From NCBI GenBank assembly GCA_001045525.1, contig LDWW01000026.1, positions 1 through 50,638 on the forward strand: DNA of 50,638 nt. Direction: 5' to 3'. The notes under the pieces were generated by a model. That model was not told the origin of the DNA and searched no databases. It worked only from the letters and a program-made list of their open reading frames with translations. This document shows, one piece after another, positions 1 through 50,638 of this stretch. Within the stretch, counting starts at the first letter, position 1, and each line of letters opens with the position of its first letter. Made by a program: the position numbers and the translations under genes. Source of the stretch: Chitinispirillum alkaliphilum. GTDB taxonomy: Bacteria; Fibrobacterota; Chitinivibrionia; Chitinivibrionales; Chitinispirillaceae.

Positions 1-2
1 TA

Positions 3-400
3 TTGGCTCCCTATTCCCCTCCTCCTCTTCCTGGGTTTGAGGAACCACCTCCAACACACGGCAAAATCGGTGAATATGTCACTGCCGACCTCATGGAAAC
101 ACTCTCTATCCAGTCTGATCTGGGATTAACAAACTCTTTTTGCTGTGTGGGCCTGAAATATCAAATCAGGCTACGACAAAAATTGTTCCGGACAAAAGAG
201 GTTTCGGTTATAAAGAGTACAGGGAAATAGTTGATACACGATACAACATCCAAAACCCACTCTCAAGAAGCGGGAGCATAAATAAGCTCCATATTGAAAG
301 ACTCAATTCCCCTGAACCGGATAACGAAAACACTGTTTGGGAGATGAGTGCACTTAAGGAGGATGAAGCAGATTACCGCCACTGTCAATTTCAACATTAA
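3..400 (+). pseudogene. Partial, apparently frameshifted hypothetical gene at the left edge
   Basis: Two overlapping frames look protein-like here. Frame 3 opens with a proline-rich stretch (PPPLPGFEEPPP) and reads to 230. Frame 2 is open from about 119 to 400 and reads a plausible soluble sequence (LLCGPEISNQATTKIVPDK). Quality appears to switch from one frame to the other between about 100 and 145, which suggests one gene with a frameshift whose 5' part lies outside the window. The end overlaps the start of the next small gene. No family is recognised. The reading depends only on how protein-like the translations look, so it is weak. Confidence 0.25.
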
Positions 401-788
401 AGGAATTAATCGTTTCCTATTTCCTGAGGACAAACATCCGCTTGACAATAAAAACGACACTGTATTCGCGTCTATTCCCCTTTCGATAATTATGTTTGAG
501 CAGAGAAGAAACATCGTGATAAGAGAACAATTCGGCGTACCAGTTACAGAGAAACCTAAAATCGTAGACGGTGATATCTGGCTCAGGGGAAGTGTCTCCT
601 TTCTTTTGTCAAAACTAACCGATCCTGAAAGGTTTGATTATCTTTACACCTGGTTTATCTGTATGGATAATATAACGCTGCTTGAAATCGAGATTGAAGC
701 GGGATGGGAAGAAAACAGAGATAGTCTGGAAATGGATGCACTGTTTGCTGAGTTGAGCCAATTGGGAGATTTGGACAGCGCCAAATAA
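348..788 (+). CDS. Hypothetical protein, 146 aa
   Basis: I do not recognise this protein. It has no signal peptide or membrane segment and mixes beta-like strands (ITATVNFNIKG near the start) with an acidic helical C-terminus ending RDSLEMDALFAELSQLGDL. A GTG at 348 has GGGAG a few bases upstream; an ATG at 363 is also possible, but the AAGGAGG in front of it almost touches the start codon. The last 30 codons are nearly repeated about 2.1 kb downstream in a degenerate fragment (2786-3031), so this gene or its relative was partly duplicated. The C-terminal coding tail is the best evidence that the frame is real, because both copies keep the same frame and mostly synonymous or conservative differences. 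Confidence 0.5.
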   Translation: MHLRRMKQITATVNFNIKGINRFLFPEDKHPLDNKNDTVFASIPLSIIMFEQRRNIVIREQFGVPVTEKPKIVDGDIWLRGSVSFLLSKLTDPERFDYLYTWFICMDNITLLEIEIEAGWEENRDSLEMDALFAELSQLGDLDSAK

Positions 789-890
789 TCTGGCCGGATT
801 TTGCACTCGCCCCCTTGCCTCTCAGCACAAATCAATTATATATTGTATCATTCCCTTTTATCATGTCACAATCCTTTAAGGACAACACCA

Positions 891-1416
891 ATGACCATTC
901 TTCATTCCGACCTTGACTGGAGCACGGTACAGAAGCGGCCCTGGTTGCAAAAAGAGATGCTGCCAGAAATTCAATTACTGCGAAAGCGCAGTTGTGGTTT
1001 GACAGAATCATGACCGATGCAATCACCCGTGCTCAAGCGTGGTTTTCCTGCGCAGGTGTAGGTACAGGCAATTCTCTTCTGGCAGTACAATACTATCACC
1101 CCATACTATCACCCCATACTATCACCCCATACTATCACCCCATACTATCACCCCATACTATCACCCCATACTATCACCCCATACTATCACCCCATACTAT
1201 CACCCCATACTATCACCCCATACTATCACCCCATACTATCACCCCATACTATCTAATCAGGGCAGTGATGGGCAGACCAGTTTTTACCCTGCTGGAATAG
1301 ATGTCAATTTTGCTGTGCCCGGCTCGGGGCGGACCAACCAGGGTAACCCTAATCGGGCAAGGCATTTAAATGAAATAAACTCAAGATGGGTAGGAAGAGA
1401 GAGAAAAAATAGTTGA
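891..1416 (+). pseudogene. Gene interrupted by a frame-shifting 13-bp minisatellite
   Basis: An ATG at 891 has AAGGA seven bases upstream and reads MTILHSDLDW. The protein-like reading then moves to another frame from about 918 (EAALVAKRDAARNSITAKAQ, then WFDRIMTDAITRAQAWFSC) up to the repeat array at 1092. After the array, protein-like sequence resumes in a third frame (NQGSDGQTSFYPAGIDVNFA) and stops at 1416. Upstream and downstream parts are one frame apart. Because the 13-bp unit is not a multiple of three, one extra unit, or two fewer, would join them. The family is not recognised. Alternatives are a true pseudogene or a switchable gene; the additional shift near 915 favours decay. Confidence 0.4.
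1092..1253 (+). repeat. 13-bp tandem repeat, 12 units
   Basis: The unit ACTATCACCCCAT repeats perfectly 12 times from 1092 to 1247, followed by a partial unit to 1253. Since 13 is not divisible by three, every frame reads the same 13-residue period (YYHPILSPHTITP). The lack of any substitution between units implies recent expansion or ongoing slippage. Confidence 0.97.
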
Positions 1417-1443
1417 TTGTCACTGAAATGGAGAAAAAAGTAT
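1254..1443. other. Tail of the broken gene and ribosome binding region
   Basis: This interval holds the post-array part of the broken gene up to the stop at 1416, then a short purine-rich leader with GGAG about 10 bases before the ATG at 1444. No other gene, hairpin or RNA is visible. Confidence 0.4.
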
Positions 1444-2595
1444 ATGAACAGAATTTTTTTTAAAAACCTACTAATTTCAATTATGAAAATAAAAAATCTA
1501 TCCTACATGCGAGGCCTTACGCTTATAACCATAACGTGTATTATACTATGTCATTGTAAACATTCTGAACAATATTCAAATAGCTGGGGGCTACATATGG
1601 AGAGGGATTATATCAAACTTTCCGACAACCAATTCTTTTCAAATCCGCTTGTTGACCGGAATAAAATTGACAGAGCGATGTTTTTTGATGATTTTACCGG
1701 AATAGTTATCGGCAGTCCTTACATGGTTAATATCGAAAGAAGATCATCTCTGCCCCTTGTCTCTTTTAACAGAAGATCTTTTGATGACAACGCAAAATTC
1801 AGCTCCAGAAGATTTTCGGTTGTTGTTACTATTGATCTGGATCGGGGATTTTTGTATTGGAACATGATGGAATATCTACCGGACAATGTCATTCTGTTCC
1901 CCATGCCGGATGATCTTAAAAGCGAAGCTCCTTCACGTCCCAAAGGATCGAGTACACAGGTCCATTCAATTGATCTCCGAGAGCGCCTGGGAGTAGAATG
2001 GCAACCATCGAATCTGCTAACCACAGTATTTCTATATGACCAGTACTCTAACCGACAACTCACAACCCTGTTTACGAAAGATCAGCCTGATTCTGAATCA
2101 ATTTCCGAATTCGCCACAAATGAATTATCCCAATTGATGGATGTTAGTCCCTCGGATGTGATCCCGGTAACTCCAAAAGAGGAAAACCCTCTGCCTGAAC
2201 CTTCTGAGAAGGGGCTGGTAATAACAACGGACGAGAAATTCTATTTAAATAAAAATGAACCGCTTATTATCTCTGGTTCTTTTTTAATACCTGTATTCCC
2301 TCATGAAAGAACCACTCCGGAAAATGGAGAAAGTCCAATCAGTGCCGTTATTCCACTTGCCCTAATTATTTCCGGATCGGTAGACGGGTGTTTAGGTGTT
2401 TTTCAATTACATGTTCCGGTAATTGAAACGATCATGGAGTCTGAAGATAAATCAATCGCTTCAGGTTTTTTCAGGATCAGTTTATCAGATCATATCAACA
2501 TCAGTCTCTCAGAACAGAGCTATACAATCTTTGCAATGTCCAGACAATTTTTGTCTGAGCCTTTGACTATCGAAGTGATTGAAGAGAAAAATTAA
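1444..2595 (+). CDS. Putative exported lipoprotein of unknown function, 383 aa
   Basis: The N-terminus is basic and then hydrophobic, ending in ITCIILCHCKHS, which resembles a type II signal peptide with candidate lipid-anchored cysteines at residues 36 or 38. It is a loose lipobox, since no Gly/Ala/Ser precedes the Cys. I chose the ATG at 1444 because GGAG lies about 10 bases upstream; a TTG at 1417 and ATGs at 1483 and 1507 are alternatives, but 1483 lacks a ribosome site. The mature part is about 340 residues, beta-rich, with an acidic linker around residues 205-245 (KEENPLPEPSEKG). No catalytic motif or known domain is recognised. Neighbours on both sides are degraded, so context gives no role. 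Confidence 0.65.
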   Translation: MNRIFFKNLLISIMKIKNLSYMRGLTLITITCIILCHCKHSEQYSNSWGLHMERDYIKLSDNQFFSNPLVDRNKIDRAMFFDDFTGIVIGSPYMVNIERRSSLPLVSFNRRSFDDNAKFSSRRFSVVVTIDLDRGFLYWNMMEYLPDNVILFPMPDDLKSEAPSRPKGSSTQVHSIDLRERLGVEWQPSNLLTTVFLYDQYSNRQLTTLFTKDQPDSESISEFATNELSQLMDVSPSDVIPVTPKEENPLPEPSEKGLVITTDEKFYLNKNEPLIISGSFLIPVFPHERTTPENGESPISAVIPLALIISGSVDGCLGVFQLHVPVIETIMESEDKSIASGFFRISLSDHINISLSEQSYTIFAMSRQFLSEPLTIEVIEEKN

Positions 2596-2785
2596 ATTAG
2601 AGAGATTAACTATCCCATTCCTTGTGTATGGTTTATAATTTCGGGTAATATTTTCATTCGTTCTCCGAAAAACACTCAATATTTCCAGAGCAGTAAAAGA
2701 GAGCAGTGAGGCAGGAGTTGAGGATGCAACGGTATATCAAACGATCAGGAATATTGTTTATACCTTGTATGCTATTAGAAAATAG

Positions 2786-3126
2786 CTGGAATACGATTTT
2801 GAAACCAGCGATCAAACTGAGAATAATAAGAGAGTAGAAGATTTAAAAAACTGGTGGGAAGCAAGCAGAGATAGTCTGGAGATGGACACGCTGTTTGCAA
2901 AGTTAAGTTATTTGGAAAGGCTTGAGAGCGAGAAGGAAGTAAATACCCGTTCCGCTTTGTTTTTCCAGATATCGGGAATGTTAACAAAGTGCCCGGACTC
3001 GGTGAAAATGCCTGCCGCCACTATGGTGTGAACATGGGGATACCAGTAAACCAGGTCTGCCGAACGTTTGAGCCGTTGCTATCATCGCCGGAACTCCACG
3101 TAAAGGTTGTTTTTGGTTGTGGATAA
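2786..3126 (+). pseudogene. Degenerate fragment related to the 348-788 gene
   Basis: From 2849 the frame reads NWWEASRDSLEMDTLFAKLS, matching the tail of the 348-788 protein (RDSLEMDALFAELS) with close nucleotide identity. The frame is open only from 2786 and stops at 3029-3031. From about 2950 a second frame also looks protein-like (VPGLGENACRHYGVNMGIPV) and stops at 3124-3126, consistent with another frameshift. There is no usable start codon. This is read as a decayed partial duplicate. Confidence 0.45.
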
Positions 3127-3136
3127 AAGTAGATAG

Positions 3137-3514
3137 TCATATTCGGAACGAACAGCTCTGGCCATAGTTCTCGCTAACTCTGTCCATCACTGAAGATCTC
3201 AAGCCGTGGCCGTAGGTTTCAATATCAGCCCTTGCTGTAAATAATCGGCAGTTTGAAAATGTGGCTATGTCAATGTCCAGAAGGGCGTATTCCCAAGCTA
3301 TAGTCGTGTTCTTTCCCCTTAAAGCCCCGGGTCTGGCGCTCACTTTCCCTGCCCGCTTCATTTTTGGCTCGACATCTACAGACAACAGCGCTGTATAGAC
3401 AAATGAAAACGATATATCATCCTCGCGTTTGTAGTATGCAGTGGAACTAACCAGAGCATTTTTTCCGGGGCGCTGTCCTGTTTTTTTTTCTATTGGTTTT
3501 TTACGTTGCCGCAT
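3137..3514 (-). CDS. Possible hypothetical protein, 125 aa
   Basis: An open frame on the minus strand begins at an ATG at 3514 with a very basic N-terminus (RQRKKPIEKK) and contains a reasonably protein-like stretch (AWEYALLDIDIATFSN). There is no convincing ribosome site and no recognised family. It lies among degraded fragments, so it may be a remnant or chance. Confidence 0.25.
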   Translation of the reverse strand: MRQRKKPIEKKTGQRPGKNALVSSTAYYKREDDISFSFVYTALLSVDVEPKMKRAGKVSARPGALRGKNTTIAWEYALLDIDIATFSNCRLFTARADIETYGHGLRSSVMDRVSENYGQSCSFRI

Positions 3515-3938
3515 ATAATAATTGATTCATTTCCGGTTTATTTCCACCAACGTTTTGCATAAAACGCCGGATTTGCAGAATGCCTTACAGATAGTTGTTT
3601 AACACTCTTTGAAATATAAGTCTCTTGCCCTGTACCCCTCTCTTCCTCTCCCTCTCTCCCTCTCCCTCTCTTCCTCCCCCCCCCACTTCCTATCCCCCTT
3701 TCCGGGGGCCAGGGGCATCCCTACTTCCTATTCTTCCTCATCGCCAAAGCGGTCTTTATATTCTGGGTGGCTTAACATTTAATCATCTGGCCTGAGTAGC
3801 CGCGGACAGAAAACCGATTCTTAAACTCATCACCAAAAACAAAAATTCTCCTCAGGGCACCATAATTGCTTTTTTTCATCCTGAAGCAAAGCCCTCTGTG
3901 CCTTCACAATACCCTGTGCACACAAAGGAGCACAACCG
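3515..3938. other. Gene-free interval with a polypyrimidine tract
   Basis: No gene is supported. Positions 3635-3684 are almost pure C/T on the plus strand (runs of CTCTCCCT and nine C), a low-complexity tract able to slip. The 3' end carries AAGGAG at 3925-3930, the ribosome site of the next gene. Confidence 0.5.
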
Positions 3939-6515
3939 GTGGATGAATTGATGTTGATTCTCGATGAAGTGAATGATTCGGTTATCATTGCAGACGAAGC
4001 TGGAAATGTAGTTTGTGTCAACAAGCCGGCAGAAGCACTTTTTGAAATTTCACCAGAGCAGGTCTGCGGAAAGCACATCAGCTCTGTCTACCCTTTTCAA
4101 TACAGAGACCAGATAGACAATACCCTGCTCTTTTTGTCAAAAAACGGTAAATCACACCCGTTTCGTTTAAGTTTCACCAAAAAAGCCGGTCAGAGAGCGG
4201 TTGTGGATGTGTCTGTCAAAAAGGTTGTCAAAACAGATGGAAGGGCGGGTAGAATTGTTGTGGTTTCAAGGGATGTAACCCAAACAGATCACATTCTTCA
4301 GGAGCTAACAATCTGCAAAGAGCGTTTTGAATCCCTGATGCAACACGCTACAGAGGGGTTTTACGTTCTTAGATTCCCCGAGCCGATCCCAACTAACACT
4401 CCGGTACAAAAGCAGCTGGATCTGATCTACTCTTCGATAATAGTTGAGTGCAATGATTCCATGGCCAGAATGTACGGATTTCAGTCCCGTGATGAGATAC
4501 TTGGCAAAACGCTGGAACAGATACATGGCTCGCGGCACAAACCGCAAAACATTGCTTTGATAGAAGAGGGGATAAGAAGAGATTACAGTATTCAGGCTGC
4601 GGTTTCATCCGAAATCGACCGTCAGGGAAATGTGGTGTGGTTTTCAAACAGTGTAAAGGGAGTCGTTGAGGATGGAAAAGTCACCGGTGCATGGGGCTCA
4701 CAGGTTGATATCACTGAGGTGAAGAGAGCAGAAGAGAAGCTCAGGGAGAAGACCTGGCATTTGGAAAACTTCATTGAGGGAATGCATGCCGGCACATGGC
4801 AGTGGAATGTGCAGACCGGGGAACACATTACAAACCAAACCTGGGCAGAAATTCTGGGGTACAGCTCAGAAGAACTCTCTCCTGTCATTACCACCTGGAA
4901 AAACCTTATCCACCCGGGGGATTTTCTCAAAGCTCAGGATCTGCTCCAACGCCATTTTGATGGTGAAAACCCCTATTATAGATGTGAGTCGCGTATGCGT
5001 CATAAGGATGGCCATTGGATATGGGTTCTGGACATGGGTAAAGTGATGTCCCGTACACACAATGGATTACCGCTTATGATGTTTGGAACTACTACCGATA
5101 TAACACAACGCAAAAATGCAGAGGAGCAGGTAAGCCGGGAAAGAGACCTGTTGAATCAGATACTGGACAGCTTACCGGGAGCTTTCTATCTCTTTGATAA
5201 AAACGGTCGTTTCATGCGCTGGAATGAATATCTTGAAACAGTAACCGGTTACAGCGGGGTCGAACTCGCTACGCTGCACCCGCTTGATCTGTTCAAAGGC
5301 AGGGACAGGGAGCTGATTGAGCAAAACATAAAGCGGGTTTTTGAAACCGGAAACACAACAGCAGAGGCAAATATGATCACTCGTCAGGGAACTGTTCTCC
5401 CTTACTTCTATTCCGGACGTTTGATCATGCTTGAGGGAAAACCCTGTCTTGTAGGTATGGGCATAGATATCAGCACCAGGAAAAAGTATGAAATTGAGCT
5501 GAAAAAGTGGCAGAGTCTGATGGAGTATGTGATTAAATACGATCCAAATGCAATTGCTGTGCTGGACAAGAACCTTCATTATAAATTCCTAAGCGACAGG
5601 TTCAGAAGAGATTACAGGGTAGAGGGAAAAGAGCTGATCGGTAAACATCACTATGAGGTTTTCCCTGACATTCCCCCAAAGTGGCGTGATATTCACGCAA
5701 GGACGTTACAGGGAGAGGTGTTGAGTGAAAAGGAGGACCGTTTTGAAAGAACCGATGGTTCAGTTGACTGGGTGAGATGGGAGAGCCGGCCGTGGTATCA
5801 GTCTGATGGAGTAATTGGTGGAATAATCCTTTACACAGAAGTAATCACAGAGCGAAAAAGGGTACAGGAGAGATTAAAGTCTTCCTTAAAGGAGAAAGAG
5901 ACGCTTTTGCAGGAGGTGTATCACAGGACAAAAAACAATATGCAGCTGATATCCTCCTTTCTGGAGCTTCAGGCCGCCACAGTCGAAGATGAAAATGTTA
6001 CCAGAATTGTTAATGACAGCAATGTCCGGATAAGAACAATGGCTCTTGCACACGAGAAGCTCTATAAAAGCAAGAGTCTCTCATCTATCAACCTGGCTGA
6101 TTACATCAGAGATCTTGTTGATTTAATAATAATGGTGAGTAATATCAAAAAGAAAATTACCATTGAATATGATCTGGACAAAACAGAGACTCTTATCGAC
6201 ATCGCCATTCCATGTGGTCTGATTATTGGCGAACTTGTTTCCAACAGTTTCAAGCACGCCTTTTCAGAGCGAGTGCAGGGGCACATAGCAATAGTCATGA
6301 AAAGGTGTACAGATGACCAGATATGTCTTGTTGTCAAGGACAATGGAATCGGTCTGCCGGAGGGGTTCGATATAAAGATGACTGCGACACTGGGTGTACA
6401 GATTGTGTTTCAAATCGTGGAGCATCAGTTACATGGTTCTGCAGAGGTGGAGAGTGACGGGGGGCTGAAATGGTCGGTGCGGTTCAGTGATAAACTATAC
6501 GAAAAAAGGGTGTGA
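3939..6515 (+). CDS. Soluble multi-PAS sensor histidine kinase (HisKA_2 type), 858 aa
   Basis: This kinase should sense an intracellular signal and pass phosphate to a response regulator. Five PAS/PAC units follow in series at roughly residues 1-120, 128-265, 275-395, 400-525 and 530-650; several end in the typical PAC tail (DITEVKRAEE, DITQRKNAEE, ITERKRVQE). The dimerisation/phosphoacceptor segment follows with His662 in the H-box VYHRTKNNMQ, which is the HisKA_2 form rather than classic HisKA. The ATPase domain has an N-box (GELVSNSFKHAF) and G-box (DNGIGLP). There is no signal peptide or membrane segment, so it is cytoplasmic. The GTG at 3939 is preferred because AGGAG sits eight bases upstream. 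It is followed after one base by its likely cognate receiver protein. The ligand cannot be read from sequence; no PAS shows an obvious haem motif. Confidence 0.92.
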   Translation: MDELMLILDEVNDSVIIADEAGNVVCVNKPAEALFEISPEQVCGKHISSVYPFQYRDQIDNTLLFLSKNGKSHPFRLSFTKKAGQRAVVDVSVKKVVKTDGRAGRIVVVSRDVTQTDHILQELTICKERFESLMQHATEGFYVLRFPEPIPTNTPVQKQLDLIYSSIIVECNDSMARMYGFQSRDEILGKTLEQIHGSRHKPQNIALIEEGIRRDYSIQAAVSSEIDRQGNVVWFSNSVKGVVEDGKVTGAWGSQVDITEVKRAEEKLREKTWHLENFIEGMHAGTWQWNVQTGEHITNQTWAEILGYSSEELSPVITTWKNLIHPGDFLKAQDLLQRHFDGENPYYRCESRMRHKDGHWIWVLDMGKVMSRTHNGLPLMMFGTTTDITQRKNAEEQVSRERDLLNQILDSLPGAFYLFDKNGRFMRWNEYLETVTGYSGVELATLHPLDLFKGRDRELIEQNIKRVFETGNTTAEANMITRQGTVLPYFYSGRLIMLEGKPCLVGMGIDISTRKKYEIELKKWQSLMEYVIKYDPNAIAVLDKNLHYKFLSDRFRRDYRVEGKELIGKHHYEVFPDIPPKWRDIHARTLQGEVLSEKEDRFERTDGSVDWVRWESRPWYQSDGVIGGIILYTEVITERKRVQERLKSSLKEKETLLQEVYHRTKNNMQLISSFLELQAATVEDENVTRIVNDSNVRIRTMALAHEKLYKSKSLSSINLADYIRDLVDLIIMVSNIKKKITIEYDLDKTETLIDIAIPCGLIIGELVSNSFKHAFSERVQGHIAIVMKRCTDDQICLVVKDNGIGLPEGFDIKMTATLGVQIVFQIVEHQLHGSAEVESDGGLKWSVRFSDKLYEKRV

Positions 6516-6516
6516 G

Positions 6517-6885
6517 ATGAGTTGTGAAAGCCCATCTGTTATGATTGTGGATGATGAGGCGGTGATGGTGATGCTGCTAAGAGTCAGGCTTAATGGTGCA
6601 GGGTTCAAGGTCTGTGCTACCGCTTCATCCAAACAGGAAGCAGTGACAAAAGCACTTGAGCTATCGCCCGATTTTGTGATTATGGATATCCGTCTCACTG
6701 AGTCGGGAGATGGGGTGGAAGCCGCTCAGGAGATTATGCGAAAAATAAGAACCAATCTGATATTCTTTAGCGGTTATTCCGAAGGAGAGATATATAAAAG
6801 AGCCATGGAGCTTAATCCTGGCGGGTACATTGTGAAACCTTTTGATATTTCTGAGCTTGTTGCGATAATGAAAGAAAAAGTTTAA
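6517..6885 (+). CDS. Single-domain response regulator (CheY-like receiver), 122 aa
   Basis: The protein is a lone receiver domain. The acidic pocket is Asp12/Asp13 (MIVDDE), the phosphoacceptor is Asp57 (FVIMDIRL), Ser85 occupies the usual Thr/Ser switch position and Lys107 the conserved lysine (YIVKPFD). No output domain follows, so it acts by protein contact or as a phosphorelay shuttle. The ATG at 6517 is chosen over an upstream frame-open codon because the kinase stop is only one base away and AAAAAGGG precedes it. Translation is probably coupled to the kinase. The receiver resembles those often paired with HisKA_2 kinases in this layout. Confidence 0.92.
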   Translation: MSCESPSVMIVDDEAVMVMLLRVRLNGAGFKVCATASSKQEAVTKALELSPDFVIMDIRLTESGDGVEAAQEIMRKIRTNLIFFSGYSEGEIYKRAMELNPGGYIVKPFDISELVAIMKEKV

Positions 6886-6987
6886 GGCTGATTTTGCCTT
6901 TTTTCTGGTTTGCCTAATGTGAAATAGAATATAGCTCCTTTGCCTTTTTCACCTTCAGCCCAAACTGTTCCATGATGCCTTTTTAGT
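6882..6987 (-). pseudogene. Severed C-terminus of a histidine kinase
   Basis: On the minus strand this stretch reads LLKRHHGTVWAEGEKGKG followed by AIFYFTLGKPEKRQ and a stop whose bases overlap the stop codon of the receiver gene. This is the characteristic end of a HATPase_c domain (HGGxxWxESxxGxGxxFxFTLP-like). Everything upstream is missing: at about 6985 the sequence becomes the end of a MITE. It is not part of the kinase at 3939, which has its own complete C-terminus on the other strand. Confidence 0.75.
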
Positions 6988-7044
6988 AATCCGGCAATTT
7001 AACTTGCACAAAAATTTTCTTCATCTATTTCACAGGGCGAACGG
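6985..7044 (+). mobile_element. Partial MITE end (third copy)
   Basis: About 60 bases match the left end of the MITE copy at 48478, from the CCGGCAATT terminus through TCTATTTCACAGGGCGAACG. Homology then stops and the rest of the element is absent. It abuts the severed kinase tail, suggesting insertion into that gene followed by a deletion. Confidence 0.65.
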
Positions 7045-7059
7045 CTGAAAAAGTTGTAT

Positions 7060-7124
7060 AAACCTCCATTTAGAAGGTGTATAGGTTATTTTACAAACAC
7101 TTATCACTAATGGAGGTTTTTTCG
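7060..7124 (+). terminator. Possible long hairpin ending in T-run
   Basis: AAACCTCCATTTAG at 7060-7073 pairs with CTAATGGAGGTTT at 7107-7119, with one bulged base, and is followed by a T-run. The 33-base loop is long for a factor-independent terminator, so this may instead be an edge of the adjacent repeat array. Confidence 0.3.
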
Positions 7125-7142
7125 GGCATATACAGTGGGAAT

Positions 7143-7512
7143 AGGGCAAATATAGTCCGATTTGGACAAATATACACCTTCAGGAGGCAAATATAGTGAT
7201 GATTTGGACAAATATACTCACTCAGGGGGCAAATATAGTGGTGATTTGCACAAATACACACCCTCAAGGAGACAAATATAGTGGAAATTTGGACAAATAT
7301 ACTCACTCAGGAGGCAAATATAATAGTGATTTGCACAAATACACACCCTCAAGGGGACAAATATAGTGGAAATTTGGACAAATATACTCACTCTGGGGGC
7401 AAATATAGTGGTGATTTGCACAAATACACACCCTCAAGGAGACAAATATAGTGATGATTTGGACAAATATACTCACTCTGGGGGCAAATATAGTGGAAAT
7501 TTGGACAAATAT
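7143..7512 (+). repeat. 42/43-bp imperfect tandem array with 85-bp higher order
   Basis: Nine units each carry GCAAATATAGTG and a related ACAAATATAC motif separated by an ATTTG block. Anchors (ATTTG block) fall at 7159, 7201, 7243, 7286, 7328, 7371, 7413, 7456 and 7498, so spacing settles into alternating 42 and 43 bases, which makes an 85-bp dimer. The period is not a multiple of three, so the repetitive Cys/Ile/Tyr frames on the minus strand are unlikely to be coding. Confidence 0.92.
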
Positions 7513-7604
7513 GCCCAATTTATCCCGAAATGATTGTATTGTTTAATTTCTACTAATCTGCCCGAGTATTTTTGCCCAAACACCTCTTGCAAAAGATAGC
7601 GTCA

Positions 7605-7738
7605 CCACGAAATACACCAAACACACCAATATATAGAGAGAGAGCTTAAAGAAATTCTCTATCCCTTGCTCTCCTTTTCGTGTATTTCGTGTATTTCGTG
7701 TATTTCGTGTATTTCGTGTATTTCGTGTATTTCGTGGT
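7605..7738. repeat. Foldback element with 9-bp tandem repeats
   Basis: TTTCG recurs seven times at exact 9-base spacing (unit GTATTTCGT) between 7676 and 7735. The final segment GTGTATTTCGTGGT (7725-7738) is the exact reverse complement of ACCACGAAATACAC at 7605-7618, so the element can fold back on itself, with any of the tandem units able to pair with the left arm. Confidence 0.85.
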
Positions 7739-7773
7739 TTATATTGAATTATTCGCGAAGTGATTTGTTTCAT

Positions 7774-8520
7774 TCACTTAATCTCAACCGATGATTTATC
7801 ATCACCGAAAGGATTTTTCCTGCTGGTTAACGAAAACAGAAAAGGGTACTCTTTTTTAAGGTGATTCATGTAATCCATCCACCCAACAAGCAGTAAATGA
7901 TACACCCTTTTTATGTCTCCATCAAGATTCCTGAATTCCTCATCAGTCATTTCTTTTAAATCGCTTCGGTGTTCAAGCTCGCCGGTTAAATGATACACCG
8001 CCCAGAGGAGGTTGGTAAATGATTCGTCTTTTAAGAGATTTTCATTTTGAAGCAGATTGAGAATAAACCATTTGTTTTTGGCAAGCAGTTGCTTTACATT
8101 GTCAAGATCACTCTTTTTGCTGCTGATATCGGATTTGTGCTGTACTGCAATGTTTCGTATGTTGAGAAATTCACGTTCCGACCACTCCTGAGGTGTGGTG
8201 AGGTGCGAAGAGATGTTTTCTGAATTTGGATCGAATTCTGCTAGCTTTCCAAGAAGCTCCCCACCAATTTCACTAAAAAAAGCACCGGTCAACATGTGTA
8301 ACCTGTCCCTTAATGCCTTCTGCTCCCGGTGATGAAGGAGCCGGTGAAGGACGAGTGCAACGAGTAGAACTTCGATAAAAACAAACGCAATATCACCCAA
8401 AAAGTAGATACCGATGTGATGAAAATCACGAAAAATATAAAAGTGAACTGTGTAGAAAAATATTGCCAGTGCAGTAAGAACGATGGCGAGGGTTATTTGC
8501 CAGTTGGGAGTTCTGTTCAT
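7774..8520 (-). CDS. Two-helix membrane protein of unknown function, 248 aa
   Basis: Two hydrophobic segments lie near the N-terminus (about residues 10-30 and 40-60: LAIVLTALAIFFYTVHFYIF and GDIAFVFIEVLLVALVLHRL), followed by a soluble, charged helical domain of about 190 residues with many Leu/Asn/Glu. No enzyme motif is visible. The start ATG (8518-8520) overlaps the stop of the upstream AgmX-like reading frame by the ATGA arrangement, which suggests coupled translation if that fragment is expressed. I do not assign a function. Confidence 0.7.
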   Translation of the reverse strand: MNRTPNWQITLAIVLTALAIFFYTVHFYIFRDFHHIGIYFLGDIAFVFIEVLLVALVLHRLLHHREQKALRDRLHMLTGAFFSEIGGELLGKLAEFDPNSENISSHLTTPQEWSEREFLNIRNIAVQHKSDISSKKSDLDNVKQLLAKNKWFILNLLQNENLLKDESFTNLLWAVYHLTGELEHRSDLKEMTDEEFRNLDGDIKRVYHLLLVGWMDYMNHLKKEYPFLFSLTSRKNPFGDDKSSVEIK

Positions 8521-8831
8521 GTTGCCGTCCTATCATACTGAGTGCTGATTAGCTGTAACCTATTATAAATTGTAAAAGAACACTTGGCCAAACGCCGGAA
8601 TTTAAGAAGTACAAGTACATTTTGTTCAAGCTCATCATCCCCTGGGGGCTGATTTCTCACTTCTCCCCGAATTACTGTTCCTGAAATATTGATTGCAAAA
8701 TCTATGTCGACTCTGCCCTGATGGTCCGGTTTTTCAATCAACCGCTGGTTATAGAGTTCACGCATGGAAGCCAGGTTGTTTAGAACGGTCTGCAGAATAG
8801 ATCCAACCCGAAAATTTATTGCAGGAGATCT
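8517..8831 (-). pseudogene. Remnant of an AgmX/PglI-type (TonB-like) C-terminal domain
   Basis: The minus strand is open from 8831 and reads VGSILQTVLNNLASMRELYN followed by QRLIEKPDHQGRVDIDFAIN and SGTVIRGEVRNQPPGDDELE. This is the pattern of the AgmX/PglI C-terminal domain (repeat of I..V...N...LR..YN.RL...P...G.V...F.I...G.V) found in gliding-motility and TonB-like proteins. The N-terminal part (usually FHA or membrane anchor and linker) is missing, and the expected C-terminal Phe-Pro ending is replaced by an unrelated tail. An internal ATG at 8765 could give 82 residues. It ends with a 4-bp overlap onto the membrane protein gene. Confidence 0.6.
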
Positions 8832-8890
8832 TCAGTTTCCTGCAGATTGGTACAACAAAGAATATAACGTGAGGTAGAGTGTACATGAGC

Positions 8891-8938
8891 CGGTAAGTTT
8901 ACAGTGAGCCTGGCCGAACTGTCCTCGGCATGCGCCCA
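8891..8938 (+). repeat. Short dispersed repeat, copy 1
   Basis: GGTAAGTTTACAGTGAGCCT followed by a TGTCC.CGGCA.GC block matches the copy at 14904-14951; a weaker copy (TCGTAAGTTTATAGTG) is at 28418. It is non-coding. Confidence 0.8.
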
Positions 8939-8994
8939 GAATATTCTTAATCTTACTCCCTACAAAACAGAAATAAATTAAGGATAATTTGGAT

Positions 8995-9160
8995 GGGAAA
9001 AGCATTTCCCTCGCTGCAGCTTTAGGTGCAGACACCTAAAGCTTCCGCTACCCATTCAATGCGGTCGTACAGCACGGGGGCACATTTTGGTAAGCGATAT
9101 TGTAGCCCTTCAGATTGATAGATCATGTGAAAAACCATAGCTTGTGTGAAGAGTGTAGTG
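8995..9160 (+). repeat. About 160-bp dispersed non-coding repeat, copy A
   Basis: The block begins GGGAAAAGCATTTCCC and contains TTCAATGCGGTCGTACA, CACATTTTGG and ATATTGTAGCCCTT. The same motifs in the same order and near-equal spacing occur at 50034-50205, and more diverged at 28240-28395. Immediately internal to the left end is an inverted repeat (GCTTTAGGTG/CACCTAAAGC). No open frame is conserved between copies. The rest of the 8832-9280 interval shows no gene. Confidence 0.85.
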
Positions 9161-9280
9161 TAGTATAAAACACACAAAGTTAATTGATACAAATACCGCA
9201 CTGCAAACCGCGCAAGGGGGGACGGCTAATTGGCACTTTCTTAAGTGCCAGTGCCCTCTTATTTTCAGAGAAGATCCTTA

Positions 9281-9682
9281 CTACCTCTCTACATCTCGTC
9301 CAGTAACTGTTGAGTTTTTTTCAGTTGAAAAGGTCAGTTTCTTTTCAATATATTCTGTTAATTTTTGAGCTAATGCTTCCGGAACGATTTCAGGGTATAT
9401 AAACCTGCTTCCAACACAACCAAGAGCCCCAACTACTCCTATCACAGGCAACAGTACAGTCAGACTGAACCTGGGCCAAAGATATGCAACCGGCCCCCAC
9501 CCCACCATTATTGCAACAGTATTAAGGGCAATGGTTCTGATTAATGTTTTCTTTACCTGCCCTCCAGATATGTTTTGATAATAGTTATAATTAACCAAAA
9601 CAAACAGAACCATCAGCACGATAGAAAATAAACAACATATAAGATAGCTGTTGAGATCAAAACCATGAGATTCACCAGTCAT
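9281..9682 (-). CDS. Small membrane protein, 133 aa
   Basis: Three hydrophobic segments are visible (about residues 10-33, 48-68 and 70-90: YLICCLFSIVLMVLFVLVNY, TIALNTVAIMVGWGPVAYLW, LTVLLPVIGVVGALGCVG), then a charged C-terminal tail likely to face the cytoplasm. I do not recognise a family. It is transcribed divergently from the large exported protein gene at 9904. No clear ribosome site is seen, so the start is uncertain. Confidence 0.55.
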   Translation of the reverse strand: MTGESHGFDLNSYLICCLFSIVLMVLFVLVNYNYYQNISGGQVKKTLIRTIALNTVAIMVGWGPVAYLWPRFSLTVLLPVIGVVGALGCVGSRFIYPEIVPEALAQKLTEYIEKKLTFSTEKNSTVTGRDVER

Positions 9683-9903
9683 ATTTACCCCGCTTTCAAA
9701 TTTTTTCAGATCCGGTCTCTTATCTTTTTATCAAATTTACTATTTGGTACCGTTCATATTGAAATTCAGCATTGGACAATAATGCATTTTGTAAATCAGG
9801 ATCGGGAAATATTTAATGTCAAAAACTTTTTTGGATAATCGGATCTTTTTTCAATATCTTATAGCTTATGTCACAATTAACCAAAATTCAAAAGGTTTGA
9901 AAA

Positions 9904-11334
9904 ATGAGTGGAAAAATAAATCGGCTGTTGATGGTATGCGTTGTTTGGTTTCTGATCTGTGTTCCTTCAGTCTTGGGGGAAGAAACAAACATTTCACTAA
10001 CAGGAGTAGTCACAGATGAAAATGGCACTCCACTGAAGGGAATGAAGGCAGAACTGCTCAGGTCTGGTTTGAAGGATATAACCGATTCAGATGGAAGCTT
10101 CAGGCTGACCAACAATGTTTCTGTATTCCGTAACCCTCGGATTTCAAATCATTTGAGAGTATCCTCTAAAAATGGAAATATCCACCTGTATCTGCCGGAA
10201 AAAATGCCTGTATCTTACACTATATATGAATTAAGGGGCAGAAGAGTTTACAATCACAACGCAGGGGTTCAACCGCAAGGCTCTACCATTCTAACTTTTC
10301 CGACAAATCTTGCAAATGGTGTCTATTACATCCTTCTCCACACAGGAGAGCAGCAGACAAAGTTAATGTACACTAACAGCGATCTTGCGCAAATGCAATC
10401 AATACAGCGCGTTAAATCGAATTCAGGCACTGGTTTCAGATCTGCAGTTATTGATACTCTTAAGATTACTGGAGAAGGTTTCAGACCGTATATCTATCCC
10501 CTGGCCACTTATACAAAAGATGGTATTGCAATTACTTTGCGGGATGATTATCATCTTCATAAAAACATATTGGCTTCAACATTTTGGACCGGACAGGGCG
10601 CAGCGGACGAAAACCATCACATCTCAAATGTTCCAAGTGCCTGGGACAGTCACTGGGGAGATAATTTTGGTCTTGAAGATGCTCCCCGGCTCCCGCGGGA
10701 TGCCAATTTCATCCCCTCAGACCCTCGTTTCAGGGGACAGGAAAACCCCTACTATTTCGCACTTCCCTATAATGACTACAACAATACGGTATTCAACGGA
10801 AATGACGATGGGAGAATCAGGGCTGTTGCAGCCATGAGTTCACATTATAATATTGAATACAGCAGCATTTATGAGCGCAATATCGTCACGACCTCTGCAA
10901 TGGGACCGATTTACAACTCTGATCAATGGACACCCCGTAAACTAAGTGCAGAAAACATACCCTGGAGAGACAAACAGAACTGGAGTGGCAAGTCGATGGT
11001 GAAGGGGCGGTGGGCAAGGATTCGTTTTAATGGCGGTGACTGGGTATATGCACAGTGGCTGGATGCCGGACCATACCACTATGATGATGTGGAGTATGTT
11101 TTTGGCTCAGCACGGCCGCTCAATGAGGAGGGAAGCGGTATGGATATCAACCCTTACGCGGGAATAGATCTGAGTCCTTCTGTGTGGCTTAAAATGGGAA
11201 TCGATCAGGCTGAGTTTGAGAGATGGAATGGGATTAACGCCCCTGTGGACTGGCAGTTCGTTGATGATGAGGATGTTCCCGATGGTCCATGGAATTTATA
11301 TGTCTCAGATAACAAAACCAATTGGGATTGGTGA
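9904..11334 (+). CDS. Exported multidomain protein with CarboxypepD_reg-like and T9SS-tail-like domains, 476 aa
   Basis: A signal peptide (residues 1-25, LLMVCVVWFLICVPSVLGEE) precedes a CarboxypepD_reg-like beta domain at about 28-70 (LTGVVTDENGTPLKGMKAEL). Residues about 95-150 resemble a T9SS type A tail (YTIYELRGRRVYN, LANGVYYILLHTG), which is normally at the extreme C-terminus but here is internal. The last about 270 residues form an unassigned aromatic- and Asp-rich domain with WVYAQWLDAGPYHYDDVEYV and VDWQFVDDEDVPDGPW, reminiscent of exported proteins of other environmental bacteria that share the AQWxDxGP...VFG...VDWxFV pattern, possibly a double-psi-barrel type fold. No catalytic residues can be named. 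Export and surface display are likely; an enzymatic role in polysaccharide binding or cleavage is an inference. Confidence 0.7.
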   Translation: MSGKINRLLMVCVVWFLICVPSVLGEETNISLTGVVTDENGTPLKGMKAELLRSGLKDITDSDGSFRLTNNVSVFRNPRISNHLRVSSKNGNIHLYLPEKMPVSYTIYELRGRRVYNHNAGVQPQGSTILTFPTNLANGVYYILLHTGEQQTKLMYTNSDLAQMQSIQRVKSNSGTGFRSAVIDTLKITGEGFRPYIYPLATYTKDGIAITLRDDYHLHKNILASTFWTGQGAADENHHISNVPSAWDSHWGDNFGLEDAPRLPRDANFIPSDPRFRGQENPYYFALPYNDYNNTVFNGNDDGRIRAVAAMSSHYNIEYSSIYERNIVTTSAMGPIYNSDQWTPRKLSAENIPWRDKQNWSGKSMVKGRWARIRFNGGDWVYAQWLDAGPYHYDDVEYVFGSARPLNEEGSGMDINPYAGIDLSPSVWLKMGIDQAEFERWNGINAPVDWQFVDDEDVPDGPWNLYVSDNKTNWDW

Positions 11335-11422
11335 CAATAATCCAGGCCTGATAATTGGTTGTAAAATTGTCCGGTTTTTGTAGGGTTCTAAGTAGGGATT
11401 GAAAAACCAAATCACTGATTAT

Positions 11423-11731
11423 TATTACTCCGGCAATTTTTACGCATAAAAGAGTGTTTGAGTTTCATTACTTTTTTAAGAGTCCAGCGCTAAGAAGCGC
11501 TGTTTCAAAACAATTGGGCCTTCAGCCCCAAACCCCGACCTACTTTCTTTCCAAGGCCAAAGAAAGTAGGCAAAGAACGCCTTGGGAGCCCCACACTGGC
11601 TCCAATATTCGCTCATTCACCAGTGATTGGGGCGGATTTGTACCCGATAGTTTTTTTTAGGAGCTTACTGCCGTTCGCCCTGTGAAATAGATGGAGAAAA
11701 TTTTTATGCAAGTTTAATTGCCGGAGTAATA
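11423..11731 (+). mobile_element. MITE, copy 1, 309 bp, with 14-bp terminal inverted repeats flanked by TA
   Basis: The ends are TATTACTCCGGCAATT (11423-11438) and its exact reverse complement (11716-11731). If the outer TA is the duplicated target, the inverted repeat starts TTACTCCGG, a layout typical of IS630/Tc1-type elements. Internally it has two hairpins: CAGCGCT/AGCGCTG and the pair CCTACTTTCTTT/AAAGAAAGTAGG. No transposase is encoded. The element matches 48478-48860 in the opposite orientation. Confidence 0.9.
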
Positions 11732-11912
11732 GATAAATCAGGGAGATTAAATACCTGATAAACCATGAATTTGATCTGCTTTTGTGTAGGGGCTTTACAC
11801 ACCCGTTTACTCTTAAACACTTCAAGTTTTCTTACCCTCAATATAGGGCAGATTGTAATTTATCGATAAGATAGAATAAAGGGACATATTTTGCTTAGAA
11901 AGGATTGTATTT
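11732..11912. other. Leader of pdxJ
   Basis: No gene is seen. AAAGGA lies about 10 bases before the pdxJ start at 11913. AT-rich sequence at 11850-11880 could hold a promoter, but no pair of boxes is convincing. Confidence 0.4.
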
Positions 11913-12620
11913 ATGACAACTCTTGGCGTAAATATTGATCATATAGCCACTCTTCGCCAGGCAAGGGGGGGGCGTGAACCAGACCCCATTCACGCAGCTG
12001 TAATAGCTGAAATGGCTGGAGCCAATGGGATAACGGCACACTTAAGAGAAGACCGGCGTCATATACAGGACCGGGATATTTACATACTCAAACAAACCGT
12101 CAGCACAAGTCTGAATCTGGAAATGGCTGCAACAACAGAGATGGTAAAAATCGCAGTCGATGTTCTGCCCTATATGGTTACACTTGTACCAGAAAAACGT
12201 GAAGAGCTTACAACCGAAGGCGGTTTGGCAGTGCGTGAGAAAGAGAAGGATCTTGCCAAAACGATCGAAACTCTTCGCAGCCACAATATTCTGGTGAGTC
12301 TTTTTGTGGATCCTGAAATCAATGAGATCAAAGCAGCCCGCAAGGCAGGAGCTACCCACATTGAGCTGCATACCGGTCACTATTCCAATGCCAAGGGAAG
12401 TGCCCATTTCGATGAGCTTGACCGTCTGAGGGACTGCGCAAAAGCTGCACACACATTGGGGTTACATATTAATGCGGGCCATGGCCTTAACTATCAGAAC
12501 GTCACCGCAGTTGCAGATATTCCAAATATGGAAGAGTTGAATATCGGCCATTCTATAATTTCAAAAGCTGCTTTAAGTGGACTGGAAGCTGCAGTAAGAG
12601 ACATGATTGCACTTATTTGA
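11913..12620 (+). CDS. pdxJ: Pyridoxine 5'-phosphate synthase
   Basis: PdxJ condenses 3-amino-2-oxopropyl phosphate with 1-deoxy-D-xylulose 5-phosphate to give pyridoxine 5'-phosphate, the last step of the DXP-dependent vitamin B6 route, in the cytosol. The protein has the family hallmarks: N-terminal [30 protein letters not shown] with the phosphate-binding arginines, [27 protein letters not shown] and [12 protein letters not shown]. At 235 residues it is full length for this TIM-barrel family. The ATG has AAAGGA upstream. It stands alone, between a MITE and ABC transporter ATPase genes; its product supports PLP enzymes encoded nearby (DapL, Alr), although no operon links them. Confidence 0.97.
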
Positions 12621-12726
12621 TATATTTATCAGTTGTGGTCTGCAATTTTTTCCAATCCTGCACTAAGAGTCCTGAAGAGCCCGTGCAAGTTTTGGAACTC
12701 TATTTGATTGGAAGTTTTTAGAAGCG

Positions 12727-13701
12727 TTGAATGTTAAAAATGGAAGAATTCTTTTGAGCAGTTGCATAAGTTGTGAAAATTTAAGAGTCTCCTTCTCTGA
12801 GCACAAAAGCTATACCCAGGTTGTAAGAGGGGTGTCCTTTAGCATAGAGAACCAAACGACACTTGGCGTAGTGGGCGAATCGGGATGCGGCAAAAGCGTA
12901 AGCGCACTTTCGATTATGCGGCTTATTGCTTCTCCTCCGGGTAAGATTGAATCAGGTGTAATCAATTTTGAAAACAGAAATCTTCTGAGCCTCCCAGAAA
13001 AACAGATGCAAAAGATTCGTGGCTGCAAGATATCGATGATTTTTCAGGACCCTATGACATCTTTAAACCCCGTTTTCACATGCGGTTACCAAATCGGAGA
13101 GATGTTCGAGCAGCACAGAGAAACAGGATCCTGCGAGCAGCTCCTCTCTGAAGTGGGCATTCCAGATACTTTTAGAGTGATGAACAGCTATCCTCACCAG
13201 CTTAGCGGAGGTATGCGTCAGAGGGTGATGATTGCGATGGCTCTTTCCTGTACCCCCAAGCTCCTTATTGCAGATGAACCCACAACGGCTTTGGATGTAA
13301 CTGTTCAGGCCAGGCTTCTGGACTTGCTGAAAAGTCTTCAGGAAACAAAGGGGATGAGTATGCTGCTCATCACTCACAATATGGGGATAGTCGCAAATAT
13401 GGCCCATGAGGTGATGGTTATGTATGCCGGAGAGGTTATGGAGCATGCTCCTACAGAGGAACTCTTTAACTCCCCTCTTCATCCTTACACGAGAAGTCTT
13501 CTTGAAACCATCCCTTCACTTGATAAAAAAAGCAAAAAACTCCCCGTAATCCCCGGTGATGTTCCTGCGCCAAACGATTTACCTTCAGGGTGCAGCTTTC
13601 ACCCACGGTGCAGTAAAGCATTTTCGCGTTGCAAGATAGATCATCCTGAGATACACGAAATCAAACCCGGCCACACAGTAAGGTGTCATCTTTATGAGTA
13701 G
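12727..13701 (+). CDS. Oligopeptide/dipeptide ABC transporter ATPase, DppD/OppD type
   Basis: This is one of the two ATPases that energise uptake of peptides or other small solutes through an OppBC/DppBC-type permease. Visible motifs are Walker A GESGCGKS, Q-loop MIFQDPMTSLNP, signature LSGGMRQR, Walker B LLIADEPTTALD and H-loop ITHN. The C-terminal extension has the family cysteines (CSFHPRCSKAFSRC), associated with the oligo_HPY region. At 324 residues it is full length. The exact start is uncertain: TTG at 12727 or TTG at 12754 (GGAAG upstream). The end overlaps the next gene by eight bases. No permease or binding protein is present, so the partner genes must lie elsewhere. Confidence 0.92.
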   Translation: MNVKNGRILLSSCISCENLRVSFSEHKSYTQVVRGVSFSIENQTTLGVVGESGCGKSVSALSIMRLIASPPGKIESGVINFENRNLLSLPEKQMQKIRGCKISMIFQDPMTSLNPVFTCGYQIGEMFEQHRETGSCEQLLSEVGIPDTFRVMNSYPHQLSGGMRQRVMIAMALSCTPKLLIADEPTTALDVTVQARLLDLLKSLQETKGMSMLLITHNMGIVANMAHEVMVMYAGEVMEHAPTEELFNSPLHPYTRSLLETIPSLDKKSKKLPVIPGDVPAPNDLPSGCSFHPRCSKAFSRCKIDHPEIHEIKPGHTVRCHLYE

Positions 13702-14695
13702 AGATCAGTCGAATACCTCTTGTGTAAAGATCGAGAATTTAAAGGTTCACTTTCCTGTCAGAAGTGGTATAATGGGGAAAATAACCAGTTATATCAAGGC
13801 TGTAGATGATATATCCTTATCCATAAACAAAGGTGAGGTTTTTGCCATCGTTGGGGAATCAGGATGCGGGAAGTCAACAACGGCGCAATCCATTATGGGG
13901 CTTGTTAATCCAACCTCAGGAAATCTTGATCTTGCAATCGGACCATGGAAAAACAAGCCCACAGACTGGAGCCAACTCAGTCACAAAGAACGCAAACAGC
14001 TCAGGCGACATATTCAAATAATTTTTCAGGATCCCTATAGCTCCTTAAGCCCACGAATGAATATCAGGTCGATACTTGATGAGCCGCTTTTTATTCATGG
14101 ATTTAATATAAGTGAACGAAAAAGACGTATATCCGAACTTATGGATCAGGTTGGGTTGTCTCAGACTTACCTTAACCGGTACCCTCATGAATTTTCCGGT
14201 GGACAAAGGCAGAGAATAAGCATAGCGCGCGCCCTGGCAACTTCGCCGGAATTTGTGGTGGCAGACGAACCTGTCAGCGCGCTCGATGTCTCTATACAGG
14301 CTCAAATCATCAATCTTCTGAGGGATTTAAAAGAACAGTACCATCAAACAATGCTTTTCATATCTCATGATCTTGCGGTCGTGAGGCATATGGCTGACAG
14401 ATTGGCTGTGATGTACCTGGGTAAAATCGTAGAGATGGGAAGCGAGAAGCAGATTTTCTCCAATCCTCGACATCCCTACACTCACCTTCTGCTACAAAGC
14501 GTACCAACAATAAAAAAGAACAGTGAACGGAAAACAATCACGATATCAGATGACCGCAAAAAGGAATTGACCGGGTTTGGCTGTCCCTTCTACCCCCGTT
14601 GTGAGCGGAGAACTGAAGAGTGCAAAGAGACTGCCCCGGAGTTATCGGACAGCGGTAGTAATCACCTGTTTTCATGTTTTAACCCCATTTCTTAA
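13694..14695 (+). CDS. Oligopeptide/dipeptide ABC transporter ATPase, DppF/OppF type
   Basis: This second ATPase pairs with the upstream subunit to form the ATPase heterodimer. Motifs are Walker A GESGCGKSTT, Q-loop IIFQDPYSSLSP, signature FSGGQRQRISIARAL, Walker B FVVADEPVSALD and H-loop ISHD. The C-terminal oligo_HPY region with cysteines is present (CPFYPRCERRTEEC). Its 333 residues are typical. The start ATG lies inside the end of the upstream gene, so the two are translationally coupled. The substrate cannot be deduced from the ATPases, and isolation from the membrane components is unusual but known in several phyla. Confidence 0.92.
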   Translation: MSRDQSNTSCVKIENLKVHFPVRSGIMGKITSYIKAVDDISLSINKGEVFAIVGESGCGKSTTAQSIMGLVNPTSGNLDLAIGPWKNKPTDWSQLSHKERKQLRRHIQIIFQDPYSSLSPRMNIRSILDEPLFIHGFNISERKRRISELMDQVGLSQTYLNRYPHEFSGGQRQRISIARALATSPEFVVADEPVSALDVSIQAQIINLLRDLKEQYHQTMLFISHDLAVVRHMADRLAVMYLGKIVEMGSEKQIFSNPRHPYTHLLLQSVPTIKKNSERKTITISDDRKKELTGFGCPFYPRCERRTEECKETAPELSDSGSNHLFSCFNPIS

Positions 14696-14721
14696 CAAAC
14701 TGATTTCTGTAAATTTATCCG

Positions 14722-14747
14722 GATATTATTAATGAATTAATAATATC
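14722..14747. terminator. Perfect 12-bp AT-rich inverted repeat after the ABC ATPase genes
   Basis: GATATTATTAAT and ATTAATAATATC are exact complements separated by only GA. A T-rich segment (CTTCTTC) follows but there is no pure T-run. It may act as a weak terminator or as a protein-binding operator. Confidence 0.4.
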
Positions 14748-14903
14748 TTCTTCAGCTCAGCCTCAAGTATGACTCCGATTCTAAAAGATTGAAAATGCCC
14801 CAAAACTCCATTTAAATCCGGAAATTAGAAATCGGAGCTTTAATAAGGAGTGAGGATAGATACGTAGTACCGAGAAAAAAAAATGACGAGTCTGTATGGG
14901 AAT

Positions 14904-14951
14904 CGGTAAGTTTACAGTGAGCCTGTTTGAAATGTCCACGGCAGGCCCATA
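14904..14951 (+). repeat. Short dispersed repeat, copy 2
   Basis: The copy shares GGTAAGTTTACAGTGAGCCT with 8891-8938 and then a TGTCC.CGGCA.GCCC block. It lies in the 398-bp gap before dapL, which otherwise shows no gene. Confidence 0.8.
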
Positions 14952-15017
14952 AAAATCATTCTTTTTTTTGAGGCAGTCTCTTCAATACGTATCCAAACCA
15001 CACCCACAACATAAAAC

Positions 15018-15046
15018 TTGACTTTTCACTCTACATTTAGTATCAT
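15018..15046 (+). promoter_or_regulatory. Sigma-70-type promoter for dapL
   Basis: TTGACT (15018-15023) and TATCAT (15041-15046) are spaced by 17 bases, 48 bases before the dapL start. This is a near-consensus vegetative promoter. Confidence 0.6.
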
Positions 15047-15093
15047 GTTTTAGCTTTTACAATAAATTTCAATCTAAATCTTTCGGAGTATAT

Positions 15094-16314
15094 ATGATAA
15101 AAGTAAACGAAAGTTTTATTAAACTGAAATCTTCCTATCTTTTTTCCGAAATTGCCAAAAGGGTTTCTGCATTTCAGCAGCAAAATCCCGATAAACCTAT
15201 AATAAAGCTTGGTATAGGAGACGTCACAAGGGCTCTGCCTCAGGCGTGCATTGATGCATTTCATAAAGCTGTTGATGAGATGGGTAAAGATGAATCCTTC
15301 CGTGGATACGGGCCGGAGCAGGGGTATAGTTTTTTAAGGGAGAAAATAGCTAAATTTGATTATCAATCTCTGGGAGCAGATATCAGTGCTGATGAGATCT
15401 TTATCAGTGACGGTTCAAAATGCGACACAGGAAATTTTCAGGAGCTCTTCTCTACAGACATTTCCGTTGCAGTACCGGATCCTGTTTATCCTGTATATGT
15501 GGACACAAATGTTATGTCCGGAAGAACCGGCGACAATGTTGAGGGAAGATATCAGGGACTTGAATATCTTCAGTGCAACGAAGCTAACAGCTTTGTTCCC
15601 GCTCTGCCTTCAAAGCCGGTTGATCTGATTTATCTGTGTTTCCCCAACAACCCTACAGGTACTGTTGCGACTAAAGAACAGCTTAAGAGCTGGGTTGACT
15701 ATGCTCGTGAAAACAAAGCCCTTATTCTCTATGATGCGGCTTATGAATCGTTTATTAAAGAGGATAATATTCCCCATAGCATTTACGAGATTGAGGGTGC
15801 ACGGGAGGTAGCGGTTGAGTTTAGAAGTTTCTCTAAAATTGCTGGATTTACGGGTACAAGATGTGCGTTCACAGTTGTTCCGAAATCCTGTATGATATAT
15901 GATTCTACAGGATCCCAGCACTCGCTGCACGCACTCTGGAATCGTCGTCAGAGCACCAAATTCAACGGTGTTTCTTACCCTGTGCAGCGTGCGGCTGAAG
16001 CGGTATATTCTCCGGAAGGTAGTCGTCAGATCAGAGAGCTTGTTGACTATTACATGGATAATGCTGCAATCATCAAGGATAAGATTTCCTCCCTTGGATA
16101 TAGCTGTATTGGTGGGACAAACGCACCCTACATATGGATAAACAGCAAAAGCGATTCGTGGGAATTCTTTGATCTGCTTCTCAATAAAGCTGGTGTGGTT
16201 TGTACTCCCGGAGCTGGCTTTGGCAAGTGCGGGGAGGGATATGTGAGACTTAGCGCTTTCAATTCCCGTGAGAATGTGGAAAAAGCAATGACTCGTATTG
16301 CCGATGCACTTTGA
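15094..16314 (+). CDS. dapL: LL-diaminopimelate aminotransferase
   Basis: DapL converts tetrahydrodipicolinate directly to LL-diaminopimelate with glutamate as amino donor and PLP as cofactor, bypassing the succinylase and acetylase routes of lysine and peptidoglycan synthesis. The sequence has the DapL-specific start ([13 protein letters not shown]), [11 protein letters not shown], the [15 protein letters not shown] segment, [19 protein letters not shown], the PLP lysine region [14 protein letters not shown] and the C-terminal [15 protein letters not shown]. Length (406 aa) matches the family. CGGAG precedes the ATG. DapL is typical of Chlamydiae, Spirochaetes, plants and FCB-group bacteria, which supports a Gram-negative host. 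It is monocistronic, with a strong promoter upstream and a hairpin downstream. Confidence 0.97.
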
Positions 16315-16326
16315 AATTGAATTGGG

Positions 16327-16352
16327 ACAGCAGAACCTTAGGGTTCTGCTGT
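16327..16352. terminator. Bidirectional hairpin between dapL and the STAS gene
   Basis: ACAGCAGAACC pairs with GGTTCTGCTGT around a four-base loop, 12 bases after the dapL stop. It overlaps the last codons of the convergent STAS gene, so it can serve both. Confidence 0.7.
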
Positions 16353-16688
16353 GATTATATGTAAAACCCTGTTGAGATTGGTCAGGTCAAACAAACGGTT
16401 AAGATAGGAATTTTCATTTGTGTTTTCATTGAGTATTATCAGTTGCCGTTTCTCCTTTTGCATCAGGGTGTGATAGTACACAATTGTTCCAAGTCCGTGA
16501 CTATCAATAAAATTCACCCTGCTTACATCCAGAATTATTTCTGAGAGTTTCTTTTTGTAGAGTTGATCCAGTTTTCGCTGAAATCGTTTCACATCTACAT
16601 CAATGAGTCGCCCTTCAAGCTCCAAAATAGTCTTGTCTGTATCATCTCTTAGCATCATTTCAAGTGATGCTGTTTCATTTACACTCAT
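16338..16688 (-). CDS. STAS-domain anti-sigma factor antagonist, 116 aa
   Basis: A single STAS domain of the SpoIIAA/RsbV type. The phosphorylatable serine is Ser63 in VNFIDSHGLG. Proteins of this type bind an anti-sigma kinase when unphosphorylated and release the sigma factor or another partner. AGGAG lies directly upstream of the ATG at 16688 on the minus strand. No cognate RsbW-like kinase or PP2C phosphatase is encoded nearby, so its circuit partners are elsewhere. Divergent from the YciO/Sua5 gene and convergent with dapL. Confidence 0.9.
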   Translation of the reverse strand: MSVNETASLEMMLRDDTDKTILELEGRLIDVDVKRFQRKLDQLYKKKLSEIILDVSRVNFIDSHGLGTIVYYHTLMQKEKRQLIILNENTNENSYLNRLFDLTNLNRVLHIITAEP

Positions 16689-16826
16689 ACATTCTCCTGA
16701 AAAAAAAACATCTTTAGTTTGTTATTGAGAACAGTTGGGCTAATTTTTTGAATACCACTAAATTATAAATATTATTTTTTCATTCCAGGGAAGTCAAACC
16801 TTATACCATTAAGAGGTAAAAAACAT

Positions 16827-17453
16827 ATGAACGGCAGATCCAGTCTTGTCACTTTTGACATTCACCCAAAGAATCCTCAGAAACGATTTCTTGAGGCTGC
16901 TGCAAAGATTTTGAAAGAGAAAAACGGCATAGCCGTTTACCCTACAGATACAGTATACGGTTTGGGCACCTGCATTTCCAACCCCAAAGCAGTGGATAAA
17001 ATAGTCACCCTCATTCAAAAAGACAAATCGCGTCTTTTCTCTTTTATCTGCTCAGATTTCTCTCAGATCAGCAATTACGTAAGGCTTAGTAATAACCACT
17101 ACAGATTAATGAAGCGTTATTTGCCGGGACCATACACATTTATCCTTAATGCAACCAATATTGTTCCGAAGAAAATCACCCCAAAGAGAAGAACTGTTGG
17201 GGTGAGGATCCCTGATTGTAACGTGACTACCGAACTGGTGAAACTTTTGGGTGAACCTCTCGCCAACACATCTCTGAACCTGCAGGGAGAACTCAGGGGT
17301 GATCCTTATGAGGTTAGGAATGTGATTGCAAATAATGTGGATGTAATGCTTGATGCCGGACCGCTTGAAAACCCCGTTGCTTCAACAGTTGTGGACCTTA
17401 CAGATGACGAACCTGTGGTGATACGCCACGGCAAAGGTGAATGGAGGGAATAG
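16827..17453 (+). CDS. Sua5/YciO/YrdC family protein, 208 aa
   Basis: The YrdC-like domain binds nucleotides and tRNA; family members make threonylcarbamoyl-AMP, the intermediate for the t6A37 modification of tRNA. Visible motifs are the lysine/proline-rich start of the fold (GIAVYPTDTVYGLG), the KDKSRLFSFIC segment (usual KxRxxxxPl), LPGPYTFIL, RRTVGVRIPDC and PLANTSLNLQG. Length and the S-T-V-V-D-L ending agree best with the YciO branch (E. coli YciO is about 206 aa), whose exact role is less certain than that of TsaC. AGAGG precedes the ATG. Followed by mazG after about 100 bases, possibly co-transcribed. Confidence 0.85.
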   Translation: MNGRSSLVTFDIHPKNPQKRFLEAAAKILKEKNGIAVYPTDTVYGLGTCISNPKAVDKIVTLIQKDKSRLFSFICSDFSQISNYVRLSNNHYRLMKRYLPGPYTFILNATNIVPKKITPKRRTVGVRIPDCNVTTELVKLLGEPLANTSLNLQGELRGDPYEVRNVIANNVDVMLDAGPLENPVASTVVDLTDDEPVVIRHGKGEWRE

Positions 17454-17558
17454 GCTCTTATCTTTAGCCCCTGGCGGCACCACTGCGACTCACAAAAAGG
17501 TATATTACCCAACAGAACAAATGTTACCGAATAACTTCAGATTGCGGGAAATTAAGAT

Positions 17559-18335
17559 ATGCGACCACAGTTAGAGAGACTTATCGAAATTGTTGCCCGA
17601 CTCCGTGCTCCGGGAGGATGTCCATGGGATCGTGAGCAAACCCATTCTTCTGTCCTATCCTGTTTACTTGAGGAGGCATACGAGTTCTTTGAAGCGGTGG
17701 AGGAAAATGACACTGAAAAGATGAAGGAGGAGCTTGGAGACCTTTTGCTTCAGGTCGTTCTTCATGCTCAGATGGCTTCGGAGGAGAACAGGTTTGATAT
17801 TGAAGATATAGCACGGGAAATAAGTGATAAACTTATCAGAAGACATCCTCATGTGTTTGGAGATGTTAAGGTCTGCGGCTCTGAAGAGGTGATCCGAAAT
17901 TGGGAGAATATAAAGCAGGGGGAAAAGGGTAAAGAGCACCGCAAGTATATGGTTGATGATATCCCCCATGCACTTCCTGCTCTGTTTCGCGCTGAGAAGA
18001 TGCAAAAAAGAGTTTCAAAGGTTGGGTTTGACTGGGATGAGATGGAACCGGTTCTGGATAAAGTCGAGGAGGAGTTCGCGGAGTTCAGGGAAGCGGTATT
18101 AAGTGGAGATCAGAGACATGCAGCTGAGGAGCTTGGTGATATAATGTTTGCTTTGGTAAACGTAGCAAGACATCAGAAAATCAGTGCTGAAGATGCATTG
18201 AGAAACACTACCTACAAATTTGCACGAAGATTCAGGTATATCGAGGACAAGTTCAGGGAAAAGAAGCAGGATTTACAAAATGCCACCCTTCAGGAGTTGG
18301 AGTCCTACTGGGAAGAAAGTAAAAATTTTGAATAG
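17559..18335 (+). CDS. mazG: Nucleoside triphosphate pyrophosphohydrolase MazG
   Basis: MazG hydrolyses (d)NTPs to monophosphates and pyrophosphate and can lower (p)ppGpp or clean the nucleotide pool. The protein starts with the family pattern RLRAPGGCPWDREQTHSS, then the metal-binding EExxE...ExxD set (LEEAYEFFEAV, MKEELGDLLLQVVLHAQMA), a linker with MVDDIPHALPAL, and a second MazG repeat (KVEEEFAEFREAV, HAAEELGDIMFALVNVAR) ending in YWEESK. Two tandem MazG domains and 258 residues match the E. coli-type enzyme. The ribosome site is weak (GGGAA). No toxin-antitoxin partner is present. Confidence 0.95.
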   Translation: MRPQLERLIEIVARLRAPGGCPWDREQTHSSVLSCLLEEAYEFFEAVEENDTEKMKEELGDLLLQVVLHAQMASEENRFDIEDIAREISDKLIRRHPHVFGDVKVCGSEEVIRNWENIKQGEKGKEHRKYMVDDIPHALPALFRAEKMQKRVSKVGFDWDEMEPVLDKVEEEFAEFREAVLSGDQRHAAEELGDIMFALVNVARHQKISAEDALRNTTYKFARRFRYIEDKFREKKQDLQNATLQELESYWEESKNFE

Positions 18336-18475
18336 GTTATAATTCAAAGGGGCGGTATTTGCTCTCTTTTGATCTATGATTTCCCAAAAGAACTATTTAT
18401 ATTCTAAGGTATTAAATTTTTCTCACCCCAATTCTAATTATTACGTTCTCGGTTTCATGATTTCGGAGGTTTGCA

Positions 18476-18832
18476 ATGAGTTTGCTTGAGTCGGTAAAAT
18501 TTGATGAAAAAGGTCTGGTAAGTGCAATAGCGCAGGATGCAGATACCAATGAAGTGCTTATGTTGGCTTACATGAACAAAGAGACCCTTACTGAGACACT
18601 TGATACCGGCGACATGGTTTACTGGAGCAGAAGCAGACAAAAGAGATGGAAAAAGGGGGAAACCTCAGGACATGTGCAAAAAGTGCGGGAAGTTTACGTA
18701 GACTGTGATGGTGATGCATTGCTTTTTAAAATAAACCAAACAGGCGCTGCATGTCATGAGAATTATTTCTCCTGCTTTTTCAGAAAGAAAGAGGATGGAG
18801 AATGGAAAGTAGTCAAACAAAAATTAAAATAA
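18476..18832 (+). CDS. hisI: Phosphoribosyl-AMP cyclohydrolase
   Basis: HisI opens the adenine ring of phosphoribosyl-AMP, the third step of histidine biosynthesis, in the cytosol. Motifs are GLVSAIAQDADTNEVLMLAYM, YWSRSRQKRWKKGETSGH, the Mg/Zn-binding VDCDGDALLFKI and the cysteine-histidine pair GAACHENYFSCFF. At 118 residues it is the monofunctional form without a HisE domain. GGAGG lies seven bases upstream. No other his genes are nearby. Its end overlaps the alr start by 31 bases, so the two are translationally coupled. Confidence 0.96.
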   Translation: MSLLESVKFDEKGLVSAIAQDADTNEVLMLAYMNKETLTETLDTGDMVYWSRSRQKRWKKGETSGHVQKVREVYVDCDGDALLFKINQTGAACHENYFSCFFRKKEDGEWKVVKQKLK

Positions 18833-19989
18833 AAGACACCGTCTCTCCCCTATCTCCCTATATAGAATTATCGCTCGATAATCTACTGTATAATCTCAGT
18901 GTCATAAAGGCAAAGGCGCCGTCAAAAACCAGAGTACTTGCTGTGGTTAAGGACTGCGCCTACGGGTTGGGAAGCGGACCCGTTGCTCTCACCCTGGAGC
19001 AAAAGGGGAATGTGGATTTTTTCGCTGTGGCACGCCCCGAAGAAGCCTTTGCTCTTAGAAATGCAGGGGTTAAAGGCTCTGTTCTTGTTTTGGGAAGAGC
19101 AACAGAAGAGCAGCTTCAGGCCGGATTCGATAACAACATAATATTTACCCTTAACGACCCGGCAGAACTCTATAAGTGGAAATCCTACCCGCTCAATGTC
19201 CGCTTTCATGTAAATATCGATACCGGAATGTCCAGAATGGGATTATTACCCGGTGAGTTGGACGAAATGGCCGATATTCTGGAAAATACACCTTCACTGC
19301 GCCTTGAAGGTGCATTTACACATATGGCATGCGCCGATGAACCAAATACGCCTACAGTGCAGCTTCAATATGAAAAATTTAAAAAATGCATAGTTAATCT
19401 TTGCGAGAAAAACCAGCCGCCTCTCCATATCCATTACAGCAACTCCGCATCGTGTATGCGTTTTCCTGTGCAGGAGTGCACACTTATCAGACCGGGAATC
19501 GCCCTGTACGGATGTAACCCCGATCCTCTGCAAACTTTTACACCCGACCTCAAGCAGGTTGCATCTCTTAAGTCAAGAGTGGTGAAGATGAAAAAAGTTC
19601 CCCCCGGAACACCAGTTTCCTATGGCGGGAATTATATCACTCCCTGTGAAACCTGGATCGCCACTATTCCATTGGGTTATGCCCATGGATACCCCAGATT
19701 CTTAAGCTCCAGGGGGGAAGTACTGATTGGCTACAGACGTTACAGAATTGCGGGAAATGTAACAATGGATTACATAATGGTGGATGCCGGCCCAAATCCC
19801 GATATCTCTATAGGCGACGAGGTCGTTGCCATAGGAACACAGGGCGATGATACAATCACTGCCGATGAAATCGCCGTCCTGGGTAATACTATCGGCTATG
19901 AAATCCTCTGCAATCTTGGGAAATCTATAGATCGGGTGTACCTTTTGGATAACAAAATCGTATATCATAAATCGGGTTATAACTTTTAG
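18802..19989 (+). CDS. alr: Alanine racemase
   Basis: Alr interconverts L- and D-alanine with PLP to supply D-alanine for peptidoglycan. The catalytic lysine lies in VLAVVKDCAYGLGSG, where the usual Ala-Asp-Ala is Asp-Cys-Ala. FHVNIDTGMSRMGL, THMACAD, the SNSAS segment, IRPGIALYG, PVSYGGNY and IPLGYAHGYPR with the substrate-side tyrosine are all present. At 395 residues it is full length. The start ATG is placed inside hisI because homology begins at about residue 18 (SPYIELSLDNLLYN). It appears to lead a five-gene run with the RseC-like, TPR and queH genes. Confidence 0.94.
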   Translation: MESSQTKIKIKDTVSPLSPYIELSLDNLLYNLSVIKAKAPSKTRVLAVVKDCAYGLGSGPVALTLEQKGNVDFFAVARPEEAFALRNAGVKGSVLVLGRATEEQLQAGFDNNIIFTLNDPAELYKWKSYPLNVRFHVNIDTGMSRMGLLPGELDEMADILENTPSLRLEGAFTHMACADEPNTPTVQLQYEKFKKCIVNLCEKNQPPLHIHYSNSASCMRFPVQECTLIRPGIALYGCNPDPLQTFTPDLKQVASLKSRVVKMKKVPPGTPVSYGGNYITPCETWIATIPLGYAHGYPRFLSSRGEVLIGYRRYRIAGNVTMDYIMVDAGPNPDISIGDEVVAIGTQGDDTITADEIAVLGNTIGYEILCNLGKSIDRVYLLDNKIVYHKSGYNF

Positions 19990-20104
19990 CCTTTTACGGT
20001 TGGAACTAATTTGCGCTCAGCCCGGAGGTGTCCTTCTGGTTGACTTAGACCGAAGCGAGCTGTAGTTTCCAAATGATTCTTAATTTTTTTGATACCAAGT
20101 GATA

Positions 20105-20605
20105 ATGGTGAGAAGATATATAGTGAAAAAACTGATCCACCAGAAAAAAGAAAATGGCACAATCTGCCGTAAAAATAAAAAGAGGGTCTGGATAGCACTT
20201 GATATAGAGTGCAGGGATAAAGGTGCGCAGAAGGGGTGCTCCGGTGGATGTGTCTCCTGCACAAAAAAAGAGATCGTCAGGAAGGTCTCCGTTCCTGTAG
20301 CAGACTCTTCAGATTTCAAGCTTGGGCAATTGGTCACCCTATCTCATTATGTACCCGACCCGGCCATAATGAGCTTTGTTGTTTTTGGTATTCCGCTTTT
20401 TATGGCTTTTGCTGCTCTTATAACCTGGATTTTCGCCTCTCCAGCAACAATAGAGTCTGCATTAGCGGTCTTTTTTATCACTATTTCATTCATGAGCGGC
20501 TTTTTAATACTGAAAATCATAGATCTGATTTTCAGAAAGAGATTTCCTGCGACTCTTCTCCAAATTGAAAACTACTCATCTGAAAATCTGATTAAACGGA
20601 GTTAA
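20105..20605 (+). CDS. RseC/MucC (SoxR-reducing) family-like membrane protein, about 166 aa
   Basis: The architecture is a small N-terminal domain with clustered cysteines (GCSGGCVSCTKKE), then two adjacent transmembrane segments (AIMSFVVFGIPLFMAFAALI and SALAVFFITISFMSGFLILK) and a short basic tail. This matches RseC-family proteins, which act in reducing SoxR or in sigma-E control and often sit with Rnf genes. No rnf genes are visible here. Start choice is uncertain: ATG 20105 is used, but GTG at 20099 or 20123 is possible and no ribosome site is clear. It lies between alr and the TPR gene, three bases before the latter, so co-expression is likely. Confidence 0.6.
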   Translation: MVRRYIVKKLIHQKKENGTICRKNKKRVWIALDIECRDKGAQKGCSGGCVSCTKKEIVRKVSVPVADSSDFKLGQLVTLSHYVPDPAIMSFVVFGIPLFMAFAALITWIFASPATIESALAVFFITISFMSGFLILKIIDLIFRKRFPATLLQIENYSSENLIKRS

Positions 20606-20608
20606 TGC

Positions 20609-22042
20609 ATGCTCGAAGAGGGATGGCTGGATCTATCAGATCTTGTTGACAGAGTTCAGGACTTTATTGATCTTGGATTGTTTCAGGAAGCCAAATCACT
20701 GTTGGAGAAATACGAAACGGCATTTGAAAATGAATGGGAAATTCATTTCCTCTATTCAAGGCTTTACAGCGAACAGGACAAGCCCAAAAAAGCAATAGAA
20801 TATCTAAAACGTGCACTTGAAATTGATCCAACAAATGCAGACTGCCTTTTAGGGCTTTTCTATGCCTATACCCTTGAGAATAATGTAAAAGTCGGTGGTA
20901 GTTACCTGCTCAAAGCAGAAAAACTCTATTCACAGAACCACCAGGTCCTCATCGCTCTTATCTACTACTATGTTGAGATAAATAACCCAGAGAAGGCTCT
21001 CACCTATTTTAATCAGGTGAAGACTAAGGGTACAGATAACCCCGAAGCATTCAGAAACGGAGGATGTGCGTTCAACAGGCTCGGTCGCTTCGAAGAAGCT
21101 GAAACCTGTTTTAAAACCGCATTACATCTCAGCCCACAGTTTGATGAGGTCCGCGATCTGCTGACCGATCAGTACGTTTTCACAGGCAAAGTGCAGGAAG
21201 CTATAGATCTGTACCGTGCTTCACTTGAAGAGTCACCCCGTAATATTCATCTTATGTCACGGCTTATTTTTTGCCTCGCACAAAACAATCAACTCGATGA
21301 AGCGATCGCCACAGCAAAACAATCAATACAGTTTTACCCAAACTCCCCTACAGGCTATATCGATTTGGCTTATGTGTATCTCAACAACAACAATGTTGAC
21401 CAGGCTCTCATTTATGCGGATAAAGCAATAGACATAGCACCTATCGACTCTGAAGCATACAGGTTAAAGGGAATCGCTTATTCAGAGCTTGGCAAAACCG
21501 TTTCGGCTGAAAAATTCTTCAAACACGCACTCTCACTGGAACCTGAAAACAGTGAAATACTACGGGATTACTATAATCATCTCCGGACCAGTGATGAAGA
21601 GAAAATGCTCAAAATTATAAGTAAAGTAATTGATGCAGAGTATCCATACTGCACTGAAGAATTCTGGTTTTTGGCAGATTACTACCGTGATAAAGGTAAA
21701 AACCTTAAAGCATTCCACTTTTTCAATAAAGCCTATAAAACCATGCCTGCAGAAAAGGAGCTAATCCCCCCGATGATTGATATTCTCCTTGACCAAGGTC
21801 ATACAGAATATTCCCTCTCCTTTTTATATAAGTACATGGAGAAAAGTGGATGGGATGAAATTTTAAACCGCTTTTCTGAGCACAGGCAACTAAGGGGAAA
21901 GTGGTCACAGGAAAGCATGCGGCTCTTGCGTTTTTTGGGGCAGCGTCCCATTGATTTTAGAAAATGGGTGTTCAGGTTATACATAATTCGATTTCTCATT
22001 CTGACCCTTAGTATAGTTTTTCTTTTTTGTTTTTCCCTGTAG
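20609..22042 (+). CDS. Tetratricopeptide repeat protein with C-terminal membrane anchor, 477 aa
   Basis: About nine TPR units fill residues 10-420. Typical helices are seen (KKAIEYLKRALEIDPTNADC, FEEAETCFKTALHLSPQFDE, DQALIYADKAIDIAPIDSEA, VSAEKFFKHALSLEPENSEI). A transmembrane segment (RFLILTLSIVFLFCF) is at the end, so it should be a tail-anchored scaffold. The ribosome site ACGGAG is nine bases before the ATG. The frame ends directly after a T-rich run, while a second membrane segment continues in another frame (22012-22200), so the true C-terminus may be longer. Partners are unknown. Confidence 0.85.
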   Translation: MLEEGWLDLSDLVDRVQDFIDLGLFQEAKSLLEKYETAFENEWEIHFLYSRLYSEQDKPKKAIEYLKRALEIDPTNADCLLGLFYAYTLENNVKVGGSYLLKAEKLYSQNHQVLIALIYYYVEINNPEKALTYFNQVKTKGTDNPEAFRNGGCAFNRLGRFEEAETCFKTALHLSPQFDEVRDLLTDQYVFTGKVQEAIDLYRASLEESPRNIHLMSRLIFCLAQNNQLDEAIATAKQSIQFYPNSPTGYIDLAYVYLNNNNVDQALIYADKAIDIAPIDSEAYRLKGIAYSELGKTVSAEKFFKHALSLEPENSEILRDYYNHLRTSDEEKMLKIISKVIDAEYPYCTEEFWFLADYYRDKGKNLKAFHFFNKAYKTMPAEKELIPPMIDILLDQGHTEYSLSFLYKYMEKSGWDEILNRFSEHRQLRGKWSQESMRLLRFLGQRPIDFRKWVFRLYIIRFLILTLSIVFLFCFSL

Positions 22043-22200
22043 GCGTACTGTTTGGATTTAAGGGACTGATTGCGATGGTGGTTACATATGCCCTGATAGT
22101 TACAGGGTATCAGCTCTGGCGCAGAAAAAAGAAAAAAAAATCAGCGAAAAACCAAAAGATCATGCCTTCTATGATGATTCCGGAGAATAGCACAAAGTGA
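22012..22200 (+). CDS. Out-of-frame C-terminal extension of the TPR gene
   Basis: This frame has no convincing start codon of its own but reads a second transmembrane helix (LFGFKGLIAMVVTYALIVTG) followed by a strongly basic tail (RRKKKKKSAKNQK). It is open from 22012, overlaps the T-rich end of the TPR gene (T5-C-T6-G-T5 at 22017-22034), and ends with TGA overlapping the GTG start of queH (GTGA). The arrangement says the gene once read, or still reads, into this frame. Alternatives are a homopolymer indel in the organism, an assembly error, or ribosomal slippage. Confidence 0.55.
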   Translation, partial: YSFSFLFFPVGVLFGFKGLIAMVVTYALIVTGYQLWRRKKKKKSAKNQKIMPSMMIPENSTK

Positions 22201-22787
22201 AACAGCAGCAATTACCCAAACTTCTTCTGCATATCTGCTGCGCACCTGATGAAGCTTACGTTATAAATCTGCTCGGAGCACAATATCAGCTACACTGCTT
22301 TTTCTTCAATCCAAACATATATCCTGCTCAGGAATATGAGTTGAGGGTAGATGAAGCGCGGAGAGCTGCCCTGCATTTTGGGACAGAGTTCTCATGTGCC
22401 CCTTACGAGCCACAGTTGTGGGAAAGAGCTGTAGATGGGCTAAAGCATACACCCGAAGGTACCCAGAGATGCAGAGCCTGTTTTCTGATGAGACTGAGAC
22501 ACTCTGCAAAGTTTTGCTCCGCACTGGGATGGGATAATTTTACAACCGTGATGAGTGTAAGCCCCCACAAAAATATCAAACTGCTTAACGAAACAGGGAA
22601 TATCGCTGCAGCTGAGTATAATGTCTCGTATGAACCATTCAATTTTAAAAAACAGAATGGTTTCCAAAAAAGTATTGAACTAAGCAAAGAGCTTGGGTTA
22701 TACAGACAGAATTACTGTGGATGTGAGTTAAGTCTCAATGAAGCAAAAATCAGGGAAATAAAACGAAGGAACATTTCGAATGCCTGA
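22197..22787 (+). CDS. queH: Epoxyqueuosine reductase QueH
   Basis: QueH reduces epoxyqueuosine to queuosine in tRNA, the non-orthologous alternative to QueG, using an Fe-S cluster and a second metal. The family pattern is clear: HICCAPDEAY with the vicinal cysteines, FNPNIYPAQEY, RVDEARR, CRACFLMRL, the FTTVMSVSPHKN segment and a late NYCGCELSL cysteine motif. Length 196 aa is normal. The GTG start overlaps the preceding reading frame by four bases, which implies translational coupling. No other queuosine genes are adjacent. Confidence 0.95.
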   Translation: MKQQQLPKLLLHICCAPDEAYVINLLGAQYQLHCFFFNPNIYPAQEYELRVDEARRAALHFGTEFSCAPYEPQLWERAVDGLKHTPEGTQRCRACFLMRLRHSAKFCSALGWDNFTTVMSVSPHKNIKLLNETGNIAAAEYNVSYEPFNFKKQNGFQKSIELSKELGLYRQNYCGCELSLNEAKIREIKRRNISNA

Positions 22788-22880
22788 AGTGAAATGGATG
22801 CAAAAAGTCCAACATTATTGCATTATCATAAAAAACAGTGGTACATATTAATTGTCATTATTTATATTCAATAACCTGTT

Positions 22881-22954
22881 CGGAGCGTGGCGCAGTCTGG
22901 TAGCGTACTTGAATGGGGTTCAAGTGGTCGCTGGTTCGAATCCAGTCGCTCCGA
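22881..22954 (+). tRNA. tRNA-Pro (GGG)
   Basis: Cloverleaf: acceptor CGGAGCG/CGCTCCG, anticodon stem CTTGA/TCAAG with loop ATGGGGT giving anticodon GGG, and a T-arm with TTCGAAT. The discriminator base is A and no CCA is encoded. A terminator follows at once. Confidence 0.97.
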
Positions 22955-22958
22955 TAAA

Positions 22959-22996
22959 AACGGCCTTAAACTTAAGTTTGGGGCCGTTTTTTTTTG
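22959..22996 (+). terminator. Factor-independent terminator of tRNA-Pro
   Basis: ACGGCCTTAAACTT pairs with AAGTTTGGGGCCGT (two G-T wobbles) and is followed by a run of T. Confidence 0.9.
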
Positions 22997-23088
22997 ATAC
23001 AAGTGTTCCCCCCTCACATTTTTCTTATAAACCTTAGAGAGCAGATCTAAGTTTATCACCAAAATGCTTCAACTGAAATTGGTGCAAT

Positions 23089-23874
23089 TTGTACTCGAAA
23101 ATAAAAAGATCTCTTCGTGAAGCAGCACTATCTACAGGTATAGGCTATTCCCTTTATCTCAAGAAAAAGGGTTGGGGCAGATCTGCTTATGATCAGCGGC
23201 AGTTTCCTGGTCCAAATACAACATTGAAAAGTTCTGATGAGTGGCAAAAATGTTGTATCGAAGTTGAAAAGCTCCGGTTACCATCACACCCCTCGCCTCA
23301 AAAAAACTGGGATAGTCTGATATCTCTTGGAGAGATTATCAACCATGTCTCATCACCCAAAGCTAAAATTCTGGATGCAGGCGCAACCATGGATTCAGTC
23401 ATCTTACCCTGGCTCTACATCTATGGGTACAGAAATTTGACGGGACTAAACCTCTCATTTAACAGAACCATTTTCAGAGGATCAATTTGCTACGAACATG
23501 GAGATATGACCAACACCAGATTCAAAGACAACTTTTTTGATGCAGTGAGCTGTTTAAGTGTAGTGGAGCATGGTGTGAATCTTACAATGTTTTTTAGGGA
23601 GATGAACCGAATAATCAAGCCCGGGGGTATACTCGTTCTCTCTACAGATTACTGGCCATCCCCCATCGAAACCGGGCATATCCGGGCTTTCGATACTGAT
23701 TTCAAAGTGTTTAATAAAAAAACGCTGGAAGAGATGTTTAAAATCGCAGCAACAAACGGATTTAGTTTGCATGGAGAAACAGACACAAATTGTAAGGATA
23801 AAGCTGTAGCTTGGGATGAGCACAATATTGAATACACGTTTTTTTGCTGTACATTAATAAAGGAAATTAGTTAA
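23089..23874 (+). CDS. Class I SAM-dependent methyltransferase, 261 aa
   Basis: A Rossmann-type methyltransferase domain spans about residues 90-200: motif I KILDAGATMDSV (the usual second glycine is replaced), YEHGDMTNTRFKDNFFDAVS for motifs II-IV, SVVEHGV and IIKPGGILVLSTDYW for motif VI. The substrate is not evident; the fold resembles Methyltransf_11 proteins found in glycan and natural product clusters. No ATG is available and I use a TTG at 23089 with only a weak ribosome site, so the N-terminus may be wrong. It is monocistronic after tRNA-Pro and converges on the GH94 gene. Confidence 0.75.
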   Translation: MYSKIKRSLREAALSTGIGYSLYLKKKGWGRSAYDQRQFPGPNTTLKSSDEWQKCCIEVEKLRLPSHPSPQKNWDSLISLGEIINHVSSPKAKILDAGATMDSVILPWLYIYGYRNLTGLNLSFNRTIFRGSICYEHGDMTNTRFKDNFFDAVSCLSVVEHGVNLTMFFREMNRIIKPGGILVLSTDYWPSPIETGHIRAFDTDFKVFNKKTLEEMFKIAATNGFSLHGETDTNCKDKAVAWDEHNIEYTFFCCTLIKEIS

Positions 23875-23956
23875 AGTCCCCCCCACGCAGATTTGGGCTT
23901 TCTTTGTAAGCCTTCGGTATAATTCAAGGCACTGGTTACCTTGCCCTTGAGTAATA

Positions 23957-23993
23957 TAAAAAGTGCACTGTACAAATAATTTGCACAGTGCAC
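23957..23993 (-). terminator. Terminator of the GH94 gene
   Basis: GTGCACTGT and ACAGTGCAC (23963-23971, 23985-23993) pair, extended inside by CAAAT/ATTTG; on the minus strand a T-run follows. Confidence 0.8.
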
Positions 23994-24032
23994 ATAACAA
24001 GTTCAGTTCACTTGGAGAAATCTTATACCGGT

Positions 24033-26618
24033 TTAACCCATTACCACTTCTACGGTATGATTCTTACCATCACACCATTTTTCCGGAATAACATTTCCTT
24101 CGATAGGAGTACCATCAATTTCGATTGATTTAACCCCTTTCTCAACAGCATTTGGATTGCTGAAGTTGATTGTGAACTGTGATCCCCGGAAGTTTCTTAC
24201 GAGTGAGAAGCTGTCCCATTTTGAATTGACACAAGGGTCTATCATAAGGCCATTGTAATCACGTCTTACTCCGAAAATCCATTCAGTTAAAACACCGAGT
24301 CTTGTAGGAGCGGTTCCGGTGAGCCATGTGTGGCCGGCTTTACCGTAAGCATCAGAATCCGGCCCTGCGACATACTCCGGATACACAAACCCTTCAGCAC
24401 TGTATTTGTAAGGGTCATCTTTTGAACAGTTTGAAGGAAGAGTTTTCAAGAAAATTTCACAAGCCTTGTTGCCGTATCCGAATTTAGCAAGTGAAGCGAT
24501 ATACCATGACTCAAGGTGACGGAAGTTTGAGCCATTTTCTTTTCTTCCAACACAGTTTCTCTTCCATACCTGAAAATCCTTAGGTAGTTTCCCCTCGATC
24601 AATCCCTTGTCTGCGATGCAAAGTCTTACACCATATTTGTTATCAAGCACCTCATCGCACACTTTTACACATGCATCAAAACGTTCCTTGTCTGCAATTC
24701 CAGAAAAACCAGACCATGCAATGGGAGAGAGAAAAACATTGCCATCGGTTTCTGAGCTACCAAGATCCACCAGATTTCCATCCCTTTTTGAAATCTCGAG
24801 TTCTTTTCTTACTTCTTCCATATCGAGCCCGCTCATTCCAGGTCTGATTTTGTTTAGAAATGCATCGATATCTCCATTTTCAAGGGCTTTGGCTCTGATA
24901 TAGTAGCCTTTTTTGTCGATACACTTTTCATCCACACTTTTTTTGACAATTTTTGCCTTCACTCTGTAATCGGCAACCATGTCTTCATCCACACCTTTAA
25001 GTGTGAGTAGCTCGACCATGTCATTTAGAGCCTTAAAAAGCTGATGGGCAGCCATAGTTGAGGTATGAGAGAACAGCCCGGAGAGGTTATCATTCCAGTC
25101 AGCCATTAACAGATATGGTAACCCATTATCCGATTGATCCCACACTTTTTTTATAGCAATCTCCATATGCTCAAGTATGGAACCTTTAGCACTGGGATGT
25201 CCCTCTTTTTCATCGGCGTACTCCACAACCTCATCGAGAAAATCCATATCCCCGGTTTCTTTAATATATTCGCACACTGCAAAGATCAGCCACAGTGGAT
25301 CATCACAGGTAACAAAACCCTTTTCACCGGGAGCACTTACAAAGAAGTTATGATATGTATATCCATCGGAGAACATATGTCTGGCTGTAAACTTAATCAT
25401 CTCTTTTGCACTTTGAGGTGCATACGGGAGAAGGGCAAGTAAATCCTGAAGTATATCTCTGAAACCATAACCATACTCAAAACCTGAATGATAGCGGGAT
25501 TTCATTCTGTTAAGAAGAGCTACCATGGCACACTGGTACTGTAACCATTTGAAACCCGGTGTGAGTGAAGGTTCATTTGGTACAGATATCTGCAGTTTAT
25601 CCAGTTCCTTGAGCCATTCACTTTTAACAGTATTGAACATTTCCCATGCTTTCTGAGGGACAAGAACTTCTGAGAGGAATTTTTTGAGCTCTTTTTTACC
25701 ATTAACATAATAGTCCTCAGTACTTGAAGCGGCAAAGACCACTACTACCTCTTTTTCCTCTCCGGCATCAAGCTGCAGATCATTTTGAATCGCAGAGAGT
25801 GATGAGGTGAGTTCCTGGGCATCTTGATTTTTAAGATCACTTCTTTTCTCTACAGCTTCGGGATTTGCCATAGTTCTGGTATAATGGCCGACAAAGTCCT
25901 CATAATGTGTTGAGAAACTTCTGTTCTCAAGGGATGTGGTGTGTACACCGACTTTTCCAAACATATCCTTGATTTTGGAGTTGTCATCTGAAAAAGGAAT
26001 CCCATAAGAGCTTCTCCATACAACACTGTTAATATCCTTGTCGATTATCGCACCGCCAAGAGTCAGTGTATTGTACCCGGAGAACTGGATTTCATTTGCG
26101 TCCCCGAGATTGACAGGGTTTACATTATAGAGTTTTAGTTTTTTTGTTTCAGAAGAATTGTTTTTTATCTTCAGGATCTGCACCATCGCATCATAGCTGT
26201 CTGGAATAAAGCTGGTTGTCTCCACATCGATATCACCATAGGCGGTCTTGCTTACAACATAACCGAAACCGAATTTTGTTTCAAGGGACTGTTCCGGCTT
26301 TAAAACAGGGTACCATGTGTTTGAAAAATAATCTCCCTTTTCATCAACTATATAGGCATATGGACCGAGCAATCTTGTTTTATAGGGGTCTTCATGTACA
26401 AAACCATTGGTAATGTCGCCTTCCTGGGTTCCTATTCTGGCGAATGCTGAACCATTATTGGTAAGCCCCCAGCAGAGAGTCTCTGTTTGCTTTTGATTTC
26501 TTCTTGCCAGAAGCATAAGCCAGGGCTCTCTTGTCACATCGCCCATGTGCTCTTTGATATACACTTCATTTTGGTCGGTAAATGTAAAAAATCCGTTCTT
26601 CTTAACCTCGTTTGTCAT
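24033..26618 (-). CDS. Glycoside hydrolase family 94 phosphorylase (cellobiose/chitobiose phosphorylase type), 861 aa
   Basis: GH94 enzymes cleave beta-linked disaccharides with inorganic phosphate to alpha-sugar-1-phosphate, saving ATP, in the cytosol. The N-terminal beta-sandwich starts FFTFTDQNEVYIKE and contains NNGSAFARIG and FTFGY-like strands; the helical barrel carries SGFEYGYGFRDILQDLLALL, HNFFVSAPGEKGFVTCDDPLW and the catalytic-acid motif MADWNDNLSG (Asp507 and Asp510; one is the family general acid). The C-terminal part has AYGKAGHTWLTGTAPTRLGV, where the glycine-rich loop and Thr contribute to phosphate binding, and YNGLMIDPCV. There is no signal peptide. AGGGGG precedes the ATG. 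Length suits disaccharide rather than cellodextrin phosphorylases; cellobiose versus N,N'-diacetylchitobiose or laminaribiose cannot be settled by reading. Confidence 0.92.
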   Translation of the reverse strand: MTNEVKKNGFFTFTDQNEVYIKEHMGDVTREPWLMLLARRNQKQTETLCWGLTNNGSAFARIGTQEGDITNGFVHEDPYKTRLLGPYAYIVDEKGDYFSNTWYPVLKPEQSLETKFGFGYVVSKTAYGDIDVETTSFIPDSYDAMVQILKIKNNSSETKKLKLYNVNPVNLGDANEIQFSGYNTLTLGGAIIDKDINSVVWRSSYGIPFSDDNSKIKDMFGKVGVHTTSLENRSFSTHYEDFVGHYTRTMANPEAVEKRSDLKNQDAQELTSSLSAIQNDLQLDAGEEKEVVVVFAASSTEDYYVNGKKELKKFLSEVLVPQKAWEMFNTVKSEWLKELDKLQISVPNEPSLTPGFKWLQYQCAMVALLNRMKSRYHSGFEYGYGFRDILQDLLALLPYAPQSAKEMIKFTARHMFSDGYTYHNFFVSAPGEKGFVTCDDPLWLIFAVCEYIKETGDMDFLDEVVEYADEKEGHPSAKGSILEHMEIAIKKVWDQSDNGLPYLLMADWNDNLSGLFSHTSTMAAHQLFKALNDMVELLTLKGVDEDMVADYRVKAKIVKKSVDEKCIDKKGYYIRAKALENGDIDAFLNKIRPGMSGLDMEEVRKELEISKRDGNLVDLGSSETDGNVFLSPIAWSGFSGIADKERFDACVKVCDEVLDNKYGVRLCIADKGLIEGKLPKDFQVWKRNCVGRKENGSNFRHLESWYIASLAKFGYGNKACEIFLKTLPSNCSKDDPYKYSAEGFVYPEYVAGPDSDAYGKAGHTWLTGTAPTRLGVLTEWIFGVRRDYNGLMIDPCVNSKWDSFSLVRNFRGSQFTINFSNPNAVEKGVKSIEIDGTPIEGNVIPEKWCDGKNHTVEVVMG

Positions 26619-26950
26619 GTAACCCCCTTAAATGCAAATCTTGAAATCAGAATTATAACTACTTAAGATACATTTGAGCTTTCTGAAATATGCCTAAAAA
26701 AAAGGCCATTTATGATTTTTTTATCAAATCTGTTGTAAATTACACAATTTTTGCTTCATGATGATACTTTTTTTTCCAATTTTATTCAGAAATTACAATT
26801 TCTGGTATTTCCTATTACATTCATCTCTGATTTCAAAAAGCAGTCTTTAATCAGGCCGAATCCAAGGCTGAAAATTTTGCATTATAATTGCTTTATTAAT
26901 ACAAAACGACATCTCCAAAAAAAGACAAAACCTTATAAACAAGTCTTCTT
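26619..26950. other. Divergent intergenic region between GH94 and lytic transglycosylase genes
   Basis: No gene is supported. The region is very AT-rich and should contain both promoters, but I could not identify a convincing pair of boxes. Confidence 0.4.
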
Positions 26951-28180
26951 ATGATCAGAAACCTAAAGCTTCAGACAATTAGTATCATTACCAGTTTAGC
27001 GCTGGCGTTTACCCTTTTGGGGAAAGATTTTGACACCTACCTTGAAAATCTCCGAAAAGAAGAAGAGCTTTTCAGAGTTCGGCAACAGCAGGGTGCAGAG
27101 TTGATATTACAGCAACAGCGTGCTCATGCAACCAAATCACGAAGAGAATTTGTTCAATGGAGAAGAGAAAAAGAGAGGAAATTCCGCGAATACAGAGAAC
27201 AGATCATTAACAAGTGGGGCGAATTTATCACACCATCAAATACACAATGGGTTGAATATTCCTCAGATGGTGAATCTGTCAGTTATGTCGATTTTAAAAC
27301 TGGTACAGTTACAATAGAAATCCTTAACCACTCCAAAGACCAAGAAGAAGATATCATTGACAAGATAACAGAATCGGTTGAGAGAGTGGTGAGCAGCAGG
27401 GGCTCAGGCTGCGTTATCCCGGTCCACACAGATGAAGATGATAAAGCGATTCATGAAAAGCCAATATTAAAGGATCAGGTTCAACTCAGGGACGGCACAC
27501 CTGTTGAACCTACAAATGCAGATGCACTTGTTAATGAACTTAAAACTGAAGGGAAAATTGAAACACTTCCCGCCCAAATTCCAGGCAGCTTCAAAACAGT
27601 CATCTCTTTTCCACTCGCACCGGAACATCTTCAGAAAAGAATGGAACCATACCTGCCATATATCCATAAATACAGCAAAAAATATAATCTCAGACCCGAT
27701 AAAATACTTGCCATAATTCACACCGAGTCTTGGTTTAACCCTATGGCCATATCAAGTGCAAATGCTGTTGGCCTCATGCAGCTTGTCCCTGAAAGCGGCG
27801 GTGCCGATGCGTATGCGTTTGTCTACGGCAGTCCCGCAATCCCAACCCAGGAATTTCTGTTTGATCCCAAACGCAACATTGAACTTGGATGCGCATACCT
27901 GTTTATCCTCAACACCAGATATTTTCACGCTGTAAACGGAACGGTGAAAAGAAACTACTGTACCATTTCAGCATACAACACCGGACCAGGTAATGTGGCA
28001 TTTGCCTTCACTGGTAACAGAAGAATCGGGGATGCCATTCCAATCATCAACTCTTTTCATACTGAGCAGCAGCTCTTTGATTTCCTCACCCAAACTCTTC
28101 CCTACTCTGAAACCAGGAATTATCTGCAAAAAGTGGTAGAGAGGATGAGTCAATATGAACCACTTTATCTGATCCATTAA
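26951..28180 (+). CDS. MltC-like lytic transglycosylase, 409 aa
   Basis: It cleaves the MurNAc-GlcNAc bond of peptidoglycan in the periplasm. A signal peptide (residues 1-24) is followed by a charged coiled-coil segment rich in Arg/Glu/Gln (about 28-90, YLENLRKEEELFRVRQQQ), an MltC N-terminal-like beta domain (about 90-150, GESVSYVDFKTGTVTIEIL) and a C-terminal SLT lysozyme-like domain (about 235-400). The catalytic glutamate is Glu259 in IIHTESWFNPMAIS, followed by ANAVGLMQLVP and the ISAYNTGPGNV motif. E. coli MltC is a lipoprotein; here no lipobox cysteine is seen, so the enzyme may be soluble or held by its coiled coil. Monocistronic, divergent from GH94. Confidence 0.9.
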   Translation: MIRNLKLQTISIITSLALAFTLLGKDFDTYLENLRKEEELFRVRQQQGAELILQQQRAHATKSRREFVQWRREKERKFREYREQIINKWGEFITPSNTQWVEYSSDGESVSYVDFKTGTVTIEILNHSKDQEEDIIDKITESVERVVSSRGSGCVIPVHTDEDDKAIHEKPILKDQVQLRDGTPVEPTNADALVNELKTEGKIETLPAQIPGSFKTVISFPLAPEHLQKRMEPYLPYIHKYSKKYNLRPDKILAIIHTESWFNPMAISSANAVGLMQLVPESGGADAYAFVYGSPAIPTQEFLFDPKRNIELGCAYLFILNTRYFHAVNGTVKRNYCTISAYNTGPGNVAFAFTGNRRIGDAIPIINSFHTEQQLFDFLTQTLPYSETRNYLQKVVERMSQYEPLYLIH

Positions 28181-28239
28181 ATATTGCTAATTTATAACAT
28201 GCAGGAGTCAGAATTTTTAGAATTGAAATCGAAAGATAA

Positions 28240-28433
28240 TCCGGATGAAAAATGCATTTCTTCGCTACAGCTAAAGGTGAGGAGACCTTATATTCGCCAC
28301 CCACTTTAATGCGGTTGTACTCACTGAGCCACAGTTCAACCAAGCTCACAGCAGGCATTAAGTATGGCGATTATTGTAACCATTTAGAGTGAAAACACAT
28401 ATATAACTTTATCAGAGTCGTAAGTTTATAGTG
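28240..28433 (+). repeat. Dispersed non-coding repeat, diverged copy B, with a short-repeat relic
   Basis: The block shares AAATGCATTTC, TTTAATGCGGTTGTAC, GGCGATTATTGTA and TTTAGAGTGAA with copies A (8995) and C (50034). A weak version of the 8891/14904 short repeat (TCGTAAGTTTATAGTG) follows at 28418-28433. The 28181-28484 gap has no gene. Confidence 0.7.
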
Positions 28434-28484
28434 TTATTATACCTTCAATAATGTATAGGGTGATTCAGAAACGATTGATGTCAC

Positions 28485-28522
28485 TAAAAAAGAAAAGACT
28501 CTTATCCCAAACGGGATAAGAG
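28485..28522 (-). terminator. Terminator of the rubrerythrin gene
   Basis: CTCTTATCCC and GGGATAAGAG (28499-28508, 28513-28522) form a perfect 10-bp stem with a four-base loop; on the minus strand a T-rich tail follows. Confidence 0.9.
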
Positions 28523-28533
28523 AGGAGATGTGA

Positions 28534-29034
28534 TTAAGCGATGGTCATAAATTTACTTCCAGCCACTCCGCACACAGGACAGTTTTCAGGAACACTGTTT
28601 TCAACAGTATTGCCACACACTGGACAAACATAAATATCTGCACCAGGAAGATCACGCCCACCCTTGACTGCCTCGAGAGCTTTGGAGTAAAGGCCATGAT
28701 GAATCTCTTCTACTGCCATTGCATATCTAAATGAAGTCTGTGCAGCTTTGTTCCCCTCTTCCTCTGCAAGCTTGACCATCTTGGGATACATACTTTTAAA
28801 CTCTTCACTCTCCCCCTCTATCGCTTCCTGAAGATTTTCTGAAGTACTCTTAATTCCTTTCATAACCCTGAGATGAGCATGAGCATGAACTGTTTCTGCT
28901 TCAGAAGCTGCACGGAAGAGCTTTGCAACCTGATGAAGACCATCACTTTCAGCCTTTTTTGCAAAAGCTGAGTACTTACGGCTTGCCTGACTTTCACCTG
29001 CAAATGCTTCCTGCAAATTATCCATTGTAGACAT
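28534..29034 (-). CDS. rbr: Rubrerythrin, 166 aa
   Basis: Rubrerythrin is a di-iron peroxidase that protects anaerobes from hydrogen peroxide. The ferritin-like domain carries the paired ExxH-type ligands (AFAGESQASRKYSAFA, AASEAETVHAHAHL, AIEGESEEFKSMYP, AMAVEEIHHGLY). The C-terminal rubredoxin domain has YVCPVCGN and NCPVCGV for the single Fe site. The ATG at 29034 is chosen over one 33 bases upstream because AAAAAGGAGCT sits just before it and homology starts there. A strong promoter and a 7-1-7 operator precede it, and a terminator follows, so it is a single-gene unit. Its presence fits an anaerobic or microaerophilic host. Confidence 0.96.
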   Translation of the reverse strand: MSTMDNLQEAFAGESQASRKYSAFAKKAESDGLHQVAKLFRAASEAETVHAHAHLRVMKGIKSTSENLQEAIEGESEEFKSMYPKMVKLAEEEGNKAAQTSFRYAMAVEEIHHGLYSKALEAVKGGRDLPGADIYVCPVCGNTVENSVPENCPVCGVAGSKFMTIA

Positions 29035-29080
29035 AATTGTAGCTCCTTTTTGTTTAAGAAAAAACACTCAGCCCCAATAA

Positions 29081-29095
29081 CAGTAATGATTACTG
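29081..29095. promoter_or_regulatory. PerR/Fur-type 7-1-7 operator of the rubrerythrin gene
   Basis: CAGTAATGATTACTG is a perfect 7-1-7 inverted repeat, the geometry bound by Fur-family repressors. It abuts the -10 box and covers the expected transcription start, as expected for peroxide-induced derepression by PerR. Confidence 0.7.
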
Positions 29096-29123
29096 ATATA
29101 ATAGATGTACATCTTACAGTCAA
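29095..29123 (-). promoter_or_regulatory. Sigma-70-type promoter of the rubrerythrin gene
   Basis: On the minus strand TTGACT (29123-29118) and TATATC (29100-29095) are 17 bases apart, about 60 bases before the start codon. Confidence 0.65.
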
Positions 29124-29348
29124 AAATATTTTCATACTCAAACATCCCAGAGTTGTGTAGCAAATTTCAAGCTAATATTTAAAACACGACTTATCTTCTC
29201 CAGTCTATCGATTTCTGCTACTGTGATTCAGACGAAAGATAGTAACTACTCCGGGTGTGCATATGATCCTACCTCCACCCTTCTGTATACATTAGGAGTA
29301 AATTTATTAATACAGATTTGACGTTACCCCATTCAGGGGTTTTCTTTA

Positions 29349-31066
29349 TTGAAAAGCATTTATTCATTTTCTCTTCAGGATCAGCAAGCTGTGCAAAACC
29401 TCCCCACTCTCAGCAAACTTTCCCTTTTATGGTTTATAATTCTGTTGATTTTTTCCTGCAACACTAAGAACGTCACAGGACAAACCTTTACTCCCCAGGC
29501 AAACACCCCTCAAAACAGCTTCTTTCAGGTGCAGGGAAATCAAATTCTTAGTCCGGACGGATCACCATTTCAGATCATGGGTGTGGCTTTTGGCAATCAG
29601 GTCTGGCACCCCCCCCCTCACCCTCCACCCAACCATCACGACCGTATAGATTATGGACGGGCTGCCGCAATGGGATTTAACACCGTTCGATTTTACCTTG
29701 ACTATCGTCTTTTTGAAGAGGACTACGCTCCTTATCTGTATAAGGAGAGCGGCTTTGAGTGGATAGATCAGAATATTCAATGGGCAAAGGAGCATGGCAT
29801 CTCTCTTATCCTGAACATGCATTACCCTCAGGGTGGTTTTCAGTCCCTTGAGAGAGGTGGAGCACTCTGGAGTCAACGAAGTAATCAGAAGCGTTTGATT
29901 GCACGAAGGTACAAAAACAAGCCTCAGATACTTGGGTTTGATCTGGTAAACGAACCGGTGGTAACAGAGAGTATAGATCAGTGGATTAATCTTGCAAATG
30001 AGATAGTAACCAGCATCCGAGAGGTCAATCCCAATCACATAACCATAATTGAGCGCCTGAATGCAAACCTAAGTCGTACCAATGATCCCTGGAACCCCAA
30101 CCAGAACGGGGAAATGAATTTTTTCCTTATAGATGATCCCAATCTAATATATCAGTTTCATTTTACTCACCCTTCGAATTTACTCACCAGAATGCTCCCT
30201 AAGTTCCGTCAACTGTCGGTATAACAAATTCCTGGCCTGATGAAGAAAGAATTGAAGCACCCGGGGGAATGAACTGGAGCTGGGCTACGTTTGAAAATCC
30301 TGCTGCTGCAAGTGGCACTACAGACTGGACCTGGTATGAGGGTGTTCCTGTAAGCATTACAGATGTTACACATGTAATCGGCCGCCCGGCTCTTCAGGGA
30401 AATGATATCGGAGAAGGAACCGTGTGGTTTGACGATATCACACTGGTAGAAAGGGATGCAAGTGGGAATGAAACCGGCCAATGGAGCTGGGATTATAACA
30501 GAAATGATGATTTTTATTACTGGTCCGATCCACAACAGGGGTCAGGTACATGGAGCGCAACTGAGGGACGCGAGGGGTCAGGTTGCTGGAAAATCACTGG
30601 TTCAGGCCGTGATGCAGTACTATCTGACGGACTGAACATGATCATGCTTAAAAGGGGGCATTCCTACACTATGAGCGGCTGGATGAAAACCGAAAATCTC
30701 CCCCCTGCAGCACAGGCCCGTATAAGACTTGATTTTTATAGCTCTGATGGAGAATTATACAAGTGGAACAGGGAGTATCTTGAAGCAGAACTTGATCGGT
30801 ATCTTGAATTTGGCCGCCAACATAATGTCCCTCTTTACCTTGGGGAGTTTGGATGCATTACAGGGGCTTTTGAGGAGAACCGGGGTGGGCTTATATGGGT
30901 AGAGCAGATGCTCCAACTCTGTGAGGAAAAGGGTATTCATTATAATTATCATACCTGGCATGAAACTGCGTTTGGAATTTATCAGAATCCACCCCATCTG
31001 CCGTTTGATCCATCCACGGGGAATCAGGAGCTCATTAATCTTTTTACACGGATGCAGAGGAGATAG
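29349..31066 (+). pseudogene. GH5-family glucanase (cellulase-type) lipoprotein gene, frameshifted, with an inserted binding-module-like domain
   Basis: The first part (to 30224 in its own frame) has a signal peptide with lipobox LIFSC (Cys37), then a GH5 barrel with FYLDYRLFEEDYAPY, LILNMHYPQGG and the acid/base Glu202 in FDLVNEPVV. At about 30170 the barrel sequence moves to another frame (FEFTHQNAP), meets a TAA at 30200, and continues open to 31066. That part contains a beta-rich, Trp-rich insertion of about 170 residues (WSWATFENPAAASG, WFDDITLVERD, WKITGSGRD), then returns to the barrel with the nucleophile glutamate at 30845 (LYLGEFGCI) and YHTWHETAFGIY. Both catalytic residues exist but no single frame holds both. 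A TTG at 29349 is the only usable start. Sequencing error is the main alternative to a pseudogene. Confidence 0.85.
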
Positions 31067-31431
31067 AGTCAATGCCCCCTTAGAATCTTTACCACTATCC
31101 AGTCTTCAAGGATAGTGGATTAAGCTCTGAGCGCCTCAAGTGATAGGGGAAAATTGGCCGATATCCCTGCCAGCTACTATCAGATAATCGGCACCAGCTA
31201 ACTGCTTATAATTCCTCAATAAACCCAATATGAACTTATCAATTTCTACCGAAATGTTGTCAAAAACCGGATACAGGGTCTGAGAGATCACATTTTCAAC
31301 TATGAGCGCAGATTTTTTTTTATATTAATTTATAGGCTCGGGTTGCTGAGGCACCCGGTGCACTTAAACGATTAAAACGGTTTGGCTTAATGTAACCGAC
31401 AAATTTCAACGCTTTAAAGGAGCCGTTTTGT
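31067..31431. other. Interval with a hairpin and leader of the deacetylase gene
   Basis: CCACTATCC/GGATAGTGG (31092-31100, 31110-31118) forms a 9-bp hairpin after the GH5 stop without a T-run. AAAGGAG lies about 10 bases before the ATG at 31432. The middle is covered by a minus-strand reading frame described separately. Confidence 0.5.
31136..31326 (-). pseudogene. Orphan minus-strand coding-like fragment
   Basis: The frame is open for about 62 codons and reads smoothly (SALIVENVISQTLYPVFDN, ISVEIDKFILGLLRNYKQ, AGADYLIVAGRDIGQFSP), with amphipathic helix-like composition. There is no ATG; only internal GTG codons are available, and the 5' end runs into nine A (minus strand) preceded by a stop. 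It may be the C-terminus of a lost gene or a short gene frameshifted in the homopolymer. The family is not recognised. Confidence 0.3.
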
Positions 31432-33339
31432 ATGCAACACTGTAGGTATATCACATTTTCTATCCTTTTTTCTGCTCTATTATGTTTAATCCATGCAACC
31501 GATTACCAGCCCTGGAGTCAGCAACCCCCGGGAGGTCTGTCGGTCGAGCAGGTACCTATGTTTGTCACCATATCATGGGATGATAATGCCCGGTCCGGAG
31601 ATGGAGCTCTGGACACCGGAAGTTATTACACTTCAATGAGATGGATTCTTGAGTTTATGCGCGACAGGAAAAATCCTCCCGGACTTGGCAATGCTGCCAC
31701 CTATGACGGATCACCTGCACGGGCATCTTTTTACAACAACTCCACCTATATGTCTGCAGGTGCAGTTGATGCTCCCAATCTGGTAAAAAAAATCTATCAT
31801 GAAGCCTGGGTAGATGGCCATGAGGTCGCAAACCACACCCATAGCCACGGGCATGGGGGAAATTTTTCCGTAGACAGATGGATCCAAGAAATACAGCTCT
31901 GTGAAGACTGGCATCTTAAACCGGTACCAGGTCCTCTGGTAGGACCACATGATATGACTCCAAATCAGGGTGCTGGGATTCCTGAAGCGGATTTCGTAGG
32001 ATTCAGAGCACCTTTCCTTGAATACAATGACAATATGTTTACCGCATTAAGAGCACTTGGCTACCTATATGATACATCGATTGAGGAAGGATACCAGTAT
32101 GATCAGGATGGAACCAATTTCGCCTGGCCATACACAATGGATTACGGTTCCCCGGGACACGACGTGTTTGTAGGGTGGGGCGATAGAGACCCTGTTGGCA
32201 ACCATCCAGGACTATGGCAGTTTCCTATTCACTGCCAGATTGTACCCGATGATGCTTCAGTTGCAAACTATGGGCTTGACTACTCACTGCGCCAGGCTAT
32301 GAGTGAGAGGGTCAGTTGGGACTGGAATACAGAATCAGGAAAAGTCACCGGCTTTGATTACAACAAATTTGTTCAGTTCAGCATGAACGAAGATGAGGTG
32401 CTGGCGGTTCTGAAACATACACTGCACCGCAGGCTTCAGGGTAACAGAGCACCTCTTAACCTCGGTGCCCATACCCAATATTACCACAGAACGTATAGTG
32501 GATTCAGAAATACCGATTACAGAAAAGCGATGGAAGTGTGGGAAAAATTTATCGACTATGCACTTACTATCCCTGAAGTCAGACTGGTCACTGCAAGGGA
32601 TGTGATTGAGTGGTGCAGAAATCCCGTAGCCCTCGAAGATCTCCAAAACCGGGTAATCGTCTCCATTTTACCAGACTCGATCCCTGTATATCAGGATGTG
32701 GACATCCCCGACTGGGATGAGAATGCAACTTATGGCAAAGATGATGAAGTGGTGTGTAACAATCATATCTGGTTTTCCTCATCATGGTACATAGCCCCCG
32801 GAGAGCACCCCGGTGACTATGAGGGATGGATCGATATGGGACCAACAGGCGGCTATAAAGTCACCAGAGCAGGGACAGTAGACCATGAAGGTACCCACCT
32901 CTTTCCTACCGGATCTGATGTCTCCTTTAACTTCACTCCCCACAGCGGCTATTCAGTAGCACAGGTGTTGGTTAATGGAGAGGAGATTTCTCCAACTCAG
33001 CAGTACAGCATTTCATCAATAAATGAAAACTATTCCATTGCAGTCAGGTTCAGCTCCGGCGAAACCAATGTGGTAGCTGCTTCTCCCACTATTTCACAAA
33101 GAGATATAAGAATCAGCACAATATCAAGAGAGCGTCTGTCTGTTACAGTTCCTCAGCAGGGTGTATGGCAGATCGGCTTATACAATGCAAACGGAAGATC
33201 AATAGGCAGTGTGTCTCAGAGGCTGAGAGCCGGTGAAAATGTAGTTGATTTACCTCAAAATATCAGTTCTCAGCTTGTCCTGCTACGTATACAGGGCCCG
33301 CAAAACACGACTAAACAGATGAGACTGATGATACCCTGA
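31432..33339 (+). CDS. Exported polysaccharide deacetylase with CBM5/12-like module and tail domain, 635 aa
   Basis: A signal peptide (residues 1-22) is followed by a NodB-type deacetylase domain: motif 1 TISWDDN (Asp50, Asp51), motif 2 NHTHSHG (His135, His139 for the metal), motif 3 FRAPFLEYND, and a late LNLGAHTQYYH. The substrate may be chitin, chitooligosaccharide or acetylated xylan. About residues 420-470 resemble a CBM5/12 chitin/cellulose-binding module (DWDENATYGKDDEVVCNNHI, WFSSSWYIAPGEHPG). Next is an InlB/BACON-like beta repeat (GYKVTRAGTVDHEGTHLFPT...) and, at the end, a sorting-tail-like beta domain (WQIGLYNANGRSIGSVSQRL). Chitin-directed activity is favoured because of the binding module. 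The gene follows the broken GH5 gene in the same direction but has its own ribosome site. Confidence 0.85.
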   Translation: MQHCRYITFSILFSALLCLIHATDYQPWSQQPPGGLSVEQVPMFVTISWDDNARSGDGALDTGSYYTSMRWILEFMRDRKNPPGLGNAATYDGSPARASFYNNSTYMSAGAVDAPNLVKKIYHEAWVDGHEVANHTHSHGHGGNFSVDRWIQEIQLCEDWHLKPVPGPLVGPHDMTPNQGAGIPEADFVGFRAPFLEYNDNMFTALRALGYLYDTSIEEGYQYDQDGTNFAWPYTMDYGSPGHDVFVGWGDRDPVGNHPGLWQFPIHCQIVPDDASVANYGLDYSLRQAMSERVSWDWNTESGKVTGFDYNKFVQFSMNEDEVLAVLKHTLHRRLQGNRAPLNLGAHTQYYHRTYSGFRNTDYRKAMEVWEKFIDYALTIPEVRLVTARDVIEWCRNPVALEDLQNRVIVSILPDSIPVYQDVDIPDWDENATYGKDDEVVCNNHIWFSSSWYIAPGEHPGDYEGWIDMGPTGGYKVTRAGTVDHEGTHLFPTGSDVSFNFTPHSGYSVAQVLVNGEEISPTQQYSISSINENYSIAVRFSSGETNVVAASPTISQRDIRISTISRERLSVTVPQQGVWQIGLYNANGRSIGSVSQRLRAGENVVDLPQNISSQLVLLRIQGPQNTTKQMRLMIP

Positions 33340-33354
33340 ATACCCTCATACAAT

Positions 33355-33391
33355 GCTCTGTTCACCTTCGGGTGACAGAGCTTTTCCTCTC
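33355..33391 (+). terminator. Terminator of the deacetylase gene
   Basis: GCTCTGTTCACC and GGTGACAGAGC form a stem with one bulge capped by a TTCG tetraloop, then TTTTCC, 16 bases after the stop codon. Confidence 0.8.
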
Positions 33392-33803
33392 ATTTGATTC
33401 AAATTCAAATCAATTTAAATATCTGCATCAGATGTATGGGATTTTTTTATACCCGGAATTTTCAGAAACAGTCACTACTTTTTTTGGGATTACACCCAAT
33501 TAGAAAAACTGCTTGTGAGAGACCTGCTAACCCAAACTGTAATAGACAATATACTCTGCCAAAAAATCAGTGAAATCCAATCCACTCTATGGTCTTTAAA
33601 ATTGATAAACACACCTACCCTGAAGCCTGATTTATGATTTGGATTTATCCAGATTGTTTTATTTTCTCTGTCTTTGTAAATAACTATTTTATTAATCAAC
33701 TTTTTCATAAACCTGAGTTTCAGTACCGACACGCACTCGTTTGTTATTGAGTTTTAAAGAGATACAGCCTTGTAATATATCATTACAGATAAGGAATTTG
33801 ATT
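33392..33803. other. Leader of the ankyrin operon
   Basis: No gene is supported with confidence. A minus-strand frame (33490-33708, beginning MKKLINKIVIYKDRENKT) has a faint resemblance to the end of a serine recombinase but is too short and unsupported. AAGGA at 33791-33795 is the ribosome site for the GTG at 33804. Confidence 0.4.
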
Positions 33804-36800
33804 GTGGGTAAAATATTGCTGATTTTGATTTTTCTTTTAGTAGGTGTTGCACACAGTTTTAATTTTATGCTGTCAGCCGATATTGGTCCACAACCTTCAT
33901 TCCGCGGCCATAAAGATGAAGAGGTTTCTTCTGATTCTGTTAGAAGTATTATCATTTCACACTTAGAGTCGTTGGAATTTCACACTTCAACTACCGAATC
34001 CGAGCAACATGTAATCGGCCTCAGAAGAGATACCGGTTATAGACTTTACTCACTGCTCTCTTGGGCCGCTTCGCTTGGTGATACTTCACTTTGTGCCCTG
34101 ATACTCGAACAAGGCGCAAAGTTAAATGTTTTTGAATGCGAGCGCAACGCACCCCTTCGTGTTGCGGCAGCTGCAGGACATGAAGATTGTGCAATTTTTC
34201 TCATTAAAAAAGGCGCACCGATAGACGCCGTCGATTTTTCCGGAAAGAATATCCTCCATTACGCAGCACAAACAGGTTCAATGGAGCTTCTGAGAACTTC
34301 TTTACAGGCTGGTGTTGACCCGAACTTCCGCACCAAAAATGGCAGAACAGCATTGATGCTGGCTGCATTAAATGGACACCTCGAAATACTTGACACACTC
34401 ATTTATTATGGTGCTGATCCCAACCTGATCGATAATTTTGGAGCTAATTCACTTCTGCTTGCATTGTTGAATGATAACGCTGATTGTATGTCGTATCTGA
34501 GCCAACTGGGGTTAAGTTTTCCGTCACATATCAGTGGGGACCAAATTCTTTGGTTTATTTCACACACTGGGACTCTGGGCCAGTTTAAACGCCTTATTGA
34601 ATTAGATGCTAAAGGTGAACTGGAATTTACCAGGACCATGAACAGAGATGGAGGAGCAGTATTCAGGGCTTTGCATAATCCTGACCCTGAAATAGTGAAA
34701 TACCTGTTGGAGAACAATTTTGAATTTGATTTCGAGTGGATAGAGAGCATCAGTTTGAGGAGAACAGTCGGCGATCTCATCAATTCTGGCAATTTTGGAA
34801 ATCTTAAACTGCTCTTTGAGCACGGATTTAATCCATCAACTATTGACCATCAGTCGAAATCTTTACTATATACCGCTGTAAAGAGTAATAAGTACGATAT
34901 CGCGAGGCTGATCCTCGAATATGGAGTAAACCCCAATAGAATTGAAGGTGTTGCCCAGTTGTTCAGTACGCCTCAAACCACATCTCTTATACAGGCTGTA
35001 ACAAACAATAATCTTGAAATGGTAACCCTGCTTTGCGAATATGGTGCTGATGTAAATTTGGTTCCTGAGCACGGTGAAAGTGCCTTGCATATTGCTGCTA
35101 GAGAAGGCTATTCCGGGGTTATGCGTGTTCTTATCGAACATGGCGCAGATCTTTTTTCAAGCCACGATTTCTGGAACAACACTCCATTTACATACGCACT
35201 TCGCTCCGGCAACCAGGAAACAGTTTTACTACTTGAAAATGCAGGGGCTCTTGATACTGCGAGGATTGACCTGGAAAGAGAGCTGGCAAATGCAGCAGGA
35301 AATTCGAATACCGACATAATCGACTACCTGCTTCAAAAAGGAGTGGACCCACACACCTCTGCCTTTTCAGAAGATATTCTGCTGGTACGTGCGGTCAGTG
35401 CAGGACATATAGATGTTCTGCATCAGTTTCTGGAATTGGGACTTAATCCCAATAATCCAAGTTTTGATGACCCTATTTTATACAAGATTCCTTACGACAG
35501 CACAGATATCCTTTCTCTTCTGGTGAAATATGGTGCAGATATCCATAACACCAGAAGAGGTACTACGATTCTTGAATATGCCACATTCGGTCAAAGTTAT
35601 GAGTTTATCAAATATCTTCTGGACACAGGAGAATGGGATTGTTCTGTGTTGGAGAAGGCCCTCATCAATTGCCTGAAAAGAGGCAGATATGATGTGGTTG
35701 AGAGGTTAAAAAAAACCGGGGTTGAAATTTCCCGTAACTGGGACAGGAATGAATTGATCGAAATTTTTGACATAGCATTAACAGAAGGAAATACCAATCT
35801 GGTAAAAAAAATGTGGCGGAGAATGAAAATCAGGCCAGACTACGCACTGGAAGCATCGGTAAAACATGGTCATTACCAAATTACACAGTTTCTGATCCGC
35901 AGAGGAGCTGATGTAAACTCTTATGGAAAAAAACATCTCCAAATTCCACCTTTTCTACAAGCTGTAGAAAATGATGATATTGAAACTGCACGCCTTCTAA
36001 TTAATAGTGGTGCCCGTGTTGATACCGTTCATAATGGATACAATGCTCTTTACAGGGCAGTATCAAATGGTAATAAAGAAATTGTAAAATTGCTGCTTGC
36101 TTACGGAGTATGCAAATATTCTTCAGATAATGAGGGTACCCATCTTAAAGAAGCATTGAAACAACGTGATGATCGGGAGATTTTTGATATACTGGGATTT
36201 GACTATGAAATAATCATGAGTGAAACTGAGCAATATGTAAACAATGATCCAACTTTACGACCTGAAGAACTTTTGTGTGATGATCTTTCCGGATACTACA
36301 ACCTATACAACATTCTTAAAAAAAAGACATTAGATGCTTATGGAGCCGATCTTAATACCATTTGTTATGGCTCTTCAGTATATGATATCATCATGAATTC
36401 AGGTTACTATGAAGCGATCAAGCTGATTCTAAAAGATGGTGCAGATCCCAACATTATAAATCTAAGGTCAAGAAACAGAGGCACTCCTCTTTTAACTGCG
36501 ATACAAAATAACAATAAACTAATCGCTTTTCTTCTACTTGAATACGGGGCTGATCCCAATATTGCAAACAGGCACGGTGAGACTCCCTTAATGTTTGCTG
36601 TTCAAAATGGATTTGTGGATCTTGCTGCAACCCTTATAGAAGCTGGTGCAGATGTGTTTGCTGTTTCAACTCCACGAGACAACAGGGAAGAAATCAACGT
36701 CGCTTCTGTTGCTGAAAACAAGATTCAGTTTTTGCCGATTCTGAACAATTCCGGTTTACAAGATATCAGTTTAAACCAATTCTATAACGCGGTTGTTTCC

Positions 36801-39296
36801 GGGAAATTAAGAAGTATTACAGAACATGTCCCACTTTTTAAGGAAAGAAACAATCCTGAATACAAAAATTCCCAAGCGCTCTGGTGGGCATCCAGTCCAG
36901 TTGTGGTTAAAAAGCTGTTGGAATTAGGATATGATCCTGACATAAGAAACAAAGAAGGTATAACCTATTTTATGTACACTGTTCAAAAGGGACGGTTTAA
37001 AACTGCAGAACTTCTCCTCAGGCACGGTGCAGATATCAATGCATTTTCCCACGATACCGACAGATATTCCAGGTTAAAAGGCAATGCTCTTATGCAGGCT
37101 GTTAAATCAAGGAAATACACTACCGTTAGCTGGCTCCTTAAAAACGGAGCTGATCCAAATCTTGAAAACAAAGAGGACGATTTTCACACAGCTCTGTCAT
37201 ACGCAGTCCAGAGGGGAAATGAGCAAATCGCCTCGCTTTTATTGGAGTATGGTGCGAAAATACCGGTAGAAACAGAAAAAATCCATTCGCTCATACAACG
37301 TGCTATCAGTAATGATGTGTTAAGTATAGTACAGGCTATTTTTGAAGATGAACTTTTGCATTCAACAGCTTTTAAAAAACGCTCTTCTTCTGATTCTCCT
37401 GATGCTCGCAATCAGATGAATATTTTCTCCAGACCCTCCAGGTGTTACTATACAGAGCACCTCACGAATGCAGTCTCCCAAATCAGACCACGCCATGTAT
37501 TTCTTATTATCGAGCATGGAGCTGATTCATTGCATTCAAACATAAGTGCTATGCCTCTGAGGAAAGCCCTTGAGAAACATAGACATTCAAGAGACAAAGA
37601 TTCCATAAACCAGATTATATCCAGGCTTCTTATAGAGGGTATCTTTTCAACAGATGCAATTGAGGATATAGAAAACGCACTTGTATGGGCAGTAAATGAA
37701 AATTTTCCAGAAGCTGTCCAAGCAGTCTTAAAACGCATGGAAAATACAGAGCATTTTAAACAAACAATTTCCTCCATGCTCAAGGTTTCAATTGCAACTG
37801 GCAACGTAAAGCTTACAAATCAAATGTTGGATTATGTTTTTACCGAAGTATTCACTTTTGAAAAAGAAGATACATTAAACCTGTTTCACACCGCTATCCG
37901 ATATGGTGATGCAAATACATTCAAGCGGCTTATTGACAATGGGTTTGACGCTCTTCTTGTTATGGAGAATGGAGAAAATCTGCTATGGAAAACAAAATTC
38001 AGTCCTTTTTATTGCAGAGTTAACCAAAAACAAACAACATCCGACAGCTCAGGTATGAGATCCATTATTACCGATCTTTGTGACATGGGAATTAATATAA
38101 ACGCACAGAATAATGAAGGCAAAACCGCCCTTCACCAGGCCTGCTATAACCGCGATTATGAAATGATTAAAACCTTAGTAGAGAACGGAGCACGCACAGA
38201 TATTCAGGACAATCAAGGGATGACCCCATTGACAAAGGCAACAAAAAGAGGGTTTCATGAACCGGTTCATTTACTTGCAACAAATGAATCAGTCGTTAAT
38301 ATTCAGGATTCTCTTGGAAATACAGCTATTCACTATGCAACCCAGAGATATTCAATAAGTTTAGATTTGATTGAGACATTACTTCAATTGGGTGCAGATT
38401 ACAGAATCACCAACCATAATGGAAATACATTATTAACAAACCTCATAGAAAGCGCTCAGGAACCACTGCTTCGCTGGGTCATTGAGCAAACCGATCGTTT
38501 TCCTGAAGCAAAAGAACTGACAGAAGCGGCACTTGTAAACTCAGCACGTCGCTGCAGAACCGAATCAATCCAATTTCTGCTGGATAATAACATTTCAGTT
38601 CAAAGTCGTGATTCATCAGGACGGTCTGTACTTAATGCAGCCGCTGCAAATTGCTGGTCTGAAATTATATCATTGCTTCTCTCCGAAGGCGCGAGGGTCA
38701 ATGAGGCAGATGCTCTCGGTGTCACTCCCCTGCTTTCATCTGTTTACCACAACAGAAACACAGAAGTTACCGAGCTTCTGCTTAATGCTGATGCTGATCC
38801 CAACAGAGCTGAAGATTTCTGGGGTCAAACACCTCTAATGATTGCATCATCTCACCGTCATTCAGAAGAAATTACAACAATGCTTCTTAGAAAAGGAGCG
38901 GATATGAATGCACGGGATTTCTATGGTTGGTCTCCTTTGGTTTATGCCATCCGCGCCGGAAATCACGGTGTATCTAAAATTCTTATCGAAAATGGGGCTG
39001 ATGTTAATGCCACAGATCTCTATGGGTGGACTCCTCTTTTTCATGCTGTATCATCCCGATCTGATGAAATCATTGGTCTTCTCCTGAAATCTGGTGCTGA
39101 AGTCAACATTACAAACGACTCTGGTATTCCTATTCTGCACCATGCAGCTAAAACCGGAAACACCGATGCACTGAGATTATTGCTTGATAGAGGAGCTGAT
39201 ATTCTACTTACTGACAACAAAAACAGGACAATATTTGACTACGCAGAAGATATAAACGATGATATTTTCTTATTTCTTAACAGTAACTACCGGTGA
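33804..39296 (+). CDS. Giant exported ankyrin-repeat protein, 1830 aa
   Basis: I place the start at GTG 33804 because AAGGA lies eight bases upstream and the protein then opens with a clean signal peptide (GKILLILIFLLVGVAHSFNF); a TTG at 33741 has no ribosome site and would bury it. Almost the whole mature protein is ankyrin repeats, by length roughly 45-50 units of about 33-37 residues. They are imperfect in the middle and closest to consensus near the start and end (GRTALMLAALNGHLEILDTL, GETPLMFAVQNGFVDLAATL, GWSPLVYAIRAGNHGVSKIL). No protease, nuclease or other catalytic domain is visible. It should be a periplasmic or surface solenoid that binds protein partners. Six bases separate it from a second ankyrin gene, so they form an operon. 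Confidence 0.93.
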   Translation: MGKILLILIFLLVGVAHSFNFMLSADIGPQPSFRGHKDEEVSSDSVRSIIISHLESLEFHTSTTESEQHVIGLRRDTGYRLYSLLSWAASLGDTSLCALILEQGAKLNVFECERNAPLRVAAAAGHEDCAIFLIKKGAPIDAVDFSGKNILHYAAQTGSMELLRTSLQAGVDPNFRTKNGRTALMLAALNGHLEILDTLIYYGADPNLIDNFGANSLLLALLNDNADCMSYLSQLGLSFPSHISGDQILWFISHTGTLGQFKRLIELDAKGELEFTRTMNRDGGAVFRALHNPDPEIVKYLLENNFEFDFEWIESISLRRTVGDLINSGNFGNLKLLFEHGFNPSTIDHQSKSLLYTAVKSNKYDIARLILEYGVNPNRIEGVAQLFSTPQTTSLIQAVTNNNLEMVTLLCEYGADVNLVPEHGESALHIAAREGYSGVMRVLIEHGADLFSSHDFWNNTPFTYALRSGNQETVLLLENAGALDTARIDLERELANAAGNSNTDIIDYLLQKGVDPHTSAFSEDILLVRAVSAGHIDVLHQFLELGLNPNNPSFDDPILYKIPYDSTDILSLLVKYGADIHNTRRGTTILEYATFGQSYEFIKYLLDTGEWDCSVLEKALINCLKRGRYDVVERLKKTGVEISRNWDRNELIEIFDIALTEGNTNLVKKMWRRMKIRPDYALEASVKHGHYQITQFLIRRGADVNSYGKKHLQIPPFLQAVENDDIETARLLINSGARVDTVHNGYNALYRAVSNGNKEIVKLLLAYGVCKYSSDNEGTHLKEALKQRDDREIFDILGFDYEIIMSETEQYVNNDPTLRPEELLCDDLSGYYNLYNILKKKTLDAYGADLNTICYGSSVYDIIMNSGYYEAIKLILKDGADPNIINLRSRNRGTPLLTAIQNNNKLIAFLLLEYGADPNIANRHGETPLMFAVQNGFVDLAATLIEAGADVFAVSTPRDNREEINVASVAENKIQFLPILNNSGLQDISLNQFYNAVVSGKLRSITEHVPLFKERNNPEYKNSQALWWASSPVVVKKLLELGYDPDIRNKEGITYFMYTVQKGRFKTAELLLRHGADINAFSHDTDRYSRLKGNALMQAVKSRKYTTVSWLLKNGADPNLENKEDDFHTALSYAVQRGNEQIASLLLEYGAKIPVETEKIHSLIQRAISNDVLSIVQAIFEDELLHSTAFKKRSSSDSPDARNQMNIFSRPSRCYYTEHLTNAVSQIRPRHVFLIIEHGADSLHSNISAMPLRKALEKHRHSRDKDSINQIISRLLIEGIFSTDAIEDIENALVWAVNENFPEAVQAVLKRMENTEHFKQTISSMLKVSIATGNVKLTNQMLDYVFTEVFTFEKEDTLNLFHTAIRYGDANTFKRLIDNGFDALLVMENGENLLWKTKFSPFYCRVNQKQTTSDSSGMRSIITDLCDMGININAQNNEGKTALHQACYNRDYEMIKTLVENGARTDIQDNQGMTPLTKATKRGFHEPVHLLATNESVVNIQDSLGNTAIHYATQRYSISLDLIETLLQLGADYRITNHNGNTLLTNLIESAQEPLLRWVIEQTDRFPEAKELTEAALVNSARRCRTESIQFLLDNNISVQSRDSSGRSVLNAAAANCWSEIISLLLSEGARVNEADALGVTPLLSSVYHNRNTEVTELLLNADADPNRAEDFWGQTPLMIASSHRHSEEITTMLLRKGADMNARDFYGWSPLVYAIRAGNHGVSKILIENGADVNATDLYGWTPLFHAVSSRSDEIIGLLLKSGAEVNITNDSGIPILHHAAKTGNTDALRLLLDRGADILLTDNKNRTIFDYAEDINDDIFLFLNSNYR

Positions 39297-39302
39297 TATT
39301 CT

Positions 39303-41366
39303 ATGTTAAAAAACAACCTGTTCAATTTACTTTCCATTTGCACTGCTTCTGTGATATTTACTTCAGGCTGTGTTTCAGTAAAAAGAGACTATTCTACAAC
39401 ACTTCCCGATACCCGTCTCAACTGTATGCATAGAATACTTCTCCATGCCGCAGAAGAAAATCATCATGAAATTGTTGCTGAACTACTGAAAAAAGGTGTT
39501 CCATCGATTCTCCCCGACCAAAGGCAACGCAGAAATCCCAATTCAGCGTTTATCTCAGCGGTGATGAATGGGAGTGTAGATGCTGTTGAAGAGTTACTTT
39601 CATTCGGCATTGACATAAGAGAATGGAAAGCCGTTAAATCCCTTGATATTGCAATGGAAAGTAATAATTCCACATTGTTTACACTACTTTTAGACAGTAT
39701 CCCGGAGGAAATTTTTAAGGAACAGGGATCTGTTACATTAAAAAACGCTATAGTGAGAAGAGATATACAGTTTGTATCACTACTGCTGCAACACGCCAGG
39801 ATGGAACAGATTAGAAAAGATGTTGAATATATCCTCTCTGCTATACGCCCCAGAAACATAAATTCATTTACCAATAAATCAGCTCCTAATCTTACCTCCA
39901 TGGAGAATGATACAAAAATTGTAGAAATGCTTCTCAAGACGGGCTTTCCCGCAGAACCTGCTATACAGGACAGTTTAGATACGAGCAATAAGACCATTCC
40001 ACCACTGATAATGGCATGTAAAGAAAAGAGATCTGGTATTGTAAAAGCATTACTTCGTGCCGGAGTTGATGTTAACAGAAGACATACATTGTCTTCGGGC
40101 TACAGCACAACAGCTCTGCTTGAAGCGGTTGGAAGCGGTTGTGAACAATGTGTCCGCAAACTAATTGAATCTGGGGCCGATATCCAAACCCCCAACCACA
40201 ATGGCCTTACTCCACTAATATTGTCGAGCCAAAAAGGGTATTACACCATTACACAACTCCTTATATCTGCTGATGCAGAGCTGGAACACAAATACCGGGA
40301 AGAAAACAGGCCGGAAATGAGTGCCCTGATGTATGCAGCATTGAATGGAAATGAAAAATGTTTTAAACTGCTGATTGATGCAGGTGCAGATACTTACATT
40401 TCCCAAGCCGTAAAACCAAGCATTCTGTTTTTAGCTGCTTCAGGTAAAAACAAAGAAATTATTGATCTGATATTGGATATGGATGTAGACATTGCTGCAG
40501 AAATTGACAGGGATCAATCAGCAATAACTGTTGCAAGTTCCTCTGGACACTACTCATTAGTCAAAGCCTTGCTTGAACATGGTGCTGATCCCAACAGTAA
40601 TCATCCCGAAGGTTGTTGCCCGCCTCTTATGGAGGCGTCCTTTAACGGGGACTACAAGAATGTGGAATTGCTGGTAGAATACGGAGCTGATATACATTTC
40701 AGATCTTCTTCTAAGAATAGGAGATGCCACACACCTCTGGAATGTGCTCTGTTAAGCGGAAATGCTGAAGTCGTTGAGAAGCTCCTTGATTATGGTTGCA
40801 GCCTGGACAGTGTTCAAAAAGTTTACGTTTCTAACTCTTACGAGATAAACCCTTTTATGATTGCCCGAGTTGACCCAACGGGTGAAATTGTCTCTGTGCT
40901 TGTAGAGGAGGCAAGAAAACAGAATGCGGAAAGCTGGAACGACAGTGTCCGGATTTTATTCCACTACGCTATTTCAAAAAACCTGAACCATTTCTTCGCA
41001 CTTATCAACTCAGAAGTACCTTTAGATCTTATATACCATGATGGATACACTCTACTTCACGGAGCTGCCGGGGTTGCAAATGCCGCGCTTTGTGAATATC
41101 TCCTCCTTAACGGAGCGGATGTCAATGCTGAAAATGATTCAGGAATTACACCGCTTATGTGGCATCTGTTCAGCCCTGTCGGTAGTCTTTGTGTAACAAC
41201 AATTCTAACCCTTTTGGAATATGGTGCAAAAATAGATTATGATCTCATCGAACACAGAGATGCATTAGAGATCGAAGAAGTACAATTAAAGACCCGTGGA
41301 GATGTAATAACATTTGTACAAACAATTTTACCTAATTTACAACTAATACATCAGGATTATTATTAA
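39303..41366 (+). CDS. Ankyrin-repeat lipoprotein, 687 aa
   Basis: The signal peptide ends in the lipobox FTSGC, making Cys23 the likely lipid-anchored residue. The mature protein is a solenoid of about 18 ankyrin-like repeats; clear units include GLTPLILSSQKGYYTITQLL, MSALMYAALNGNEKCFKLLI and CPPLMEASFNGDYKNVELLV. No catalytic domain is seen. Only six bases separate it from the giant ankyrin gene and 92 bases from the next exported protein gene. The two solenoids share consensus phrases such as HGADPN and LLEYGA, which suggests a common origin by duplication. Its anchor would place it on the inner or outer membrane facing the same compartment as the larger protein. Confidence 0.93.
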   Translation: MLKNNLFNLLSICTASVIFTSGCVSVKRDYSTTLPDTRLNCMHRILLHAAEENHHEIVAELLKKGVPSILPDQRQRRNPNSAFISAVMNGSVDAVEELLSFGIDIREWKAVKSLDIAMESNNSTLFTLLLDSIPEEIFKEQGSVTLKNAIVRRDIQFVSLLLQHARMEQIRKDVEYILSAIRPRNINSFTNKSAPNLTSMENDTKIVEMLLKTGFPAEPAIQDSLDTSNKTIPPLIMACKEKRSGIVKALLRAGVDVNRRHTLSSGYSTTALLEAVGSGCEQCVRKLIESGADIQTPNHNGLTPLILSSQKGYYTITQLLISADAELEHKYREENRPEMSALMYAALNGNEKCFKLLIDAGADTYISQAVKPSILFLAASGKNKEIIDLILDMDVDIAAEIDRDQSAITVASSSGHYSLVKALLEHGADPNSNHPEGCCPPLMEASFNGDYKNVELLVEYGADIHFRSSSKNRRCHTPLECALLSGNAEVVEKLLDYGCSLDSVQKVYVSNSYEINPFMIARVDPTGEIVSVLVEEARKQNAESWNDSVRILFHYAISKNLNHFFALINSEVPLDLIYHDGYTLLHGAAGVANAALCEYLLLNGADVNAENDSGITPLMWHLFSPVGSLCVTTILTLLEYGAKIDYDLIEHRDALEIEEVQLKTRGDVITFVQTILPNLQLIHQDYY

Positions 41367-41458
41367 AATTGGGAGATTTCAGTACAAAAACACCAAGACG
41401 CACTAATATTGTTTATTAGGCTCAGTTTTTCCCGACTAAAAGAACAGGATGTAAGGAA

Positions 41459-43363
41459 ATGACAAAATTCATTCTTTTGATTCTTTCTGTTGCAAGCCTT
41501 TGTGTTGCAGAAAAACAGTATTGTATCGAACCAAAAATCAATGTCGGCGACACTATACATGTTGCTTACACTATGTATACAACACAGAGAAACGTATCAC
41601 AAAAGGTGGAGAACTCCATAAATTTTACTATTTATGTGAAAGAGCCACATAGTGAGGGCTACAGGATTTATTCCAAACTCGATTCAGTGGCTATGGATTT
41701 ACCAACCATATTAGGAGGCACAAGAAGGATCAATACAGCCTGGGATCTTGACACTATGGATAATGACATTTACGACGAGAAATATCTTTTCACAGTATTT
41801 TTCAAGACATTAACACAGACCCCATTCACAATGCTCATGGATGAACAACTTAATATAATCAGTGTTGAAGAACAGGATAGCTTTAAAGAGCAATTTATCG
41901 AAAAATTAAAATCTAATCTTGAACTGAATTGCTCTGAAGGTAAAAAATTCGTATCAGATTTGGTTCACTCAGTTTTTGACAATGAAGAAATATTTGACCT
42001 TTTCAAAACACCTCAAAGCAGCAATTTCAAAGGAAAGGTCCGGTTAAACGAGGTATGGGAAAGTAGCGTTGAAGAAAAGATCGGTGATTTATCTTTAACC
42101 GTCACAGCACAAAACCGACTTATCGAGGCATCACTATCAACGGTTTTGATTGAGGTTAACGGTACAGTTGAACAAAAGGCATCTTCCGAATCATCAAGTT
42201 ACGGGACTCGTATAAGCGGAACACAACATGGTCGATTTCGAATCGGTGTAAATCATGGATTTCCAATTGCAGCAGAAATATTCCAATATTTAGATGTCCA
42301 GGACGGATCTAACCGCCGATCCAATCTAAAAAACATCATTCAAGTCAACATCCAGAGAAGAAATAATAATAACACCTCAAGCACATTCAGAACAGATTGC
42401 CCTCTTTTGAAAAAAAGCTACAATTTCTTTGGCAACAGATTTCCTGTTATGGCGTTAGTTGACATAGACAGTCAGAGATACTCCATTTACGAAGCCTTTG
42501 CAGATATTAATAGAAACGCCTTTTCCCTTAATCCTCAAACTGCTCCGATTTTGAAAAAAAAGGGAATGAGTCTGATCATGCAGACCAGAGACAGTAGTAA
42601 TTTTGCTCTTGAAAACAATATTAATCGATTCGTAATGCCCGAAACACAAAATTACTTGTTGTACAAATTTCAGAACTCTTCTGCTTTTAGGATCTGGAGC
42701 CATAAATTTTCTTCTCATGAATTATTAAGAATTGATGAACTCTATCACAGAATGATTAATCCTGTATTACTAAACCCCCGCTTTTACACAGTACATTATG
42801 CTGTTCCCAATCTTCGGGCAATCGGTATCCTCAATGATACTTCAATAAACGGGTTCGATACACCTGGCACTGGTAAATGGTTTGCATCAATGAATTCAGA
42901 ACGTAATTTTAACAAATTTGAAAATGCGGGAATAAACCTTTCCTATCTGGAACTCATTTTCGATACAGGGGAAATCGGTGGTATTTATGAACCGGAACGG
43001 ATGAGACGTGTGGAAATGTTTGTAGAAAAGATTAAAACACATCCCACTGTTAATCACGTTTTCTCTGGTGTCGACTTGCTGAGATGGGCTTCCGAAGCGT
43101 TATACGGATGCAGCCATGCTGCCGATTCAAAAACCTCTATCTCACAAGCTCTCATCAAACTCGCTCTTGCTACCATGGATAATACAAATGGGGATTATTA
43201 TTATAACAATACCAGGTACTACTACCACACCTGGTATAATCAGTGGATCTCACCAGGTGCAAAAGCCATGCGTTTAGTTATTTATCTCAATACCTGTGAA
43301 GATGAGGAAATCGCTGCATTGATGAAGGAGTGCCGTTTGTTGTGGGAAAATAGGGCTTTTTGA
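41459..43363 (+). CDS. Exported protein of unknown function, third gene of the ankyrin operon, 634 aa
   Basis: A short signal peptide (KFILLILSVASLCVAEKQYC) leads a two-part protein. Residues about 20-280 are beta-rich and resemble LolA/DUF6263-like folds (GDTIHVAYTMYTTQRN, TPFTMLMDEQLNIISVEEQD). The C-terminal half (about 320-634) is helical with many Tyr, Asn and Arg, including WFASMNSERNFNKFENAG and the aromatic patch NGDYYYNNTRYYYHTWYNQW. No catalytic motif is recognised. AGGAT precedes the ATG. It follows the two ankyrin genes in the same direction, so it is a candidate client or partner of the solenoids in the cell envelope. The family assignment of the N-terminal domain is tentative. 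Confidence 0.8.
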   Translation: MTKFILLILSVASLCVAEKQYCIEPKINVGDTIHVAYTMYTTQRNVSQKVENSINFTIYVKEPHSEGYRIYSKLDSVAMDLPTILGGTRRINTAWDLDTMDNDIYDEKYLFTVFFKTLTQTPFTMLMDEQLNIISVEEQDSFKEQFIEKLKSNLELNCSEGKKFVSDLVHSVFDNEEIFDLFKTPQSSNFKGKVRLNEVWESSVEEKIGDLSLTVTAQNRLIEASLSTVLIEVNGTVEQKASSESSSYGTRISGTQHGRFRIGVNHGFPIAAEIFQYLDVQDGSNRRSNLKNIIQVNIQRRNNNNTSSTFRTDCPLLKKSYNFFGNRFPVMALVDIDSQRYSIYEAFADINRNAFSLNPQTAPILKKKGMSLIMQTRDSSNFALENNINRFVMPETQNYLLYKFQNSSAFRIWSHKFSSHELLRIDELYHRMINPVLLNPRFYTVHYAVPNLRAIGILNDTSINGFDTPGTGKWFASMNSERNFNKFENAGINLSYLELIFDTGEIGGIYEPERMRRVEMFVEKIKTHPTVNHVFSGVDLLRWASEALYGCSHAADSKTSISQALIKLALATMDNTNGDYYYNNTRYYYHTWYNQWISPGAKAMRLVIYLNTCEDEEIAALMKECRLLWENRAF

Positions 43364-43629
43364 TTGGTATCTCTGTCAAATGCTTCACAAACATAAATAT
43401 AACAGTCCAAAACGGACTGAAAGAAAAAAAAATTACCATTTTGAGTTCGTCTATTATTCTAATGTGTACGAAATGTAAATAAGGGTTATTCTTTTGAGTT
43501 AGCAAAACACATTTATTGTTTTTGCTGTGTGTTCACAAAAGCATACCCTTGTTTATATTCAAATATAAAGAAACCTCTGAAAGTAGCCTGATAAAGTACG
43601 CGAAATACATATAGTAAGGAGTTCTTGTA
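43364..43629. other. Intergenic region after the ankyrin operon
   Basis: No gene is seen. CAGTCC/GGACTG (around 43405-43421) forms a short hairpin followed by A-rich sequence, so it would terminate only minus-strand transcripts. AAGGAG precedes the GTG at 43630. Confidence 0.4.
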
Positions 43630-44673
43630 GTGAAAAAAAATCAGATAGTGATCAAAATAATTGCAGTTTGGCTAATAATTGTGCAGTCTTTGTATGCGTC
43701 ACACCTTAAGCCCCAAGCGGTTTCCGGTGCTCTTGAGGCAGGAAATAAGGAAGTGGTCTACCGATCAGCCCTTCCCGATGAAGTGCTTTTTCAGGTAAGA
43801 GTTTCTGTTTCTCCTGATGATCATCTTACATATCTCTTTTTAGGTTCAGTAATTCCGATCGATTCGGCTGACACTGGTCATTATATGCGCATTTACGAAT
43901 ACATTCCGGGAAAGAAGGTACATATTGTTGATTCTATGCCTGTAATGCCATTCAATTCAATTTGGACTATGGAGGAAAACGGGGTTTATTTTGAACACAT
44001 GTTACTCCGAAATTATGACAATCTACATCTCAGTGGTGATACGCTCTTTTATTACCAGGAAATAACTTATCCTGAGTATGATCACCAAACAGATGTGAAA
44101 TTTACCTACGATAGAGAGTATTTCATGTATGTGATCGGCTCAGAGCAAAATCCCATTCAAACAGATGAGGTAAGGTTTCGCAAATCAAACAGAAGACTGA
44201 GTGTTCATTCGTTGGAGAACGTGGCAATTTCTCCCAACGGTAATTACACCTCCCGAAACAATATGTATAATATCTCATTTTTGCTTACATCAGATTATAC
44301 CGAAGATGAAATAATGCAATCGTTTAAGACAAAAGAGGTGTTCGCACTACCAAAATTTACTACAGGTTATGACCTGATCACCTATTTCCCCGGATTCGAA
44401 GAAATGGAGCAGCCTTGTAATGATGAATATGCTCTGTTCGGCGGTATGGACTGGCACCCTGATGGAGATGTGCTTTTTTTTGATAACAGCGGAATCTGTT
44501 ATGCATGTATCTGGATGTTTGATTTGAAGAGTAAAGAGGTAAAGAAACTGGTTGCCGACCATGAAGCGATACACCCTTTCTATTATGAAAAAAAAGGACA
44601 GCAGTATCTTGCGTATGTGCAGGAAAATGAAGTACGCAGATACAGCCTTGGGCCTATTAACAGTCAAAAATAA
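43630..44673 (+). CDS. Exported beta-rich protein of unknown function, 347 aa
   Basis: The GTG start has AAGGAG about nine bases upstream and is followed by a signal peptide (IKIIAVWLIIVQSLYASHLK). The mature protein shows repeated strands with aspartates and tryptophans (VSVSPDDHLTYLFLGSVIP, VAISPNGNYTS, GGMDWHPDGDVLFFDNSGIC), the usual look of a TolB/WD-like beta-propeller with about five to six blades. The near-repeats SPDD, SPNG and HPDG sit at blade-like spacing. No enzymatic residues can be named. It is the fourth exported protein in a row on the plus strand, though separated by 266 bases from the ankyrin operon, so co-transcription is uncertain. Confidence 0.75.
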   Translation: MKKNQIVIKIIAVWLIIVQSLYASHLKPQAVSGALEAGNKEVVYRSALPDEVLFQVRVSVSPDDHLTYLFLGSVIPIDSADTGHYMRIYEYIPGKKVHIVDSMPVMPFNSIWTMEENGVYFEHMLLRNYDNLHLSGDTLFYYQEITYPEYDHQTDVKFTYDREYFMYVIGSEQNPIQTDEVRFRKSNRRLSVHSLENVAISPNGNYTSRNNMYNISFLLTSDYTEDEIMQSFKTKEVFALPKFTTGYDLITYFPGFEEMEQPCNDEYALFGGMDWHPDGDVLFFDNSGICYACIWMFDLKSKEVKKLVADHEAIHPFYYEKKGQQYLAYVQENEVRRYSLGPINSQK

Positions 44674-44716
44674 AAATGAGGAATTTTTTTGATGATACAA
44701 GGCCAAAATAAGTGAA

Positions 44717-44845
44717 ATGGAATACGAGGCCGCTCTAAAACATCTCGAGTCTACCAAAATTCGAAATGCTGAATACTATTATTTGTTGTCATATATATAC
44801 GATAGAGACTGGCATCTAAAAGTGTCTGCGAACTTATTCAAGTGA
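44717..44845 (+). pseudogene. Short TPR-like remnant, 42 codons
   Basis: The frame reads EYEAALKHLESTKIRNAEYY followed by YLLSYIYDRDWHLKVSAN. The spacing of Tyr, Ala and Leu resembles one and a half TPR units. There is no ribosome site. It lies between the propeller-like gene and the IS3 remnant, so it may be a piece of a gene cut by the insertion. Confidence 0.35.
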
Positions 44846-44921
44846 ATGATGAATCTACCCTGTTTCAGTAGACACATATTACCCCTGAATATTTAATTTA
44901 TTGGAAAAGGAGATTGTGTCT

Positions 44922-45366
44922 ATGGGTAACTGCAGGTATGATGAAGAATTTAAGAGTGAAGCAGTTCGCATGGTGGTTGAAGACAAAAGAACTTACCATT
45001 CAGTTGAAAAAGCACTTGGTATTGGCAATGGTGTTTTGAAGGATTGGGTTGAAAAATACCGGAAACGGAACACTATCAATTCTTTTGAGAAAGGCGACCT
45101 CGAAGCCGAAAATCGTGAGTTAAAAAAAAGAGTTGAGCAGATCACAAGGGAACGCGACATATTAAAAAAAAGCAGTGGACATCTTCTCAAAGGACCAGAA
45201 TCCATATACAAGTTCATAGCTGGATACCACACCGAATTTACAGTGCAGGAGATGTGCCGGATACTTAATGTCTCGCAGTGGTTTTTACAAGTGGTTTAAC
45301 CGTAAGCCGTCTTTAAGGGAGTCAGAGAATATTATGCTGACTAAAAAAATCATGAAGTATATATAG
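44922..45366 (+). mobile_element. Decayed IS3-family transposase (orfA plus start of orfB)
   Basis: The ATG at 44922 with AAAGGAG upstream opens a helix-turn-helix domain (CRYDEEFKSEAVRMVVED, HSVEKALGIGNGVLKDWVEK) and leucine zipper (AENRELKKRVEQITRERDIL) typical of IS3 orfA. Instead of ending near the A8 run at 45165-45172, the frame continues straight into orfB-like sequence (ESIYKFIAGYHTEFTVQEMC). It then loses frame at about 45278, where the expected SRSGFYKWFNRKPSLRESEN reads in the next frame to a stop at 45366. The DDE domain is absent. No inverted repeats or target duplication can be confirmed. Confidence 0.85.
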
Positions 45367-45860
45367 AACACAAAAGGCGAATTGGCTGTTCGCACCGGAA
45401 AATTTCCTAAAATCACCGAAAAAAGATTTCCGATTACAGAATATAGCCAGTTAATAAGAGAATGCATTGGAGGATAAACCCAGGGGTACCCTGAGGGTTT
45501 ACAAAAGCACCCCCGGCAGATTTTCCCCTCACCAGATTTCTGGACTTATTATGGGGTGTACCAAACCCCCAACCACCACCTAATAAGTCCTACTGCTTGT
45601 ACTGTTTCAGTCTATTCTTGCATTATAGCTTACACCACTGTCATCATCTTCGTCAACAATACTGAGGGTGCCGAGATCGTTTTTGAGCAGATACATATAT
45701 GCATCAATAGATTCGGTTGTTTGGATTGTGTATGTGGTCCCCCTGAGTGGCTGAAAATGAGTTCCAGTTCCTTGCATCGACTTCAAAGTAACTGCTGACG
45801 GAGTTTCTATTAGGCAGAACTGATCTTATTCAGCACTGCCTAGCAAGGTAAAACCTGATG
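45367..45860. other. Gene-free interval with two inverted repeats
   Basis: AAACCC/GGGTTT (45476-45500) encloses a further GGG/CCC pair. GGACTTATTA (45542-45551) and TAATAAGTCC (45581-45590) are exact complements with an inner TGGGG/CCCCA stem, forming a two-tier hairpin. These could be the far end of the IS remnant or terminator-like structures for the convergent Ig-domain gene. No coding sequence is supported. Confidence 0.5.
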
Positions 45861-46862
45861 CTATTGCCACTCCCTTGGAGGAAGAGTGCCACTGTACCTT
45901 TGGAAATGATCAATATACCGTTCAACATAATCACTATATTCAAAATCCTGGGTAAAGATCAGTGTCTGACCAACGATCTGGAATTGAAACGACATCCCAA
46001 AGTCAGTGAGGGTAGCGGTGTTTCCGGAGATTGTATAACCAGAAATTTGAGGGGAATGTCCGCGTTCATGAATAATAACTGTATTGCTTGTTACTTCTAT
46101 AGCAAACCACGATTCTGCCAAAGTGTATGTTTCGGAATATTCCCAAACAACTACCCCATCCTCTAACTCTATATCCTCTTCTTTAATCAGTACCCAACTT
46201 CCTATTAACCCGCTTACAGTGCCATCTCCGTCACTCCCAGTTACAGTCAGCACCGCCTCATTGCTTTGGTCCTCTCCCACGGAGTTAAAAACAACACATC
46301 TGAATACAGAGTTATTCAAAGACTGATGCACAGTATTAATAGTATAGGTACTTTCTGTTGCATTCGGAATAGGAATTTCATTTCTATACCATTGGTAGTT
46401 AAGGAAATCCCCGTTTGCTGCAACTGCAAACGTAACCGGCTGTCCCTGCTGGACAGTACTGTCTGAAGGGTGTGAGGTTATTTGCGGTGCAGATATCACA
46501 ACAGTTGTAATTGTCAAAACCGCCGGTTCACTTGTGACTGTACCATCTGAACCAGATACTATACAGGTAAACACGGCTCCATTATCTTCGGCTGTAATTT
46601 CAGTTAAGATGTAACTACTCTCAGTCGCTCCTTCAATAAGCACTCCATCTCTGTACCACTGGTAACTTAAACCATTACCTGTAGCTGAAACCGTGAAAGT
46701 GGCACTTTGATTCTGACTTATATTCACTATAGCATCAGCAGGCTGAGCAGATATCGAAGGACCTGTTGGATTAGACCCAAAGGGATTGGAATCATCACTA
46801 CAGGATATAAGAAACATAGCCATCAAACAAATTTGCAACACTGTAACTGAATGTTTTAACAT
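45861..46862 (-). CDS. Lipoprotein with two Ig-like domains and a lipocalin-like C-terminus, 333 aa
   Basis: The start is placed at the ATG at 46862, which directly gives a signal peptide ending in the lipobox MFLISC (Cys21); an upstream ATG would add an unlikely 21 residues. Two Ig-like (I-set type) domains follow at about 35-125 and 127-215, with the usual cysteines and tryptophans (LSYQWYRDGVLIEGATESSY, NGAVFTCIVSGSDG; LNYQWYRNEIPIPNATESTY, NSVFRCVVFNSVG). Residues about 225-333 look like a lipocalin/DUF-type barrel (GLIGSWVLIKEEDIEL, YTISGNTATLTDFGM, VGQTLIFTQDFEYSD). It is likely a surface adhesin or binding protein. No partner gene adjoins it. Confidence 0.85.
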   Translation of the reverse strand: MLKHSVTVLQICLMAMFLISCSDDSNPFGSNPTGPSISAQPADAIVNISQNQSATFTVSATGNGLSYQWYRDGVLIEGATESSYILTEITAEDNGAVFTCIVSGSDGTVTSEPAVLTITTVVISAPQITSHPSDSTVQQGQPVTFAVAANGDFLNYQWYRNEIPIPNATESTYTINTVHQSLNNSVFRCVVFNSVGEDQSNEAVLTVTGSDGDGTVSGLIGSWVLIKEEDIELEDGVVVWEYSETYTLAESWFAIEVTSNTVIIHERGHSPQISGYTISGNTATLTDFGMSFQFQIVGQTLIFTQDFEYSDYVERYIDHFQRYSGTLPPREWQ

Positions 46863-47635
46863 ATTAAATCCCGCATGAATAATTAATATTTGTTGATCAT
46901 AAGCACAGGTGTGAGTAGTTAACAAAATAGTAGGAGTTCAGACATATTATAAGTAAAATAGTAAATTTACAATCACACTTACACATTTTGCTCACAAAGG
47001 TACTATTTCCCAAACAAGATCAGGTGTTATCATAATAATCACAGTCTTCGAGAGCAGGAAGAAAGACCTGAAAAACAGACAACCGACGACTAAAATAGTT
47101 CGCGATTGAGAAATGATAGAAGTGAAGGCCACCCCGAAAAAGAGCGGCGGTTCACCGCAACCTCACCGGACACGCGACCGGGGTACTTTAAGGATATACC
47201 CGCACGTATTTTTTTTCTTGGAAATTGAATTTACAGATCACATGCAAAAGCGCACAGGGTAGGAAATCCTGTGCTTTTGGAGACGTAAACCCGTTGGGTT
47301 AAGGAAGGGGAAAATTGTGATAAGGAATTTTCTGGCAGGGAAAGCATTTCCTTGTCCCTTTACTCCCCCACGCTCCAGAAAACATATTTACTGAAAGCAG
47401 CATTTCCCTTTCCCTATTATAAATTTACAAACATCACGATTCTCAAAAACACTCTCAATTCCCAGGTAATTTTCTCCTGTCTACAATTCTCTCAGAAGTT
47501 TTACAGTCCCAAAACAACCGGACATTACTCAAACTCGTACCGGTCTGTTTAACAGGGTAGCAGTTTTTCTGATCATCACCGTTTTTCAGAAAAAACCTAC
47601 CTGCATTATTAATCCTTTTTTATGGAGGTTGTTTT
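46863..47635. other. Large intergenic region with several hairpins
   Basis: No coding sequence is seen. From 47095 the composition turns GC-richer and contains GCGG-TTCA-CCGC, CGGGGTA/TACCCG followed by T8 (47179-47216), AAAAGCGCACAGG/CCTGTGCTTTT (47246-47278) and AACCC-GTT-GGGTT. A GGGAAAGCATTTCC block at 47338 recalls the start of the dispersed repeat. GGAGG precedes the next gene. The region could carry a small RNA or leader; I could not match it to a known riboswitch class. Confidence 0.45.
47179..47216 (+). terminator. Candidate terminator of an unannotated transcript
   Basis: CGGGGTA pairs with TACCCG with one bulge, followed by eight T. No gene ends upstream on this strand, so it would end a small RNA. 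Confidence 0.35.
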
Positions 47636-48460
47636 ATGCCTGTTATGGAGTTGCACGAAGATGTACAGGATGTTGTTGAAGTAAGTGAAGAGGAAATTCT
47701 CGATATGCCGGAAACAGAGGGTTCTATCGAACAGAAAGTGGCTGCAATCAGGGGCAGGGTTGCCGATCCACACATGCCGGTGACCATCTTTGTGGCTGAA
47801 TTTGGTAAGGATCTTGCCCACATCGAGCAGGACAGGGATGCATGGATTGCATGCGGATTCGACTGGGCAGACTTCGACTACTATAAGGAGCTGCACAAGG
47901 AGCTTTTCAGGGCAAACTCAAGTGTTGTGGTCAACAGAGAAAATGTTTCTTCTGCGGTACGGGAGTGGCAAAAGGAGCAGGACAATGTCAGAACCGAACG
48001 AAACCGCCTGATTGCCGCCGCAAGAATCGCGGTTAAAAGGGATCCAAACCTGCGCAGTATTCTAAGGGAGATCTCTGAGGGCAATTCCAATATGGACAGC
48101 ATTCAGGATATCCTCTCCCTCTCAAAGCTGCTTCTTAATGTGTTTGATACGGTTTCCGGTATCGCAGTCGGTGGGGTTAAAATCGATGAAGAACACCTGA
48201 ACAGAAAAAGAGAGTGGGCAGGCGAAATCAAACAGATTCTTAACAAAGCCGATGCGCTGAGAAATGTACGGCAGGAGGAGATTGTCTATCGCAACAAGAT
48301 AATTATGCTGTGCCGCCAGGCTCAGGCTACTATCAACATCTGGCTTGATGCGGTCTATTTTGATGATCCGGATAAGAAGGCTGATTTTACCAGTGATTAT
48401 TTCAGACGTGTGCGTAACAGAGCTGCCAGCAGAAGTAATTCGGACTCATCTGATAACTGA
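47636..48460 (+). CDS. Cytoplasmic helical protein of unknown function, 274 aa
   Basis: The ATG has GGAGG seven bases upstream. There is no signal peptide or membrane segment. The sequence is mostly helical, starting with an acidic segment (VSEEEILDMPETEGSIEQKV), then a possible DNA- or protein-binding arrangement of basic helices (REWQKEQDNVRTERNRLIAA, RDPNLRSILREISEG) and a coiled-coil-prone C-terminus (NKIIMLCRQAQATINIWLDA). No known family is recognised. The gene stands alone between the hairpin-rich intergenic region and a MITE only 17 bases past its stop, so the MITE probably supplies or disrupts its terminator. Confidence 0.75.
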   Translation: MPVMELHEDVQDVVEVSEEEILDMPETEGSIEQKVAAIRGRVADPHMPVTIFVAEFGKDLAHIEQDRDAWIACGFDWADFDYYKELHKELFRANSSVVVNRENVSSAVREWQKEQDNVRTERNRLIAAARIAVKRDPNLRSILREISEGNSNMDSIQDILSLSKLLLNVFDTVSGIAVGGVKIDEEHLNRKREWAGEIKQILNKADALRNVRQEEIVYRNKIIMLCRQAQATINIWLDAVYFDDPDKKADFTSDYFRRVRNRAASRSNSDSSDN

Positions 48461-48477
48461 GCAGCTGTTTGTACTGT

Positions 48478-48860
48478 TATTACTCCGGTAATTAAACTTG
48501 CATAAAAATTTTCTCCATCTATTTCACAGGGCGAACGGCAGTAAGCTCCTAAAAAAACTATCGGGTACAAATCCCCCCCAATCACTGGCGAATGAGCGCT
48601 TTCGCCGGCCCTTTCCCGGGGCCAATTGTTCGAATCCTCGAGTTTTGGCCCTTCCCCGGCGAAAGCGCGAATATTGGAGCAAGTGTGGGGCTCCCAAGAC
48701 GTTCTTTGCCTACTTTCTTTGGCATTGGAAAGAAAGTAGGTCGGGGTTTGGGGCTGAAGGCCCCAATTGTTTTTGAAACAGCGCTTCTTAGCGCTGGACT
48801 CTTAAAAAAAGTAATGAAACTCAAACACTCTCTTATGCATATATAATTGCCGGGGTAATA
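48478..48860 (-). mobile_element. MITE, copy 2, 383 bp, inverted relative to copy 1
   Basis: The ends TATTACTCCGGTAATT (48478-48493) and AATTGCCGGGGTAATA (48845-48860) are imperfect inverted repeats flanked by TA, as in copy 1. The internal hairpins are conserved (CCTACTTTCTTT/AAAGAAAGTAGG, AGCGCTTCTTAGCGCT). It is 74 bp longer because of an extra block near 48595-48670 with its own inverted repeat GCGCTTTCGCCGG/CCGGCGAAAGCGC. No transposase is present. Confidence 0.9.
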
Positions 48861-49063
48861 ATTGCATGTTTTTGGGTTGATGAAGCAACATATAAGGATA
48901 ATCCTGCTCTGCACTGGTGTGCAGGGTGGGATTTTTTTTAAAAAATAATATCGGGGTTTCCTTCTCCAGACAGCAACCAGGAGGCTTTCGGAACCAATAC
49001 AGTCTTAATCTGACGAATATATCCACCCATGGAGGCATGAAGGTTACAAAGGCACGAATATAA

Positions 49064-49743
49064 ACCGTCACGGAAGCGCAAGAAGTCAAGAAGTCAAGAA
49101 TAAAGACCGTAACGGAAGCGCAGTGGGCTAAAAAGTCACAAATACAGACCATCACGGAGGCGCTGTGGGCCCAAAAGTCACAAATACAGACCATCACGGA
49201 GTCGCTGTGGGCCCAAAAGTCACAAATACAGACCGTCACAGAGGCGCAATGGGTCTAAAAGTCACAAATACAGACCATCACGGAGTCGCTGTGGGCCCAA
49301 AAGTCACAAATACAGACCGTCACAGAGGCGCAATGGGTCTAAAAGTCGCGAATACAAACCGCCACCGAGGCGCAGTGGATCAAAAAGTCGCAAATACAAA
49401 CCGTCACAGAGGCGCTGTGGATTAAAAAGTCGCGAATATAAACCGTCACAGAGGCACTGTGGGTCGAAAAGTCGCGAATATAAACCGCCACGGAGGCGCA
49501 GTGGGTTGAAAAGTCGCAAATATAAACCGTCACGGAAGCGCAGTGGATTAAAAAGTCGCGAATATAAACCGTCACAGAGGCGCTGTGGATTAAAAAGTAG
49601 CGAATATAAACCATCACAGAGGCACTGTGGGTCGAAAAGTCGCGAATATAAACCGTCACAGAGGCACTGTGGGTCGAAAAGTCGCGAATACAAACCGTCA
49701 CAGAGGCGCAATGAGCCAAAAAGTGGCAAATATACCAGTCACA
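49064..49743. repeat. Strict 42-bp tandem array, 16-17 units
   Basis: The anchor ACC(G/A)TCAC recurs at 49064 and then every 42 bases through 49694 without a single indel; the last unit is shortened. Many units keep a CACAG-AGGCG-CTGTG hairpin and a GC(A/G)AATATA motif. Reading frames are open on both strands because 42 is divisible by three, giving 14-residue repeats, but no start signal or conserved frame is preferred. Weakly related units precede 49064. Confidence 0.93.
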
Positions 49744-49970
49744 GAGATGCGAAAACCTGCTCCCCAGCCCTGAAGAAGCAATCCATTTTCAGCACGGGAT
49801 TCCCTCAACCCCCGTGCGGCAAATTATGTAAAGTATTTATTCCTTAGACCATGTCCCTCCATGATTTTTTCCCGGCAGCCCTGTAGGGGCTAAATATTTA
49901 TAGAACCGATTACACAAAAAAAATCTCCCCGTCCCGTCAGGGACGGAATATGCATGGTGAGAAAAAAGAA
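49744..49970. repeat. Spacer with REP-like hairpins
   Basis: AGCCC-TGTAG-GGGCT (49877-49891) followed by TAAATATTTATAGAAC, and CCGTCCC-GTCA-GGGACGG (49929-49946) followed by GAATATGCATGG, resemble the paired hairpin repeats common in intergenic regions of Bacteroidetes-like genomes. No gene is seen. Confidence 0.5.
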
Positions 49971-50033
49971 GTGTGGTGGGTGTGGAGGTGGGATTGATTT
50001 TACCCGGTGGTTGTTTTGGGAAAATTTACATGT

Positions 50034-50205
50034 AGGGAAAGCATTCCCCTGCTCTCAACTCCCGCTTCGGAAGACCTTTGCGGGATTTTCGAGCACCCCT
50101 TCAATGCGGTCGTACATCCCGCGGCCACATTTTGGATGGCGAATATTGTAGCCCTTTAGAGTGAAGGTTCATGTTTAAAAATATGGCTCAGGTGAAGAGT
50201 GTAAT
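50034..50205 (+). repeat. Dispersed non-coding repeat, copy C
   Basis: AGGGAAAGCATTCCCC, TTCAATGCGGTCGTACA, CACATTTTGGATGGCGAATA and TTGTAGCCCTTTAGAGTGAA follow in the same order as copy A at 8995; the right end GGTGAAGAGTGTA also matches copy A (GTGTGAAGAGTGTA). The variable part lies between the first two motifs. Confidence 0.85.
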
Positions 50206-50282
50206 TTACGCTTGGATATTCAGTCTCCCGCAAATTCCCTGCTGCACTTTTAAGAGCCGCCACATCCACACGCTCCCCGAGT

Positions 50283-50298
50283 GGCAGGCCCGCCTGCC
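50283..50298. repeat. Short perfect inverted repeat
   Basis: GGCAGGC and GCCTGCC are separated by CC, just before the heptamer satellite. Confidence 0.5.
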
Positions 50299-50339
50299 GT
50301 ATTGAGGGGATATTGGCTACCCTCTATACTCTCCTGCCC

Positions 50340-50638
50340 CCCTCGACACCCGACCCTCGACACCCGACCCTCGACACCCGACCCTCGACACCCGACCCTC
50401 GACACCCGACCCTCGACACCCGACCCTCGACACCCGACACCCGACACCCGACACCCGACACCCGACACCCGACACCCGACACCCGACACCCGACACCCGA
50501 CACCCGACACCCGACACCCGACCCTCGACCCTCGACCCTCGACCCTCGACCCTCGACGACCCGACCCTCGACCCTCGACACCCGACACCCGACACCCGAC
50601 ACCCGACACCCGACACCCGACACCCGACACCCGACACA
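50340..50638. repeat. Heptamer satellite of two alternating 7-bp words, cut by the window end
   Basis: Two related heptamers, CCCGACA and CCCTCGA, tile the last 300 bases. They first alternate as a 14-bp pair, then run as blocks of CCCGACA, then CCCTCGA, then CCCGACA again. One short irregular unit (CGACGACCCGA) lies near 50557. The array continues to the last base, so its true length is unknown. The glycine/serine/arginine reading frames on the minus strand are a by-product. Confidence 0.95.

Follow-up and report, generated by a model that had tools for sequence, protein, structure and literature searches.

Two exported ankyrin-repeat proteins encoded ahead of a DUF6263-RND porter domain fusion in Chitinispirillum alkaliphilum

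Chitinispirillum alkaliphilum (Fibrobacterota, order Chitinivibrionales) encodes, on one strand and in close succession, a giant exported ankyrin protein (P1), an ankyrin lipoprotein (P2) and an exported protein (P3) that combines DUF6263 with a single porter domain of an RND exporter. The surprising part of the locus is this domain fusion; its ankyrin proteins are of a kind that is common in the phylum and known elsewhere, here in a large version. We tentatively favor a reading in which P1 and P2 would be exported envelope ankyrin scaffolds or chaperones dedicated to a co-transcribed P3, in the way that AnkB serves KatB. On present evidence from the genomes searched, the locus appears to be an unusual local arrangement, its gene set being found in no other genome, and not a conserved system. 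The window is the whole of contig C26 (50638 bp) from a genome of 4.43 Mb in 160 contigs, and "own genome" below refers to other contigs of the same assembly. The features of the locus are as follows.

33355..33381, + strand: terminator-like hairpin GCTCTG(T)TCACC-TTCG-GGTGACAGAGC then TTTT, 3' of the upstream polysaccharide-deacetylase gene (read from the sequence)
33804..39296, + strand: P1, exported ankyrin solenoid of 1830 aa (open reading frame, Shine-Dalgarno sequence, Pfam Ank_2, local repeat profile)
33804..33857, + strand: signal peptide of P1, 18 aa, ending VAHS before FNF (hydropathy 2.37 over 19 residues; by eye)
39303..41366, + strand: P2, ankyrin lipoprotein of 687 aa, beginning exactly 6 nt past the P1 stop (open reading frame, Pfam Ank_2)
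39303..39371, + strand: lipoprotein signal of P2, lipobox FTSG before C, the cysteine being Cys23 (read from the sequence)
41459..43363, + strand: P3, exported protein of 634 aa, DUF6263 plus an RND porter domain free of transmembrane (TM) segments (open reading frame)
41774..42265, + strand: DUF6263 of P3, residues 106-269 (Pfam PF19777, 41.4 bits, E 1.6e-10, cut-off 26.7)
42821..43360, + strand: second periplasmic (porter) domain of an HAE3/MMPL-type RND exporter, P3 residues ~455-634 (HMM, hhalign, alignment, model and Foldseek)
43630..44673, + strand: P4, exported protein of 347 aa with a GTG start, possibly propeller-like; a doubtful member of the set

All four reading frames are open and lie in the order given by a preliminary description of this DNA, separated by gaps of 6 nt (P1-P2), 92 nt (P2-P3) and 266 nt (P3-P4). 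Signal peptides were called by eye and from hydropathy. The N-terminus of P1 reads MGKILLILIFLLVGVAHS before FNF, that of P3 reads MTKFILLILSVASLCVA before E, and the signal peptide of P4 ends LYA before S; with the lipobox of P2, these calls uphold the earlier claim that all four proteins are exported. Beyond the N-termini no TM segment was detected in P1, P2, P3 or P4 (maximum 19-residue hydropathy 1.44, 1.44, 0.92 and 1.26, respectively). The start of P1 was placed at GTG 33804, which has AAGGA as a Shine-Dalgarno sequence 8 nt upstream; called mechanically, the reading frame opens at an in-frame TTG (33741). P1 is unusual by size, being the biggest ankyrin frame among those listed (1859 codons, followed by 1291, 1195, and 1051).

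Repeats in P1 and P2 were counted with a locally built repeat profile in addition to Pfam Ank_2. P1 scored 613.9 bits against Ank_2 (cut-off 27.3) in 23 stretches, and the local profile counted 34 repeats in it, of which 31 scored above 5 bits. The corresponding values for P2 were 201 bits at the same cut-off and 15 repeats, 12 above 5 bits. The gaps between repeats are mostly degenerate ankyrin-like sequence, and P1 would hold about 50 repeat units judged by length alone. Both proteins contain tandem 33-residue repeats above the curated cut-offs of the ankyrin families (PF12796/PF00023). They consist nearly entirely of repeats and so offer a binding surface, with no catalytic domain detected by Pfam or the local profile. 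The open reading frames, the profile search and the repeat counts thus bear out the earlier picture of an 1830-residue ankyrin protein with a signal peptide, followed six bases later by a 687-residue one with a lipobox. A relationship of P1 and P2 to the Dot/Icm ankyrin effectors (AnkX, AnkY, AnkH and others) was rejected, as the best match, AnkY, reached 299.5 bits against an NCBIfam cut-off of 600 and covered repeats only.

The third gene had been described as encoding an exported two-domain protein, and this holds: P3 has a signal peptide, DUF6263 and a second domain, while residues 300-455 were assigned to no family. The second domain was recognized with a profile built from 40 HAE3/MMPL-type exporters of relatives, which gave P3 33-36 bits over residues 494-626 (E 2.9e-10 among 2003 sequences). 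Set against 35.8 bits for P3, the controls gave at most 4.1 bits in 2000 shuffled sequences and 4.4 bits for the best unrelated gene. A sub-profile of diverse exporters alone scored 27 bits and one of the 'GLDY' exporter group 21.6 bits, whereas an orthologue-only sub-profile of the own-genome exporter did not match P3. Because the family profile matches and the orthologue-only one fails, what P3 resembles is the HAE3 set in its diversity. Pairwise searches of P3 against own-genome exporters likewise gave nothing significant, and the porter domain surfaced only with the family profile. Comparison of the porter region with the exporters by hhalign gave a probability of 95.7% (E 9.6e-9). In the exporter alignment the likeness begins at P3 residue 455, where ILNDTSINGFD corresponds to ELNDxFxNYFD. 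This is presumably the position at which the periplasmic domain leaves TM7 in the exporters.

A single-sequence AlphaFold model of P3 (pLDDT 31) was discarded. A model of residues 455-634 from a shallow alignment had a pLDDT of 61, with a core at 70-87, and in a Foldseek search of the PDB it retrieved MmpL4 and MmpL5 first, ranks 1-16 being filled by these together with NPC1-related and Dispatched structures (best E 0.013); this result is partly circular, as the alignment behind the model contained exporter sequences, and it counts as support, not proof. When the porter alignment was used to search PDB sequences, it gave matches at chance level only. The membrane part of an RND exporter is absent from P3, which has no MMPL Pfam match and no hydrophobic segment past the signal peptide, and where an exporter has two porter domains P3 has one. 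P3 therefore differs from the HAE3/MMPL-type exporters (MmpL4, MmpL5 and exporters of ketosynthase clusters), to whose second periplasmic domain its residues 455-634 are homologous, in having no TM helices, a single porter domain and a DUF6263 fused behind a signal peptide.

The porter-domain profile was also run against 61 genomes. Apart from P3 and two shorter frames, all matches lay in transporter-sized frames of ~709-899 codons. One of the shorter frames (G030 C367) is cut by a contig end, and in the other (G001 C194) exporter membrane regions were matched as well. P3 is the sole membrane-free exported porter copy seen by sequence search in these 61 genomes. The frames of the other DUF6263 matches in the same genomes measure 265-407 codons, too short to hold a porter domain too, and P3 is likewise the only DUF6263-porter fusion that the searches found there. 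An exported DUF6263 protein of 314 aa encoded beside an RND operon (G006 C3) resembles the N-terminal half of P3; as a single case this neighbourhood carries no weight. The exporters nearest to the P3 porter domain adjoin ketosynthase, chalcone-synthase-like, and FabA/FabG-like genes, and from this gene content they are probably involved in lipid or polyketide export. Such clusters are in keeping with a lipid-like ligand for P3.

Exported ankyrins acting with a partner have been described. AnkB is needed for the activity of KatB in Pseudomonas aeruginosa, and in Leptospira ank-katE forms an operon with a periplasmic catalase (PMC7567364). The ankyrin lipoprotein Tli both neutralizes and activates Tle (PMC10294624), and it cups its partner in the arc of its ankyrin repeats (PMC11470151). 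The earlier statement that the layout fits no described system is thus too strong, for a periplasmic ankyrin with an operonic partner (PMC7567364) and an ankyrin lipoprotein working with a partner (PMC10294624) are both on record. The C. alkaliphilum locus resembles AnkB-KatB, ank-katE and Cj1386-KatA in that an exported or periplasmic ankyrin gene stands beside a partner, the ankyrin in those systems being needed for partner activity (PMC7567364). It also shares the operon-like layout, P1, P2 and P3 lying on the same strand with gaps of 6 and 92 nt and all having export-like N-termini. In contrast to those systems, the partner is not a catalase but a DUF6263 and porter domain protein, P1 is far larger, a further lipid-anchored solenoid (P2) is present, and the case is known from sequence. 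The likeness to Tli-Tle6 is that of an ankyrin lipoprotein gripping one dedicated partner (PMC10294624, PMC11470151); unlike there, a lipase or toxin domain is absent from P3 and P4 (Pfam, NCBIfam, PADLOC).

In the favored scaffold reading, P1 would be exported to the periplasm in soluble form and P2 would be exported and lipid-anchored to a membrane. Both would serve as dedicated binding scaffolds or chaperones for exported P3, encoded 92 nt downstream. P3 itself would be a soluble envelope protein in which DUF6263 has been joined to the porter domain of a lipid-type RND exporter, with loss of the membrane part; its treatment as a separate two-domain client is reasonable. The likely role of the set would be to hold P3, perhaps with a hydrophobic ligand on the porter domain, at the envelope. 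The export-like N-termini, the repeats, the gene packing, the domain identities, the lack of TM segments and the absence of the set from the other phylum genomes are computational results; the periplasmic location, the co-transcription, the physical contact of P1 and P2 with P3 and the ligand binding are what we infer. In a more specific version, the freed porter domain makes P3 a soluble exported hydrophobe-binding module working with giant P1 and lipid-anchored P2; derived from a transporter, it would carry or trap its ligand in the periplasm on a scaffold of ankyrins. This version we consider rather unlikely.

The packing of 6 and 92 nt argues for the scaffold reading, and so does the terminator-like hairpin ahead of P1, which suggests that P1 begins its own transcript; the T run of the hairpin is too short for it to be listed by the terminator scan. 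Overall, the promoter and terminator scan returned counts equal to those in shuffled sequence, and a promoter-like site near the end of P2 (41336-41363) was no better than chance. The recurrence of ankyrin-partner pairs in the phylum, together with the AnkB-KatB and Tli-Tle precedents, also favors a dedicated scaffold or chaperone for P3. In own contig C29 an exported 1195-aa DUF285 (BspA-like) and ankyrin protein overlaps the gene of an exported DUF2330 protein by 4 nt (L067, 3732-8233), so that the genome has another giant exported ankyrin accompanied by an exported protein. In G056 an exported ankyrin is followed ~10 nt on by a Fib_succ_major protein, and in G009 (C401) one is followed by a lipoprotein. 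Unrelated exported partners directly after exported ankyrins are what would be expected of a scaffold with interchangeable clients. Of the 22 exported ankyrins, however, few have an exported partner directly downstream, and most have none adjacent. Against the scaffold reading stands the occurrence of the P1, P2 and P3 set in one genome only in the phylum search.

P3 was found in none of 167 other genomes of the phylum (threshold E 0.01), and no relatives of it were found in GTDB contigs, viral contigs or plasmids by peptide-pattern and tblastn searches, which are sensitive to close homologues. A search of 60 relatives with P4 gave nothing notable beyond a weak propeller match. The co-occurrence of the genes that the preliminary description had set beforehand as the critical point was therefore not found in the phylum genomes searched, and its candidate undescribed envelope system does not stand as a conserved one. 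Its description of P4 as an exported propeller-like protein stands for export, while the propeller part is weak (PD40-propeller protein, sialidase E 0.83). With 266 nt before it, P4 need not share a transcript with P3 and may not belong to the set.

The main alternative is that there is no system at all: P1 and P2 would be a lineage-specific exported ankyrin pair, for example for envelope or surface binding, and P3 and P4 unrelated orphan neighbours. We regard this as possible, if doubtful. Exported ankyrins are common in the phylum and their neighbours vary. Ank_2 was matched in 125 of the 168 genomes, and an export-like N-terminus was present in 22 of the 54 non-redundant ankyrin reading frames inspected (at least 3 repeats), compared with 94 of 280 other frames of 200 or more aa, so that export is about equally frequent for ankyrins and for other proteins here. 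The general view that ankyrins are mostly intracellular is accordingly wrong for this phylum. The uniqueness of the gene set to this genome and the P3-P4 gap also agree with unrelated neighbours, as do the more A+T-rich DNA of P3 and P4 (37-38% GC versus 42-46% in the flanks) and a transposase remnant just past P4. This remnant (44901-45320), seen by eye directly downstream of P4, is IS3-type and orfA-like, with 132 aa before it is broken. The spacing of P1, P2 and P3 on one strand, with all three apparently exported, and the recurrence of comparable ankyrin and exported-partner pairs speak against the absence of any system. If P3 binds nothing and P1 and P2 do not bind P3, the locus would be an ordinary lineage-specific cluster.

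A conflict module is improbable; in it, P3 or P4 would be a toxin that is exported, and P2 and/or P1 would act in the manner of Tli, conferring immunity or activating the toxin. Ankyrin immunity proteins are known, both Imm-ank (PMC3482391) and the Tli lipoprotein (PMC10294624), and a fast turnover would account for the narrow distribution. However, P3 and P4 have ordinary Sec signals and carry no toxin or lipase domain in Pfam, NCBIfam or PADLOC, and an immunity protein of 1830 aa would be unusual. The suggestion of a defence complex was likewise not borne out: PADLOC and NCBIfam matched repeats only, the NCBIfam scores being below cut-offs. The anti-phage ankyrin systems MZA and PDC-M72 were rejected, as their PADLOC matches were repeat stretches, none fell in P3 or P4, and MzaA was below its NCBIfam cut-off.

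A surface apparatus for binding prey or substrate, with P1 released or displayed outside, P2 as its anchor and adhesion to polysaccharide or cells, is quite improbable. It would agree with the carbohydrate genes nearby (GH94, GH5-like, polysaccharide deacetylase) and with the exported DUF285-ankyrin fusion in the own genome. However, no sorting or carbohydrate-binding domain was found in P1 to P4 by Pfam, and the hairpin after the deacetylase gene separates the CAZyme genes from P1. We also know of no precedent for an adhesion role of a porter domain. The last alternative, that P3 is a decaying chimera formed when a piece of an exporter gene was fused by rearrangement, with no selected function, is very improbable: its presence in a single genome, the single porter domain without its membrane part, the low GC and the nearby transposase remnant would fit, but the frame is intact over 634 codons with a signal peptide, the domain boundaries coincide with the point where TM7 ends, and the domain retains its hydrophobic core as well as the ILND..NGFD motif.

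Apart from AnkB and Tli, exported ankyrins have received little study in the literature searched, and in the Fibrobacterota they are frequent, some standing ahead of varied exported partners. Under the scaffold reading, the locus would be a concrete case for periplasmic ankyrins as dedicated scaffolds, and P3 a case for an RND porter domain acting as a soluble carrier without its transporter.

Other observations were made in the flanks. A GH5 cellulase match and a CBM-like C-terminal open reading frame lie 44 nt apart in different frames at 29349-31066, probably a frameshifted gene or an assembly error. The exported polysaccharide-deacetylase-like family to which 31432-33339 belongs is expanded, with 16 own-genome matches, and at that threshold is absent from most relatives searched. 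Synteny around the upstream deacetylase in relatives gave paralogue-level matches of 41-47% only and no informative empty site.

Several further ankyrin arrangements were seen in the phylum. In six loci (L069, L072, L073, L077, L079, L080) an exported protein or lipoprotein of ~168 aa, with a SPOR domain in L069, is followed, sometimes after a cNMP-binding protein, by an exported ankyrin of ~425 aa, and the cluster is conserved among relatives. These ankyrins resemble P1 and P2 in having a signal peptide and repeats, and differ from them in size, in having 8-11 repeats and in their other, conserved neighbourhood. Both the own genome and G001, a genome of the same genus, encode a cytoplasmic ankyrin of 216 aa paired with an exported one of ~345 aa (L061, 5406-7157; L068, 9151-11099). 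An ankyrin gene in own contig C49 is split into two frames (L065, 5257-6227). In own contig C50 several small exported proteins and lipoproteins are encoded in a row, one of them an ankyrin protein of 240 aa (L066, 2525-9860). With an M23-peptidase protein and a weak match to peptidoglycan-binding sequence beside it, this row is a possible conflict locus. Ankyrins of ~940 aa with 20-23 repeats and no signal peptide (L165, L167, L168, L172, L174) are encoded after a protein of ~550-730 aa; they were seen in several genomes, all from one family of the phylum.
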